Shown here piece after piece: positions 1 through 64,000 of a stretch of DNA of 64,000 nucleotides. This DNA is from Streptomyces verrucosisporus (GTDB taxonomy: Bacteria > Actinomycetota > Actinomycetes > Streptomycetales > Streptomycetaceae), in contig NZ_JADEYH010000001.1 in NCBI RefSeq assembly GCF_017114865.1, positions 372,001-436,000 on the forward strand, given 5' to 3'. The notes under the pieces are model-generated. The model was not told the DNA's origin and did no database searches. It worked only from the letters and a program-made list of their open reading frames with translations. Each line of letters starts with the position of its first letter. Position 1 is the first letter of the stretch. A program made the position numbers and the translations under genes.

Positions 1-539
1 AGGAGGCGGCCGTCAGGCTCAGGGAGGCCGGGCACGAGGTCCACACCCCCGACCTGTACGGCGGGCGGACGGCCCGGACGGTCGAGGAGGGCATGGCGAT
101 CAAGGACGGGATCGGCCGCGACGAGTTGCTGAGAAGGGCCGTCGCCGCCACCGCCCCCCTCTCCGAGCGCGGGGTGGTGTATGCCGGGTTCTCCCTGGGC
201 GGGGCGATCGCCCAGAACCTCGCGCTCGCCGACACCCGCGCCCGCGGGCTGCTGCTCCTGCACGGCACCTCCGACATCCCCGAGGACGCGGCCGTCGACG
301 ACCTGCCCGTGCAGCTCCACGTCGCCGACCCCGATCCGTTCGAGCCGCACGACTGGCTGAACGCCTGGTACCTGCGGATGCGTCGGGCGGGCGCGGACGT
401 CGAGGTGCACCGCTACCCCGGGGCCGGGCACCTGTTCACCGACCCCGGCCTGCCGGACCACGACAAGGAGGCGGCCGAGCTGACCTGGCGGACAGCACTC
501 GGCTTCCTGGCGGAGCTGGAGGAGCCGGCGGGCCGCTGA
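1..539 (+). CDS. Dienelactone hydrolase family protein (5' end missing)
   Basis: The frame is open from base 3 to the stop at 537-539, so the start lies outside the window; the ATG at 93 is internal because in-frame codons upstream (..HEVHTPDLYGG..) already read like the family. It is an alpha/beta hydrolase of the dienelactone hydrolase group: the nucleophile elbow GFSLGG falls at about residue 64 of the visible fragment, a conserved acidic segment is seen at HVADPDPF, and GAGHLF near the C-terminus supplies the catalytic His. Classical dienelactone hydrolases use Cys in this elbow; here it is Ser, so the substrate is probably a generic ester or lactone and not a chloroaromatic intermediate. 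No partner is visible. A hairpin follows the stop. Family is secure, substrate unknown. Confidence 0.85.
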   Translation, partial: EAAVRLREAGHEVHTPDLYGGRTARTVEEGMAIKDGIGRDELLRRAVAATAPLSERGVVYAGFSLGGAIAQNLALADTRARGLLLLHGTSDIPEDAAVDDLPVQLHVADPDPFEPHDWLNAWYLRMRRAGADVEVHRYPGAGHLFTDPGLPDHDKEAAELTWRTALGFLAELEEPAGR

Positions 540-561
540 ACCCCGCAGGCCGCGCGAAGCG

Positions 562-596
562 CGTGCGGGAGGCCCGGAGCGCGGGCCTCCCGCACG
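562..596. terminator. Bidirectional terminator hairpin
   Basis: A perfect 15-bp inverted repeat (562-576 with 582-596) with a 5-nt loop lies between the convergent hydrolase and phoD genes. There is no T tract, as is usual for Streptomyces terminators. It probably serves both strands. Confidence 0.75.
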
Positions 597-606
597 GGGA
601 GAGTCC

Positions 607-2265
607 TCAGCGCACGGGGTCCTCCGCGCGCTCCACCCGCTGCGTGCCCGAGCGGGTCCGGTAGGAGCGCACGTGGACGGCGGACGCCCGCGGGTCGGTC
701 TTGTCCGACAGCGCGTAGTAGTCCATCTGGGTCCGTTCGGCGTCCACGTCGAGGACGCCGTAGCCGTGCGAGTCCATGTCGAGCCACTTGGTGTGCCGGT
801 TGGCGGCGCGTACGGCGGCCTCCGCCACGGAGGAGACGGTGTGCGGCGGCACCCCCAGGATGTCGTCGATGTTGTCGGAGGTGACGGAGGTGACCACGAA
901 CTCCGTGGCCACCGGACGCTGGAGCGGATAGGTCGCGGCCCGCAGGGGCACGTCGTTGGCGAAGGCCATGTGGATGTCGCCGGTGAGGAAGACGGTGTTG
1001 CCGATACCGCGGTCGCGCAGGTGCGTCAGCAGCTCGCGGCGGTCGTCGGTGTAGCCGTCCCACTGGTCGACGTTGACGGCCAGACCCTCGCGGGGCACGC
1101 CGAGCAGCTCGGCCAGCGGCCCGAGCAGGTACGCCGGCACGGAGCCGAAGGCCATGGGCGAGATCATCACCGAGGTGCCCACCAGGTGCCACCGGGCGCC
1201 GGAGGACGCCAGGGAGGACTTCAGCCAGTCCAGTTGCGCGCGGCCGGTGATGGTGCGGCCGGGGTCGTCCACGTCGCCGCTGCCGATGCCCGCCTGGCGG
1301 TCGCGGAAGGAGCGCAGGTCGAGCAGGTGGAGATCGGCGAGGTCGCCGAAGCGCAGCCGCCGGTAGACGGTGCCCTCGACGGAGGGGCGCACCGGCATCC
1401 ACTCGAAGTACGCCCGGCGCGCGGCAGCGGCTCGCGCCTCCCACTCGCCCTCCGCGCCGGGTGTGTGATTCTCCGCGCCGCCGGACCAGGCGTCGTTGGC
1501 CGTCTCGTGGTCGTCCCAGATCGCGATCACCGGGTGCGCGGCGTGCAGCGCCTGGAGATCGGCGTCGCTCTTGTAGTGGGCGTGGCGCTGCCGGTAGTCG
1601 GCCAGGGTGACCGTCTCGTGGACGGGGCGCATCTCGCGGACGACGCCGTCCTTGAGCGGGTACTCGCCCTTGCCGTACTCGTAGATGTAGTCGCCCAGGT
1701 GGAGGACCGCGTCCAGGTCGGCACGGGCGGCGAGGTGGCGGTAGGCGGAGAAGAAGCCGCTTTCGTAGTGGGAGCACGAGACCACCCCGAAGCGGACGCG
1801 GTCCGCGGCCGTGCCGTCGGCGGGAGCGGTGCGGGTGCGGCCTGCCGGGGAGAGGATGCCCCCGGCCGAGAAGCGGTAGTGGTAACCGGTGGCCGGGCGC
1901 AGCCCGCGCACATCGGCCTTGACGGTGTGGTCGGCCTCCGCGGTGGCGGTGGTGCGGCCGGAGGCGACGACGCGGGTGAAGGCGCGGTCCTCGGCGACCT
2001 CCCAGCCGACCTCCACGGGCGCGCCCGCTCCGGAGCCGGGCGTCGCGTCGGGGGAGGGGGTGACACGGGTCCACAGCAGGACGCCGTCGGGCAGCGGATC
2101 GCCGGAGGCGACGCCGTGGGCGAAGGCCGGGCCGTCCGCGGCCCGGGCGCGCTGCGGGGTGCTCAGCGGCAGCAGCGCCGCGCCGGCGGCGGTCGCGGCG
2201 GTGGCCGCGACGACCGTGCGCCGCGTGGGGGCAGGGGTGTGGGATGCGGTGTGGGTGTCGGTCAC
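607..2265 (-). CDS. phoD: Tat-exported alkaline phosphatase D (PhoD family)
   Basis: A 552-aa secreted phosphodiesterase/phosphomonoesterase that releases phosphate from organic phosphate outside the cell. The N-terminus is a twin-arginine signal: R15-R16 followed by an Ala-rich hydrophobic stretch and an ARA cleavage site near residue 42. It is followed by the Fn3-like PhoD N domain ([16 protein letters not shown]). The metal-centre motifs of the family appear in order: [27 protein letters not shown] and LTGDIH. Length is normal for the family (about 550 aa). It is a single gene with terminators on both sides. Members of this family are usually induced by phosphate starvation through PhoP, but no PHO box was identified by eye in the 270 bp upstream. 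Confidence 0.92.
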
Positions 2266-2436
2266 GGCCGCAGATGCTACGTGCCGGTAGAGCTACGGGA
2301 CAGGGCGCCGGAAAGAGTTCGCCAACCGGTCGAACGGCGTTGTCCTGGAAGAGGCGTGAGCCGGATCTGGCCGCACCCGCACCGCACCGTGCAGGGACAC
2401 ACGGCGCCACCGCACCGCACCGCCCCACCGGACGGG

Positions 2437-2524
2437 ACCGGCCCGCCGGTACGCCGCGTAAGGCGGCGCACCGGCGGGCCGGTGCGGCCCGGCAGCCGGC
2501 GGCACCGGGAGCGGTGCCGCCGGC
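2437..2524 (-). terminator. Tandem terminator hairpins after the DsbA-like gene
   Basis: Two hairpins follow the DsbA-like stop in the leftward direction. The first is a 12-bp stem (2495-2506 with 2513-2524, 6-nt loop). The second is a 21-bp stem with one mismatch (2437-2457 with 2463-2483, 5-nt loop). Together with GC-rich spacer they fill most of the space before phoD; no further gene was recognised there. Confidence 0.7.
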
Positions 2525-2535
2525 CGCCGGCCGGC

Positions 2536-3327
2536 TCACTTGGCGCCGAGCTTCTCCAGCTCGGCGGGCAGCGTGCTGACCTCGACGTCCTTGCCGTCGA
2601 TCCGGACGGTCGGGGTGCCCTGGACACCGGCCTCGTTGAAGCTGTCGATCATCTCGAGCGCCCACTTGTCGTAGGTGCCCTTCTCGACGGCCGTCTCGAA
2701 CTCCTTGTTGTCCTTGAGCGCGTCGACGTTCTCGGCGACCTTCAGCAGGTAGTCGTTGTCGGCGAACTTGTCCTGGTTCTCCGGCGGGTGGTGCTCGGCC
2801 GAGTACAGCAGGGAGTGGTACTCGCTGAACGCCTCGGTGCTCACGTCCAGCGCGGCACCCAGGGCGCTGGTGGCGTTCTTGGAGCCGTCGCCGCCGAAGT
2901 TGCCGTCGATGATGCTGCCGAGGTGGATCTGCAGCTTGTACTTGCCGTCCTCGGCGCCCTTCTTGACCGTCTCGCCCAGGGCCTGCTCGAAGTTGGCGCA
3001 GGCGGGGCAGCGCATGTCCTCGTAGACGTCGATCGTCTTCTTGGCGTCCTCGTCGCCGATGAGGACGATCGTGCCGTTCTTCCCGGAGGAGTTGGCAGGC
3101 TTCACCAGCTTCTTGTCCGCCGCGTCGGCCCAGGACTTGTCACTGCCGCCGTCGTCCATGTTGGCGACGGCGAAGCCGATGCCGCCCGCGACCGCGAGGA
3201 TCGCCAGCACCGAGCCGCCGACGACCGCCTGGCGGCGCAGCTTGTCCTTCTTGGCCTGCTTCTCCCGCTCGGCCCGCAGCCGCTCGCGGGCGGCGCGCTT
3301 GGCTTCCTGGCTGTTGCGCTTGCTCAT
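2536..3327 (-). CDS. Membrane-anchored DsbA-like thioredoxin-fold protein
   Basis: 263 aa. A very basic cytoplasmic N-terminus (residues 1-32, Lys/Arg/Glu-rich) is followed by one transmembrane segment (about 33-56) and an extracytoplasmic thioredoxin fold. The active site is C107-P-A-C110, and QGTPTV near the C-terminus supplies the cis-proline loop. The architecture matches the actinobacterial DsbA/DSBA-like thiol oxidoreductases that introduce or isomerise disulfides in exported proteins. The ATG start fits because it places the charged anchor directly at the N-terminus; the open frame extends further upstream but reads as non-homologous low-complexity sequence. The gene upstream (3378-4070) encodes an integral membrane protein and may be co-transcribed, suggesting an electron-transfer partner, but this is inference. 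Confidence 0.88.
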   Translation of the reverse strand: MSKRNSQEAKRAARERLRAEREKQAKKDKLRRQAVVGGSVLAILAVAGGIGFAVANMDDGGSDKSWADAADKKLVKPANSSGKNGTIVLIGDEDAKKTIDVYEDMRCPACANFEQALGETVKKGAEDGKYKLQIHLGSIIDGNFGGDGSKNATSALGAALDVSTEAFSEYHSLLYSAEHHPPENQDKFADNDYLLKVAENVDALKDNKEFETAVEKGTYDKWALEMIDSFNEAGVQGTPTVRIDGKDVEVSTLPAELEKLGAK

Positions 3328-3377
3328 GGGGGTGTGTTCTCCGTGTCCGGTACGTGAGTGGGTGGGGGCGGTGGTGC

Positions 3378-4070
3378 TCAGGCGGCGAGGGCCGCGGAGC
3401 ACGGAGGTCCGCGCCGTACGACGGAGTGGGTCAGCAGGGGGAGCACGCGGCGCGTGCGGGTGCGGCGGGCGGGGCGCAGCACCCGGCCGGGGGCCTCGCC
3501 GGCCGCGCTCCGGGCTTCCGCGGCCAGCAGCAGCGGCCGGAAGACGGCCGCCGCGGCGGCGCGCAGCAGCCGGGCGAGCGCCGCGTCGCCCCGGTGCAGC
3601 CACGCGGCCGCGGTGAGGCCGACGGCCACATGCGCGGCCAGCAGCAGCCACGGGGCGGCCGGGTGGGCGGCCACGGGCAGCGGGGACGCGCCGGAGGCGG
3701 TCATCCGCGCCAGCGGCGTGCCGAAGTCGCCCCCCGCGCACAGCAGGTCCAGCCCGACCGCCCGCAGCGGCCCGGCCACCGGGCCGCCGGCCTGCCCGTA
3801 GCAGGCGTGCTGGCCGGTGGTGAAGACGGTGTCGGCGGCCAGCTCCAGCGGCACCAGCAGCGCGGCGATCGCCCCGAAGCCCCGCTCGCGTCCGGCGAAG
3901 GCGAAGGCGATCACGAACACCGCCGCGCCGACCGCCAGGAGCGGCGGATACGGCAGGGGACCGGCCGAGAGCAGCACATGGGCGCCCGCGGACAGCACGA
4001 GGCACACCGCGGTGAAGACCGCGGCGCGCACCGCCCGGATGCCTGTGTCGGTGAAGCCGGTCCCGCTCAT
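3378..4070 (-). CDS. Hypothetical integral membrane protein upstream of the DsbA-like gene
   Basis: 230 aa from the start MSGTGFTD; an in-frame ATG at 4088 would add six residues. About five hydrophobic segments are visible (for example AVFTAVCLVLSAGAHVLL, LLAVGAAVFVIAFAFA, and a later PWLLLAAHVAVGLTAAAWL), followed by a basic, Arg/Pro-rich C-terminal tail. Two Cys lie in the central loop between membrane segments (TTGQHACYGQAG and LDLLCAGGDFG), which is of interest because the neighbour carries a CxxC thioredoxin fold. The spacing of these Cys does not match the CxxC of VKOR-type partners, so that role is not claimed. I do not recognise the family; the same-strand placement 50 bp before the DsbA-like gene suggests a common transcript. 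Confidence 0.7.
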   Translation of the reverse strand: MSGTGFTDTGIRAVRAAVFTAVCLVLSAGAHVLLSAGPLPYPPLLAVGAAVFVIAFAFAGRERGFGAIAALLVPLELAADTVFTTGQHACYGQAGGPVAGPLRAVGLDLLCAGGDFGTPLARMTASGASPLPVAAHPAAPWLLLAAHVAVGLTAAAWLHRGDAALARLLRAAAAAVFRPLLLAAEARSAAGEAPGRVLRPARRTRTRRVLPLLTHSVVRRGPPCSAALAA

Positions 4071-4379
4071 CGCAGCCGAGTGTGCCACGGGCTCCGTTAA
4101 GAAGTGCCTAAAGGGCGTGGGCCGGGTGAGGATCGCAACACGACCGATGCCCGCGGCCGCGGGTGCGGGCGGTGTGACCTGTGTGGCAGCGGGGTCCCGC
4201 GTTGGGGGCGCACGGGATCTCGTGAGGGCTCGCGCGGGGGCGCGGCGGCGACAGGCGCGGGGGCGCGCGGGAACGGGCCTCGCGCCCGCCGGGCAGAGGG
4301 CTCCCGCCGCCCGCCGGGACGTAGACTTCGGACCCGTTCAGGGAACCGCCGCACGCCCGCTCGTTGGAGGACATCCGCC
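4071..4379. other. Divergent intergenic region upstream of dnaE
   Basis: 309 bp of GC-rich sequence with no convincing gene. It should hold the dnaE promoter and the promoter of the leftward membrane protein. A TAGACT hexamer at 4322-4327 could be a -10 element for dnaE, but no good -35 was seen 17-18 bp upstream. A Shine-Dalgarno GGAGG sits at 4366-4370. Confidence 0.4.
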
Positions 4380-7300
4380 GTGGCCAAACCGCCGTTCACA
4401 CACCTGCACGTACACACGCAGTACTCCCTGCTGGACGGTGCGGCGCGGCTGAAGGACATGTTCGAGGCGTGTCAGGAGATGGGCATGACGCACATCGCCA
4501 TGACCGACCACGGCAACCTCCACGGTGCCTACGACTTCTTCCAGCACGCCACCAAGGCGGGCATCACGCCGATCATCGGCATCGAGTCCTACGTCGCCCC
4601 GCAGTCGCGGCGGTACAAGCGGCGCGTCCAGTGGGGCCAGCCCCACCAGAAGCGCGACGACGTCTCCGGCTCCGGCGGCTACACCCACAAGACGATCTGG
4701 GCCTCGAACAAGGCCGGCCTGCACAACCTCTTCCGGCTCTCCTCGGACGCCTACATGGAGGGCTTCTTCGTCAAGTGGCCCAGGACCGACCGGGAGATGA
4801 TCGCCGAGTTCTCCGAGGGCCTGATCGCCTCCACCGGCTGCCCCTCGGGCGAGGTGCAGACCAGGCTGCGGCTCGGCCAGTTCGACGAGGCGCTCAAGGC
4901 CGCCTCCGACTACCAGGACATCTTCGGCAAGGGCCGCTACTTCCTGGAACTGATGGACCACGGCATCGAGATCGAGCGCCGGGTCCGCGACGGGCTGCTG
5001 GAGATCGGGAAGAAGCTGGGCATCCCCCCGCTGGTCACCAACGACAGCCACTACACCTACTCCCACGAGGCCGAGGCGCACGACGCGCTGCTGTGCATCC
5101 AGACCGGCAAGAACCTCTCCGACCCCGACCGCTTCCGGTTCGACGGCTCGGGCTACTACCTGAAGTCCACGGAGGAGATGTACGCCATCGACTCCTCCGA
5201 CGCCTGGCAGGAGGGCTGCCGCAACACCCTCCTGGTCGCCGAGCAGATCGACGCCGAGGGATGGTTCGAGAAGCAGGACCTGATGCCCCGCTTCCCCGTC
5301 CCCGAAGGCCACACCGAGGAGTCCTGGTTCCGCGAGGAGGTCCGCCGCGGCATGGCCCGCCGGTACTCCGGCAACGTCCCCGGGGACCGGCAGAAGCAGG
5401 CCGACTACGAGATGGACGTCATCGTCCAGATGGGGTTCCCCGGCTACTTCCTGGTCGTCGCCGACTTCATCATGTGGGCCAAGAACAACGGCATCGCCGT
5501 CGGCCCGGGCCGCGGCTCCGCGGCCGGCTCGATCGTGGCGTACGCCATGGGCATCACCGACCTCGACCCGATCGAGCACGGGCTGATCTTCGAGCGGTTC
5601 CTCAACCCCGAGCGCGTCTCCATGCCCGACGTCGACATCGACTTCGACGAGCGCAGGCGCGGTGAGGTCATCCGCTATGTGACCGAGAAGTACGGCGCGG
5701 ACAAGGTCGCCCAGATCGGCACCTACGGCACCATCAAGGCGAAGGCCGCGATCAAGGACTCCGCCCGGGTGCTGGGCTACCCGTACGCCATGGGCGACCG
5801 CATCACCAAGGCGATGCCCGCCGACGTCCTGGGCAAGGGCATCCCCCTGTCCGGCATCACCGACCCCAAGCACCCCCGCTACAACGAGGCGGGCGAGATC
5901 CGGGGGATGTACGAGAACGAGCCGGACGTGAAGAAGGTCATCGACGCAGCCCGCGGCATCGAGGGCCTGGTGCGGCAGATGGGCGTGCACGCCGCGGGTG
6001 TGATCATGTCGAGCGAGCCGCTGATCGACCACGTGCCGGTCTTCAGCCCCAAGAACGACGGCGCGGTGGTCACCCAGTGGGACTACCCCACCTGTGAGTC
6101 GCTCGGCCTGCTGAAGATGGACTTCCTGGGCCTGCGCAACCTCACGATCATGGACGACGCCGTCAAGCTGGTGAAGGCCAACAAGGGCGTCGACATCACC
6201 CTGCTCGACCTCACGCTGGACGACCCCAAGACCTTCGAGCTGCTCCAGCGCGGCGACACCCTGGGCGTCTTCCAGTTCGACGGCGGCCCCATGCGCTCCC
6301 TGCTGCGCATGATGAAGCCCGACAACTTCGAGGACATCTCCGCGGTCTCGGCCCTGTACCGGCCCGGTCCGATGGGGATGAACTCCCACATCAACTACGC
6401 GCTGCGCAAGAACGGGCAGCAGGAGATCACCCCGATCCACCCGGAGCTGGAGGAGCCTCTCAAGGAGGTCCTCGACATCACCTACGGCCTGATCGTCTAC
6501 CAGGAGCAGGTACAGAAGGCCGCCCAGGTGCTCGCCGGGTACAGCCTCGGACAGGCCGACCTGCTGCGCCGGGCGATGGGTAAGAAAAAGAAGGAAGTCC
6601 TGGACGCCGAGTTCGTCAACTTCCAGAAGGGCGCCCGGGAGAAGGGCTACTCCGACGAGGCCATCCAGGCCGTGTGGGACGTGCTGGTGCCCTTCGCCGG
6701 ATACGCCTTCAACAAGGCGCACTCCTCGGCGTACGGGCTGGTCTCCTACTGGACGGCCTACCTCAAGGCGAACTACCCGGCCGAGTACATGGCCGCCCTG
6801 CTGACCTCGGTGCGCGACGACAAGGACAAGTCGGCCGTCTACCTCAACGAGTGCCGGCGCATGGGCATCAAGGTGCTGCCGCCGGACGTCAACGAGTCCG
6901 AGGCGAACTTCACCCCGCGCGGCGACGACACGATCGTCTTCGGGCTGACCGCCGTGCGCAACGTCGGCCAGAACGTGGTGGACTCCATCGTCGCCTGCCG
7001 CAAGGCCAAGGGGAGGTACACCTCCTTCCCCGACTTCCTCGACAAGGTCGACGCGGTGGTGTGCAACAAGCGCACGGTCGAGTCGCTGATCAAGGCCGGG
7101 GCCTTCGACGAGCTGGGCCACACCCGCAAGGGCCTGACCGCGCACTTCGAGACCATGATCGACAACGTGGTGCAGGTCAAGCGGAAGGAGGCCGAGGGGC
7201 AGTTCGACCTCTTCGGCGGGATGGGGGAGGAGTCCTCCGACAGCGGCCCCGGCTTCGGCATGGACGTGGAGTTCTCCCCCGAGGAGTGGGACAAGAGCTA

Positions 7301-7922
7301 CCTGCTCGCACAGGAGCGCGAGATGCTCGGCCTCTACGTCTCCGACCACCCGCTGTTCGGGCTCGAGCACGTGCTGTCCGACAAGACGGACGCGGCGATC
7401 TCCCAGCTCACCGGCGGCGACTTCTCCGACGGTTCGATCGTCACCATCGGCGGCATCATCTCCGGCCTCCAGCGGAAGATGACCAAGCAGGGCAACGCCT
7501 GGGCGATCGCCACCGTGGAGGACCTGGCGGGCTCGATCGACTGCATGTTCTTCCCCGCCACCTACCAGCTCGTCTCCACCCAGCTCGTGGAGGACGCGGT
7601 GGTCTTCGTCAAGGGACGCCTGGACAAGCGCGAGGACGTCCCCCGGCTGGTCGCCATGGAGCTGATGGTCCCCGACCTGTCGGACGCCGCCTCCGACGCG
7701 CCCGTCACCATCACCATCCCCACCGTCAAGGTCACCCCGCCGCTGGTGGAGAAGCTGGGAGAGGTGCTCACCCACCACCGCGGCTCCACCGAGGTACGGG
7801 TCAGGCTCCAGGGCAGCCGCAAGACGACGGTGCTGCGCCTGGACCGGCACCGGGTCACCGCCGATCCCGCGCTCTTCGGCGACCTCAAGGCACTGCTCGG
7901 CCCCTCCTGCCTGGCCGGCTGA
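4380..7922 (+). CDS. dnaE: DNA polymerase III alpha subunit
   Basis: The replicative polymerase catalytic subunit, 1180 aa, a usual length for DnaE1. The GTG at 4380 is chosen because GGAGG lies 9 nt upstream and the protein then begins directly with the PHP domain (FTHLHVHTQYSLLDG). The nucleotide-binding motif GPGRGSAAGS is at about residue 375 and the palm-domain catalytic motif PDVDIDFD at about 417. The KAHSSAYG segment and the fingers follow. A beta-clamp binding pentapeptide QFDLF is at about 940, then the OB-fold (SIVTIGGIISGLQRK). PHP histidines and aspartates look intact, consistent with the proofreading-capable PHP domain of actinobacterial DnaE1. A strong hairpin follows. The gene stands alone. 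Confidence 0.97.
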   Translation: MAKPPFTHLHVHTQYSLLDGAARLKDMFEACQEMGMTHIAMTDHGNLHGAYDFFQHATKAGITPIIGIESYVAPQSRRYKRRVQWGQPHQKRDDVSGSGGYTHKTIWASNKAGLHNLFRLSSDAYMEGFFVKWPRTDREMIAEFSEGLIASTGCPSGEVQTRLRLGQFDEALKAASDYQDIFGKGRYFLELMDHGIEIERRVRDGLLEIGKKLGIPPLVTNDSHYTYSHEAEAHDALLCIQTGKNLSDPDRFRFDGSGYYLKSTEEMYAIDSSDAWQEGCRNTLLVAEQIDAEGWFEKQDLMPRFPVPEGHTEESWFREEVRRGMARRYSGNVPGDRQKQADYEMDVIVQMGFPGYFLVVADFIMWAKNNGIAVGPGRGSAAGSIVAYAMGITDLDPIEHGLIFERFLNPERVSMPDVDIDFDERRRGEVIRYVTEKYGADKVAQIGTYGTIKAKAAIKDSARVLGYPYAMGDRITKAMPADVLGKGIPLSGITDPKHPRYNEAGEIRGMYENEPDVKKVIDAARGIEGLVRQMGVHAAGVIMSSEPLIDHVPVFSPKNDGAVVTQWDYPTCESLGLLKMDFLGLRNLTIMDDAVKLVKANKGVDITLLDLTLDDPKTFELLQRGDTLGVFQFDGGPMRSLLRMMKPDNFEDISAVSALYRPGPMGMNSHINYALRKNGQQEITPIHPELEEPLKEVLDITYGLIVYQEQVQKAAQVLAGYSLGQADLLRRAMGKKKKEVLDAEFVNFQKGAREKGYSDEAIQAVWDVLVPFAGYAFNKAHSSAYGLVSYWTAYLKANYPAEYMAALLTSVRDDKDKSAVYLNECRRMGIKVLPPDVNESEANFTPRGDDTIVFGLTAVRNVGQNVVDSIVACRKAKGRYTSFPDFLDKVDAVVCNKRTVESLIKAGAFDELGHTRKGLTAHFETMIDNVVQVKRKEAEGQFDLFGGMGEESSDSGPGFGMDVEFSPEEWDKSYLLAQEREMLGLYVSDHPLFGLEHVLSDKTDAAISQLTGGDFSDGSIVTIGGIISGLQRKMTKQGNAWAIATVEDLAGSIDCMFFPATYQLVSTQLVEDAVVFVKGRLDKREDVPRLVAMELMVPDLSDAASDAPVTITIPTVKVTPPLVEKLGEVLTHHRGSTEVRVRLQGSRKTTVLRLDRHRVTADPALFGDLKALLGPSCLAG

Positions 7923-7938
7923 GACGGGCCGGACGCGC

Positions 7939-7974
7939 CACGGGGCGCCCCGGTCCTCCTCGGGGCGCCCCGTG
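7939..7974. terminator. Terminator hairpin after dnaE
   Basis: A perfect 14-bp inverted repeat (7939-7952 with 7961-7974, 8-nt loop) begins 16 nt after the dnaE stop. It lies between dnaE and the convergent 57-aa gene, so it may serve both. Confidence 0.75.
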
Positions 7975-8010
7975 CGACGGCCGCCGCGGTGCCGTGCGCG
8001 GCGGCCGGTG

Positions 8011-8184
8011 TCAGTTGTGGCCGAAGCGCCTGCGGTGCTTGCGCGCCACGTCGGCGGGGGTTCCCTGCGCGGCCGGCTGCGTCCGCGCCATCCGCTCGGC
8101 GGTGGCCTTCGACTGCTCCTGCGTCTCCTCGGCGGCGGTGCGCCTGCCGTGCTGCTCGCGGTTCTCCTTCTTGCGCTTGCCCAC
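8011..8184 (-). CDS. Small basic hypothetical protein (57 aa)
   Basis: A 57-residue, strongly charged protein (begins VGKRKKENREQ, ends ARKHRRRFGHN) with no membrane segment or recognisable domain. The GTG start is supported by an AGGAGG ribosome site 5 nt upstream, which is a much better context than any alternative in the longer open frame. The composition (Lys/Arg/Gln/Glu) suggests a nucleic-acid-associated or disordered protein. It has its own promoter region, shared divergently with the NYN gene. Function unknown. Confidence 0.7.
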   Translation of the reverse strand: MGKRKKENREQHGRRTAAEETQEQSKATAERMARTQPAAQGTPADVARKHRRRFGHN

Positions 8185-8491
8185 GATCGCCTCCTGTGCG
8201 GATCTCGGAACGATGGGCCGAGCCCAGCGTCGCACGCGTTCGCACGGTGCGCATGTCGGGCGACACCCCCCGGCGGCCGCCCTTCCGCCGGGAAGGGGCC
8301 GTCCGCACGGTGGACACCGGCCTCCCGCCACGCCGAAGATCGAGCCGGGGCCCATAAGCCCTGTACGGTCGGGCAGACTCGAAACAGACTCCGAGGAACG
8401 GGGCCGGGGCGAGCGCGCCGCGGCCGCGCCAGACGTCACCGGCCCCGGCGGCCGTACCGGTCGTGCCGGTCGTACCGAGAGTGGGTGGAGC
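8185..8491. other. Divergent intergenic region between the 57-aa gene and the NYN gene
   Basis: 307 bp with the ribosome site of the leftward gene at its left edge. I see no gene and no clear promoter hexamer pair in the rest. Confidence 0.4.
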
Positions 8492-9907
8492 GTGGACCGC
8501 TGCGTCGTCCTGGTGGACGCCGGATATCTCCTGGGCGCCGCCGCGAGCCTCCTGGCGGGCGAGCCCGCGCGCTCCCGGATCACCGTGGACCACTCCGTGC
8601 TCGTCCAGGGGCTGCGCGAGCGCGCGGAGCTGGACACCGGCTGCCGGCTGCTGCGCATCTACTGGTTCGACGGCGCCCCCGACCGGGTGCCCCAGCCCGA
8701 GCACCGGCGGTTGCGGGTCATGCCGCGCGTGACGGTGCGGCTCGGCGCCCTCACCCGCAGCGAGGGGCGGTGGGCGCAGAAGGGCGTGGACGCCGCCATG
8801 CACGCCGAGCTGACGGAACTGGCCCGCAACCGCGCCTGCTCCGACATCGTGCTGGTCACCGGGGACGGCGATCTGCTGCCCGGGCTGATGTCCGCCAAGG
8901 AGCACGGAGTGGCCGTCCACCTGTGGGCGGTCCAGGCGGCCGACGGCGACTACAACCAGTCCGAGGACCTGGTGGCCGAGGCCGACGAGCGGCGCGTACT
9001 GGACAGGGCCTGGATCACCCGTGCCGTACGGGCCAGGGACCTGACCGGGGTGTGCCCGCCCCAGCAGCCCGAGATCGCCGCCATCCTCTCCGCCCCGCTG
9101 CCCGAGCCCGCCCCCTCCGGCGGGAGCGCCCCGGCCGCCGCCTCCGGCGTCCCCGGCGTCTCCGCGCCGGACGCCGGAGGCGCCGCGAGCACGGCGGACG
9201 CCGCGGGCGCCGGGGGCAGCACCGTTCCGGTCCCGGCCCCGGCCCCGGCCCCGGCCCCCGGCGGGAACCGCGCCGAGGCCCCCGCGGCCGGGGAGTTCGC
9301 CGAGGAGGCGGCCCGGGGACCCGCGGCAGGGCTCGCGGGAGGGGAACGGGAAGGCATGGAAGGTCTCGCGGAAGGGGAGGGGCGGGCCGCCGACACCGGC
9401 CACGGCCGGGGGGTGCCCACCCCCAAGGACCTCGCCGGACTCGGCAGGCCCGCCGCGCACACCCACAGCGCCTCCCCCGGGCCCGCCGGCGCCACCCTGC
9501 GCTGGTCCTCCGACAAGGGCTGGGTCGACCGGGGCGCCGCCCCCGAGTCCCCCGAGTCCGCCGCCCTGCCGATGCTGGCCCAGCTCACCACCGCCGAGCA
9601 GCGGTGGGCCGACCGCGAGGAGGACATCACCACCGTCAGTGGCGATCCCTTCGAGGTCGGCCAGGTCTTCGCCCGCCGCTGGATCGAGCGGCTGGCGACC
9701 ACCGCCCACCTGAGGACGCTGTCGGGGGAGTACCCCCGCATCCCGCACCGCATCGACGGCGAGCTGCTGCGCTACGCCGCCCGCTTCGGCCTGCTGGCGC
9801 ACAAGGACGACCAGATCGACGAACAGGACCGCTACGCGATCCGCGCGGGCTTCTGGCGCGAGATCGACGCCCGCACCGCGGGCGAACGCGCCCCCGCCGC
9901 GGAGTGA
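8492..9907 (+). CDS. NYN-domain (PIN-like) putative ribonuclease
   Basis: 471 aa. The N-terminal ~180 residues are a NYN/DUF88 domain with the acidic residues of the PIN-like active site: VLVDAGYLL (D9), KGVDAAMHAEL and VTGDGDLLPGL. Such domains cleave or bind RNA with a divalent metal. Residues ~195-330 form an Ala/Pro/Gly/Glu-rich, probably disordered linker encoded by GGCCCC-type simple repeats at about 9230-9260. The last ~110 residues are a well-ordered acidic helical region (EQRWADREEDITT.., LRTLSGEYPRIPHRIDGELLRYAARFG). The GTG start at 8492 gives the canonical N-terminus of the domain. It is monocistronic; an ABC exporter pair follows after 30 bp. Confidence 0.82.
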   Translation: MDRCVVLVDAGYLLGAAASLLAGEPARSRITVDHSVLVQGLRERAELDTGCRLLRIYWFDGAPDRVPQPEHRRLRVMPRVTVRLGALTRSEGRWAQKGVDAAMHAELTELARNRACSDIVLVTGDGDLLPGLMSAKEHGVAVHLWAVQAADGDYNQSEDLVAEADERRVLDRAWITRAVRARDLTGVCPPQQPEIAAILSAPLPEPAPSGGSAPAAASGVPGVSAPDAGGAASTADAAGAGGSTVPVPAPAPAPAPGGNRAEAPAAGEFAEEAARGPAAGLAGGEREGMEGLAEGEGRAADTGHGRGVPTPKDLAGLGRPAAHTHSASPGPAGATLRWSSDKGWVDRGAAPESPESAALPMLAQLTTAEQRWADREEDITTVSGDPFEVGQVFARRWIERLATTAHLRTLSGEYPRIPHRIDGELLRYAARFGLLAHKDDQIDEQDRYAIRAGFWREIDARTAGERAPAAE

Positions 9908-9937
9908 GCCCGCGCCGGGCGCGTACCCTCGTAGCTC

Positions 9938-10975
9938 GTGAGCACGGGCACTGGGCAGGCGGTGGGCGACGCGGTGGACAGCGTGGAGACGCCGGCGGAG
10001 GCCGCCGTACGCGTCCACGACCTGGTCAAGACCTACCCCGCCCGGCGTGGCCGCCGCGGAGCCCCCGCCACCGCCGCCGTACGGGCCAGCGACAACGTCG
10101 GCCTGACCGTCCGGCACGGGGAGGTCTTCGGACTGCTCGGCCCGAACGGCGCCGGGAAGACCACCCTGGTGCGGCAGCTCACCGGACTGCTGCGCCCCGA
10201 CTCCGGGCGCGTCGAGGTCCTCGGCCACGACCTGGTCCGCCATCCGCGGCGGGCCGCGCGGCTGCTGGCTTACCTCGGCCAGGAGTCCACCGCGCTGGAC
10301 GAGCTGACCGTGGCGCTGGCCGCCGAGACCACAGGACGGCTGCGCGGTCTGGACGCGGCGGCCGCGCGGCGCGAGAGCGGCGAGGTCCTGGAGGAACTGG
10401 GGCTCGGCGCGATCGCCTCACGCCCCCTGAAGCGGCTCTCCGGCGGCCAGCGGCGGCTGGCCTGTGTGGCGGCGGCGCTGGTGGGGGAGCGGCCCCTGCT
10501 GGTGCTGGACGAACCGACCACCGGCATGGACCCCGTCGCGCGGCGCGCGGTGTGGGCGGCGGTCGACCGGCGGCGCGCCGAGCGCGGGGCCACGGTGATC
10601 CTGGTGACCCACAACGTCATCGAGGCCGAGCTGGTCCTGGACCGGGTCGCGGTGATGGACCGCGGCCGGGCGGTGGCCTGCGGCACCCCGGCCGGCCTGA
10701 AAGCCATGCTCGGTGAGGACGTACGGCTGGAGCTGGTGTGGCGCGACCGGCCGCCGCTGGAAGTCCCCGAGGTCGCCGCGCTGTGCCCGGACACCGCGGG
10801 GACGGGCCGCCGCTGGACGCTGCGGCTGCCTCCCGAGGAGGCGCGCGCGGCGGTCGCCGCCGTCACCGGCGGCCCGGCGTTCGCCGCGCTGGACGACTTC
10901 ACCCTCGCCACGCCGAGTCTGGAGGACGTCTATCTGGCACTGGGAGGACACACGGAAGGTCTGGTGAAGGCGTGA
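9938..10975 (+). CDS. ABC transporter ATP-binding protein (ABC-2 exporter)
   Basis: 345 aa. Walker A GPNGAGKTT, Q-loop YLGQE, signature LSGGQRR, Walker B LLVLDEPTTGMD and switch LVTHN are all present. The ~90-residue C-terminal extension is usual for ATPases of the drug/lipid-export class. The GTG start overlaps no ribosome site; a TACCCT hexamer at 9924-9929 ends 8 nt before it, compatible with a leaderless mRNA. The stop overlaps the start of the permease gene (GTGA), so the two form one exporter. The substrate cannot be told from sequence. Confidence 0.9.
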   Translation: MSTGTGQAVGDAVDSVETPAEAAVRVHDLVKTYPARRGRRGAPATAAVRASDNVGLTVRHGEVFGLLGPNGAGKTTLVRQLTGLLRPDSGRVEVLGHDLVRHPRRAARLLAYLGQESTALDELTVALAAETTGRLRGLDAAAARRESGEVLEELGLGAIASRPLKRLSGGQRRLACVAAALVGERPLLVLDEPTTGMDPVARRAVWAAVDRRRAERGATVILVTHNVIEAELVLDRVAVMDRGRAVACGTPAGLKAMLGEDVRLELVWRDRPPLEVPEVAALCPDTAGTGRRWTLRLPPEEARAAVAAVTGGPAFAALDDFTLATPSLEDVYLALGGHTEGLVKA

Positions 10976-11829
10976 GCACGGCCGTGGCGAGGACCCGGCG
11001 GGAGGCCGCGGAGGCCGCGGAGGCCGCCGGGAGCGCGGGAACCGGCGGGGAGGCGCAAGGGGCGAAAGCCGCCCCGCTCGCCCCGGGCGCGAGGCTGTGG
11101 CCCGCCCTGGGAGCCGTCTACCGGGCCCAGCTCTCCCGGGCGCGGGTGGCCCGCATCCCGCTGCTGTTCGTGGCGACCTTCCAGTCGGTCGGGATCATGG
11201 TCCTGATGCGCGGGGTCGTCGACGGGGGGCCCGGGCAGGAGGCGCGGGCGGTGGTGGCCGGTTCCAGCGTGCTGGTGGTCGCCTTCGTCGCGCTCAACCT
11301 CCTGGCCCAGTACTTCGGCCAGCTGCGTGCCTCCGGGGGACTGGACCACTACGCCACCCTGCCGGTGCCGCCCGCCGCGGTGGTGCTGGGCACGGCGGGC
11401 GCGTACGCCTCCTTCACGGTGCCCGGCACGGCCGTCACCGCGGTGGCCGGCTGCCTGCTCTACGGACTTCCGCTGGACGGGCTGTGGCTGCTGGCGGCGG
11501 TGGTGCCGCTGGCCGGCGCGGCGCTCGCCGGGCTCGGCGCGGCCCTCGGCCTGCTCGCGCCCCGCCAGGAGCTGGCCACGCTCTGCGGGCAGCTGGGCAT
11601 GTCGGCGGCCCTGCTGCTGGGCGTGCTCCCGGCCGGAGGTCTGCCGGAGCCGGTCCGGCTGCTGCGTGACCTGCTGCCCTCGACGTACGGTGTGGAGGCG
11701 CTGGCCGCCGTCCTCGGGCCCCGGCCGCACTGGGACGAGGTGATCCTCGACCTGGGGGTGTGCGCCGTCGTCGGAGCCGCGGCACTGGCCGCCGCCGCCT
11801 GGGCGTACCGCCGGGCCGCGGTGCGCTGA
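10972..11829 (+). CDS. ABC-2 type transporter permease
   Basis: 285 aa, translationally coupled to the ATPase (GTGA overlap at 10972-10975). A ~45-residue Ala/Glu-rich cytoplasmic N-terminus precedes six hydrophobic segments typical of ABC-2 permeases (IPLLFVATFQSVGIMVL, VLVVAFVALNLLAQYF, the FTVPGTAVTAVAGCLLYG region, and three more). The segment LRDLLPSTYGVEAL with following helix matches the C-terminal half of this permease type. It should work as a homodimer with two ATPase subunits to export a drug, lipid or antibiotic-like molecule. Substrate unknown. Confidence 0.88.
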   Translation: MSTAVARTRREAAEAAEAAGSAGTGGEAQGAKAAPLAPGARLWPALGAVYRAQLSRARVARIPLLFVATFQSVGIMVLMRGVVDGGPGQEARAVVAGSSVLVVAFVALNLLAQYFGQLRASGGLDHYATLPVPPAAVVLGTAGAYASFTVPGTAVTAVAGCLLYGLPLDGLWLLAAVVPLAGAALAGLGAALGLLAPRQELATLCGQLGMSAALLLGVLPAGGLPEPVRLLRDLLPSTYGVEALAAVLGPRPHWDEVILDLGVCAVVGAAALAAAAWAYRRAAVR

Positions 11830-11929
11830 GAGCCGCTCCGGTTCCGCACCCGGCCGCCGCCCGGGCCGGGTGATCACCATGTGCGGTACCGCCCGGCGGG
11901 CCGGGGGCCGGACCTGGCACGATGGCGGG

Positions 11930-12619
11930 GTGACCGCACCGACGCCTCCCTCCCCGGACCACGGCTCGTCCCAGTCGCCCCCGCCCTACGACCCGTGGGG
12001 GAGCACCCCGCGCGGCAAGGACCCCGGTGGGAACCCCGGTGAGGGCGGGGACGGCGGTGCCCCGGCGGGGCGGGAGGCCCTCGAAGCCGCGGCGGTGGCC
12101 GTGGCCGTGGCGGCCCTGGGAGTGGCGCTCGGGCTGCTGTGGCTGTGGCTGGCCCCCAGGGTTCCGCTGATCTCGGACGGCACGGCCGTCTACCTCAAGG
12201 ACTCCGAGGGCGAGGAGACGGTCGGCGCCGACGGCACGTTCGTCCTGCTGGCCCTGGGCATCGGCGCGCTGAGCGGGGCCGCGGTCTTCCTGGCCCGGTG
12301 CCGCGGTGGTGTCGGCGTGGTGATCGGCCTGGCGGCCGGTGCGCTGGCCGGCTCGCTGCTGGCCTGGTGGCTGGGGGTGCAGCTCGGCCCGGACCAGGAC
12401 GTGGTGGCCCGGGCCGGGGCCGTGGGCGAGGGCCGGGTCTTCGACGCACCGCTGGAGCTCCACGCCAAGGGGGCGCTGCTGGTGTGGCCGCTGGCCGCGC
12501 TGGGCGTCCACCTGGCCCTCACGTCCCTGTTCGGCCCACGGGACCCCGAGCCCGCCCACCCGCTCCACCCCGGATGGGGCCCGCCGCCGGGCGGCGCGGA
12601 GGACCGGCCGGGGGCGTGA
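11930..12619 (+). CDS. DUF2567-like membrane protein
   Basis: 229 aa with a Pro/Gly/Ser-rich N-terminal tail (residues 1-50) and four hydrophobic helices (VAVAVAALGVALGLLWLWLA; TFVLLALGIGALSGAAVFLA; VGVVIGLAAGALAGSLLAWWLGV; GALLVWPLAALGVHLALTSLF). The extracytoplasmic loop after helix 1 (PLISDGTAVYLKDSEGEE) is the characteristic part of the actinobacterial DUF2567 family. The GTG at 11930 is preferred over an in-frame start 60 nt upstream because a CACGAT -10-like element lies 5 nt before it. Function unknown. Confidence 0.7.
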   Translation: MTAPTPPSPDHGSSQSPPPYDPWGSTPRGKDPGGNPGEGGDGGAPAGREALEAAAVAVAVAALGVALGLLWLWLAPRVPLISDGTAVYLKDSEGEETVGADGTFVLLALGIGALSGAAVFLARCRGGVGVVIGLAAGALAGSLLAWWLGVQLGPDQDVVARAGAVGEGRVFDAPLELHAKGALLVWPLAALGVHLALTSLFGPRDPEPAHPLHPGWGPPPGGAEDRPGA

Positions 12620-12643
12620 GCCCTCCGGCGCCGGTGCGCCACC

Positions 12644-12677
12644 CCGCCCAGCGCCTCGGCCCGCCCAGCGCCTCGGC
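12644..12677. repeat. Perfect 17-bp tandem duplication
   Basis: The 17-mer CCGCCCAGCGCCTCGGC occurs twice head to tail (12644-12660 and 12661-12677) in the 81-bp gap between the DUF2567-like gene and the convergent ybaK-type gene. It looks like a recent slippage duplication; no function is apparent. Confidence 0.85.
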
Positions 12678-12700
12678 CCGCCGCCGGGGCGGCCGTCCGG

Positions 12701-13204
12701 CTACCGGGACCGGGCGATCGGCGCCGTCACCGCACCGGTGAGCTTCACCAGGTCGGCCGGGGCCAGCTCGATCTCCAGCCCGCGGCGCCCGGCCGAGACG
12801 CAGACGGTGGCGTGCCCCCCGGCCGAGGCGTCCACCACCGTCGGCAGCGCCTTGCGCTGGCCCAGCGGGGAGATTCCGCCGCGCACATAGCCCGTGGCGC
12901 GCTCGGCCGCGGCAGGATCGGCCATCGCGGCCCGCTTGCCGCCGGCCGCCGCGGCCAGAGCCTTGAGGTCCAGCGAGCCGGAGACGGGGACGACCGCCAC
13001 GGTCAGTGCGCCGTCGACGTCCGCGACGAGGGTCTTGAACACCTGCCCCGGGTCGAGACCGAGCGCCTCGGCGGCCTCCTCCCCGTAGGAGGGGGCCGCC
13101 GGGTCGTGCTCGTAGGAGTGGAGGGTGAAGTCCACGCCCGCCTTCGTGGCGGCCACCGTCGCCGGGGTGCCCCCGGAATTCGTCTTCTGCTTCTTCCTGG
13201 CCAT
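12701..13204 (-). CDS. ybaK: YbaK/EbsC-type Cys-tRNA(Pro) deacylase
   Basis: 167 aa, full length for the INS-superfamily YbaK group, which hydrolyses Cys mischarged onto tRNA-Pro. The core reads FKTLVADVDGALTVAVVPVSGSLDLK, then a GYVRGGISPLGQ stretch that contains the conserved G-x-I-S-P-x-G, and finally VCVSAGRRGLEIELAPADLV. The start is placed at MARKKQKTNSGGTP; the frame remains open far upstream but that part lies over the LON-domain gene. The basic N-terminus may aid tRNA binding. It is probably a single gene, 75 bp downstream of the LON-domain gene on the same strand. Confidence 0.9.
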   Translation of the reverse strand: MARKKQKTNSGGTPATVAATKAGVDFTLHSYEHDPAAPSYGEEAAEALGLDPGQVFKTLVADVDGALTVAVVPVSGSLDLKALAAAAGGKRAAMADPAAAERATGYVRGGISPLGQRKALPTVVDASAGGHATVCVSAGRRGLEIELAPADLVKLTGAVTAPIARSR

Positions 13205-13278
13205 TCTCGCCGTGCCTCGCGTCGGTCGGTGCTGGTGTGCGGTCGCCGTTCCCCGGCGGCGCCGGGGAACGGGGGCTC

Positions 13279-14079
13279 TCAGTTCGGGCTGGTCGGCACA
13301 CGGGTGAGATCGGCGGCGGGAACGGAGGGGAGCCTGCCGATCAGTGCCGTCTCGCGCCTGAGGATCCTCAGCTCCTCGGCCAGCCGCGTGGCGGTGTCCG
13401 GAGCCTGTAGGAGCCGCTGCTTGGCCGGGGTGTCCAGGACGGTGGCGGCGGCCACCAGATACGACACCACCGACGGCTCGTCCGGCAGCTCCTGGCTCCC
13501 GGCCAGGGTCCTCTCCCGCGCGCCGGCCAGCTGCTTCTGGTAGGCGCGGAAGGCCCGCAGCACACCGGAGGCGAGCGCGCCCGCCCCCTCGCCGCCGTCC
13601 TCCGGCAGTTCCTCGACCTCGCCGACCAGATACGGTCCCGAGGCGTCGACGGACAGCAGCCGGAAGCGGGTGGTGCCGGTGGCCAGCACCTCGTAGCCGC
13701 CCGTGCTCCCGCCGTCCCGCTCCCCGTCGCCGTCCACGTCCTCGCCGGCCTCCCCGCCGTCGCCGGAGCGCTCGCGGATGGACGTGGCGTCGGCGACGCA
13801 GCCCACCGTGTGGAAGGCGCGCATCGGGTCGGGGCCGAAGCCCGCGGCCGGCCCGGCGGCGGCCCGCTCCGTGGGGTCCGGCATCCCGACCGAGGTGGGG
13901 GCGACCTCGCGGCCGTCCCGGATGGCGACCACCCCGAAGCGGCGCGGCGCGTCCTCGGGGATCTCCAGCAGGTCGCGCATCAGGGCGCGGTACCGCTGCT
14001 CGAAGATGTTCAGCGGCAGCACCAGCCCCGGGAACAGCACGGTGTTGAGGGGGAAGATCGGTAGGCGCGTGGTGGTCAC
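13279..14079 (-). CDS. LON peptidase substrate-binding domain protein
   Basis: 266 aa carrying only the N-terminal substrate-binding domain of Lon protease, with no AAA or protease domain. The diagnostic start is FPLNTVLFPGLVLPLNIFEQRYRALMRDLL (residues ~8-38), followed by FGVVAIRDG and, later, YEVLATGTTRFRLLSV. An acidic Gly/Asp/Glu insert (about residues 110-135) interrupts the domain. The C-terminal third is helical. Stand-alone LON-domain proteins are common in actinobacteria and thought to bind proteins, but their partner is not known. Same strand as the YbaK-type gene. Confidence 0.88.
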   Translation of the reverse strand: MTTTRLPIFPLNTVLFPGLVLPLNIFEQRYRALMRDLLEIPEDAPRRFGVVAIRDGREVAPTSVGMPDPTERAAAGPAAGFGPDPMRAFHTVGCVADATSIRERSGDGGEAGEDVDGDGERDGGSTGGYEVLATGTTRFRLLSVDASGPYLVGEVEELPEDGGEGAGALASGVLRAFRAYQKQLAGARERTLAGSQELPDEPSVVSYLVAAATVLDTPAKQRLLQAPDTATRLAEELRILRRETALIGRLPSVPAADLTRVPTSPN

Positions 14080-14159
14080 AGCCGCAGCCTACGGCCTCCC
14101 CGCCGCGGGGCGCCTCCGTCACCCGCCACCCGTCCGCCGCACCCGCCCGCCGGGCACGC

Positions 14160-15779
14160 TCACTGGCGTCTCAGCAGCCGGGTGGCCCCGGCCGCGACCG
14201 TGGTGGCCAGCACCCAGCCGAGCATGATCAGCGCCGCGGCCGTCCACTGGTAGCTCCCCCCTGGCCTCCAGTGGCTGTCCTGACCCAGGTCGATCACCGG
14301 CAGCAGCAGGTCCAGGACGTACAGCGGGGCGTTCCAGTGCGGCGACTCCCCCGGTTTGAGCGGAGCCGGCGGCCGCCGGGCGAACAGCACCGTGCCCGAG
14401 GCCCACAGCACCGCCATCCACAGGGCGGCCTGGCCCGGCCGGTAGCCGTAGGCGACCGTCCAGTCCTGCAGATAACCCCACAGTTTGGCGGCCAGCGGCA
14501 GGGTCTCGCGGCGGCGGCGCTGCTTGGCCAGCAGCACCGCGCGCGCGTCCGCGTCCTCCCCGCTGTTGCGCATCACCGCCGCGAGCTGCTCGTACGGCTC
14601 CGGGGCGTACTCCGGCGTCGCCGTCTCCAGCCACCGCAGCCGCTGGGCGAGGGTGAACCGGCCGCGCGGGATCAGGTTCTGGTAGGTGAACCCGGCCATC
14701 CACAGCCCCTCGTCCACCGGCCAGCTCTCCACCCTGTCCACCAGGTTGTCCACGGTCGCCCCCGCGAGCACCACCCGGCCGCCGCCCGGCCGCTCGGGCG
14801 TGAAGCACAGCTCCGGGGTCTGGACGCGGCGCAGCGACAGCTCCTGGTCGCGCTGGAGGACGAAGCGCGCGTCGTCCAGCACCAGCGAGTCCCCGAACTT
14901 CCCGTCGTCCAGCTTCACCCCGCCGGTGCACTCGAAGCGCTTGACGCGCCGCACCATGTGGCTGTGCTCGTCCGGAGGCGGCCAGGAGGTGCCGCCCGGC
15001 GGGGTGGTGCCGTGCACGACCGGCAGCCGGCGCGGCCCGGAGGAGGCGAAGTGGGCGAAGTGCTCCACGGTCATCTGAGGCGCGTACAGCGCGTACTGCC
15101 CGTTGCCGCCGCGCAGGACGCTGCCGTACATGAACAGCGAGCCGCCGATCTCCGCACCGCGCAGGCTCACCTCTCCCTGGGCGAACATCAGGCTGGCCTG
15201 GAGGTCCTGGGCGACCTCGATCCCGTCGGCGGACAGCGACCGCACTCGCTCTCCGCGGCCGACCGTCATCTCGTTGAGCATCAGGTCCGTGCCTATGGAG
15301 GCGTCGGTGAGCCGGACGCCGCCGGGAATGGTGCAGCGCGGCAGGTGGAGATCGCCCTCGGTGCTCATCCGGGCGGCCTCCAGCCGGGGTATGTGGCAGT
15401 CGATCATGCGGGCGGTTACCAGCCGGCACTCGTGCAGCAGCACCTCCTGCTCGAAGCGGCACTGCCGGAACTCGAAGTACGGCTCGACCGTCCCGCCGGA
15501 CAGGTCCAGCCGCCCCGTCACGTACACACCGGTCAGCTGCAGGGACGCGACACGCCCGAGCAGCGGCGGCGGACCGTGCAGCAGGAGCAGGGCGACGACG
15601 CGGGCCCGCACCGTCCGCTGCGGCCCCCACTCGTGGTCGCCGTTCGGGTCGTCCAGCTCCGCCTCGCCCGAGCGCAGGTCGTGCTCGCTGCCGTTGCGGA
15701 AGGCCTGCCACATGCCCCACTCCGCGGTGGTCAGCCGGATCCCGGGCGGCGGATCACCGTTGTTCGGAACATCACTCAC
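14160..15779 (-). CDS. Large membrane-anchored beta-solenoid-like protein of unknown function
   Basis: 539 aa. Residues ~80-340 consist of irregular repeats of about 20 residues of the form LxGxxVTGxLDLSGxxV / FRQCRFEQEVLLHECRL / MIDCHIPRLEAARM / GGVRLTDASIGTDLMLN, which resemble pentapeptide-repeat or right-handed solenoid rungs. The C-terminal part contains a helical segment (LAKQRRRRETLPLAAKLWGYLQDW) and three transmembrane helices (AALWMAVLWASGTVLFA; LYVLDLLLPVIDL; AALIMLGWVLATTVAAGA). Relatives in Streptomyces are often labelled membrane-associated oxidoreductase, but I see no nucleotide-binding or redox motif. It is divergent from hisD with a shared 174-bp control region. The ATG start at 15779 gives the N-terminus MSDVPNNGD. 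Confidence 0.75.
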   Translation of the reverse strand: MSDVPNNGDPPPGIRLTTAEWGMWQAFRNGSEHDLRSGEAELDDPNGDHEWGPQRTVRARVVALLLLHGPPPLLGRVASLQLTGVYVTGRLDLSGGTVEPYFEFRQCRFEQEVLLHECRLVTARMIDCHIPRLEAARMSTEGDLHLPRCTIPGGVRLTDASIGTDLMLNEMTVGRGERVRSLSADGIEVAQDLQASLMFAQGEVSLRGAEIGGSLFMYGSVLRGGNGQYALYAPQMTVEHFAHFASSGPRRLPVVHGTTPPGGTSWPPPDEHSHMVRRVKRFECTGGVKLDDGKFGDSLVLDDARFVLQRDQELSLRRVQTPELCFTPERPGGGRVVLAGATVDNLVDRVESWPVDEGLWMAGFTYQNLIPRGRFTLAQRLRWLETATPEYAPEPYEQLAAVMRNSGEDADARAVLLAKQRRRRETLPLAAKLWGYLQDWTVAYGYRPGQAALWMAVLWASGTVLFARRPPAPLKPGESPHWNAPLYVLDLLLPVIDLGQDSHWRPGGSYQWTAAALIMLGWVLATTVAAGATRLLRRQ

Positions 15780-15876
15780 GATGTGTCCCCCAAGTCACAG
15801 ATGGCACTGCGTGACGATCAAGACGCTATCGGTCAGCACTGACATCTGGATGCCCTCTCCAGGCCCACCCGTACCG

Positions 15877-15895
15877 CGTATCACGCACTGATACG
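15877..15895. promoter_or_regulatory. Inverted repeat between the solenoid gene and hisD
   Basis: CGTATCA-cgcac-TGATACG is a perfect 7-bp inverted repeat with a 5-nt spacer. A second short palindrome (GTCAG-CA-CTGAC) lies at 15832-15843 and shares the inner CACTGA. Both are in the divergent promoter region and have the size of operators for dimeric regulators. No regulator is assigned. Confidence 0.35.
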
Positions 15896-15922
15896 GAGCG
15901 CCGGGCACCGGATCGCGTCTGA

Positions 15923-18968
<3,046 letters not shown>

Positions 18969-18972
<4 letters not shown>

Positions 18973-19133
18973 GCGGTGTCTCCATCGTGCTGATCTTCGT
19001 GGGACTCTTCCTGCTCGGCGGCGCCGTCTCCTTCTGGAAGCAGCGGATGCCCAAGGGAGTCATCACCCTGCTCGGTATCGGTGCCGCCCTGTCCCTGATC
19101 GCCGGAATCCTGCGCCTGGAGGTGTGGTCGTGA
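18969..19133 (+). CDS. 54-aa membrane protein embedded in the his operon
   Basis: A 54-residue protein with two hydrophobic helices ([20 protein letters not shown] and [20 protein letters not shown]) separated by the basic hinge KQRMPKG. Its GTG overlaps the hisB stop and its stop overlaps the hisH start, so it is translated in step with both. The exact start-stop coupling and non-random hydrophobic pattern support a real gene. I recall a similar small gene at this place in other Streptomyces his operons, but cannot search for it. Role unknown; it could be a membrane tether or simply an operon passenger. Confidence 0.78.
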
Positions 19134-19771
19134 CGGAGAGGAAGAAGGTCGTCGTCTTCGACTACGGCTTCGGCAACGTGCGCTCGGCCGAGCGTGCCCT
19201 GGCCCGGGCCGGCGCGGAGGTGGAGATCACCGGCGACTACGACACCGCGATGAACGCCGACGGGCTGCTCGTGCCCGGCGTCGGCGCCTTCGCCGCCTGC
19301 ATGACGGGTCTGCGCAGGGCCCGCGGCGACTGGGTCGTCGAGCGCCGGCTCGCCGGCGGGCGCCCGGTGATGGGGATCTGCGTCGGCATGCAGATCCTGT
19401 TCGGCCGGGGCATCGAGCACGGTGTCGAGGCCGAGGGCCTGGACGAGTGGCCCGGCACGGTCGGCCCGCTCAAGGCGGACGTCGTACCGCACATGGGCTG
19501 GAACACCGTCGAGGCGCCCGGGGACTCCAGGCTGTTCGCGGGCCTGCCCGCAGACGCCCGCTACTACTTCGTGCACTCCTACGCCGTGCACGACTGGGAA
19601 CTCCAGAGCACCAACCCCGCCATGGCGGCCCCCAAGGTCACCTGGGCCACCCACGGCGAGCGGTTCGTCGCCGCCGTGGAGAACGGCCCGCTGTGGGCCA
19701 CCCAGTTCCACCCCGAGAAGTCCGGCGACGCCGGCGCACAGCTGCTGACCAACTGGATCAGCACCCTCTAG
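19130..19771 (+). CDS. hisH: Imidazole glycerol phosphate synthase, glutaminase subunit
   Basis: 213 aa, class-I glutamine amidotransferase that delivers ammonia to HisF. Nucleophile Cys is in [11 protein letters not shown], the catalytic His-Glu pair in TQFHPEKSG, and the N-terminus reads [21 protein letters not shown] 19130 is chosen over GTG 19124 because GGAGG (19118-19122) stands 7 nt before it. The partner hisF lies two genes downstream, not adjacent. Confidence 0.96.
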
Positions 19772-19819
19772 CCCCACCCGCCACCCCACCGACCCCCAGG
19801 ATCTTAGGACCGCCAGCTG

Positions 19820-20551
19820 ATGAGCACCCACCGTCTCGAACTCCTCCCCGCCGTCGACGTCCGCGACGGACAGGCCGTCCGTCTCGTCCACGGCGAGTCC
19901 GGCACCGAGACCTCCTACGGCGACCCGCTGGAGGCCGCCCTGGCCTGGCAGCGGGCGGGAGCGCAGTGGCTGCATCTGGTGGACCTGGACGCCGCGTTCG
20001 GCACCGGCGACAACCGCGAGCGGATCGCCGAGGTCGTCCGCACCATGGACATCAGGGTCGAGCTCTCCGGCGGCATCCGCGACGACGCCTCCCTGGCCGC
20101 CGCGCTGGCCACCGGCTGCACCCGGGTGAACCTGGGCACCGCCGCGCTGGAGAGCCCCGAGTGGGTCGCCAAGGTGATCGCCGAGCACGGCGACCGGATC
20201 GCCGTCGGCCTCGACGTGCGCGGCACCACCCTGCGCGGGCGCGGCTGGACCCGTGACGGCGGCGACCTCTACGAGACGCTGGAGCGCCTGAACTCCGAGG
20301 GCTGCGCCCGCTACGTGGTCACCGACATCGCCAAGGACGGCACCCTCAAGGGCCCCAACCTCCAGCTGCTGAAGGACGTCTGCGCCGCCACCGACCGCCC
20401 GGTCGTCGCCTCCGGCGGCGTCTCCTCCCTCGACGACCTGCGTGCGATCGCCACCCTGGTACCCGAGGGGGTCGAAGGCGCCATCGTGGGCAAGGCCCTC
20501 TACGCCAAGGCGTTCACCCTGGAAGAGGCCCTGGAGGCAGTGTCCCGATGA
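19820..20551 (+). CDS. priA: Bifunctional PriA: HisA and TrpF isomerase
   Basis: 243 aa, (beta/alpha)8 barrel. In actinomycetes PriA carries out both the ProFAR isomerisation of histidine synthesis and the phosphoribosylanthranilate isomerisation of tryptophan synthesis. The general acid/base Asp residues are in [10 protein letters not shown] (D13) and [13 protein letters not shown]. The Arg of GQAVRLVHG, which helps recognise both substrates, and the loop GRGWTRDGG are present. The lack of any trpF in the neighbouring trp genes supports the dual role. It starts 48 bp after hisH; its stop overlaps the next start (ATGA). Confidence 0.95.
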
Positions 20552-21009
20552 CGGAGTCCGCGGCGGTGGGGCGGCAGAGCGACGCAGACGGGGAGACGGA
20601 CGGGGACGGCCGGCGGCTCCGGCGAGTGCGCGGCGACAGCCCCTGGGAGGAGACCATCGGTTTCGCCCGGGCCGTCGAGATCGGCGACCGGATCCTCGTC
20701 GCGGGCACGATGCCCCTGGTCGACGGGGCGATCCAGGGCGAGGGCGACCCGTACGTCCAGGCCCGGACCGCCTTCGAGCGCGCAGTGGCGGCCCTGGAGC
20801 CGTTCGGCCTGGACGTCCGCTCCGTCGTCCGCACCCGCATGTACATAACCCACGCGCGCGACGTGGAGGAGGTGGGCCGCGCCCACCGCGAGGTCTTCGG
20901 CTCCGTCCGCCCCGTCGCGACGCTCGTGGTCGTCTCCGGCTTCGTCGACTCGCGCGTACTGGTCGAGGTGGAGATCGAAGCCTTCCGCACACCGAAGGAG
21001 CACCCTTAA
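20548..21009 (+). CDS. RidA (YjgF/UK114) family protein within the his operon
   Basis: 153 aa with a ~25-residue acidic, disordered N-terminal extension, then the RidA fold ([23 protein letters not shown]..), the conserved Arg in VVRTRMYIT and the C-terminal [10 protein letters not shown]. Canonical RidA enzymes deaminate reactive enamine/imine intermediates such as 2-aminoacrylate. The ATGA overlap with priA and immediate abutment to hisF (gap of 0) show it belongs to the operon. A protective role against PLP-enzyme by-products or phosphoribosylamine-type compounds is an inference. Confidence 0.88.
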
Positions 21010-21780
21010 GTGTCCCTGGCCGTACGAGTCATCCCCTGCCTGGACGTGGACGGCGGCCGGGTCGTCAAGGGGGTCAACTTCCAGAACCTGCGCGACGCCG
21101 GCGACCCGGTCGAGATGGCCAAGGTGTACGACGCGGAGGGCGCCGACGAGCTGACCTTCCTCGACATCACCGCCTCCTCCGGCGACCGCGAGACCACCTA
21201 CGACGTGGTGCGCCGTACCGCCGAACAGGTCTTCATCCCGCTGACGGTGGGCGGCGGCGTACGCACCACCGAGGACGTGGACAAGCTGCTGCGCGCGGGC
21301 GCCGACAAGGTGGGTGTCAACACCGCCGCCATCGCCCGCCCGGAACTGATCCGGGAGATCGCCGAGCGCTTCGGCAGCCAGGTGCTGGTGCTGTCGGTGG
21401 ACGCCCGCCGCTGCCCGGAGGGGACGGTGACGCCGTCCGGCTTCGAGGTCACCACGCACGGAGGCCGGCGCGGCACCGGCATCGACGCGGTGGAATGGGC
21501 GCACCGGGCCGCCGAGCTGGGGGCCGGGGAGATCCTGCTCAACTCCATGGACGCCGACGGCACCAAGGACGGCTACGACATCGCCATGGTCGGTGCCGTC
21601 CGCAAGCACGTCACCATCCCCGTCATCGCCTCCGGCGGAGCGGGGAAGCTCGCCGACTTCGCCCCGGCGGTGGAGGCGGGCGCGGACGCGGTGCTGGCCG
21701 CGAGTGTCTTCCACTTCGGCGACCTGCGCATCGGGCAGGTCAAGAACGCCCTGCGCGAGGCCGGCCACCCGGTGCGCTGA
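21010..21780 (+). CDS. hisF: Imidazole glycerol phosphate synthase, cyclase subunit
   Basis: 256 aa, (beta/alpha)8 barrel that joins ammonia to PRFAR, giving IGP and AICAR. Catalytic Asp residues are in [14 protein letters not shown] and [13 protein letters not shown]; phosphate sites GGGVRT and ASGGAGK are intact. The GTG start follows directly on the stop of the RidA-like gene. The stop codon lies in the loop of a terminator hairpin, marking the end of the first his operon. Confidence 0.97.
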
Positions 21781-21795
21781 CCGGCGCACCGGGTG
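21766..21795. terminator. Terminator overlapping the hisF stop codon
   Basis: A perfect 12-bp inverted repeat (21766-21777 with 21784-21795) has the TGA of hisF in its 6-nt loop. Convergent with the MBL-fold gene, so probably used from both sides. Confidence 0.7.
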
Positions 21796-21832
21796 ACCCG
21801 GGCGATCCGGGCGGCCCGCCGGACCGTCCGGG

Positions 21833-22551
21833 TCATACGCCGTCACCCGCGGCCCGTGCGGCCCTGCGCAGGGCCGCGCCCGCGTCCCGGGGGATCGGGT
21901 CGCCGTGCCCGAAGCAGGCGGTCTCCGTCTCCAGGGCGGCCAGCCGGCGGAACGACTCCATCGCGCGGGCACGGTCGAGGTTGAATACCCCCAGGATGGT
22001 GCGGCCCTCCACGTTCGCGATCGCGTCCCCCGTGAAGAGCACTCCGTGCGCGGGCAGATGGATCGCGATGCTGCCGTCGGTGTGACCGGGCGCGGCCACC
22101 ACCCGGGCCCCGCCGCCGAAGTCGACCACGTCGCCGTCGGCCAGTTCGCGGTCCACCCGGCACGGCGGGGCCGCGGGCAGCGGGGGCAGGTTCTCGTACA
22201 GCTCGCGCTCCCAGCCGGGCGCGTCGGTGAAGTCCGGCGGCGGACCGGGCGCATCGCCCCGGACGAACGGCGCGTCCAGCCGGTGCGCCATGACGGTCGC
22301 GCCGGTCAGCTCCGCGAGTTCGGCGGCGCCGCCGGCGTGGTCCTCGTGGAAGTGGGTCAGGACGATGCGGTCGACGTCCCCGGGCTCGTGACCCAGTTCC
22401 CGGACGGCCTCGGCGACGGCGGCCCGGAACCGGCGCTCCCGGCGTCCACCAGGGTCAGCGAACCGGGGTCGCGCCACAGATACGCCTGGCCGACGGCGAA
22501 GGCGAGCATGTGCAGACCGGGCAGTACTCGGATGGTCTCCATGACGTGCAT
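21833..22551 (-). pseudogene. MBL-fold metallo-hydrolase with a single-base frameshift
   Basis: Two frames must be joined to give one protein of about 239 aa. The N-terminal frame (start at 22551, MHVMETIRVLPGLHM..) gives the first beta-strands up to LTLVDAGSAGS, then continues as nonsense. The second frame gives the rest: RAAVAEAVRELGHEP, the Zn motif THFHEDHAGG, later PGHTDGSIAIHLP, LFTGDAI and FGHGDP. Adding one G/C in the run near 22425-22430 restores a continuous metallo-beta-lactamase-fold hydrolase. All downstream metal ligands are intact, so this may be a sequencing error and not a decayed gene. Relatives hydrolyse thioesters, lactones or similar; substrate unknown. Confidence 0.8.
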
Positions 22552-22659
22552 CCGAACACGTAGACCGCCACCGCGCCGTGCCGTTCGCCGTCGGCTTGAA
22601 CGGATGAGAGCCTTCCAGGGCCCTCCAGGGTCTCCAGGCGTTCCAGGGTGGCCAGGACC

Positions 22660-23292
22660 TCAGAGGCCGAGCTTCGCCTCCCGGACGCGCGCCACGGACT
22701 TCTCGTCGCCCTCCAGCTCCACCCGTGCCGAGTCCTGCCGGCCGGAGACGAAGAGGAGCAGCTCACCGGGCTCGCCGGTGACGGTGACCACGGGGGTGCC
22801 CTTGCGGGCCACCGCCACCTGGCCGTTGGGGCGGCGCAGCACCAGACCGACAGGGCACCGGCGGCCGTAGGCGCGGGCGGTGGTCTCCAGCCGCCGCCAC
22901 AGGGCGTCGGCGAGGACCGGGTCGACCTCGCGCGGTGTCCACTCCGGCCGGGCCCGCCGGACGTCCTCGCCGTGGACGAAGAACTCCACGGTGTTGGCCG
23001 CCTCGTCGACCTGCTTGAGGGAGAAGGGCGACATCTTCGGCGGCCCGGTGCGGATGAGCTGGATCAGCTCCTCGTACGGCTTGGCCGCGAACTCCTGCTG
23101 TACCCGCTCCAGCCGGGGTTGCAGCGCCTTGACGAGTATTCCGCCGGCGGCGTCCGCGCGGCGCTCGCGCACCACGACGTGGGCCGCCAGCTCCCTGGTC
23201 CGCCACCCTTCGCACAGGGTGGGCGCCTCGGGGCCGTAGGTCTCCAACAGATCGGCGAGCAGAAGGCGTTCGCGCCGGGCGTGGGTCGACAT
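22660..23292 (-). CDS. TIGR03085 family metal-binding protein (maleylpyruvate isomerase-like fold)
   Basis: 210 aa. The N-terminal half has the DinB/mycothiol-dependent maleylpyruvate isomerase four-helix fold: [19 protein letters not shown] and, later, the ligand motif [15 protein letters not shown]. The TIGR03085 group is confined to actinobacteria, the phylum that makes mycothiol. The C-terminal half is a beta-rich domain ([37 protein letters not shown]) shared with related sterol-carrier-like tails. Probable metal- and perhaps mycothiol-dependent enzyme; substrate not known. Lies between the two his segments on the opposite strand. Confidence 0.85.
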
Positions 23293-23343
23293 ACGGCCAC
23301 CCTACGACCGTGTGCCGACCCATGCCACGCACCGCGCCCGGGG

Positions 23344-24186
23344 TCAGCCCGGCAGTGGCGCGTCCAGCTCCGGGCCGTCCACCTTGTTGCTGAGCGTCAG
23401 GGAGCAGGTGACCTGGTCCTCACCGCGGTTGTACGTCAGCAGCGTCGGATAGATGGCGTAGTAGTAGTAGGTCCTGTCCTGCGGCATCCGGGCCAGCCGC
23501 TTCTCCACGTCCGCCTTGCACAGCGACATGACCTCCTTCTGCAGCTCCGCCTGGGTGTCGAAGTCGCCGGTGATCGTCTCGTTGGCTATCACCTCGCCGT
23601 CGTGGGGCCCGTCGCAGGGCCGCTCCTCGACCCCGGTGACATCGCTGCTCAGCGCCGGGTGGTCGAAACAGGTGCCCGGGTCGAGCACCACGTACAGCAC
23701 GAGGTCGCTGGGCATCGCCGTCACGTCGGGCGTGGGCGCTTCCGCGGACGGCTCCCGCGCCGGCTCGTCGCTCGCCTCGGAGGTGGGGGAGGGCTCGGCG
23801 GAGGCGCTGGGCGTGCCGCTCGACTCCGCCCGCTTCTCGCCGCTCCCGCCGTCGGCGGCCATCAGCACGCCCCCGACGATCAGCCCGGCGACGAGCACCG
23901 CGGCGATGATGATCGCGGCGACCTTCCCGCCGCTGCCCCCGCCGCCTCCGCCCGGCGGGGGAGGGTAGGGGCCGGGCGCGCCGGGACCGCCGGGCGTGCC
24001 CGGATAGCCGTAGCCGCCGGGCCCTCCCGGGGCTCCGGGCGGTCCGGGAGGCCCTCCCGGAACCGGGTAGCCGTAACCGCCCGCGGGTGGGCCGGGCCGC
24101 TCGGGCGGACCGAAGCCCTGCGGCGGACCGAAACCGCCGCCTGGACCGGGATTGTGCGCGCCGCCACGCGGCGGTGGATAGCTCAT
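23344..24186 (-). CDS. Pro/Gly-rich single-pass membrane protein with a septum-formation-like domain
   Basis: 280 aa. Residues 1-88 are a Pro/Gly/Tyr-rich cytoplasmic region with GYGYP repeats. One transmembrane helix follows ([21 protein letters not shown]), then a Ser/Glu/Pro linker. The extracytoplasmic domain has paired Cys residues ([26 protein letters not shown].., later MSLCKAD and VTCSLTLS) that resemble the actinobacterial septum-formation domain (CFD..V.C..PHD.EV). The ATG at 24186 gives the usual MSYPPP start. Probable cell-envelope role; the specific function is not known. Confidence 0.75.
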
Positions 24187-24345
24187 GGCGGAAGGATGCC
24201 GTACCACACGGACATGCCAAGTCCCGGGTGCGTCACAACACTGCCACAGGGCCGTGCGGCCCGCGGCGCGCACTCGCGGGCCGTGCCCGTCCCGGTCCTC
24301 GGGCGGGGTTCGCGGCGGGCGCCGCGGCGGCGGCACAATGACCCC

Positions 24346-24729
24346 ATGCCCCGATCCCCACTCGACCCCGCCGTCGCCGCCCGCCTCAAGCGCAACGCCG
24401 ACGGCCTGGTGCCCGCCATCGCCCAGCAGTACGACACCGGTGAGGTGCTGATGCTCGGCTGGATGGACGACGAGGCCCTGCACCGCACCCTCACCACCGG
24501 CCGCTGCACCTACTGGAGCCGCAGCCGCGGCGAGTACTGGGTCAAGGGCGACACCTCCGGACACGTCCAGCACGTGAAGTCCGTGGCCCTGGACTGCGAC
24601 GGAGACACCGTGCTGGTGAGGGTCGACCAGGTGGGCGCCGCCTGCCACACCGGGGACCGCACCTGCTTCGACGCCGGTGAGCTGCCGCTGAGCGGCCCCG
24701 ATGCGGCACGGGAGGGGAGCCCGGCATGA
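24346..24729 (+). CDS. hisI: Phosphoribosyl-AMP cyclohydrolase
   Basis: 127 aa, monofunctional cyclohydrolase of histidine synthesis (hisE is not fused and not in the window). The Mg/Zn site is visible: [13 protein letters not shown] with the Asp-rich loop, and the paired Cys in [26 protein letters not shown] and [15 protein letters not shown] are hallmark segments. ATG 24346 has no ribosome site; a CACAAT hexamer 6 nt upstream suggests a leaderless mRNA starting the hisI-trp transcript. The stop overlaps trpE (ATGA), directly coupling histidine and tryptophan synthesis. Confidence 0.96.
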
Positions 24730-26273
24730 CCGCCCAGGCCACTTCCCGGACCACCTCCCACGGCACCTGCCCGGACCTGGAGACCTTCCGCACGCTGGCC
24801 AAGGACCGCCGCGTCATCCCGGTCACCCGGCGCCTGCTGGCCGACGGCGACACCCCCATCGCCCTGTACCGCAAACTCGCCGCCGAGCGCCCCGGCACCT
24901 TCCTGCTGGAGTCGGCCGAGAACGGCCGCACCTGGTCGCGCTACTCCTTCGTCGGCGTGCGCACCTCCGCCACTCTCACCGTGCGCGACGGGCGGGCCCA
25001 CTGGCTGGGCGCCCCGCCGGTCGGCGTCCCCGCCGACGGGGATCCGCTGGACGTCCTGCGCGCCACCGTCGAGGCCCTGCACACCCCCCGCGACCTGCAC
25101 CGCGACGCCGACCTGCCGCCCTTCACCGGCGGCATGGTCGGCTACCTGGGCTACGACGTCGTGCGGCGCCTGGAGCGCATCGGCGACAGCACCCGCGACG
25201 ACCTGGGGCTGCCCGAGCTGACCATGATGCTCACCTCCGACCTCGCGGTCCTCGACCACCGTGACGGCACGGTGCTGCTGATCGCCAACGCCATCAACCA
25301 CAACGACCGCGACACCGGAGTGGACGAGGCCCACGCCGACGCCGTGCGCCGCCTGGACGCCATGGCCGCCGACCTGGCCCGGCCCGCACCCGCCATGGCC
25401 GCCCCGCTGCCGGCGCCGGAGCTGCCCGAGTACACGGCCCTGTGGGGCGGGGCGGCCTACCGGGAGGCCGTGGAGGAGATCAAGGAGCGCATCCGCGCGG
25501 GCGAGGCGTTCCAGGTGGTGCCCTCGCAGCGCTTCCAGGCGCCCTGCCCGGCGAGCGCGCTGGACGTCTACCGCGTGCTGCGCGCCACCAACCCCAGCCC
25601 GTACATGTACCTGCTGCGCCTGGACGGCTTCGATGTCGTCGGCTCCAGTCCCGAGGCCCTGGTGAAGGTCGAGGACGGGCACGCGATGATGCACCCCATC
25701 GCCGGTACCCGCCCGCGCGGGGCGACCTTGCAGGAGGACGCGGCCCTGGCCGAGGAGCTGCTGGCCGACTCCAAGGAGCGCGCCGAGCACCTGATGCTCG
25801 TCGACCTGGGCCGCAACGACCTGGGCCGGGTCTGCGAGCCCGGCAGCGTCGAGGTCGTGGACTTCATGTCCGTCGAGCGCTACAGCCATGTGATGCACAT
25901 CGTCTCCACGGTCACCGGGCGGCTGGCCAAGGGGCGTACCGCCTTCGACGCGCTCACCGCCTGCTTCCCGGCCGGCACCCTCTCCGGCGCGCCCAAACCG
26001 CGCGCGATGCAGATCATCGAGGAGCTGGAGCCGACCCGGCGCGGCCTGTACGGCGGCTGCGTGGGCTATCTGGACTTCGCCGGCGACGCCGACACCGCCA
26101 TCGCCATCCGCACCGCGCTGCTGCGCGACGGGACGGCGTACGTCCAGGCGGGCGCCGGGGTGGTGGCCGACTCCGACCCCGCGGCGGAGGACACCGAGTG
26201 CCGCAACAAGGCCGCGGCGGTGCTCAGGGCGGTGCACACCGCCGGACGGCTCGGCGGTAGCGTGGTGGAGTGA
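24726..26273 (+). CDS. trpE: Anthranilate synthase component I
   Basis: 515 aa, the chorismate-binding subunit without a fused glutaminase, so a separate TrpG is needed from elsewhere. The Trp feedback-binding motif LLES is at residues 60-63 ([11 protein letters not shown]), followed by [10 protein letters not shown]. The catalytic C-terminal half has [47 protein letters not shown] and [20 protein letters not shown]. Its ATG overlaps hisI, and its stop overlaps the next gene (GTGA). No leader-peptide attenuator is seen before it because it follows hisI directly. Confidence 0.96.
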
Positions 26274-26938
26274 TTTCCCCGCACACGCCCCCTTCCTCCC
26301 CCGGACCCGCCCCCCGTTCCGGAACCTCCCCGGGCGCGCGGCGAGCGCTGGGCGCCGCGCTGACCGCCGGCGCGCTGGGCGCCGCCGCGGTGCTCGTGGC
26401 CGCCGGGCGGGTCTGGGGCGAGGGCACCGCCGTCCTGGCCCGCGGTGAGGTGCCCGTCCGGGTCGAGGGCGGTGAGGTGACCGGGCTGCCCAGCGCCCTG
26501 GCGCTGGTCGGCCTCGCCGCGCTGGTCGCCGTCTTCGCCGTACGCCGCACCGGCCGCGCGCTGGTCGCCGCGCTGCTGGCGCTGTGCGGCGCGGGCACCG
26601 TCGCCGCCGCCCTCCTGGGCGCGGGCGACCGGAGCGCACTGGAGGCGAGGGCGGCCGAGGCCAGCGGGCTGACCCGCGGCACGGTCGAGGCCGTCTCCTT
26701 CGGCCCGTGGCCCTACGTCGCCGCCCTGGGCGGCGCCGGTCTGCTGGCCGCCGGTCTGCTGGCCCTGCGCCACGGGAGCCGCTGGCCCGCGATGTCGGGC
26801 CGGCACGAGCGCGCGGGCGGCGCCGGAACGGCGGCGAGCCGCCGGGCGGCTGCCGATCCGGACCGCCCCGAGGAGCTGTGGAAGGCCCTGGACCGGGGGG
26901 AGGACCCCACCACCGGGAGCGGCGGAAACCGGTCCTGA
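26270..26938 (+). CDS. TIGR02234 (Trp-operon-associated) membrane protein
   Basis: 222 aa. After a Pro/Ser-rich N-terminus come four hydrophobic helices ([75 protein letters not shown]). The extracytoplasmic loop [16 protein letters not shown] and the C-terminal [18 protein letters not shown] are typical of the TIGR02234/Trp_oprn_chp family found next to trpE in actinobacteria. It is translationally coupled to trpE (GTGA). Function is not established; a role in the uptake or sensing of tryptophan-related compounds has not been shown. Confidence 0.88.
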
Positions 26939-26985
26939 CACAATGGCTGGTGAGCGAGCCAGATCGGACCTACGAGGAGCACTCA

Positions 26986-27228
26986 ATGGCGGGCAACAAC
27001 CACGGACACACCCCTGCCGCCTGGACCGGCGTCACCATCGCGTTCATCGGCTTCTGCATCGCCTCGGTCTTCACCGTGCTGGCCGAGCCGGTGTGGTTCT
27101 GGGTCGGTGTGGTCATCACCCTCCTCGGCGGCGTCGCGGGCCTGGTCATGCGCTCGATGGGCATGGGCCAGCCGGAGGAGTCCCACGGCCGCCGCCTGGA
27201 CCAGTCCAAGGAGCGGGTGGAAGCCTGA
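26986..27228 (+). CDS. HGxxPAAW family small membrane protein
   Basis: 80 aa. The defining motif is near the N-terminus (HGHTPAAW), followed by two transmembrane helices (VTIAFIGFCIASVFTVL; FWVGVVITLLGGVAGLVM) and a charged tail. GAGGAG lies about 6-11 nt before the ATG. A CACAATGG element at about 26939 could be an internal -10. The family is a regular member of actinobacterial trp clusters; function unknown. Confidence 0.85.
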   Translation: MAGNNHGHTPAAWTGVTIAFIGFCIASVFTVLAEPVWFWVGVVITLLGGVAGLVMRSMGMGQPEESHGRRLDQSKERVEA

Positions 27229-27255
27229 CGGGGCCGCCCCGGGCGGCTCACCCCG

Positions 27256-27283
27256 GCGCGGTGCCGGCCGGGCGGCACCGCGC
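27256..27283 (+). terminator. Hairpin between HGxxPAAW gene and trpC
   Basis: A 10-bp inverted repeat (27256-27265 with 27274-27283) lies 28 nt after the stop. The remaining 180 bp before trpC would hold a separate trpC promoter; no clear hexamers were identified. Confidence 0.55.
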
Positions 27284-27465
27284 TCCCTCCGTGTCCGGCC
27301 GCTCCGTGCGGCGGCACGGCCGCACCGCCCGGTATGTGGGACCAGACCGCCCGGATGCGGGTTCCGCGCCCCGGGCCGGATACCATCGCAGTGCGTGACC
27401 GTGTGTCCGGACAAGCCCCGCGCCCGCCGCAGGGGCCCGAGCCAGCCAGGAAGGGGGCCGCTCGC

Positions 27466-28272
27466 GTGAGTGTGCTCGACGAGATCATCGACGGGGTCCG
27501 CGCCGACCTCGCCGAGCGGCAGGCGCGTGTGGGCCTCGACGAGCTCAAGGAGCGCGCGGCCCGTGCGCCGCGCCCGCGCGACGGCGTGGCGGCCCTCAAG
27601 GGCGAGGGCGTCAAGGTCATCTGCGAGGTCAAGCGCTCCAGTCCCTCCAAGGGGGCGCTGGCGGCCATCGCGGACCCGGCCGCCCTGGCCGCCGACTACG
27701 AGGCGGGCGGCGCCGCGGTCATCTCGGTGCTGACCGAGCAGCGGCGCTTCGGGGGATCGCTGGCCGATCTGGAGGCGGTGCGCGGACGGGTGGACGTCCC
27801 CGTGCTGCGCAAGGACTTCATCGTCACCTCCTACCAGCTGTGGGAGGCCCGGGCCCACGGCGCCGACCTCGTCCTGCTGATCGTCGCCGCCCTCGACCAG
27901 GACGCGCTGGTGTCGCTGGTGGAGCGTGCCGAGTCCATCGGGCTGACCCCGCTGGTCGAGGTGCACGACGAGGAGGAGGTCGAGCGCGCGGTGGACGCCG
28001 GGGCCAAGGTCATCGGCGTGAACGCGCGAAACCTCAAGACCCTGGAGGTCGACCGCGGCACCTTCGCCCGGGTCGCCCCCGAGGTCCCCGAGGGCGTGGT
28101 GAGGGTCGCCGAGTCGGGCGTACGCGGCCCGCACGACCTGATCGCCTACGCCAACGAGGGCGCCGACGCGGTGCTCGTCGGCGAGTCCCTGGTCACGGGG
28201 AAGGACCCGAGGGCTGCCGTGGCCGACCTGGTCGCCGCCGGCGCCCACCCCGCCCTGCGGCACGGGAACTGA
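27466..28272 (+). CDS. trpC: Indole-3-glycerol phosphate synthase
   Basis: 268 aa, monofunctional IGPS barrel with no TrpF domain fused. Catalytic segments: [11 protein letters not shown] (Glu54, Lys56, Lys62), [31 protein letters not shown] and AESGVRG. GTG 27466 is chosen because an AAGGGGG ribosome site lies about 8 nt upstream and the protein begins [12 protein letters not shown], as in relatives; the frame is open further upstream only as low-complexity sequence. It starts the trpC-M-B-A group. Confidence 0.96.
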
Positions 28273-28288
28273 GGCGGGAACGACCGCG

Positions 28289-28441
28289 ATGGCCCTGTCC
28301 GCCCGCCTCGCCCCCGGCTGCCGCCCCCGCGGCTGCCGCGCGCCCGCGCGCCGGGTGCTGGGGCGGCGTGTGCGCTACCACATCGGCTGCGAGCCGGGGC
28401 AGGTCAACGGCAGGCGATGGCCTGAGCGGGCCGGGCGCTGA
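28289..28441 (+). CDS. trpM: TrpM-like small basic protein between trpC and trpB
   Basis: A 50-aa gene starting at ATG 28289. The sequence is Arg/Cys-rich ([18 protein letters not shown], then [19 protein letters not shown]) and matches my recollection of TrpM, the small tryptophan-biosynthesis modulator encoded between trpC and trpB in Streptomyces. It starts 16 bp after the trpC stop. The G-Q-V-N-G-x-R-W ending and the C-R-P-R-G-C-R core are the features I rely on. TrpM has been reported to affect tryptophan synthesis and development in S. coelicolor. The start context is weak, so the exact N-terminus is uncertain. Confidence 0.75.
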
Positions 28442-28473
28442 ACGGCGCACCCCGCCCCGGCCGTACCGCCGGG

Positions 28474-28501
28474 CCGCCGACGGCCCGCGGGCCGTCGGCG
28501 G
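28474..28501 (+). terminator. GC-rich palindromic hairpin between trpM and trpB
   Basis: A perfect 28-bp palindrome (arms 28474-28487 and 28488-28501) stands in the 218-bp gap between trpM and trpB. It could end a trpC-trpM transcript or act as an attenuating or processing hairpin ahead of trpBA. No leader peptide with tandem Trp codons was found next to it. Confidence 0.5.
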
Positions 28502-28659
28502 GCTCCCGCGCGGGCCCTACCACCGGCCGCGCACCCCGCCCGGCCGCACCGCCGCACCCGCTCTTCCGGGCTCTTGCCGTCTCCGTCGGGCCGGTGCGGC
28601 ACACCGCCTCACGTGACCACCCCTTTCTGGGGCATGCGCCCCGACAAGGAGCATGTCGG

Positions 28660-29909
<1,250 letters not shown>

Positions 29910-29910
<1 letters not shown>

Positions 29911-30728
29911 TGGCGGGCCGTGCGGAACTGCTGGGACGCGTCCTGGCGGAGGCGAAGGACGAGGGGCGGGCCGCCCTGGTGGGCTACCTGCCCGCGGGCT
30001 TCCCCACCGCTGACGGCGGCATCGCCGCCTGCACCGCCCTGCTGGAGGGCGGCTGCGACATCGTCGAGGTCGGACTGCCGCACAGCGACCCGGTGCTGGA
30101 CGGGCCGGTCATCCAGACCGCCGACGACATCGCCCTGCGCGGCGGGGTGCGCATCGCGGACGTGCTGCGCACCGTGCGCGAGACGCACGCCGCCACCGGC
30201 GCGCCGGTGCTGTGCATGACGTACTGGAACCCCGTCGACCGCTACGGCGCCGAGCGGTTCGCCGCCGAGCTGGCCGAGGCGGGCGGTGCCGGCTGCATCC
30301 TGCCCGACCTGCCGGTCGAGGAGTCCGAGGTGTGGCGCAAGGCCGCCGAGCAGCACGGTCTGGCGACCGTCTTCGTGGTCGCCCCCAGCAGCCGCGACGA
30401 GCGGCTGGCGAGGATCACCGAGGCCGGCAGCGGCTTCGTCTACGCCGCCTCCCTGATGGGCGTCACCGGCACCCGCGAGTCGGTGGGGCAGGAGGCACAG
30501 GAACTGGTGCGCCGTACCCGCGCCACCACCGACCTGCCGGTCTGCGTCGGACTGGGCGTCTCGAACGCGCGGCAGGCCGCGGAGGTGGCCGCCTTCGCGG
30601 ACGGCGTCATCGTCGGCTCGGCCTTCGTCAAGCGGCTGCTGGACCACGAGGGCGACCCGGAGGCCGGCCTGGCCGCGGTCCGCGAACTCGCCGGAGAGCT
30701 GGCCGAGGGCGTACGGCGCCGCGGCTGA
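29910..30728 (+). CDS. trpA: Tryptophan synthase alpha chain
   Basis: 272 aa. Cleaves indole-3-glycerol phosphate; indole is channelled to TrpB. Catalytic Glu and Asp are in DIVEVGLPHSDPVLDGPVIQ, with ASLMGVTGTR and VGLGVSNARQ forming the phosphate site. ATG 29910 (TGATG overlap with trpB) sits 7 nt after AAGGGGG; a GTG at 29907 directly before it is the alternative. Ends the trp group with a strong terminator. Confidence 0.96.
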
Positions 30729-30755
30729 GCGGGGCCCGGGGCGAAGGCGCGAGAA

Positions 30756-30800
30756 CGGGCCCGGGGGCGTACGGCGGACGGCCGTGCGCCCCCGGGCCCG
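30756..30800. terminator. Bidirectional terminator after trpA
   Basis: A 20-bp stem (30756-30775 with 30781-30800, one G-U pair, 5-nt loop) lies between convergent trpA and the leftward symporter gene. Confidence 0.75.
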
Positions 30801-30847
30801 CGCATATCCCGGGCGCTCGCGTACCCCCTCGGGAGACCGTGCGCCCG

Positions 30848-32320
30848 TCAGGGGGCGTGCAGCCGCAGCACGGCGCGCTCGGACCAGTCGGCCGGAACGC
30901 CGCGCAGCGAAACCGCGATCATCGTGAGGAACGCCAGCGGAACGGTCCAGGCGGCGGGCTGCGCCAGCAGCACGGTCAGCCAGGCCGACGACGGCTGCGT
31001 GAGGGCGGACAGCACCGCGGCCCCCGTCGCCGTGACCACCCCGGTGGCCAGCCCGGCCGCCGCGCCCGCGACCGTCAGCCGCGTCCACCAGATGCCCAGC
31101 ACCAGCAGCGGGCAGAACGTGGAGGCCGCCACCGCGAACGCCCAGCCGACCACCACGTTGATGTCCAGGTGCGCGGCGGGCAGCGACAGCAGCACCGCCA
31201 CCAGCGCACCCGCCGCCACCGCCAGGCGCAGCCTGGTCACCCCGCCGCCGAACAGGTCGTGGGAGAGCCCGCCGGCCAGGGCCAGCAGCAGCCCGGAGGA
31301 AGTGGACAGGAAAGCGGCGAACGCGCCGGTGGCCACCAGCGCCGTCAGCACACTCCCCAGCGTCCCCGGGACGGCCACCCCCGGCAGGACGACGGAGACG
31401 GTGTCGGTGGCGTTGCTGTGCACCAGGTGCGGGGTCAGCACCCGCCCCAGCAGCCCGTAGACGGCCGGGAACAGGTAGAACAGGCCCAGCAGACCGATCA
31501 CCAGCACGGCCACCCGGCGGGCGGCCCGGGCGGTGGGGCTGGTGTGGAAGCGCATGATCACATGGGGCAGCCCGATGGCCCCCAGCGTGGTGGCCAGCAG
31601 CACCGACCAGGTGGACAGCAGCGGCATCCCCGCACCCTGGATGTCGATCAGCGGGCGGGTCCACTCCTCGGCGGCCGGACCCGTCTCCCGGACCGGCCGC
31701 AGCGCCTCGGCGCGCGTGTCCGCGCCGACGTGCACGATCAGGTAGATCGCCGGCACGGCGATGAAGGCCAGCTTGACCAGGTAGTGGAACGCCTGGACGT
31801 AGGTGGCCGACCGCATGCCGCCCACCGCGATCGAAGCGCTCACCACCAGCCCGGCCAGCACCACGCCCACCCAGTACGGTGTACCGCTGACCAGGCTCAG
31901 GACCACACCGGCGCCCTTGAACTGCGGCACCAGATAGAGCCACATGATCACCAGCACGATCACCCCGCACAGCTTGCGGATCGCCGGCGAGCCCAGCCGG
32001 TACTCGGCGAAGTCGGGCACCGTGAACGCCCCCGAGCGCCGCATCGGCCCGGCCACCAGCGCCACCACCGCGACGTACCCGGCGGTGAAGCCGACCGCGT
32101 ACCACATCGCCCCGACGCCGTCCTTGAGCATCAGCCCGGCCAGACCGAGCACCGAGGCGGCCGACACGTACTCCCCGGCGATCGCCATGGCGTTCCAGCC
32201 GGGGGCGATACGGCGGGAGGCGACCAGGAAGTCCGGGCTGGTGCGGGCCGCGTGGACGCCGTACAGGCCGATGGCCAGGCTGGCGGCCAGGACCAGGCCG
32301 ATCGCGGTCACGGCGGTCAC
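30848..32320 (-). CDS. Sodium:solute symporter (SSS family), first carboxylate transporter
   Basis: 490 aa with about 13 transmembrane helices and the SSS pattern (SPDFLVASRRIAPGWNAMAIAGEYVSAASVLGLAGL; later WSVLLATTLGAIGLPHVIMRFHT; GAFAAFLSTSSGLLLALAGGLSHD). The opening helices and the GLPHVIMRF segment match the ActP/MctC acetate-pyruvate branch. The GTG at 32320 overlaps the stop of the small membrane gene (GTGA), which shows that the operon order is kinase - regulator - small protein - symporter. Substrate inferred as a short carboxylate such as acetate, pyruvate or lactate from family and from the adjacent LytS/LytTR pair. Confidence 0.9.
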   Translation of the reverse strand: MTAVTAIGLVLAASLAIGLYGVHAARTSPDFLVASRRIAPGWNAMAIAGEYVSAASVLGLAGLMLKDGVGAMWYAVGFTAGYVAVVALVAGPMRRSGAFTVPDFAEYRLGSPAIRKLCGVIVLVIMWLYLVPQFKGAGVVLSLVSGTPYWVGVVLAGLVVSASIAVGGMRSATYVQAFHYLVKLAFIAVPAIYLIVHVGADTRAEALRPVRETGPAAEEWTRPLIDIQGAGMPLLSTWSVLLATTLGAIGLPHVIMRFHTSPTARAARRVAVLVIGLLGLFYLFPAVYGLLGRVLTPHLVHSNATDTVSVVLPGVAVPGTLGSVLTALVATGAFAAFLSTSSGLLLALAGGLSHDLFGGGVTRLRLAVAAGALVAVLLSLPAAHLDINVVVGWAFAVAASTFCPLLVLGIWWTRLTVAGAAAGLATGVVTATGAAVLSALTQPSSAWLTVLLAQPAAWTVPLAFLTMIAVSLRGVPADWSERAVLRLHAP

Positions 32321-32748
32321 GGACCGGCCCCCGCACCCGTACCGGCCCCCGCACCCGTACCCGTGTCCGTGCTCGCGGAGCTCTCCGCGCGCTCGGCACG
32401 GCGCACATGGCACAGGGCGAGCAGCAGCAGCACCGGGTAGGTGGCCACCACCAGCACCAGCCACGACACCGGCACGCCCGCCACGTGGAGCCGGTCCAGC
32501 ACCGGCAGCGCCGCGATCGTCCCGCTGGAGCCGAGCAGCACCGCTCCCAGCAGGGTCACCGTCCGCAGCGCGGTGCGGCGCTGCGCGGCGAACACGGCGC
32601 GGGCGGCCTCGGCGTCGGCCGGCGCGGGCAGCGGCAGCAGCTGCGGATGGCGGCGGTGCCCGCGGGCCAGGGCGATACGGGTCTGCGGGCTGGTGACCTT
32701 CACCCGGCGCGGACCGCCGAGCTGGCCGCCCTTGACCGGGCTCTTCAC
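32317..32748 (-). CDS. Small two-helix membrane partner of the symporter
   Basis: 143 aa starting at GTG 32748. A basic N-terminal part (QTRIALARGHRRHPQ) precedes two helices (TVTLLGAVLLGSSGTIAALPVLD and VSWLVLVVATYPVLLLLALC), ending in a Thr/Gly/Ala repeat tail made by an 18-bp tandem duplication. Small two-helix proteins (DUF485, DUF4212) are commonly encoded directly before SSS acetate-type symporters and are thought to support them. It is coupled on both sides by GTGA overlaps. I do not place it in a named family. Confidence 0.78.
   Translation of the reverse strand: MKSPVKGGQLGGPRRVKVTSPQTRIALARGHRRHPQLLPLPAPADAEAARAVFAAQRRTALRTVTLLGAVLLGSSGTIAALPVLDRLHVAGVPVSWLVLVVATYPVLLLLALCHVRRAERAESSASTDTGTGAGAGTGAGAGP
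32323..32358. repeat. 18-bp tandem duplication in the tail of the small membrane protein
   Basis: The 18-mer ACCGGCCCCCGCACCCGT is repeated exactly (32323-32340, 32341-32358). It stays in frame and encodes a duplicated Thr-Gly-Ala-Gly-Ala-Gly unit at the C-terminus. Confidence 0.85.
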
Positions 32749-33533
32749 CGGGCCGCCCTGCCCAGCCGGCCGCTGCGCGCCGCCTCCAGCAACTGCTCCT
32801 TCAGGCTCCGGGCGTGGCGGCGGCTGACCGGCACGTCACCGGCCGGAGTGCACGCCACCAGCCCCGAGGAGCTGGTGACCCGCAGGTCGTGGACCCAGCC
32901 GACGGCCACCAGATAGCCGCGGTGCACCCGCACGAAGCCCGCCGGAGCCCATATCTCCTCCAGATACGACAGCGACAGCCGGATCAGATGAGTGCCCTGC
33001 CCGGTGTGCAGCCGTATGTAGTCGCCGTGCGCCTCCACGAACTGGACGTCGTCGCGGCGCACGAACACCGTCCGGCGGCCGTGGTCGATCTGGACGACCG
33101 CCAGCTCGTCGCGCGGTCCCCCCACCTCGTCCGCGCCGCCGCCCGCCGCGGCCCGCCCGGTGGCGCCGATCCGGGCCACCGACTCGGCCAGCCGCTCGGG
33201 CCGGACGGGCTTGAGCAGGTAGTCCACCGCCCCGATGCCGAACGCCTCGATGGCGTGGGACTCCGAGGCGGTGACGAAGACGATGGAGGGCGGTGCCGAG
33301 AGCTGGCTGATGACCCGGGCCACGTCCATGCCGTCCAGCCCCGGCATGGAGATGTCCAGGAAGACGGCGTCGAAGGCGGTCGCACCCAGCAGCTGCACCG
33401 CCCGGGCGCCGCTCTCGGCGGCGTACACCTCGCCGACCTCCGGTGTGTCCGCCAGGAGGTCGGCGAGCTCCTCGCGGGTGGATGTCTCGTCCTCGACGAC
33501 GAGGACCCGAAGGGCCCGCGGCACGCTGCTCAT
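32745..33533 (-). CDS. LytTR-type response regulator
   Basis: 262 aa. A receiver domain (residues ~8-125) with acidic pocket E14-D15, phospho-acceptor D60 (VFLDISMPGLDG) and K108 (YLLKPVRP) is joined to a LytTR DNA-binding domain (~155-255: VVQIDHGRRTVFVRRDDVQFVEAHGDYIRLHT.., FVRVHRGYLVAVGWV). Start ATG 33533 overlaps the kinase stop (ATGA). LytTR domains bind direct repeats with the consensus [TA][AC][CA]GTTN[AG][TG]; three such repeats lie upstream of the DUF485-symporter operon at 37046-37097. Analogous LytS/LytTR systems (BtsSR, YpdAB, LytST) control pyruvate or acetate transport. Confidence 0.93.
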   Translation of the reverse strand: MSSVPRALRVLVVEDETSTREELADLLADTPEVGEVYAAESGARAVQLLGATAFDAVFLDISMPGLDGMDVARVISQLSAPPSIVFVTASESHAIEAFGIGAVDYLLKPVRPERLAESVARIGATGRAAAGGGADEVGGPRDELAVVQIDHGRRTVFVRRDDVQFVEAHGDYIRLHTGQGTHLIRLSLSYLEEIWAPAGFVRVHRGYLVAVGWVHDLRVTSSSGLVACTPAGDVPVSRRHARSLKEQLLEAARSGRLGRAAR

Positions 33534-34636
33534 TCGGTAACCACTCCTCGCATGAATCGCGGCACCCTGATGGTCACCTTGGTGCCGTTGCCGGGCGCGG
33601 TCTCGATGACGAGGCCGTACTCCGGTCCGTACACGGTACGGAGCCGCCGGTCCACGTTGGCCAGACCGACGTTCCTGGCGGGAGGGCCGACTCCGGCGAG
33701 GATCGCCCGTGCGAGTTCCGGCTCCATGCCCACTCCGTCGTCCTCGATCTCGATGACGCACAGCGGGCCCTCGCCGAACCCCGAGACGCCGATGTGCCCG
33801 GGTCCGGCCTTCTTCTCCAGACCGTGGCGCACGGCATTTTCCACTATGGGCTGGACGACGAGGAAGGGTATGGCGACGGGAAGAATCTCCGGGGCCATCC
33901 GGACGGTGATCTCCATCCGGTCGTCGAACCGGGCGCGCTGCAGCTCCAGGTACGTCTGGGTGGCCTGGAGCTCGTCGGCGACCGTCACGTAGTCGCCGGC
34001 CGTGGAGAAGCTGTAGCGCAGGTAGTCGGCGAAGTCGGTGAGCAGGCGGCGGGCGCGGCCGGGATCGGTGCGGATGTGCGCGGCGATGACGGCCAGGGAG
34101 TTGTGGACGAAGTGCGGGGATATCTGGGCCCGCAGGGTGCGCAGGTCCGCCGCCGCGATCCGGGCGCGGGCGCTGCGCAGCTCGGTGTGGTCCAGCGCCT
34201 GCGACACCAGCTCGGCCACCTCGGCCACCTCGGCCTCGTCCAGCGCCCGCCCGTCCGCGGAACCGCCGACCACCAGGCAGCCGGTCAGCTCGTCCGCCAC
34301 CAGCAGCGGGGCCGCGCACAGCGGGGGCTTGCGGAAGACGGTGCCGTGCTCGTACACCTGGGCGAGCACCGCGTCCAGGTCGGTGCCCTGAGGCAGCGCA
34401 CCGTGCCGGGCGACGGGCCCGTCGAGGTCGGCGAGTACGACGGCCTCGGCGCCCACCAGCCGCCGGATCCGGCGGACCGCGGCCAGGGCCCGGCTGCCGT
34501 GCAGACCGTCCTGGAGGTCCGCGCCGATCAGCCGCACCTCCCGCAGGACGCCGATGGCCCCGGGCAGGCCGGACCCGGCCGGGCCACTCCGGCCCGGCCG
34601 TCCGCGGCGGGCGCCTCTCCACGATCCTCTGACCAC
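33530..34636 (-). CDS. LytS-type sensor histidine kinase (soluble)
   Basis: About 368 aa from GTG 34636. The N-terminal ~175 residues look like a GAF-type sensory domain (RALAAVRRIRRLVGAEAVVLADLDG.., KPPLCAAPLLVADELTGCLVVGG). The kinase core has the H-box LRTLRAQISPHFVHNSL, characteristic of the LytS/His_kinase family, then N-box VQPIVENAVRHGLE and G-boxes IEDDGVGME and GLANVDRRL, ending GNGTKVTIRVPR. No transmembrane segment is present, unlike LytS itself. The start is uncertain: there is no ribosome site, but TACGGT (34643-34648) ends 6 nt before GTG, fitting a leaderless mRNA. Confidence 0.85.
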   Translation of the reverse strand: MVRGSWRGARRGRPGRSGPAGSGLPGAIGVLREVRLIGADLQDGLHGSRALAAVRRIRRLVGAEAVVLADLDGPVARHGALPQGTDLDAVLAQVYEHGTVFRKPPLCAAPLLVADELTGCLVVGGSADGRALDEAEVAEVAELVSQALDHTELRSARARIAAADLRTLRAQISPHFVHNSLAVIAAHIRTDPGRARRLLTDFADYLRYSFSTAGDYVTVADELQATQTYLELQRARFDDRMEITVRMAPEILPVAIPFLVVQPIVENAVRHGLEKKAGPGHIGVSGFGEGPLCVIEIEDDGVGMEPELARAILAGVGPPARNVGLANVDRRLRTVYGPEYGLVIETAPGNGTKVTIRVPRFMRGVVTE

Positions 34637-34665
34637 AGTGCGACCGTATAACGTGACAAATGGTG

Positions 34666-34704
34666 ATGGGGAGTCCTTCGAACCCGCTTCGAAGGACTCC
34701 CCAT
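34666..34704. terminator. 17-bp stem hairpin between symporter and kinase genes
   Basis: Perfect inverted repeat 34666-34682 with 34688-34704 and a CCCGC loop; each arm ends in TTCGAA. It lies 120 bp after the leftward symporter stop and just upstream of the kinase promoter, so it probably insulates the two operons. A role as a protein-binding palindrome is not excluded. Confidence 0.7.
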
Positions 34705-34823
34705 GGGGCCCGGTGGCGGGACCGGCGCCAGGATGTGGGGGGTCACGCCGGTGTAGAGGCACCCGCCACCGGGTGCCCGAAGGGCCCGCCGGGGGGGATG
34801 GGCGGGCCCGGTCCGGGGTGCGG

Positions 34824-36524
34824 TCAGTGCTTGGCCGCGCCCTCGGCGCCGGCCCCGGTCAGGGCCCGCACCTGGAGCTCGGCGAAACGCCGCGGGTTGC
34901 TCTCGCCCGAGGACAGCGTGCCGACGATCGCGCACAGCAGACCGAGCGGGATGGACACCAGGCCCGGGTTGGTCAGCGGGAACCAGGCGATGTCGATGCC
35001 CGGGAGCAGCGCCTTCTCGGTGCCGGAGAACACCGGCGAGAAGACCACCAGACCGACCGCGCTGATCAGACCGCCGTAGATGCCGGCGACCGCGCCCCGG
35101 GTGTTGAACCTCTTCCAGAACAGGCTCAGCAGCAGGGTCGGCAGGTTGGCCGAGGCGGCGATGGCGAAGGCCAGACCGACCAGGAAGGCCACGTTGAGGC
35201 TCTGGGCGAAGATCGCCAGGACGATCGACGCGGCGCCGATGCCGAAGGCCGACAGACGGGCGACCTTGATCTCCTCGTGCTCGGACGCCCGGCCCTTGCG
35301 CACCACGCTGTTGTAGAAGTCGTGCGCCAGGGACGAGGAGGAGGCGATGACCAGACCGGCCACCGTGGACAGGATCGCCGCGAAGGCGACGGCCGCGATG
35401 ACCGCCAGCATCACCGAGCCGAAGAACTCGCCGCCGAAGTGCTCACCGACCTCCCGGGCCAGCTGCGGCGCGGCGGTGTTGCCCGCCGCGTCCTGGGCGG
35501 TGATGGCCTCCTTGCCCACCAGGGCCGCGGCGCCGAAGCCCAGGATCAGGGTCATCAGGTAGAACGAGCCGATCAGGCCGATGCCCCAGTTGACGGACTT
35601 GCGGGCGGCCTTGGAGTCCGGGACGGTGTAGAAGCGGATCAGGATGTGCGGCAGACCCGCGGTGCCCAGCACCAGGGCCAGACCGAGGCTGATCAGGTCG
35701 AGCTTGTTCCACATCGTCTGCAGGGCGTCACCGGGCACCTCGACGCCGAACCGCAGCCCCGGTTCCAGGAAGGACTGCCCGGCGCCGCTGGCGTTCGAGG
35801 CGTCGCTCATCAGCTCGCCGAAGTCGAAGCCGTAGATGGCCATCACCAGGGCGGCCAGGACGATGGTGCCGCCCATCAGCATGCCGGCCTTGATGATCTG
35901 CACCCAGGTGGTGCCCTTCATGCCGCCGAAGGTCACGTACAGGGTCATCAGGATGCCGACGACGACGATGCCCACGATCTTGGCGGTGTCGGCGTCCATG
36001 CCCAGGTACGTCTCGCCCGGCTGGATGCCCAGCAGAAGGGCGACCACCGCACCGGCGCCGACCATCTGGGCCAGCAGGTAGAAGATCGACACGGTGATGG
36101 TGGACACGGCCGCGGCGGTGCGCACCGGGCGCTGCTGCATCCGGTACGACAGCACGTCCGCCATGGTGAACCGGCCGGAGTTCCTCAGCAGCTCGGCGAC
36201 CAGCAGCAGGGCCACCAGCCAGGCGACGAGGAAGCCGATGGAGTAGAGGAAACCGTCGTAGCCGAACAGCGCGATCATGCCCGCGATGCCCAGGAAGGAG
36301 GCGGCGGACATGTAGTCGCTGCCGATGGCGAAGCCGTTCTGCATACCGGAGAACTCGCGCCCGCCGGAGTGGAAGTCGGCCGCGGACTTCGTCTGGCGGC
36401 CCGCCCACACCGTGACGCCGAGCGTCACGGCGATCATGACGATGAACACCAGGATGGTCAGGGTGCGGCTGCTGGAGCTGACCTCCTCGGCCGCCAGGAG
36501 CGCGTGGGAAGCGGTGGTCGTCAT
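34824..36524 (-). CDS. actP: Cation/acetate-type symporter (SSS family, ActP-like)
   Basis: 566 aa, about 13-14 helices. ActP hallmarks: SAADFHSGGREFSGMQNGFAIGSDYMSAASFLGIAGMIALFGYDGFLYSIGFL is cut here into motifs DFHSGGREFSG, IGSDYMSAASFLGIAG and GYDGFLYSIGF; also LSYRMQQRPVRT, GTAGLPHILIRFYTVPD and STVAGLVIASSSSLAHDFY. E. coli ActP (549 aa) takes up acetate, glycolate and related acids with Na+ or H+. Its ATG overlaps the DUF485 gene stop (ATGA), the canonical yjcH-actP arrangement. Probably regulated by the neighbouring LytTR protein. Confidence 0.94.
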   Translation of the reverse strand: MTTTASHALLAAEEVSSSSRTLTILVFIVMIAVTLGVTVWAGRQTKSAADFHSGGREFSGMQNGFAIGSDYMSAASFLGIAGMIALFGYDGFLYSIGFLVAWLVALLLVAELLRNSGRFTMADVLSYRMQQRPVRTAAAVSTITVSIFYLLAQMVGAGAVVALLLGIQPGETYLGMDADTAKIVGIVVVGILMTLYVTFGGMKGTTWVQIIKAGMLMGGTIVLAALVMAIYGFDFGELMSDASNASGAGQSFLEPGLRFGVEVPGDALQTMWNKLDLISLGLALVLGTAGLPHILIRFYTVPDSKAARKSVNWGIGLIGSFYLMTLILGFGAAALVGKEAITAQDAAGNTAAPQLAREVGEHFGGEFFGSVMLAVIAAVAFAAILSTVAGLVIASSSSLAHDFYNSVVRKGRASEHEEIKVARLSAFGIGAASIVLAIFAQSLNVAFLVGLAFAIAASANLPTLLLSLFWKRFNTRGAVAGIYGGLISAVGLVVFSPVFSGTEKALLPGIDIAWFPLTNPGLVSIPLGLLCAIVGTLSSGESNPRRFAELQVRALTGAGAEGAAKH

Positions 36525-36910
36525 GCCCGTCCTCCCGTCCGGCCGGCGGACGCGCCCGCGGCCGCACCGGTCAGCTCGGTCCGCAGGTCGTCCGCGAGCG
36601 GGTCGACCTTCCGGTCGGCGTAGCGCGCGTACATGATCGCGATGCCGAAGGTGCTGGCGAACTGGAGGACGCCGAACACCAGGGCCACGTTGACGTCGCC
36701 GAACAGGACCGTGGACATCACGTCACGGGCGTAGGCGGACATCAGCACGTACAGCAGGTACCAGGCGAGGAAGCCGACGCTCACCGGGAGCACGAACCTC
36801 ATCAGGCTCCGCCTGAGCTGGTCGAAACGCGGATCGCTGTGCATGGCCACCATGCGGTCCTCCGCGTCCCCGGCGGGGTCCAGGGTTTGTTGTAGACGGT
36901 CTGCGGACAC
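36521..36910 (-). CDS. DUF485 membrane protein, partner of the ActP-like symporter
   Basis: 129 aa from GTG 36910. That start is chosen because AAGGAGG lies 5 nt upstream (minus strand), while the longer candidates at 36925 and 36946 lack ribosome sites. DUF485 core: HSDPRFDQLRRSLMRFVLPVSVGFLAWYLLYV and VNVALVFGVLQFASTFGIAIMYARYADRKVDPLAD, split around two helices. DUF485 proteins precede ActP-type symporters in many bacteria. First gene of the operon and target of the putative LytTR sites 136-187 bp upstream. Confidence 0.9.
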   Translation of the reverse strand: MSADRLQQTLDPAGDAEDRMVAMHSDPRFDQLRRSLMRFVLPVSVGFLAWYLLYVLMSAYARDVMSTVLFGDVNVALVFGVLQFASTFGIAIMYARYADRKVDPLADDLRTELTGAAAGASAGRTGGRA

Positions 36911-36976
36911 TGCCGCCTCCTTCATCGACACGACGCGATACGACACGACGTACGGGAGCGGAAAAGGAATGCGGGG

Positions 36977-37005
36977 AACGTAAGGTGCGTCACACTCGCG
37001 GTGAA
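36977..37005 (-). promoter_or_regulatory. Candidate promoter of the DUF485-symporter operon
   Basis: On the minus strand TTCACC (37000-37005) and TACGTT (36977-36982) are separated by exactly 17 bp, a fair match to a housekeeping -35/-10 pair. The start codon at 36910 would be about 60 nt downstream. This is by eye only. Confidence 0.4.
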
Positions 37006-37045
37006 GAAGCTGATCGCGGTGTGCGGCGAACGCCGGATACGCGCG

Positions 37046-37097
37046 CCGAACGGTAGACTGTCGTGCGCCGAACGGTCGCCTTTCCGCGCCGAGCGGT
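37046..37097 (-). promoter_or_regulatory. Three direct repeats matching the LytTR-binding consensus
   Basis: On the minus strand the 9-mer ACCGTTCGG occurs at 37046-37054 and 37068-37076, and ACCGCTCGG at 37089-37097. The gaps are 13 and 12 bp. The published LytTR consensus is [TA][AC][CA]GTTN[AG][TG] repeated with 12-13 bp spacing; the first two copies match 9/9 and the third 8/9. A degenerate copy (GGCGTTCGC, 37026-37034) lies next. They face the DUF485-symporter operon. The 338-bp divergent region 36911-37248 that holds them contains no gene. Confidence 0.65.
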
Positions 37098-37248
37098 CAC
37101 CCCTGCGGGGGAAGCGGCGGCGGAGCGCACACCCGGACGCGGGCCGCCTCCGTACGCGCCGTGCTTCACACCGTCCGCAGGCGCGTTACGCACCCGTTGC
37201 CGGGCGAAGCGGCGCCCGGGGGCGAGGCACGGTAGCGTTCGTGGCGTC

Positions 37249-38232
37249 ATGGAAACCCTTGCCTTCATCCCCAGCCCGTCGTCGGGCGAGATCGTCATCG
37301 GACCGATCCCGCTGCGGGGCTACGCGTTCTGCATCATCCTCGGTGTCTTCGTCGCGGTCTGGCTCGGCGGGAGGCGCTGGGTCGCCCGCGGCGGACAGCC
37401 CGGCACGGTCGCCGACATCGCCGTGTGGGCGGTGCCGTTCGGCCTGGTCGGCGGCCGTCTCTACCACGTCGTCACCGACTACCAGCTCTACTTCGGCGAG
37501 GGCCGCAACTGGGTCGACGCCTTCAAGATCTGGGAGGGCGGCCTCGGCATCTGGGGAGCGATCGCGCTGGGCGCGGTGGGCGCCTGGATCGCCTGTCGCA
37601 GGAGGGGCATCCCGCTGCCCGCCTACGCGGACGCCATCGCGCCCGGCATCGCGCTCGCCCAGGCCATCGGCCGCTGGGGCAACTGGTTCAACCAGGAGCT
37701 GTACGGGCGCCCCACGGACCTGCCGTGGGCCGTGGAGATCGACAACGGCGTCGACACCGGCACCTTCCACCCCACCTTCCTGTACGAGTCGCTGTGGTGC
37801 GTGGGTGTGGCCCTGCTGGTGATCTGGGCCGACCACCGCTTCCGCCTCGGCCACGGCCGCGCCTTCGCGCTGTACGTCGCGGCCTACACGGCGGGGCGTT
37901 TCTGGATCGAGTACCTGCGCATCGACGAGGCCCACGAGATCTGGGGCCTGCGTCTGAACAACTGGACCTCGATCGTCGTCTTCCTGGCGGCGGTGGCCTA
38001 CATCGTCCTCTCGGCCAGGCTCCGCCCCGGGCGTGAGGACGTGGTGGAGCCGGCGGCGGAGGGGGCCGGCGACGCCGGTCCCTCCGATGATCCCGACGGC
38101 ACCGACGGCACCGACGGCGGCGCGACGGCGGAGGGCTCCGCCGAGGGCACGGGGAAGGCCGCGGGGGACCGGGCCGGCGGACCGGAGCGCGCCGAACCCG
38201 CCGGAGGGACGTCCGCCTCCACCACGGGCTGA
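37249..38232 (+). CDS. lgt: Prolipoprotein diacylglyceryl transferase
   Basis: 327 aa. Transfers diacylglycerol from phosphatidylglycerol to the lipobox Cys of prolipoproteins at the cytoplasmic membrane. Seven transmembrane segments are visible, with the Lgt signature GRWGNWFNQELYG and conserved HPTFLYESLW and GRFWIEYLRID. A disordered Asp/Gly/Ala/Glu tail (residues ~260-327) is added, as often in actinobacteria. TAGCGT (37233-37238) lies 10 nt before the ATG; no ribosome site. Its clients in this window include the lipoprotein at 48753 and LivK. Confidence 0.95.
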   Translation: METLAFIPSPSSGEIVIGPIPLRGYAFCIILGVFVAVWLGGRRWVARGGQPGTVADIAVWAVPFGLVGGRLYHVVTDYQLYFGEGRNWVDAFKIWEGGLGIWGAIALGAVGAWIACRRRGIPLPAYADAIAPGIALAQAIGRWGNWFNQELYGRPTDLPWAVEIDNGVDTGTFHPTFLYESLWCVGVALLVIWADHRFRLGHGRAFALYVAAYTAGRFWIEYLRIDEAHEIWGLRLNNWTSIVVFLAAVAYIVLSARLRPGREDVVEPAAEGAGDAGPSDDPDGTDGTDGGATAEGSAEGTGKAAGDRAGGPERAEPAGGTSASTTG

Positions 38233-38254
38233 CCCGGCGGCGGGAGAACCGCAC

Positions 38255-38291
38255 AGGCCCCGGCCGCGCCACTCCGGCGCGGCCGGGGCCT
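38255..38291 (+). terminator. Terminator after lgt
   Basis: A perfect 16-bp inverted repeat (38255-38270 with 38276-38291, 5-nt loop) followed by a short pyrimidine stretch. Confidence 0.8.
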
Positions 38292-38419
38292 TCTCCGTGT
38301 GACGGCGAAAGCGCAGGTCAGAGAGGTAAGTTCGGCCTGCCTTGCTGGAATCGCACCCCGGGATGGACGTACTGTCGAGACGTCGGGCACCAGACGGGGG
38401 AAACAGGAGGCGCAGACGG

Positions 38420-39175
38420 ATGTCGTCCATGGCCGGAGACGGGACCGAGATCACCCTGCGGCCCGGAGCCCCGAACTCCGCGCACCGCGACAACCACACC
38501 CACCGCGACGTGACCGGCGGCTGGCTGCGTCCGGCCGTCTTCGGGGCGATGGACGGGCTGGTCTCCAACCTCGCCCTGATGACGGGCGTCGCCGGCGGTG
38601 ACGTGGACCGCAACGTGATCATCATCAGCGGTCTGGCCGGACTGGCGGCCGGAGCCTTCTCCATGGCGGCCGGCGAGTACACCTCGGTGGCCTCCCAGCG
38701 CGAGCTGGTCCTGGCCGAGCTGGACGTGGAGCGGCGCGAGCTGCGCCGCAACCCCGAGGACGAGCAGCGGGAGCTGGCCGAGCTGTACGTGGGCCGCGGC
38801 GTGGAGCCCAAGCTGGCGGCGGAGGTCGCCGAGCAGCTGTCCAGGGACCCCGAACAGGCACTGGAGATCCACGCGCGCGAGGAGCTGGGCGTGGACCCGG
38901 GCGAGCTGCCCTCGCCCGTGGTCGCCGCGGTGTCCTCCTTCGGCGCCTTCGCGGTGGGCGCGCTGATACCCGTGCTGCCCTATCTGCTGGGGGCCGCCGC
39001 GCTGTGGCCCGCGGTGCTGGTGGCGCTGCTGGGCCTGTTCCTGTGCGGTGTGCTGGTCTCCAAGATCACCGTGCGCCCGTGGTGGTACAGCGGGCTGCGG
39101 CAGCTCACCCTGGGGGGCGCGGCCGCCGCGGTGACCTACGGGCTCGGTACCCTGTTCGGAGTGGCCGTGGGGTGA
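38420..39175 (+). CDS. VIT1/CCC1 family transporter
   Basis: 251 aa. Relatives move Fe2+ or Mn2+ out of the cytoplasm. The N-terminal pair of helices carries the family motifs GAMDGLVSNLALMTGVAG and GLAGLAAGAFSMAAGEYTSVASQ; a charged cytoplasmic helical region (ELDVERRELRRNPEDEQRELAELYVGRG is the start) follows, then three C-terminal helices. AGGAGG (38405-38410) is 9 nt before the ATG. Bacterial members are often called membrane-associated ferritin-like or VIT family proteins; the metal is not decided here. Confidence 0.9.
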   Translation: MSSMAGDGTEITLRPGAPNSAHRDNHTHRDVTGGWLRPAVFGAMDGLVSNLALMTGVAGGDVDRNVIIISGLAGLAAGAFSMAAGEYTSVASQRELVLAELDVERRELRRNPEDEQRELAELYVGRGVEPKLAAEVAEQLSRDPEQALEIHAREELGVDPGELPSPVVAAVSSFGAFAVGALIPVLPYLLGAAALWPAVLVALLGLFLCGVLVSKITVRPWWYSGLRQLTLGGAAAAVTYGLGTLFGVAVG

Positions 39176-39552
39176 CGAGCCCGCCGCGCGGGCCCGCACC
39201 CGGCCCGGCCCGCCCGGTGCGGCCTGTCCGGCTGTGATCCGTTCAACTCCGGAATTCTCCGCTCGTCTATTACCCGCCGGTTTCAACCGTGTCACCGTTG
39301 GGAATGAACAATGAGCGCTTCTGGCAGTGTCGCCGGCGTCACCCGAATCCACGCGGCGGATGTACGCCGTATGTCCGATTCGACCCCAATGTAGGTCCGC
39401 ATGATGGACCGAGGTGTCCACCCTTCGGGAGAAACCTCATCATGTAACCTGCACCGAAAATTTGTTCCGCAGAGGGCCAACGTCGTCCCTCGGCGCCCTT
39501 CGGACCCGGTCCGGAAGGCGCCACCAAGCCCCACATGACGACGGGAGAGCCG
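39176..39552. other. Intergenic region upstream of gltB
   Basis: 377 bp, noticeably more AT-rich from 39237 to 39475 than its surroundings. No gene was recognised. It must hold the gltB promoter; GTAAC...GAAAA-like elements near 39445 recall a GlnR half-site but the spacing does not fit. GGGAG stands 6 nt before the gltB ATG. Confidence 0.4.
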
Positions 39553-44113
<4,561 letters not shown>

Positions 44114-44121
<8 letters not shown>

Positions 44122-45577
44122 TCCCAAGGGCTTCCTGAACACCGACCGCGAGGTCGCCGAGACCCGCCCCGTACCCGAGCGCCTCAAGGACTGGAACGAG
44201 GTCTACGTCCCCGGCTCCCTGCTGCCGATCATCGGCAAGCAGGCCGGCCGGTGCATGGACTGCGGCATCCCCTTCTGCCACAACGGCTGCCCGCTGGGCA
44301 ACCTCATCCCCGAGTGGAACGACTACGCCTGGCGCGGGGACTGGCAGGCCGCCGGCGAGCGGCTGCACGCGACCAACAACTTCCCCGAGTTCACCGGGCG
44401 GCTGTGCCCGGCCCCGTGCGAGTCCGCCTGCGTGCTGGGCATCAACCAGCCCCCGGTGACCATCAAGAACGTCGAGGTCACCATCATCGACAAGGCATGG
44501 GAAGCCGGCGGCGTCACCCCGCAGCCGCCCGAGCGCCTGTCGGGCAAGACCGTGGCCGTCATCGGCTCCGGCCCCGCCGGCCTGGCCGCCGCCCAGCAGC
44601 TCACCCGCGCCGGCCACACGGTCGCCGTCTACGAGCGCGCCGACCGCGTCGGCGGACTGCTGCGCTACGGCATCCCCGAGTTCAAGATGGAGAAGCGCCA
44701 CATCAACCGCCGCATCGAGCAGATGCGAGCGGAGGGCACCAAGTTCCGTACCGGAGTGGAGATCGGCCGCGACATCGACGCCGCCGGCCTGCGCAGGCGC
44801 TACGACGCCGTCGTCATCGCCGCAGGCTCCACCACCGCCCGCGACCTGCCCGTGCCCGGCCGCGAACTGAACGGTGTCCACCAGGCGATGGAGTACCTGC
44901 CCCTGGCCAACAAGGTCCAGGAAGGCGACTACATCACCCCGCCGATCACCGCCGAGGGCAAGCATGTCGTCGTCATCGGCGGCGGCGACACCGGCGCCGA
45001 CTGCGTCGGCACCGCCCACCGCCAGGGCGCGGCCTCCGTCACCCAGCTGGAGATCATGCCCCGGCCAGGCGACGAGCGCGACCCGGTCGGCCAGCCCTGG
45101 CCCACCTTCCCCATGCTCTACAAGGTCACCTCCGCGCACGAAGAGGGCGGCGAGAGGGTCTACTCCGTCTCCACCACCCACTTCGAGGGCGACGAGGACG
45201 GCAACGTCCAGGCCCTGCACCTGGTCGAGGTCGAGTTCGTCGACGGCAGGCCGACGCCCAGGCCGGGCACCGAGAAGCGCATCCCGGCCCAGCTCGTCAC
45301 CCTGGCCATGGGCTTCACCGGCATCGACAAGGACAACGGCCTGGTCGAGCAGTTCGGCCTGGAACTGGACCAGCGCGGCAACGTCGCCCGCGACGCCGAC
45401 TACGCCACCAACGTAGACGGCGTCTACGTCGCCGGCGATGCCGGCCGCGGCCAGTCCCTGATCGTGTGGGCCATCGCCGAAGGCCGCTCCGCGGCCAGGG
45501 CCGTGGACCGCTACCTGACCGGTGCCAGCTCCCTGCCGGCCCCGATCAGGCCGACCGACCGCGCACTGACCGTCTGA
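44114..45577 (+). CDS. gltD: Glutamate synthase, small subunit
   Basis: 487 aa, NADPH-dependent FAD iron-sulfur subunit feeding GltB. N-terminal Cys clusters bind two 4Fe-4S centres ([17 protein letters not shown] and [12 protein letters not shown]). FAD motif [15 protein letters not shown] and NADPH motif [13 protein letters not shown] follow; [18 protein letters not shown] near the end closes the FAD site. Its ATG overlaps gltB by 8 nt, so synthesis of the two subunits is coupled. Confidence 0.97.
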
Positions 45578-45600
45578 CCCACCCCGACCGTCCGTACGGC

Positions 45601-45686
45601 GCGGGCCGGCCACCCCGGCCGGCCCGCACCGACACGGACGCGCACCCCGCGGCGCCGGCCCCTTCCCCGACCGGGGGCCGGCGCCG
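45601..45686 (+). terminator. Two hairpins between gltD and the chorismate mutase gene
   Basis: Stem 1: 11 bp, 45601-45611 with 45617-45627. Stem 2: 13 bp, 45650-45662 with 45674-45686. They end the gltBD transcript. Confidence 0.7.
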
Positions 45687-45760
45687 TGGCACGTCCGGCC
45701 CGTATCCGTCCACCGGAACGGGCGGGGAGACAGCGCCCGGAACGCATAGAGTCGGTGACC

Positions 45761-46066
45761 ATGACGAACAGCGAGACCGATCCGTCGGTGCAGGCAGAAC
45801 TCGACCGGCTGCGCGACAGCATCGACAACATCGACGCCGCCGTGGTGCACATGCTCGCCGAGCGGTTCAAGTGCACCCAGCAGGTCGGCCGCCTCAAGGC
45901 CGAACACCGACTGCCACCCGCCGACCCTGCCCGTGAGGCCCAGCAGATCGCTCGGCTTCGCTCCCTCGCCGAGAACGCCAAACTCGACCCGGCCTTCGCC
46001 GAGAAGCTGCTGAACTTCATCATCGCCGAGGTCATCCGCCACCACGAGACCATCGCCCGCTCCTGA
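45761..46066 (+). CDS. Chorismate mutase, AroQ class
   Basis: 101 aa, all-helical single-domain mutase converting chorismate to prephenate for Phe/Tyr synthesis. The pattern LDRLRDSIDNIDAAVVHMLAERFKCTQQVG, then LKAEHRL, ADPAREAQQIARLRSLAE and FIIAEVIRHHE shows the Arg, Lys and Glu/Gln residues of the AroQ active site. ATG 45761 is chosen: TAGAGT (45747-45752) lies 8 nt upstream, suggesting a leaderless mRNA; GTG 45755 is the alternative. Confidence 0.92.
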   Translation: MTNSETDPSVQAELDRLRDSIDNIDAAVVHMLAERFKCTQQVGRLKAEHRLPPADPAREAQQIARLRSLAENAKLDPAFAEKLLNFIIAEVIRHHETIARS

Positions 46067-46172
46067 CCACCGGCGGCCACGCGGTATCGGCCGCAGGGCA
46101 TCGGCCACGCGGTTCTGGCCGAAAGGTGCTGCAGGGGGCGCCCGGTGCACCCCGCACGGCCGATACGGCAGC

Positions 46173-48698
46173 ATGAGCGGCATGCCCGCACTGACCCATG
46201 AAGAGGCGCGGAGCCGAGCCCGGCTCATCGACGTCCGGCACTACACCGTCGACCTGGACCTGACCCGGGGCGAAGAGACCTTCGGCTCCACCACCACCGT
46301 CCACTTCACCACCCGCGAAGCGGGCGACACCTTCGTCGAGGTACGGCCCCACACCCTCCACCGGGCCGTCCTCGACGGACGCGCACTCGACACCGCCTCC
46401 CTCACCGGCGGACGCCTGCCGCTAACCGGCCTGAACGCGGGCGAGCACGAACTGCGCATCGAGGCCGACATGGCCTACTCGCGCACCGGCGAGGGCATGC
46501 ACCGCTTCACCGACCCCGCTGACGGCCGCACCTACCTCTACACCATGTGCTTCCAGACCGAAGCCCCCCGCGTCTTCGCCGCCTTCGACCAACCCGACCT
46601 CAAGGCCCCCTTCACCGTCACCGCCACAGCCCCCGAGGAATGGACCGTCCTGGGCAACGGCACCGCCCACCGCGTCGAAGGAGAGCCCGGCCGCTGGGAG
46701 TGCGCCACCACCCCACCGCTGAGCACCTACTTCGTGGCACTGGCCGCCGGCCCCTGGCACTCGGTGCGCACCGAGCACGCCGGCATCCCCTTCGGTTTGC
46801 ACGTACGCCAGTCCCTAGGCAGCCACCTCGACGACGACGCGCAGGAACTGCTCGACATCACCCGCGCCTGCTTCGACCGCTACCACGAGATCTTCGACGA
46901 GCCCTACCCCTTCGACTCCTACGACCAGGCCTTCGTCCCCGAGTTCAACGCCGGTGCCATGGAGAACCCCGGGCTGGTCACCTTCCGCGACGAATACGTC
47001 CACCGCTCCGCCGTCACCGAAACCCAGCTCCAGACCCGCGCCGTGACCATCGCCCACGAGATGGCCCACATGTGGTTCGGCGACCTGGTCACCCTGCGCT
47101 GGTGGGACGACATCTGGCTCAACGAGTCCTTCGCCGAGTACATGGGCTACCAGGTCCTCGCCGACGCCACCCGCTTCACCGCCACCTGGACCGAGTTCGC
47201 CGTCGACCGCAAGTCCTGGGGCTACGACGCCGACCAGCGCCCCTCCACCCACCCCGTCGCCCCCGAACCCGAAGCGGTGCCCGACACCGCCACCGCGCTG
47301 CTCAACTTCGACGGCATCTCCTACGCCAAGGGCGCCTCCGCGCTGCGTCAACTGGTCGCCCGGCTCGGCGAGAAGGCCTTCCTCGCCGGCATCAACGACC
47401 ACTTCGCCCGCCATCGCTTCGGCAACGCCACCCTCGCCGACCTCCTCGACTCCCTCACCCGCGCCTCCGGCCGCGACGTCCACGCCTGGGCCGACCGCTG
47501 GCTGCGCACCACCGGCGTCGACACCCTCACCCCGCACCTCACCACCGACGGCCGCCGCTGGCACCTGGAGACCGCCCACACCGGCAACCGCCCCCACCGC
47601 CTCACCATCGGCCTCTACGACCTCGACGGCACCGGAGCGGCGGACCGCCTGACCCCCCGCGAACCACTCACCGCCGACATCTCCGCCGACAGCGGTCACA
47701 CCCTCACCGCCGACGGCCCCCGCCCCGACCTCGTCCTCCTCAACGACCGCGACCTCACCTACGCCAAGGTCCGCCTGGACACGGGCTCCTGGCGCACCGT
47801 GCGACGCGCCCTGGCCCACCTGCCCGACCCCCTCACCCGCGCCACCGTCTGGAACGCCGCCCGCGACATGGTCCGCGACGGCCTGCTGCCGCCCGCCGAC
47901 TACCTGGACACCGCACGCGCCCACCTGCCCCACGAGAGGGACGACGCCGTCGTCGCCGGCGTCCTGGACTTCGCCCGCCACGAGATCGTCGACCGCTACC
48001 TGCCGCCAGGGCAGCGCACCGCCGCCCTGGAGATCCTCACCGACCTCGCCGGCGCCCTGCTGGAGCGCGAACCGGCCGGCGGCGGACGCGACGGGGGAGT
48101 ACAGCTGACCGCCGTACGCGCCGCCATCGACAGCGCCACCACCCCCGGCGACCTCCACCACTGGTGGACCACCGGCATCCTCCCCGGCGGACGCCCCCTC
48201 GACCACGAACTGCGCTGGCGGCTCCTGCACCGCCTCGCCGTCCTCGGCGCCGTGAACACCTCCGACATCGGCGCCGCCCACGATGCCGACCCCAGCGCCA
48301 CGGGCACCGAGGGAGCCACCCGCTGCCGCGCGGCCCTGCCCGACCCCGCCACCAAGGAAGCCGCCTGGCAGGCCCTGTTCGAAGAGGCCGACACCCTCTC
48401 CAACTACCTGCTCAAAGCCACCTTCCAGGGCTTCTGGCACGCAGAGCAGCACGACCTGCTGCGCGACTACGTCCCCCGCTACTTCGACCAGGCCCCCGCC
48501 CTCGCCGCCCGCCGCGGCCCCGCCATCGCCCAGGCACTGGGACGGCACGGCTTCCCCCGCCCCTTCACCGATCCCGGCACCCTGGACCTGGGACAGCGGT
48601 GCCTGGCCGACGACTCCCTCACCCCCGCCCTGCGCCGCCCCCTCGCCGACGAACTCGACGACCTCGCCCGCGCCCTGCGCGTACGCGCGGCGCACTGA
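46173..48698 (+). CDS. pepN: Aminopeptidase N (M1 family)
   Basis: 841 aa zinc aminopeptidase. The exopeptidase motif GAMEN is at residues 261-265, and the Zn site HEMAH at 295-299 with the third ligand E318 (LNESFAEY). Tyr of the transition state lies further on (ISYAKGASALRQL). A C-terminal ERAP1-like helical domain occupies the last ~330 residues. Length and order match actinobacterial PepN; it works in the cytoplasm on oligopeptides. An alternative ATG lies three codons downstream. Confidence 0.95.
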   Translation: MSGMPALTHEEARSRARLIDVRHYTVDLDLTRGEETFGSTTTVHFTTREAGDTFVEVRPHTLHRAVLDGRALDTASLTGGRLPLTGLNAGEHELRIEADMAYSRTGEGMHRFTDPADGRTYLYTMCFQTEAPRVFAAFDQPDLKAPFTVTATAPEEWTVLGNGTAHRVEGEPGRWECATTPPLSTYFVALAAGPWHSVRTEHAGIPFGLHVRQSLGSHLDDDAQELLDITRACFDRYHEIFDEPYPFDSYDQAFVPEFNAGAMENPGLVTFRDEYVHRSAVTETQLQTRAVTIAHEMAHMWFGDLVTLRWWDDIWLNESFAEYMGYQVLADATRFTATWTEFAVDRKSWGYDADQRPSTHPVAPEPEAVPDTATALLNFDGISYAKGASALRQLVARLGEKAFLAGINDHFARHRFGNATLADLLDSLTRASGRDVHAWADRWLRTTGVDTLTPHLTTDGRRWHLETAHTGNRPHRLTIGLYDLDGTGAADRLTPREPLTADISADSGHTLTADGPRPDLVLLNDRDLTYAKVRLDTGSWRTVRRALAHLPDPLTRATVWNAARDMVRDGLLPPADYLDTARAHLPHERDDAVVAGVLDFARHEIVDRYLPPGQRTAALEILTDLAGALLEREPAGGGRDGGVQLTAVRAAIDSATTPGDLHHWWTTGILPGGRPLDHELRWRLLHRLAVLGAVNTSDIGAAHDADPSATGTEGATRCRAALPDPATKEAAWQALFEEADTLSNYLLKATFQGFWHAEQHDLLRDYVPRYFDQAPALAARRGPAIAQALGRHGFPRPFTDPGTLDLGQRCLADDSLTPALRRPLADELDDLARALRVRAAH

Positions 48699-48702
48699 CG
48701 CG

Positions 48703-48746
48703 CGTGGGTGCCGGGTCCCGTCCACGGACGGGACCCGGCACCCACG
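48703..48746. terminator. Bidirectional terminator after pepN
   Basis: A 21-bp inverted repeat (48703-48723 with 48726-48746) between the convergent pepN and the lipoprotein gene; the central bases form the loop. It is the longest perfect stem in the window. Confidence 0.8.
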
Positions 48747-48752
48747 GACCGC

Positions 48753-49289
48753 TCATCGCATGTCCGCGCAGGGATCGCTTTTCATGAACTCATCACGGTA
48801 CGCGACGATGAATCTTTCCATGGCCTCGGCGTTCGGTACTCCTCCATTCCTCACCCTGGCTGTGAGGAAGATATCCCAGTCCTTGCCCTGTTCCGTGCAG
48901 CGCACCGCAGCCACCGCGTCTTCTTTGGAATGCACATAGGTCCCGTCAGCGGACTTCCTGTCCGGGGTCGCGTAGGCCTGCCGGACTGCAAAGCGCTCCG
49001 TCGGCCAGTCGGGTTCCCACCATTCCCAGGTCAGCATGAAAACACTCTTTTCGTCCACCGAGACCCTGCAGAACCAGTCGATGCGGTCAGTTTCTTCGGT
49101 CTGGTCGATCTCCTTCCCTGGCGGAAGGAAAGGCTCAATCATTTCTGCATCGATATCCGTGCTGCACAGCGACTCGGGCACTGTGTATTCCCGGTACTCC
49201 CGCTCATTCTTCTCAGTCCCGCATCCGATCACCGAGGTCAGGGTGGCAAGAAGCAGGATGGCCACGCGATAGCCGCCAGATATCTTCAC
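48753..49289 (-). CDS. Small secreted lipoprotein, third gene of the WXG-type cassette
   Basis: 178 aa. A signal peptide with lipobox SVIGC (Cys23) is followed by a ~155-residue domain with paired Cys (LCSTD.., WFCRV, VRCTEQG, PCADMR) and an aromatic segment LTWEWWEPDWP. Resembles the small actinobacterial DUF3558-like lipoproteins, but I cannot assign it. Its ATG overlaps the stop of the 772-aa gene (ATGA). Base composition is clearly lower in GC than its neighbours. It may be a surface binding partner or an immunity-like protein for the upstream product; that is speculation. Confidence 0.75.
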   Translation of the reverse strand: MKISGGYRVAILLLATLTSVIGCGTEKNEREYREYTVPESLCSTDIDAEMIEPFLPPGKEIDQTEETDRIDWFCRVSVDEKSVFMLTWEWWEPDWPTERFAVRQAYATPDRKSADGTYVHSKEDAVAAVRCTEQGKDWDIFLTARVRNGGVPNAEAMERFIVAYRDEFMKSDPCADMR

Positions 49290-51604
49290 GATGCGTCACC
49301 AGACGATCTCATGCCAACTCCTTCAATGTGGCTGTTTCCCGTCTGAATGGCGGCCGCGCTTTGGATGCCTTCGATTGTCTCATTATTTAGGCTGGAATGT
49401 CTGACAGAGGCGCGCAAGACAGCCTCCTTGGCCGATTCGGCAGCTGCCTCGCGAGCCAGGACATAATCCCGCCTACCGTTTTCCTTGATATCGGCGACGT
49501 CCTTCTCGGCGCTCTTCACCACGCTCTCCGTGATGTCCTCGGCCAGCCAGTTGACGACCTCTCCCACCACCGGAACCCGCTCCGGAATGAGCGACGTTCC
49601 CAGTTCAACGGTGCGGGTGGCCCACTTTCCCTTGTCGCCCGCGGCCTCGTTGAAGTCCTTGGCGGCCGCCGTGTTGTAGTCGTGAACGGCGTCGGCACGG
49701 GCATCGCTCATGATGCCCGCCATCACGGCGCCGGGAGCGACCGCGCTGCTCACCTTCTGTTCCAGGGAGACCATCGACTTGTCCTCCCCGCTGAAGACCC
49801 CGTCGAACACCTTGTCCACCATCAGCGTCGTGTACGACTGCTGGGCGCTGGTGATCGTGCCGTACGCGTCCGGATCCTGGCCCACCTCGCCGAGGAAGCT
49901 CACCACGTGGCTGGTGTTCTCGAAGACAGCCGGCACGCCGTTGACCGGGAAACTGTCCGAGGCCGGGGAGTCCCCGTACATCGACCGCTGGAAGTCGCCG
50001 ATGTACTCCGCCGTGATGTTCCCCAGACTGTCCCGCAGCACATGGAGAGGACCGGACTTCAGATCCCCGAACTTCTCGTCCTTCAGGTTCTCGTTGTGGC
50101 GGATCAGCTCGGGATGCTCGCCGAAGTGCGCCACCAGGCGTTCGGTGAACTCCGCACGTTCCGAGGTGTGCTCGATCGGTTCCGTCGACTGACTGTCGTA
50201 CGCGCGCCCGGTCGCCGCCGCCTCCAGCGCGTGCCCCAGTGCGTTCGGCCCGTGCTCGAGAGCGTCCTTCAAACCGTCCGTGCCCGGCTTCGCCAGGCTG
50301 TCCGGCGGCCACTCGAAGTCCTCCTTGAGGAACTCGTCGAAGTACTGGTAGCCCAGCTTCGCTCCCTTGTCGACGGTGCCGTCCTCCCGATACACCGTCG
50401 GGTCACCCGTGAAGAACCTCTCCGCGGCCTCCGGGCTGTGCCCCAGCGCCTCCAGCACACTCGTCAGCGGGTCGTAGCCGGCCCCGCCCCTGCCCGACGG
50501 GTTGTAGCCGAGATCCGCATCGCCCGTGCCCACCGGTCTGTTCGAGGTGAACCGCGTGGGCTCGTCGTGGTGGAGCTGGGTGATGTGCTCCGCGATCGGG
50601 GTGAGGAAGTCCGCGTCGTACTCCCCGTAGCGCATGATCCCGCCGAGGACCTGGTAGCCGTACGGCTGCGGGCCGAACGGGCCCGGCTCCAGATCGATCT
50701 GCTGAGTGCCGAGCCTGCGGAACTCCTCTCCCCAGCCGGCGGGCAGGTGCGTCTTGTTGTCCGGGTCGGTGGCGGTGGCCAACGCGATGCCCATGTTCCG
50801 CTGGAGGTCCCGGGACAGCGCCAGCCGCCCCTCGTTCTCCTCCCCGTCCCCCAGGGTGCCGTCGATCGACATCCGGGCGTAGAACCGCAGGGCCTCCTCG
50901 GGGCCGCCCAGCCCCTTGTAGAAGGCCGTGGAGAACTCCGGGTCCTCGGCGTTCGCGCCCACCAGGCCGTTGAACTCGCGGTACTGGGCATCCGACATGT
51001 CCGGGCCCAGCTTAGCCAGCTTCACGGCGCGCTCGGCCTCGACCTCGTCCAGGGAGCTGTACTGGGCATGCCCGAAGTTGTAGGGATCGCCGCCGTGGAC
51101 CCTCTTCAGCGCCCGTGCCGCCAGGTCGTCGATCTCCTCGGCCCGCGCGATCAGCCGGTCGATCCGGTCCGCCAGGTCCCCGCCCGCCCGGCGCTGCTCC
51201 TCGGAGGGGGCGCTGTTGTCCGGCTGGCGGTCGAGGGAGAACCCCACCGTCCCGTCACCGTTGTCCCTCACCCGGATGCCCTGCTCACGGCCTCCCTCGA
51301 CCTCCTTGATCAGGTCGGCCTGAACGGACTTCAGGTCCGTGTGCGCGTCCCTGAGAATGTTCCTGATGCTCCTGGCCTGGGCCGCCGCATCGTCGAACTC
51401 CTTGGCCGTCTTGCGGACGAACGGCTTGGTGACGGTGGCGTTCTCGCCCTTCCAGTCGGCCTTCTCGGCCTTGGCGGCCATACCGGTGCGGGCCTCGTCC
51501 GCCAGCTCCCCCAGTTCGGTGACCACCGAATCCCAGTCCGACACCGCATCCGACAGGCCGGAGAAGGAGAAGCCGTACAGATCGGTGAAGGTCAGCTTGG
51601 CCAT
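49286..51604 (-). CDS. Large WXG-motif protein (772 aa), possible type VII secretion substrate
   Basis: Starts MAKLTFTDLYGFSFSG. The N-terminal ~150 residues are helical with a W-K-G turn at 51-53 (EKADWKGENA), as in WXG100/LXG-type secretion domains. A long middle region follows (ALRFYARMSIDGTLGD; MGIALATATDPDN; SVLEALGHSPEAAERFF; FTERLVAHFGEHPEL; VFENTSHVVSFLGEVGQDP). The C-terminus is helical (ARADAVHDYNTAAAKDF; GTSLIPERVPVVGEVVNWL; REAAAESAKEAVLRAS). No known toxin motif or signal peptide is seen. It starts 26 bp after the small WXG-like gene. I recall similar large proteins in other Streptomyces with uncharacterised DUF labels. Confidence 0.8.
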   Translation of the reverse strand: MAKLTFTDLYGFSFSGLSDAVSDWDSVVTELGELADEARTGMAAKAEKADWKGENATVTKPFVRKTAKEFDDAAAQARSIRNILRDAHTDLKSVQADLIKEVEGGREQGIRVRDNGDGTVGFSLDRQPDNSAPSEEQRRAGGDLADRIDRLIARAEEIDDLAARALKRVHGGDPYNFGHAQYSSLDEVEAERAVKLAKLGPDMSDAQYREFNGLVGANAEDPEFSTAFYKGLGGPEEALRFYARMSIDGTLGDGEENEGRLALSRDLQRNMGIALATATDPDNKTHLPAGWGEEFRRLGTQQIDLEPGPFGPQPYGYQVLGGIMRYGEYDADFLTPIAEHITQLHHDEPTRFTSNRPVGTGDADLGYNPSGRGGAGYDPLTSVLEALGHSPEAAERFFTGDPTVYREDGTVDKGAKLGYQYFDEFLKEDFEWPPDSLAKPGTDGLKDALEHGPNALGHALEAAATGRAYDSQSTEPIEHTSERAEFTERLVAHFGEHPELIRHNENLKDEKFGDLKSGPLHVLRDSLGNITAEYIGDFQRSMYGDSPASDSFPVNGVPAVFENTSHVVSFLGEVGQDPDAYGTITSAQQSYTTLMVDKVFDGVFSGEDKSMVSLEQKVSSAVAPGAVMAGIMSDARADAVHDYNTAAAKDFNEAAGDKGKWATRTVELGTSLIPERVPVVGEVVNWLAEDITESVVKSAEKDVADIKENGRRDYVLAREAAAESAKEAVLRASVRHSSLNNETIEGIQSAAAIQTGNSHIEGVGMRSSGDAS

Positions 51605-51629
51605 GGTGCCGTTTCCCCGTTCCCCGTGC

Positions 51630-52085
51630 TTACTTGTAGTAGCGCTCGATCTCCGACACCGACATGGCCGAGCCGTCGCGGTGCCGCATCTGCGCCTCGA
51701 TCTCCCTGTCCTGCTCGGTGTAGGACTTCGCGCTGTAGTCGAGATGGTTGGAGATGTGCGCACAGGACTGCAGCAACGTCCTGAGCTGGGAGTCCCACAC
51801 CCCGACGGTGAGGCCGAGCTCCTCGCCCAGTGTGAAGTTGGCGTTCTTCAGAGCGGTGGCGGCATCGTCGCTGGACTCGCGGGCGAGGTCGCCGTCCTTC
51901 CGCAACCGCCCGAACAGCACATGGGCGTCGTGTCCGATGGCCCCCAACTCGTCCTGGACGGCCGACAGATCGTGCCCGCCGCTCCCGCCGCCACCGAGGT
52001 CGGCCACCTCGTTCAGCCGCGTCCCGGCACCACCCCGCTCCGAGGCCTTCGCCACCAGAGCGGCCCACTCCTCGTCGAACGACAC
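51630..52085 (-). CDS. WXG100-like small protein with YxxxD motif
   Basis: 151 aa from GTG 52085 (GGAGG 4 nt upstream). Mainly helical: VSFDEEWAALVAKASERG.., DLSAVQDELGAIGHDAHVLFGRLRKDGD, VWDSQLRTLLQSCAHISNHLDYSAKS, then Y122-T-E-Q-D126 and the conserved end RHRDGSAMSVSEIERYY. YxxxD/E after a helical hairpin is the general export signal of type VII secretion. The adjacent large WXG protein suggests a partner pair. No EccC or other secretion machinery is in the window. Longer in-frame starts would add nonsense sequence. Confidence 0.8.
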   Translation of the reverse strand: MSFDEEWAALVAKASERGGAGTRLNEVADLGGGGSGGHDLSAVQDELGAIGHDAHVLFGRLRKDGDLARESSDDAATALKNANFTLGEELGLTVGVWDSQLRTLLQSCAHISNHLDYSAKSYTEQDREIEAQMRHRDGSAMSVSEIERYYK

Positions 52086-52315
52086 ACACCCTCCCCCGAG
52101 TCGGCCGATACACTGTGCAACCAGACGATAACATCCGGGAGTGGGTGCGAGTGGCGGCCCGAGCGCAGGCCCGTATGCGCCGTCATATGCCTCCACGGAA
52201 AACGGAAATGCTCATCCGAGCAACCTCGCGCCCATTTCACAAGTTGTTAACGGCCCTATATGAAACGGCCGTTGAACAGTTCCCTTCCCACAGTTCCCTA
52301 CCTGCGAGTAAGTCA

Positions 52316-52321
52316 TAGGCT
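52316..52321 (+). promoter_or_regulatory. Candidate -10 element for a leaderless pyk mRNA
   Basis: TAGGCT ends 7 nt before the pyk ATG, and there is no ribosome site. The 243-bp divergent gap 52086-52328 is AT-richer than the genes and holds no other gene. Confidence 0.45.
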
Positions 52322-52328
52322 CACTGCC

Positions 52329-53762
52329 ATGCGCCGCGCGAAAATCGTCTGCACTCTGGGCCCCGCCACCGACTCGTACGAGCAGATCAAAGCGCTCGTC
52401 GAAGCCGGAATGGACGTCGCCCGCCTCAACCTCAGTCACGGCGCCCACGCCGAGCACGAGGAGCGCTACCACCGCGTCCGCCGCGCCTCCGAGGAGACCG
52501 GCCGCAGCGTCGGCGTCCTCGCGGACCTTCAAGGCCCGAAGATCCGGCTCGGGCGGTTCCGCGAAGGCCCCGTACTCCTCGAACGCGGAGACGAGTTCAC
52601 CATCACCACCGAGGACGTCGAGGGCGACCGCGGACAGTGCGGCACCACCTACGAAGGGCTCGCCGACGACGTCACACCCGGCGAACTCGTCCTCGTCGAC
52701 GACGGCCGCGTCGCCCTGAAGGTCACCGCCGTCGACGGCCCCCGCATACGCACCGAGGTCGCCGAGGGCGGCATGGTCTCCGACCACAAGGGCCTCAACC
52801 TCCCCGGCGTCGCCGTCTCCGTGCCCGCCCTCTCCGACAAGGACATCGACGACCTGCGCTGGGCCCTGCGCACCGGCGTGGACCTCATAGCCCTCTCCTT
52901 CGTCCGCAGCGCACGCGACATCGCCGACGTCCACCGCGTCATGAAGGAGGAGGACCGCCACCTCCCCGTCATCGCCAAGATCGAGAAACCCCAGGCGGTG
53001 GAGAACCTCCCCGAGATCGTCGACGCCTTCGACGGCCTCATGGTCGCCCGCGGCGACCTCGGCGTCGAGATGCCCCTGGAAACCGTCCCCCTGGTGCAGA
53101 AACGCGCCGTCGCCCTCGCCCGGCGCAACGCCAAACCGGTCATCGTCGCCACCCAGATGCTCGACTCGATGATCGACTCCTCCCGGCCCACCCGCGCCGA
53201 GGCCTCCGACGTCGCCAACGCCGTGATGGACGGCACCGACGCCGTGATGCTCTCCGGCGAGACCAGCGTCGGCAACCACCCGGTCGAGACGGTCAGAACC
53301 ATGGGCCGCATCGTCGCCGCCGCCGAGGAGGACATGCTCTCCCAGGGCCTGCGCCCGCTCGCAGAGAGCGCCAAACCCCGCACCCAGGGCGGCGCCGTGG
53401 CCCGCGCCGCGGCCGAGATGGGCGACTTCCTCGGCGCCGACTGCCTCGTCGCCTTCACCCAGTCCGGCGACACCGCCCGCCGCCTGTCCCGCTACCGCTC
53501 ACCGATCCCCGTCCTCGCCTTCACCCCCGACCCGGCCACCCGCGCCCAACTCAACCTCACCTGGGGCGTGGAGACCTTCCTCGGCCCCACCGTGAGCAGC
53601 ACCGACGAGATGGTGGAGCAGGTCGACGAGCGGCTGCTGGAGATGGGGCGCTGCGCCAGGGGCGACAAGGTGATCATCACCGCCGGCTCCCCGCCCGGCA
53701 TCTCCGGCACCACCAACATGGTCCGCGTCCACCGCATCGGCGACGGGCACCCCGCCCGCTGA
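52329..53762 (+). CDS. pyk: Pyruvate kinase
   Basis: 477 aa. Last step of glycolysis: PEP + ADP to pyruvate + ATP. Begins MRRAKIVCTLGPATDS; other signatures are GMDVARLNLSHG, DLQGPKIRLG, the active-site Lys in IAKIEKPQAVENL, VARGDLGVEMPLE and MLSGETSVGNHPVE. The C-terminal regulatory domain ends GTTNMVRVHRIG. The open frame extends 69 nt upstream but ATG 52329 matches the family. Its product pyruvate is a plausible ligand class for the LytS/LytTR-controlled transporters nearby. Confidence 0.96.
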   Translation: MRRAKIVCTLGPATDSYEQIKALVEAGMDVARLNLSHGAHAEHEERYHRVRRASEETGRSVGVLADLQGPKIRLGRFREGPVLLERGDEFTITTEDVEGDRGQCGTTYEGLADDVTPGELVLVDDGRVALKVTAVDGPRIRTEVAEGGMVSDHKGLNLPGVAVSVPALSDKDIDDLRWALRTGVDLIALSFVRSARDIADVHRVMKEEDRHLPVIAKIEKPQAVENLPEIVDAFDGLMVARGDLGVEMPLETVPLVQKRAVALARRNAKPVIVATQMLDSMIDSSRPTRAEASDVANAVMDGTDAVMLSGETSVGNHPVETVRTMGRIVAAAEEDMLSQGLRPLAESAKPRTQGGAVARAAAEMGDFLGADCLVAFTQSGDTARRLSRYRSPIPVLAFTPDPATRAQLNLTWGVETFLGPTVSSTDEMVEQVDERLLEMGRCARGDKVIITAGSPPGISGTTNMVRVHRIGDGHPAR

Positions 53763-53800
53763 ACCGGCCCCGTGCGGCCCGACCGGCCGCCCCTCGAACC

Positions 53801-53847
53801 GGGAGGCCCCGGCCACCGCCTCGCGCCAGCGGCGGCCGGGGCCTCCC
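53801..53847. terminator. Bidirectional terminator after pyk
   Basis: A 14-bp inverted repeat (53801-53814 with 53834-53847) with extra pairing in the loop, between convergent pyk and the LAGLIDADG-type gene. Confidence 0.75.
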
Positions 53848-53859
53848 CCGTACCGCCTT

Positions 53860-54641
53860 TCAGTGCTTCGGCCCGATGTGCGCGTCCATCAGCACCACGG
53901 ACGCCGGCGGGCGACGGAGACGTTGTACGCCCCGGTGGGGCGGCGTACGGCCCGCCACTCGACTCCCAGCCGGTCCAGGGTCTCGCCGTAGATGCGCACG
54001 ATGTCCCCGGAGGTGTTGGTGAAGAAGTACCGCGGGTACTCGTAACGCTTCCGTACGCCGCCCACGGGACGTGTCGTCCAGTTGGTGATCCGGCAGCCGT
54101 CGGAGTGGACGAGTCCCCGGACCAGTTCCCAGGGGTGCTCGTCGGTGACCTCGCACTGCCAGGGCTCCAGAGTGATGCGCCGCTCGTGCTTCCGGCCCGG
54201 CCCGTGCTGGGGGAACAGGCAGGGCCAGTGCCGACTGCAGGAGGTGACCATGGCGCACCCCTGCGCCTGTACGAGGTAGGCGCTCCGGTCCGGCAGGACG
54301 GCGGTGATCGCCTCGCGGCACGCGGTGATCAGCCCGAGCCAGGCGTCAGCACAGGCGATCCGCAGATAGTGGCCGTCGCGCCGGGGGCGTGCGCTGACGC
54401 AGCCGTCGCCCAGGTAGAGGCCGAGCAGGTAGGCGTAGGCGGGCCGGTCGGCGGGGAGGGACGGCTCGGGTCCGCAGCGGAAGCAGTCCGTCTCCCGGGA
54501 GATGCTCGGGAGCGGCTGGATGCGTGTCTGCCGGGCGCGGATCGCGGAGCGGGATATGCCGGTCTGTTTGCTGACGGAGTTGAGACTGCGGCCCTGGTCG
54601 ACGAGGGCGAGGACGCGCTTCCGCGTGGCGAGGTCGTACAT
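53860..54641 (-). pseudogene. HTH plus double-LAGLIDADG protein with a late frameshift
   Basis: Read in one frame from ATG 54641 the protein has an N-terminal helix-turn-helix (RKRVLALVDQGRSLNSVSKQTGISRSAIRAR, residues ~7-37, shown as motif), a Cys pair C53/C56, and two LAGLIDADG motifs: LLGLYLGDG (72-80) and LVRGLVHSDG (173-182). After YNVSVARR (residue 246) the frame ends in RPWC. One missing G near 53905 would instead give ASVVLMDAHIGPKH and a 260-aa product, the ending I recall for Streptomyces relatives. Both motif acidic residues (D79, D181) are intact. It may be a domesticated homing endonuclease or a regulator. It lies 111 bp after the tRNA on the same strand. Confidence 0.78.
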
Positions 54642-54752
54642 GCTCGCGAGCGTGTACGAGAGACTGTTCTCAGGAATGAGGATCGGAGGGGCGTTCCCTC
54701 TGATCAGTGAAATTTTCCCACCCTGCTTGCAACCTTGGAAACAAAGGTAAAG

Positions 54753-54827
54753 TGCCCCGGGTCGGATTCGAACCGACACTGTATGGGTTTTGAATCCATT
54801 GCCTGCTGCCAATTGGGCTACCGGGGC
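54753..54827 (-). tRNA. tRNA with CAA anticodon (Leu-type) on a class-I body
   Basis: 75 nt including discriminator A; CCA is not encoded. Acceptor GCCCCGG/CCGGGGC is perfect, T-arm GTCGG-TTCGAAT-CCGAC is perfect, and the D-arm has GCCC..AGGC (one mismatch) with TTGG in the loop. The anticodon arm is ATGGA-TTCAAAA-CCCAT with an A31-C39 mismatch; the 7-nt loop places CAA at 34-36, which reads UUG. The variable loop has only 5 nt, whereas ordinary tRNA-Leu is class II with a long variable arm. The D-loop AATTGGCAGCA resembles tRNA-Gln. Confidence 0.8.
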
Positions 54828-54923
54828 CATGTGAATCGAAGGCCAGGGCCTCCCGACGTAGGTACACCTTACAGGAACTAGGTAGGCTCTTGTGGTCCAC
54901 CTGGCCGGAAAACGAGGAGCCCA

Positions 54924-55604
54924 GTGAGCACCGCGGACATCCCCGAGCCCATCAGCACCGACGGCGGCGCCGACAGCACGGCCGGCGCGGCCGGCGAGCG
55001 GGCGCACGTGCCTCCGGAGACGACGCGGGTCGTCATCGCGGAGGACGAGGCGCTGATCCGCCTGGACCTCAAGGAGATGCTGGAGGAGGAGGGCTACACC
55101 GTCGTCGGCGAGGCAGGGGACGGGCAGCGGGCCGTGGACCTGGCCCGGGAGCACCGGCCGGATCTGGTGATCATGGATGTGAAGATGCCCGTGCTCGACG
55201 GGATCTCGGCGGCCGAGAGGATCGCCGAGGAGTCGATCGCCCCGGTGCTGATGCTGACCGCCTTCTCGCAGCGCGAGCTGGTGGAGCGGGCGCGGGACGC
55301 GGGTGCGATGGCGTATCTGGTGAAGCCGTTCAGCAAGAGCGATGTGGTGCCCGCCATCGAGATGGCGGTGTCGCGGTTCAACGAGTTGAAGGTGCTCAGC
55401 CGGGAGGTCGCCGACCTCGCGCAGCGGCTGGAGACGCGGAAGCTGGTGGACCGGGCCAAGGGGGTGCTGCAGACGCAGTACGGGCTGACCGAGCCGGCCG
55501 CGTTCCGGTGGATCCAGAAGACCTCGATGGACCGCCGGCTGTCGATGCGGCAGGTGGCCGAGGCCGTGATCCAGGACGCGGAGGAGAAGAAGCAGCAGCG
55601 GTGA
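54924..55604 (+). CDS. ANTAR-domain response regulator (PdtaR-like)
   Basis: 226 aa. After a ~33-residue disordered N-terminus comes a receiver domain with acidic pocket E40-D41-E42, phospho-site D85 (VIMDVKMPVLDG), and K134 (YLVKPFSKSD). An ANTAR RNA-binding domain follows (~165-221: LVDRAKGVLQTQYGLTEPAAFRWIQ..MSMRQVAEAVI). ANTAR proteins bind two-hexaloop RNA stems and prevent transcription termination; the mycobacterial orthologue PdtaR pairs with kinase PdtaS. No kinase is adjacent. GTG start with GAGGAG upstream. Divergent from the tRNA. Confidence 0.93.
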   Translation: MSTADIPEPISTDGGADSTAGAAGERAHVPPETTRVVIAEDEALIRLDLKEMLEEEGYTVVGEAGDGQRAVDLAREHRPDLVIMDVKMPVLDGISAAERIAEESIAPVLMLTAFSQRELVERARDAGAMAYLVKPFSKSDVVPAIEMAVSRFNELKVLSREVADLAQRLETRKLVDRAKGVLQTQYGLTEPAAFRWIQKTSMDRRLSMRQVAEAVIQDAEEKKQQR

Positions 55605-55608
55605 CGCC

Positions 55609-55639
55609 CGTGCGGGACCGCGTGAGGCGGTCCCGCACG
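55609..55639 (+). terminator. Terminator after the ANTAR regulator gene
   Basis: Perfect 13-bp inverted repeat (55609-55621 with 55627-55639, 5-nt loop) starting 5 nt after the stop. Confidence 0.8.
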
Positions 55640-56072
55640 GCCCGCCGGGCATGGCCCGGTTCCGGCCGGGGCGTCGCCGGTGCCGGGCCGCGGACGGCAC
55701 CGCCTCCTGCGCCCCGGCGCCGGCCCGGCGTGAGTCGGGGGCATCGGCGGGGGACGGGGGGTTCCGGATCCTCGCGCGGGCCGTGTGCGGTCGCAGGCGC
55801 GGGGTGGTGGCGGGCATTTGCGGTCCGGGGTCGGAGAATTCACGAGTCCGACCCCTGATGATCTTTCCCTTTCTGTCCGTTCTTCGGTAAGGAGTGTTCT
55901 GTTTCCGGCGCATGGCGCAGGTCACAGGGAGATCACATCTGCCGCTCTCACCTATCTGGTCTGCTTCTGGGGCAATAGATTCCGGGCCACGCCGCACGTA
56001 CGTACGTGCGGACCGCGACGCCGGAACGGTACGGCGATCGTCGTGATCTGAGCAGGCTCCAGGGGGTTCCAC
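55640..56072. promoter_or_regulatory. Control region upstream of the liv operon
   Basis: 433 bp without a convincing gene. The first half is GC-rich, the second (55835-55985) is AT-richer and should hold the promoter of livK. A perfect 20-bp palindrome lies at 55992-56011, 61 bp before the livK start: CCGCACGTAC followed by its own reverse complement. It has the form of an operator for a dimeric repressor. The livK ribosome site is GGGGG about 6 nt before GTG 56073. Confidence 0.5.
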
Positions 56073-57233
56073 GTGCTCAACAAGACCATCGTCAAGCTGG
56101 CCATTCCCATGGCCGTCGGCGCGCTCGCGCTGACCGGTTGCGGCGGAGGGGACAGCGGCAGCGGCGACGCGTACAAGATCGCCTTCCAGGGCCCGCTCTC
56201 CGGCGACAACGTGCAGCTCGGCCAGAACATGGAGAACGGCATCAAGCTGGCGATCGACCAGGCGAACGCCGGGGGCGACCTCGGGTTCGAGGTCGAGTAC
56301 GTGCCGGTCGACGACCAGGGCCTGCCGGACAAGGCGACGGCGGCCGCGCAGAAGGCGATCGACGACGAGAGCGTCGTCGCGGTGATCGGTCCGGCGTTCT
56401 CGGGTCCGGCGGACACCGCCGCCGAGGTGTACGGGGCCGCGGGCCTGGTGGCGCTGTCGTCCTCGGCGACGCGCCCTGACCTGACGACCAAGGGCTACGA
56501 GACCTTCCTGCGCGCGGTGCCCAACGACAGCGCCCAGGGCGCCGGGATGGCGAAGTACCTGTCGGGCAAGGTCAAGGCCGAGAAGGTCGTGGTGGTCGAC
56601 GACAAGACCGACTACGGCATAGGCCTGGCGGACGTCGCCGAGAAGGACCTGAAGGCCGCCGGTGTCGAGGTGGTGCGCCAGAGCGTGCCGCAGAAGACCC
56701 CGGACTACAGCGCCGCGGCGAAGAACGTCACCAAGAACAAGCCGGACGCGCTGGTCTACGCGGGCTACTACCAGGACGCCGGCCCGTTCGCCAAGAAGCT
56801 CAAGGAGGCGGGCTTCGACGGTGTGGCGATGTCGGGCGACGGCACCAACGACGCGCAGTTCATCCAGCTGGCGGGCGACGCCTCGGACGGCTGGCTGCTG
56901 ACCTGCCCGTGCACGGACGCCACCAAGGAGGACGCGACGAAGAAGTTCGCCGCGGACTACGAGAAGGAGTTCAAGCAGGCTCCGGGTACGTACTCGGCCG
57001 AGTCGTACGACGCCGCGATGATGATCATCGAGGAGATCAAGAAGCTCCACGAGGACGGCGGTGTCGAGCGCCAGGCGCTGGTGGACGCTCTGCGCGCGGC
57101 GAAGTACAAGGGTCTGACGAAGGAGTTCTCCTTCGACGACAAGGGCGAGTTCACCAACCAGACCATCTACCTGTACCAGGTCAAGGGCGAGGGCATCGAG
57201 TACCAGGGCAGCGTCGACGAGCTGGCCGGCTGA
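56073..57233 (+). CDS. livK: Branched-chain amino-acid ABC transporter, substrate-binding lipoprotein
   Basis: 386 aa periplasmic-binding-protein type I lipoprotein. Signal peptide with lipobox LTGC (Cys23), then Gly/Ser tether and mature domain beginning YKIAFQGPLSGDNVQLGQNM. Family motifs: DDQGLPDKATAAAQKAI, VVAVIGPAFSG, SSSATRPDLT (ligand-site Ser/Thr) and YSAESYDAAMMI. Captures Leu/Ile/Val or related amino acids at the membrane surface and passes them to LivHM. It is separated from livH by a hairpin, so it can be made in excess. Confidence 0.93.
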   Translation: MLNKTIVKLAIPMAVGALALTGCGGGDSGSGDAYKIAFQGPLSGDNVQLGQNMENGIKLAIDQANAGGDLGFEVEYVPVDDQGLPDKATAAAQKAIDDESVVAVIGPAFSGPADTAAEVYGAAGLVALSSSATRPDLTTKGYETFLRAVPNDSAQGAGMAKYLSGKVKAEKVVVVDDKTDYGIGLADVAEKDLKAAGVEVVRQSVPQKTPDYSAAAKNVTKNKPDALVYAGYYQDAGPFAKKLKEAGFDGVAMSGDGTNDAQFIQLAGDASDGWLLTCPCTDATKEDATKKFAADYEKEFKQAPGTYSAESYDAAMMIIEEIKKLHEDGGVERQALVDALRAAKYKGLTKEFSFDDKGEFTNQTIYLYQVKGEGIEYQGSVDELAG

Positions 57234-57251
57234 GCCGGCCGACGCTTCCGG

Positions 57252-57288
57252 CCGGCCGGCGCGGTGGGTTCGCTCCCGCGCCGGCCGG
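57252..57288 (+). terminator. Hairpin between livK and livH
   Basis: 13-bp inverted repeat (57252-57264 with 57276-57288, 11-nt loop). It probably reduces transcription into livHMGF, which would give more binding protein than membrane subunits, a common design in ABC operons. Confidence 0.65.
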
Positions 57289-57409
57289 TGTGACACCCGG
57301 CGGGTACCGCCTTCGTGCCGGGCGCCCGCCTCCGTGATCCTCGCGTCGCCCGTTCCCCGAGTGCTGAACGCACGGCCGGGCGGCACATTCCCACAAGGAA
57401 GACAGTTCG

Positions 57410-58333
57410 ATGTCCCTCAGTGAGTTCTGGGACTTCCTCGTCCTAGGGGTGGTGCTCGGCAGTCTCTACGCCGTCATCGCCATCGGCTACACGCTGGTGT
57501 ACGGAGTACTCCAGCTTCTGAACTTCGCGCACAGCGAGGTCTTCATGTTCGGCGGCTACGGGGGCCTTCTGGCCCTGACCGCCCTGATTCCCGAGTCGAC
57601 GCCCTCCGGTATGGGCTCGGTCGCCTACGTCCTGATCGGCATGCTGGCGGGTGCCGCGCTGGGCGGTGCGGTGGCCTTCGGCCTGGAACGGGTGGCGTAC
57701 CGGCCGTTGCGCAGGCATCGCGCGCCGCGCCTGGTGTTCCTGATCACCGCGATCGGCGCCTCGTTCTTCCTGTACAACCTGGCGGGCAAGCTGTTCGGCC
57801 GCAATCCGCTGCCGATGCCGTCGATGTACGAGAACAAGAAGGTGCTTAGCGTCTTCGGCGCCGAGCTGACGATCACGCAGGTGCTGATCCTGGTGTCGGC
57901 GGTGGCGATGATGGTCGGCCTGGACTACGTGGTGAACCGCACGAAGATGGGTTCGGGTATCCGCGCGGTGGCGCAGGACCCGGAGGTCGCGTCGCTGATG
58001 GGCGTGGACATCGACAAGGTGGTGTCCCGGACGTTCGTGCTCGGCGGTCTGCTGGGCGGTGCGGCCGGCTTCCTGTTCGGCACCAACAGCCAGGTCTGGT
58101 ACACGATGGGCTTCCTGCCCGGTATCACGGCCTTCGCGGCGGCGGTGCTGGGCGGTATCGGCAATGTGCGCGGCGCGATGCTGGGCGGCCTGATGCTGGG
58201 CGTGGTGGAGACCATGACGGTGGGCCTGTGGGGTGACGACTGGCGGTACGTCGGCGCCTTCGTGGTGCTGGTGCTGGTGCTGATGGTCCGTCCGACCGGC
58301 ATTCTCGGCGAGCGTGTGGGGAGGACGGCGTGA
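57410..58333 (+). CDS. livH: Branched-chain amino-acid ABC transporter permease LivH
   Basis: 307 aa, eight or so helices. LivH landmarks: LVLGVVLGSLYAVIAIGYTLVYGVLQLLNFAHSE near the N-terminus (seen as GxxYAxIAxGYTLVYGVLxxxNFAHSE), GSGIRAVAQDPEVASLMGVD (the EAA-like coupling loop), and GGIGNVRGAMLGGLMLGVVE. AAGGAAG stands 8 nt before the ATG. The stop overlaps livM (GTGA). Confidence 0.95.
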   Translation: MSLSEFWDFLVLGVVLGSLYAVIAIGYTLVYGVLQLLNFAHSEVFMFGGYGGLLALTALIPESTPSGMGSVAYVLIGMLAGAALGGAVAFGLERVAYRPLRRHRAPRLVFLITAIGASFFLYNLAGKLFGRNPLPMPSMYENKKVLSVFGAELTITQVLILVSAVAMMVGLDYVVNRTKMGSGIRAVAQDPEVASLMGVDIDKVVSRTFVLGGLLGGAAGFLFGTNSQVWYTMGFLPGITAFAAAVLGGIGNVRGAMLGGLMLGVVETMTVGLWGDDWRYVGAFVVLVLVLMVRPTGILGERVGRTA

Positions 58334-59727
58334 GCATCAAGACCTCGAGCGCGGAGGGTGCCGGACAGGACTCGCCGAGCACCACGGCGCCGCTGTCGGC
58401 GGCGGCCCGGCTGCGGAGGGTGCGCTGGTACCAGGAGCCGCGCTGGCGGCGGCTGGGGGCCCTGCTGGCGCTGGCGGTGACGCTCAGGCTGATGACGGGC
58501 GAGGAGGGCACCACCCAGGATCTGTTCCTGGCGCTGCGCGAGGACTTCACCGGTGTCGGCCTGTGGGTCTGGCTGGCGATCGCGGTGGCGGTCTGGGCGG
58601 TGCGGGAGTTCCTCGCCGATCAGACCTCCAGTGCGGTGGAGGGGACGAAGAAGGTCTCCGCCGGCCCGCTGGAGCGGGTCCGGCAGGTGTGGTCGGCCGA
58701 CAAGCGGGTCCGTATGGGCGTGCTGACGGCCGTGCTGGCGCTGGTGGTGTTCGGGCCGCTGGGGGTCGAGCGGTACTGGCAGCAGGTGCTGGTGGACCAG
58801 ATCGCGATCTTCGTGCTGCTGGCGATCGGCCTGAACGTGGTGATCGGCTGGGCGGGTCTGCTGGACCTGGGCTTCATCGCGTTCTTCGCGATCGGCGCGT
58901 ACAGCGCGGCGTACTGGACGGGTTCGCTGCCGGTCCAGCCGCCGGTGGCGCTGAACAACTTCCTGGTGCTGCCGATCGCGGTGCTGACCTGTCTGGTGGC
59001 GGGGGTGATCCTGGGCGCTCCGACGCTGCGGCTGCGGGGCGACTACCTGGCGATCGTGACCCTGGGCTTCCACGAGATCGTCTACCTGATGGCGAAGAAC
59101 GCCGACGGGGTGACCGAGGGCGCGCGCGGTGTGAAGGTCGACCGGTTCAGCATCGACCTGGGCTTCTTCTCCTACGAGTGGAAGCTGGATCCGATGCCGT
59201 ACTACTGGCTGCTGGTCGTCTTCATCGTGCTGGCCATCTTCCTGTTCCTCAGGCTGGAGCACTCCAAGGTGGGCCGGGCGTGGACGGCGATCCGCGAGGA
59301 CGAGGTGGCCGCGGCGGCCACGGGTGTGCCCACGGTGCGGTACAAGCTGATGGCGTTCGCGATCGGCGCGTCGACCTCGGGTGTGGCGGGGGTGGCGTAC
59401 GCGAGCAAGGTCGGGTACTTCAACCCGGAGAACTTCGCGATCCTGCTGTCGATCCTGGTGCTGGCCTATGTCATCTTCGGCGGCATGGGGTCGATCCCCG
59501 GGGTGCTGTTCGGCGCCGCGTTCCTGGTGTGGCTGCCGGAGTACCTGCGCGAGTGGGTGGATCCCAAGGACCGGTACATGTACCTGGGCGCTCTCCTCGT
59601 CATCATGATGATCTACCGGCCGCAGGGCGTGCTGCCCTCCCGCCGCCGCAAGCGTGAGCTGCGGATGGCGGAGGCGGGGGTCGGCGGAGCCGACGCGACC
59701 GGCCCGGCGGAAGGCAGGCAGCCGTGA
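58330..59727 (+). CDS. livM: Branched-chain amino-acid ABC transporter permease LivM
   Basis: 465 aa, longer than E. coli LivM (425) because of an N-terminal cytoplasmic stretch plus two extra helices (residues ~1-140). The core begins at IAIFVLLAIGLNVVIGWAGLLDLGFIAFFAIGAY; further motifs are RGDYLAIVTLGFHEIV, RAWTAIREDEVAAAATGV (coupling loop) and FGGMGSIPGVLFGAAFL. Starts and ends in GTGA overlaps with livH and livG. Confidence 0.94.
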   Translation: MSIKTSSAEGAGQDSPSTTAPLSAAARLRRVRWYQEPRWRRLGALLALAVTLRLMTGEEGTTQDLFLALREDFTGVGLWVWLAIAVAVWAVREFLADQTSSAVEGTKKVSAGPLERVRQVWSADKRVRMGVLTAVLALVVFGPLGVERYWQQVLVDQIAIFVLLAIGLNVVIGWAGLLDLGFIAFFAIGAYSAAYWTGSLPVQPPVALNNFLVLPIAVLTCLVAGVILGAPTLRLRGDYLAIVTLGFHEIVYLMAKNADGVTEGARGVKVDRFSIDLGFFSYEWKLDPMPYYWLLVVFIVLAIFLFLRLEHSKVGRAWTAIREDEVAAAATGVPTVRYKLMAFAIGASTSGVAGVAYASKVGYFNPENFAILLSILVLAYVIFGGMGSIPGVLFGAAFLVWLPEYLREWVDPKDRYMYLGALLVIMMIYRPQGVLPSRRRKRELRMAEAGVGGADATGPAEGRQP

Positions 59728-60713
59728 CCACCGAGACGGTGAAGAAGGAGCAGGGACCGGCGGGCGGTTCGGCCGGCGCCGGTGAGCTGGTGCTGGAGAC
59801 GTCGGGCGTGACGCTGCGGTTCGGCGGTCTGACCAGCCTGGACAACGTCGAGCTGCGGATGCGGCGCGGTGAGGTGCTGGCGGTCATCGGGCCCAACGGC
59901 GCGGGCAAGACGTCGCTGTTCAACTCGCTGACGGGCGCGTACGTGCCGCAGGAGGGGCGGATCGTCTTCCGCCCGCGCGAGGGCGGTGAGCACTCGCTGC
60001 TGGGCGCCAAGCCGCATGTGGTCAGCCAGTGGGGTCTGGCGCGCACGTTCCAGAACATCAGGCTGTTCGGGGCGCTTACGGCGCTGGAGAACGTCAAGAT
60101 CGCGGCGGAGACACGGCTGAAGTCCGGCCCGGTGTCGATCATGCTGGGGCTGCCGAACGCGCGGAAGGCCGAGCGGGCCAGTGACCGCCGGGCGCACGAG
60201 GTGCTGTCGTACGTCGGCCTGCTGGGGAAGATGAACGAGCTGGCGGGGTCGCTGAGCTACGGCGACCAGCGGCGGCTGGAGATCGCGCGGGCGCTGGCGA
60301 CGGACCCGGAGGTGCTGCTGCTGGACGAGCCGGCGGCGGGCACCAACCCGACGGAGAAGCTGGAGCTGGAGGAGCTGATCCGGCGGATCAACACCGAGCT
60401 GGGTGTGAGCGTGCTGCTGATCGAGCACGACATGCGGCTGGTGATGTCGGTGGCGGACCGGGTGATGGTGCTCAACTTCGGCAAGAAGATCGCCGAGGGA
60501 TCTCCGTCGCAGGTGCAGCGGGACCCGGCGGTGATCGAGGCGTATCTGGGCGCGGTGGCCGAGGAGGACGAGGCCGCGGTGGGCCAGGTGGTCGCCGAGG
60601 ACGTCTCCGGCCCGGCCGTTCGGAAGGCCGGCACGCGGGAGGACGCCGGTACCGGGGCAGGTACCGGGACCGGGGCCGAGGCAGCGCGGCGGGACACCGA
60701 GGAGCACGAGTGA
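59724..60713 (+). CDS. livG: Branched-chain amino-acid ABC transporter ATPase LivG
   Basis: 329 aa. Walker A GPNGAGKTSLFN, signature LSYGDQRRLEIARAL, Walker B VLLLDEPAAGTNP and the LivG-type LLIEHDMRLVMSVADRVMVLNFG. The C-terminal ~60 residues are a Glu/Gly/Thr-rich tail with a GTGTGTGA low-complexity run, not part of the fold. Coupled by GTGA overlaps to livM and livF. Confidence 0.94.
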   Translation: MTTETVKKEQGPAGGSAGAGELVLETSGVTLRFGGLTSLDNVELRMRRGEVLAVIGPNGAGKTSLFNSLTGAYVPQEGRIVFRPREGGEHSLLGAKPHVVSQWGLARTFQNIRLFGALTALENVKIAAETRLKSGPVSIMLGLPNARKAERASDRRAHEVLSYVGLLGKMNELAGSLSYGDQRRLEIARALATDPEVLLLDEPAAGTNPTEKLELEELIRRINTELGVSVLLIEHDMRLVMSVADRVMVLNFGKKIAEGSPSQVQRDPAVIEAYLGAVAEEDEAAVGQVVAEDVSGPAVRKAGTREDAGTGAGTGTGAEAARRDTEEHE

Positions 60714-61474
60714 GCGTCACCACGGATCTGAAGAAGGAGCCGCAGGGCGGCGAGCCGGCCGCCCCGGTGGTGCTGGAGCTGCGCGATCTGCGGGTGTTCT
60801 ACGGTGCCATCGAGGCGCTCAAGGGCGTCAATCTGACGGTCCGCAGTGGAGAGGTGGTCGCGCTGCTTGGCGCCAACGGCGCGGGCAAGACCACCACGCT
60901 GCGGACGGCGTCGGGGATGATCGCGCCGCGCGAGGGGCAGGTGCTGCTGCACGGGGAGCGGATCGACGGCATCAAGCCGCACGATCTGGTCCGGTTCGGC
61001 ATCGGCCACGTTCCCGAGGGACGCGGGGTCTTCCCGCGGATGACGGTCCGGGAGAACCTCCAGATGGGGGCGTACCGGTTCAAGTCGGTGGACAAGGCCG
61101 ACATGGACCGGGTGTTCACGCTGTTCCCGCGGCTGGGGGAGCGCAAGAACCAGCTGGGCGGGACGCTGTCGGGCGGTGAGCAGCAGATGCTGGCGATCGG
61201 CCGCGCCCTGATGGGCAAGCCGGAGGTGCTGCTGCTGGACGAGCCGTCGATGGGCCTGGCGCCGCTGATCGTTCAGCAGATCTTCGAGATCGTCAAGGAG
61301 ATCAACGAGCAGGGCACCACGGTGCTGCTGGTGGAGCAGAACGCCGCGCAGGCGCTCCGGATGGCCGACCGCGGCTATGTGCTGGAGACCGGTGCGGTGG
61401 CGATGGAGGGCGAGGCGTCCGAGCTGCTGTCCGACCCGCGGGTGCGGGCGGCCTATCTGGGCGAGGGCGCCTGA
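60710..61474 (+). CDS. livF: Branched-chain amino-acid ABC transporter ATPase LivF
   Basis: 254 aa. Walker A GANGAGKTTTLR, LivF-specific GIGHVPEGRGVFPRMTVRENL, signature LSGGEQQMLAIGRAL, Walker B VLLLDEPSMGLAP and VEQNAAQALRMADRGYVLETG. Pairs with LivG as a heterodimer. Last gene of the operon, closed by a terminator with a T run. Confidence 0.95.
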   Translation: MSVTTDLKKEPQGGEPAAPVVLELRDLRVFYGAIEALKGVNLTVRSGEVVALLGANGAGKTTTLRTASGMIAPREGQVLLHGERIDGIKPHDLVRFGIGHVPEGRGVFPRMTVRENLQMGAYRFKSVDKADMDRVFTLFPRLGERKNQLGGTLSGGEQQMLAIGRALMGKPEVLLLDEPSMGLAPLIVQQIFEIVKEINEQGTTVLLVEQNAAQALRMADRGYVLETGAVAMEGEASELLSDPRVRAAYLGEGA

Positions 61475-61498
61475 CGGCCCCCTGGGAGCCGGGTACGG

Positions 61499-61540
61499 CG
61501 GCGGTGTCGCGGCGGCCGGGAGGCCGCCGCGACACCGCCG
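61499..61540 (+). terminator. Strong terminator after livF
   Basis: A 19-bp perfect stem (61499-61517 with 61522-61540), 4-nt loop, followed by TTTT (61541-61544): the most classical intrinsic terminator in the window. Confidence 0.9.
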
Positions 61541-61922
61541 TTTTCCGTCTTCGGCCCAAGGGCGGCCGGAGACGGTGCGCCGGTCGGGGCGGGGGCGGTG
61601 CAGGGGGCGAGGAAGGCGCGGGCGCCGGGTGCGTCGAGACGGTGGGCGACGTTCGTGGCGCAGCAGGCGCCGCCGTTGCCCCGCGGGGCGGTCACGGCCG
61701 CGCGCACCCACGCCCTGTCGAGGGCGTTGAGGGAGGTGGGGGCCCTCGCTCGTACGCCGCCGCCGTGGTGGTGGCGCGCTTCGGGGATGTCAGGCGTGTG
61801 GCCCGCACGATCGGTGCCCTTTCGGTCCGGGCCGCCCCGGTGGGCGGCCCGGACCGGTATCGAAGCGCACCGGCCGGGCTTTGCGGTAAACCCCGTGACC
61901 TGTGGTTCTTCGGTGAGGGGCG
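61541..61922. other. Gene-free stretch between convergent livF and the thioesterase gene
   Basis: No supported gene. A 15-bp perfect hairpin (61823-61837 with 61842-61856, 4-nt loop) about 66 bp after the leftward thioesterase stop is its likely terminator. The open frames across 61504-62022 show no family-like sequence and lack ribosome sites. Confidence 0.6.
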
Positions 61923-62396
61923 TCAGTTGCCGTACGCGCCGGCGGGCGCGTCGCGCAGCAGGCAGGTGAGCCGGGCGCTGCACACGCGGCGGTCCCGCTC
62001 GTCGGTGACGGCGATCTCGTAGGTGGTGGTGGACCGGCCGCGGTGCACGGGGGTGGCGGTGCCGGTGACGGTACCGGAGGTCAGCCCGCGGTGGTGGGTG
62101 CAGTTGAGGTCCACGCCGACGGCGATCCTGGTGGGGCCGCCGTGGAGCATGGCGCCGACGGAGCCGAGGGTCTCGGCCAGGACGGCGGAGGCGCCGCCGT
62201 GCAGCAGCCCGTAGGGCTGGGTGTTGCCCTCGACGGGGAGGGTGCCGACGACCTTCTCGGGGGCGGCGTGGGTGATGACCAGCCCCATGCGCTCGCCGAG
62301 GCGGCCGGCGGAGAAGAAGGCGGGCAGGTCGATGCCGAGCCCGGCCCACTGGTCGATGATCTCCTGGGGGAAGACGGTGCTGGTCGGCTCGCCCAT
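61923..62396 (-). CDS. PaaI-like hotdog-fold thioesterase
   Basis: 157 aa from ATG 62396; a start at 62471 would add 25 basic, unlikely residues. The hotdog core reads GTLPVEGNTQPYGLLHGGASAVLAETLGSVGA, with the HGG motif and the catalytic Glu on the central helix, then AVGVDLNCTHHRG and RLTCLLRD. PaaI-type enzymes hydrolyse acyl- or aryl-CoA esters. It stands alone between livF and the molybdopterin enzyme gene; substrate not determined. Confidence 0.9.
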   Translation of the reverse strand: MGEPTSTVFPQEIIDQWAGLGIDLPAFFSAGRLGERMGLVITHAAPEKVVGTLPVEGNTQPYGLLHGGASAVLAETLGSVGAMLHGGPTRIAVGVDLNCTHHRGLTSGTVTGTATPVHRGRSTTTYEIAVTDERDRRVCSARLTCLLRDAPAGAYGN

Positions 62397-62475
62397 GGGC
62401 GCGTGGCTCCGATCGTCGTGCCGGGGCCGGCGGGGCACGGCCGTGCGGCGGGTGATGGGTGTGCTCTGCACCGTC

Positions 62476-64000
62476 TTACTTATCAGAGGGGCCTGCGGGC
62501 CCGGTGGCGGGGGTGAGGCGGATCACCACGGACTTGCTGGCGGGGGTGTTGCTGGTCTCGGCGGTGGCGTCGAGGGGGACCAGGACGTTGGTCTCGGGGA
62601 AGTAGGCGGCCGCGCAGCCGCGGGCGGTGGGGTAGTGGACGACGCGGAAGCCGGGCGCGGTGCGCTCGCGTCCGTCGTCCCACTCGCTGGTGAGGTCGGC
62701 GTAGGAGCCGTCCGCCAGGCCGAGCGCGGCGGCGTCGCCGGGGTGGACGAGGACCACGCGGCGGCCTCCCTTGATGCCGCGGTAGCGGTCGTCGAGGCCG
62801 TAGACGGTGGTGTTGTACTGGTCGTGGGAGCGCAGGGTCTGCAGCAGCAGTCGGCCGGGCGGCAGGTGCGGCCAGGTCAGCGGCGCGGCGGTGAAGTTGG
62901 CCTTCCCGGTGGCGGTGGGGAAGCGGCGCTCGTCGCGCGGGGCGTGGGGCAGGGTGAAGCCGCCGGGGCCGGCTATGCGGGCGTTGAAGTCCGCGAAGCC
63001 GGGGACGGTGCGGGCGATGCGGTCGCGGATCGCGGCGTAGTCGGCCTCGAACTCCTCCCAGGGCACGGGGTGGCCGGGGCCCAGGACGCGGCGGGCCAGC
63101 CGGCAGACGACGGCCGGTTCGGACAGCAGGTGCCCGCTCGCGGGGGCGAGGCGCCCGCGGGAGGCGTGGACGACGCCCATGGAGTCCTCGACGGTGACGA
63201 ACTGCTCGCCACGGGCCTGCACGTCGCGCTCGGTGCGGCCGAGGACGGGCAGGATCAGGGCGCGGGCGCCGGTGACGCAGTGGGAGCGGTTGAGCTTGGT
63301 GGACACGTGCACGGTCAGCCGGGCCCGCCGCATCGCGGCCTCGGTCACCTCGGTGTCGGGGGAGGCGGCGACGAAGTTGCCGCCGAGGGCGAAGAACACC
63401 TTCGCCCGCCCGTCGCGCAGGGCGCGGATGGAGTTCACCACGTCCAGACCGTGCTCGCGCGGCATGGGGACGCCGAACTCCGCTTCCAGCGCGTCCAGCA
63501 GGGCGCCGGAGGGCTTCTCGACGATGCCCATGGTGCGGTCGCCCTGGACGTTGCTGTGGCCGCGCACCGGGCAGACCCCGGCCCCGGGGCGGCCGACGGC
63601 GCCGCGCAGCAGCAGGAGGTTGACGATCTCGCGGATGGTGGGCACGGCGTGCCGGTGCTGGGTCAGGCCCATGGCCCAGCACACCACGGTGCGCTTCGAG
63701 GCCAGTACCAGCTCGGCGGCGCGGTCGATGTCGGCCGGGTCGAGCCCGGTGGCGCGCAGCACGTCGGCGGGGTCGGTGGCGCGGGCCGCGGCGGCGAACT
63801 CCTGGTAACCGTGGGTGTGTTCACGGACGAAGGCCTGGTCCACCCCGCCGTCGGCCTCCAGCACCCGGCGGCACAGCTCGCGGAAGAGCGCCTGGTCGCC
63901 GCCGATGCGGATCTGCAGGAACAGGTCGGTCAGCGGTGTGCCGGAGCCGGCCAGGCCTCGCAGGGTCTGCGGGTTGTCGAACCGCTCCAGACCGGCCTCG
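62476..64000 (-). CDS. Molybdopterin-dependent oxidoreductase, FdhF/YdeP-like (N-terminus outside window)
   Basis: 508 codons are visible, open to the window end; the start lies beyond 64000. Recognisable segments: TVVCWAMGLTQHRHAVPTIREIVNLLLLRGAVGRPGAGVCPVRGHSNVQGDRTMG, given here by its parts GLTQHRHAVPTI, GRPGAGVCPVRGHSNVQGD; then FFALGGNFVAASPD, HVSTKLNRSHCVTG, ALILPVLGRTE and the C-terminal cofactor domain LQTLRSHDQYNTTVYGLDDRYRG. This matches the formate-dehydrogenase-like alpha-subunit family (TIGR01701/YdeP), which binds a bis-MGD molybdenum cofactor; physiological substrate is generally unknown. The [Fe-S] and active-site region is not in the window. Confidence 0.88.
   Translation of the reverse strand, partial: EAGLERFDNPQTLRGLAGSGTPLTDLFLQIRIGGDQALFRELCRRVLEADGGVDQAFVREHTHGYQEFAAAARATDPADVLRATGLDPADIDRAAELVLASKRTVVCWAMGLTQHRHAVPTIREIVNLLLLRGAVGRPGAGVCPVRGHSNVQGDRTMGIVEKPSGALLDALEAEFGVPMPREHGLDVVNSIRALRDGRAKVFFALGGNFVAASPDTEVTEAAMRRARLTVHVSTKLNRSHCVTGARALILPVLGRTERDVQARGEQFVTVEDSMGVVHASRGRLAPASGHLLSEPAVVCRLARRVLGPGHPVPWEEFEADYAAIRDRIARTVPGFADFNARIAGPGGFTLPHAPRDERRFPTATGKANFTAAPLTWPHLPPGRLLLQTLRSHDQYNTTVYGLDDRYRGIKGGRRVVLVHPGDAAALGLADGSYADLTSEWDDGRERTAPGFRVVHYPTARGCAAAYFPETNVLVPLDATAETSNTPASKSVVIRLTPATGPAGPSDK

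Follow-up and report, generated by a model that had tools for sequence, protein, structure and literature searches.

The window, a 64-kb stretch of Streptomyces verrucosisporus DNA, carries direct repeats upstream of an operon for a DUF485 subunit and an ActP-type symporter, and the question is which regulator these repeats serve and what it controls. The original prediction assigned them to the LytTR regulator encoded nearby, as three or four tandem sites of a self-contained sensor-transporter regulon similar in logic to BtsSR or YpdAB. Our analysis strongly supported the operator for the nearby regulator and the carboxylate transporter as its target, but neither the self-containment nor the BtsSR/YpdAB-like sensing. 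With high probability, the four sites at 37022-37098 serve as operator for the 262-aa regulator, which would control both DUF485-ActP and acs. The features are listed in Table 1.

Table 1. Predicted operator sites, promoter element and genes of the locus (window positions).
Feature	Position	Strand	Evidence
LytTR operator site 1 (distal), predicted	37085..37098	-	GACCGCTCGGCGCG; PWM score 17.0; conserved in orthologs
LytTR operator site 2, predicted	37064..37077	-	GACCGTTCGGCGCA; PWM score 20.0; 21 bp from site 1
LytTR operator site 3, predicted	37042..37055	-	TACCGTTCGGCGCG; PWM score 17.6; 22 bp from site 2
LytTR operator site 4 (proximal, degenerate), predicted	37022..37035	-	CGGCGTTCGCCGCA; PWM score 10.3; 20 bp from site 3
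-10-like element TTACGTT of DUF485-ActP promoter (inferred)	36977..36983	-	fixed distance to site 4 in orthologs
DUF485 subunit	36521..36910	-	PF04341 1.1e-28; start GTG 36910 after AAGGAGG
ActP/MctC-type monocarboxylate:cation symporter (predicted target)	34824..36524	-	PF00474; NCBIfam MctC equivalog
Soluble histidine kinase, GAF + His_kinase + HATPase	33530..34762	-	Pfam; GAF by fold
LytTR response regulator, 262 aa	32745..33533	-	PF00072 + PF04397 above cut-off
SMALL, two-TM protein, no family match	32317..32748	-	two hydrophobic segments; linked in other families
SSS2, second SSS symporter-like protein	30848..32464	-	PF00474; linkage; in kinase-regulator operon

The array consisted of ACCGYTCGG repeats on the minus strand upstream of DUF485-ActP, and all four copies were found where the original prediction had placed them. 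The 9-mer ACCGCTCGG occurred at 37089-37097, ACCGTTCGG at 37068-37076 and 37046-37054, and the degenerate GGCGTTCGC at 37026-37034. Successive 9-mers were separated by 12, 13 and 11 bp, giving start-to-start spacings of 21, 22 and 20 bp. Compared with the published LytTR consensus [TA][AC][CA]GTTN[AG][TG], two copies 13 bp apart matched at 9/9 positions, as claimed, and a third copy at 12 bp matched at 8/9. Across the 6.06 Mb genome, the consensus pair had its single match in the array, and the reversed control gave 0. The conserved unit exceeded the 9-mer (GCGCCGAACGGT on the plus strand, equal to ACCGYTCGGCGC), and the complete site had 14 nt, [G/T]ACCGYTCGGCGC[A/G], in three good copies and a weaker fourth.

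Site 4 was located 52 bp from the -10-like element in 13/13 scored Streptomyces loci, and the last site was 53-54 bp from it in 29/30 Nocardiopsis-group loci. This recurrence at a fixed 52-54 bp from TTAC..T in the orthologs indicates that the degenerate fourth copy is real. No -35 consensus was found in the DUF485-ActP promoters. CRP-like TGTGA/TCACA elements were visible around the -10-like TTAC..T at 36977-36995 and in the Streptomyces and Nocardiopsis promoters L018-L045; from these elements, a second regulator at DUF485-ActP promoters is possible.

We compared 78 related loci from Streptomyces, Nocardiopsis and relatives, Glycomyces, Amycolatopsis, Catellatospora and Intrasporangiaceae. 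The genes for the histidine kinase (HK), response regulator (RR), SMALL, SSS2 and DUF485-ActP were linked across these loci, in an order that varied between families. The repeats, whose retention in close relatives with the same locus was the check set by the original prediction, were retained: DUF485 upstream regions carried at least two sites (2-6) in 72/72 related loci, and 139/141 site pairs in 1.02 Mb of related loci were upstream of DUF485 and on its strand; as these loci had served to train the motif, both counts describe position and are not an independent test. Streptomyces and Nocardiopsis followed a spacing grammar of 20/21-22-20, to which most Nocardiopsis loci add another site 11 bp upstream, and the Amycolatopsis and Glycomyces arrays showed 11-bp spacing. 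The DUF485 promoters of three Nocardiopsis loci (L034, L037, L039) had six sites spaced 11, 20, 11, 11 and 20 bp; a distance of one helical turn between neighbouring LytTR sites, as seen there, is unusual. The idea that these sites also mediate autoregulation of the kinase operon was rejected, as no site pair preceded HK, RR or SSS2 in ~70 loci.

For an independent test, 395 genomes of the class were screened for the regulator and for DUF485, and the DUF485 upstream regions were taken by DUF485 score. The regulator was found in 207/395 of the Actinomycetes genomes sampled. The test sets comprised 40 genomes with the regulator (G340 was left out by hand), 28 without it, and 12 Streptomyces with only a more distant regulator. 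A qualifying pair upstream of DUF485-ActP was present in 36/40 regulator-positive and 0/28 regulator-negative genomes (Fisher 4e-15, a value that overstates independence because the genomes are related). The pair was absent from DUF485-ActP in the 12 ordinary Streptomyces (0/12), and the opposite-strand control over the tested promoters gave 0/80. Within the genus g4, the pair occurred in 10/10 genomes with the regulator and 0/7 without; despite the kinship-inflated Fisher value, this split argues against ancestry alone. When the PWM was restricted to the window and six near relatives, the AUC was 0.97, and 38/40 regulator-positive promoters scored above every regulator-less promoter. Among the four regulator-positive promoters lacking a qualifying pair, L141 had two strong sites 32 bp apart, L158 had one strong site, and two had no site at all. 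Together with the conservation, the contrast of 36/40 and 0/28 strongly supports, at the level of sequence, the reading of the three to four tandem sites before a carboxylate transporter operon as the LytTR operator of the regulator encoded nearby.

The same motif was recovered outside the Actinobacteria. In a scan of the region upstream of E. coli btsT, the top three matches of the actinobacterial PWM were the three published BtsR sites, spaced 20 and 21 bp; the published BtsR (YehT) binding fragment holds these three copies (PMC4847170). A BtsR-type operator sequence is thus common to Actinobacteria and E. coli. The regulator showed 32% identity to BtsR over its full length and shared PVSRR..(R/K)SLKE at the end of the DNA-binding domain. 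BtsR was also its best NCBIfam match, although below the equivalog cut-off (NF008677, 138.9 vs 246 bits).

From the array onward, the minus strand encodes, in order, DUF485, ActP, histidine kinase, LytTR regulator, SMALL and SSS2; lgt is divergent at 37249. The longest DUF485 ORF starts at 36946, and the start codon is probably GTG 36910; the true start of SSS2 is at about 32330. By the MctBC criteria ActP belongs to this type, with 849 bits for the MctC equivalog (cut-off 670) and a DUF485 neighbour (PF04341). The regulator is the sole LytTR protein encoded in the genome. actP is followed, ahead of the kinase gene, by a perfect 15-bp hairpin without a T run (34668-34702, minus strand; GGGGAGTCCTTCGAA-GCGGG-TTCGAAGGACTCCCC), probably a terminator. 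It makes it probable that the two blocks form separate units, although read-through into the kinase gene may occur. As the hairpin falls within the longest kinase ORF, the kinase probably starts downstream of it. SMALL was rejected as a DUF485 relative, since the profile comparison was weak (13.6% probability). The second DUF485 gene of the genome showed no operator sites.

Because the operator was found beside acs genes in other families, the promoter of acs (acetyl-CoA synthetase), which lies elsewhere in the window genome, was examined. It showed 11-bp-phased sites ~125-140 bp upstream of the gene, and the seven nearest relatives share them. In the Nocardiopsis group, 9/9 acs promoters carried three sites at 21 and 11 bp. 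Streptomyces with the window-type regulator had at least one acs site in 6/6, a pair in three and a single site in several relatives. A pair was found in 0/12 acs promoters of regulator-less Streptomyces (12 genes, 11 genomes) and in none of 12 Streptomyces genomes with the distant regulator. As acs carries the same sites in trans, the regulon is not self-contained, contrary to what was first proposed. Where a genome lacks DUF485, satP-acs or acs adjoins the module and its operator; other genomes show DUF485-actP-acs, or acs with another SSS gene, in that place. Our assignment of satP and acs is based on their sequence. Across these cases the DNA motif of the regulator is constant, and its target carrier varies between MctBC, SatP, OFA and other SSS proteins.

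The system is best read as a BtsR-like LytTR two-component system for uptake and activation of a monocarboxylate, probably acetate, functionally parallel to CrbS/R. The GAF-domain histidine kinase is predicted to phosphorylate the LytTR regulator. The phosphorylated regulator dimers would bind directly to the four sites, about two helical turns apart on one DNA face just upstream of the -35 region, and would activate the DUF485-ActP (MctC-type) uptake operon. The regulator would also act in trans on acs through the 11-bp-phased sites. With both DUF485-ActP and acs as targets, the regulon would couple import of acetate, and probably of other short monocarboxylates, to its activation, with acetyl-CoA as the product. 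Acetate as the signal is suggested by the genes, and pyruvate, lactate and propionate fit the transporters equally well.

The chance that the repeats are merely an accident of a GC-rich promoter is negligible. A single 9-mer is expected about once per 64 kb, and the two found in the window against 0.94 expected were not significant; however, the spaced pair, with at most three mismatches, was found once against 0.02 expected and is unique genome-wide, and its conservation across families refutes a chance origin. Another possibility is a binding protein other than the LytTR regulator. The mctC and acs genes of actinobacteria are under the control of other regulators, and the CRP-like TGTGA/TCACA elements occur near the -10 in many DUF485-ActP promoters, so the array could belong to a RamA/RamB-, GlxR/CRP- or BldC-like regulator of carboxylate genes, with the LytTR gene a mere neighbour. 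We consider this very improbable, because the sites track the LytTR gene and not the transporter gene (as in the genus split above), equal the BtsR operator and accompany the regulator to unrelated transporters.

Four sites could block the promoter through looping or spreading, so that the regulator would repress DUF485-ActP. Repression is unlikely, because all sites are upstream of the -35 region and at a fixed distance to the -10-like element, an activator-like geometry, and comparable repeats are used for activation by BtsR and YpdB (PMC10653868, PMC4847170). Activation by the LytTR regulator is the preferred reading, which for this locus follows from the site geometry only.

The sensing side differed from the original prediction. 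The kinase is a soluble protein of 410 aa with His_kinase and HATPase_c domains (Pfam). A structural search with the full kinase probed the kinase core only, and the N-terminal domain was therefore modelled alone (pLDDT 94.5). It matched GAF domains throughout the list, with a best match of Z 11.2 over 109 residues (rmsd 2.9), and Pfam GAF was below the cut-off. The kinase thereby shows the GAF, His_kinase and HATPase combination expected of BtsSR-type kinases. The 5TMR-LYT domain was absent from the window kinase and its relatives in a scan that detected it in BtsS. One N-terminal TM segment was found in the kinases of distant relatives and none in nearer ones. Because the kinase has a GAF domain and lacks the 5TMR-LYT membrane domain, its sensing is not BtsSR/YpdAB-like.

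Like the window system, BtsS/BtsR (E. coli, LytS/LytTR type, pyruvate, btsT) combines a LytTR regulator with a monocarboxylate transporter target, and its operator likewise has three ACCRCTYA-like direct repeats at 20-21 bp; unlike BtsS, the window kinase lacks 5TMR-LYT, and the predicted window targets are an SSS/DUF485 symporter and acs instead of a CstA-type carrier. YpdA/YpdB (PyrS/PyrR, E. coli, yhjX) is also a LytTR regulon with a monocarboxylate carrier, but the YpdB motif, GGCATTTCAT, differs from the window motif (PMC4847170). CrbS/CrbR (MxtR/ErdR; Vibrio, Pseudomonas) resembles the window system in its two-component control of acs and actP and in the involvement of an SLC5-type protein (PMC5715377, PMC9100948). 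However, CrbR is LuxR-type and CrbS is a fused SLC5-STAC hybrid kinase, whereas the window has a LytTR regulator and a separate SLC5-like gene.

This likeness allows a tentative extension of the preferred reading, compatible with it: SSS2 and the two-TM SMALL might together be the membrane sensor that signals to the soluble GAF kinase, with DUF485-ActP as the induced transporter. Such a sensor would be the split equivalent of the SLC5-STAC kinases CrbS and RpuS. SSS2 remains linked to the kinase and regulator genes in loci where another carrier replaces the target transporter, the operator is absent before the kinase-regulator-SSS2 genes, the kinase has no membrane sensor of its own, and acs/actP are also CrbR targets (PMC5715377). 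On the other side, the GAF domain could itself bind a cytoplasmic metabolite, and SSS2 could be a mere constitutive transporter; we regard the sensor role as possible but doubtful. If it is true, a split SLC5-STAC counterpart wired to a LytTR regulator and a BtsR-type operator governs acetate uptake and activation across Actinobacteria.

With these results, a LytTR two-component system of about half of the sampled Actinomycetes genomes gains a predicted operator and candidate targets. In the literature searched, no description was found of a LytTR system with DUF485, MctC, acs or SCO1217/SCO1220. The co-occurrence of the sites, the acetate-use genes and the regulator across many actinobacteria points to an undescribed acetate-use switch, a candidate for how these bacteria turn to acetate.

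Most Streptomyces carried the more distant version of the system, with the gene order RR-SMALL-SSS2-HK (L095, L097-L099). Its operator preceded an OFA-family carrier in 25/30 loci, far from the regulator gene, and had a conserved two-site form (L085-L094, L104, L206-L230). This MFS carrier is a YhjX homologue and close to the lactate-carrier model; no OFA carrier was detected in the window genome at 1e-60. In S. coelicolor, SCO1217 (kinase) and SCO1220 (LytTR) are listed as orphans (PMC9739842). From the locus number and the RR-SMALL-SSS2-HK order in other Streptomyces, they probably represent this related system, which differs from that of the window in that its operator, as seen in other Streptomyces, is before the OFA carrier and not before DUF485-ActP or acs. 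The same gene order suggests that the two 'orphan' signalling genes are a cognate pair, and their function becomes testable.

A further arrangement was visible in L240 (7656-7752) and L241 (6726-6822), where operators in both orientations occupied one intergenic region before an SSS-acs operon, which suggests divergent control.
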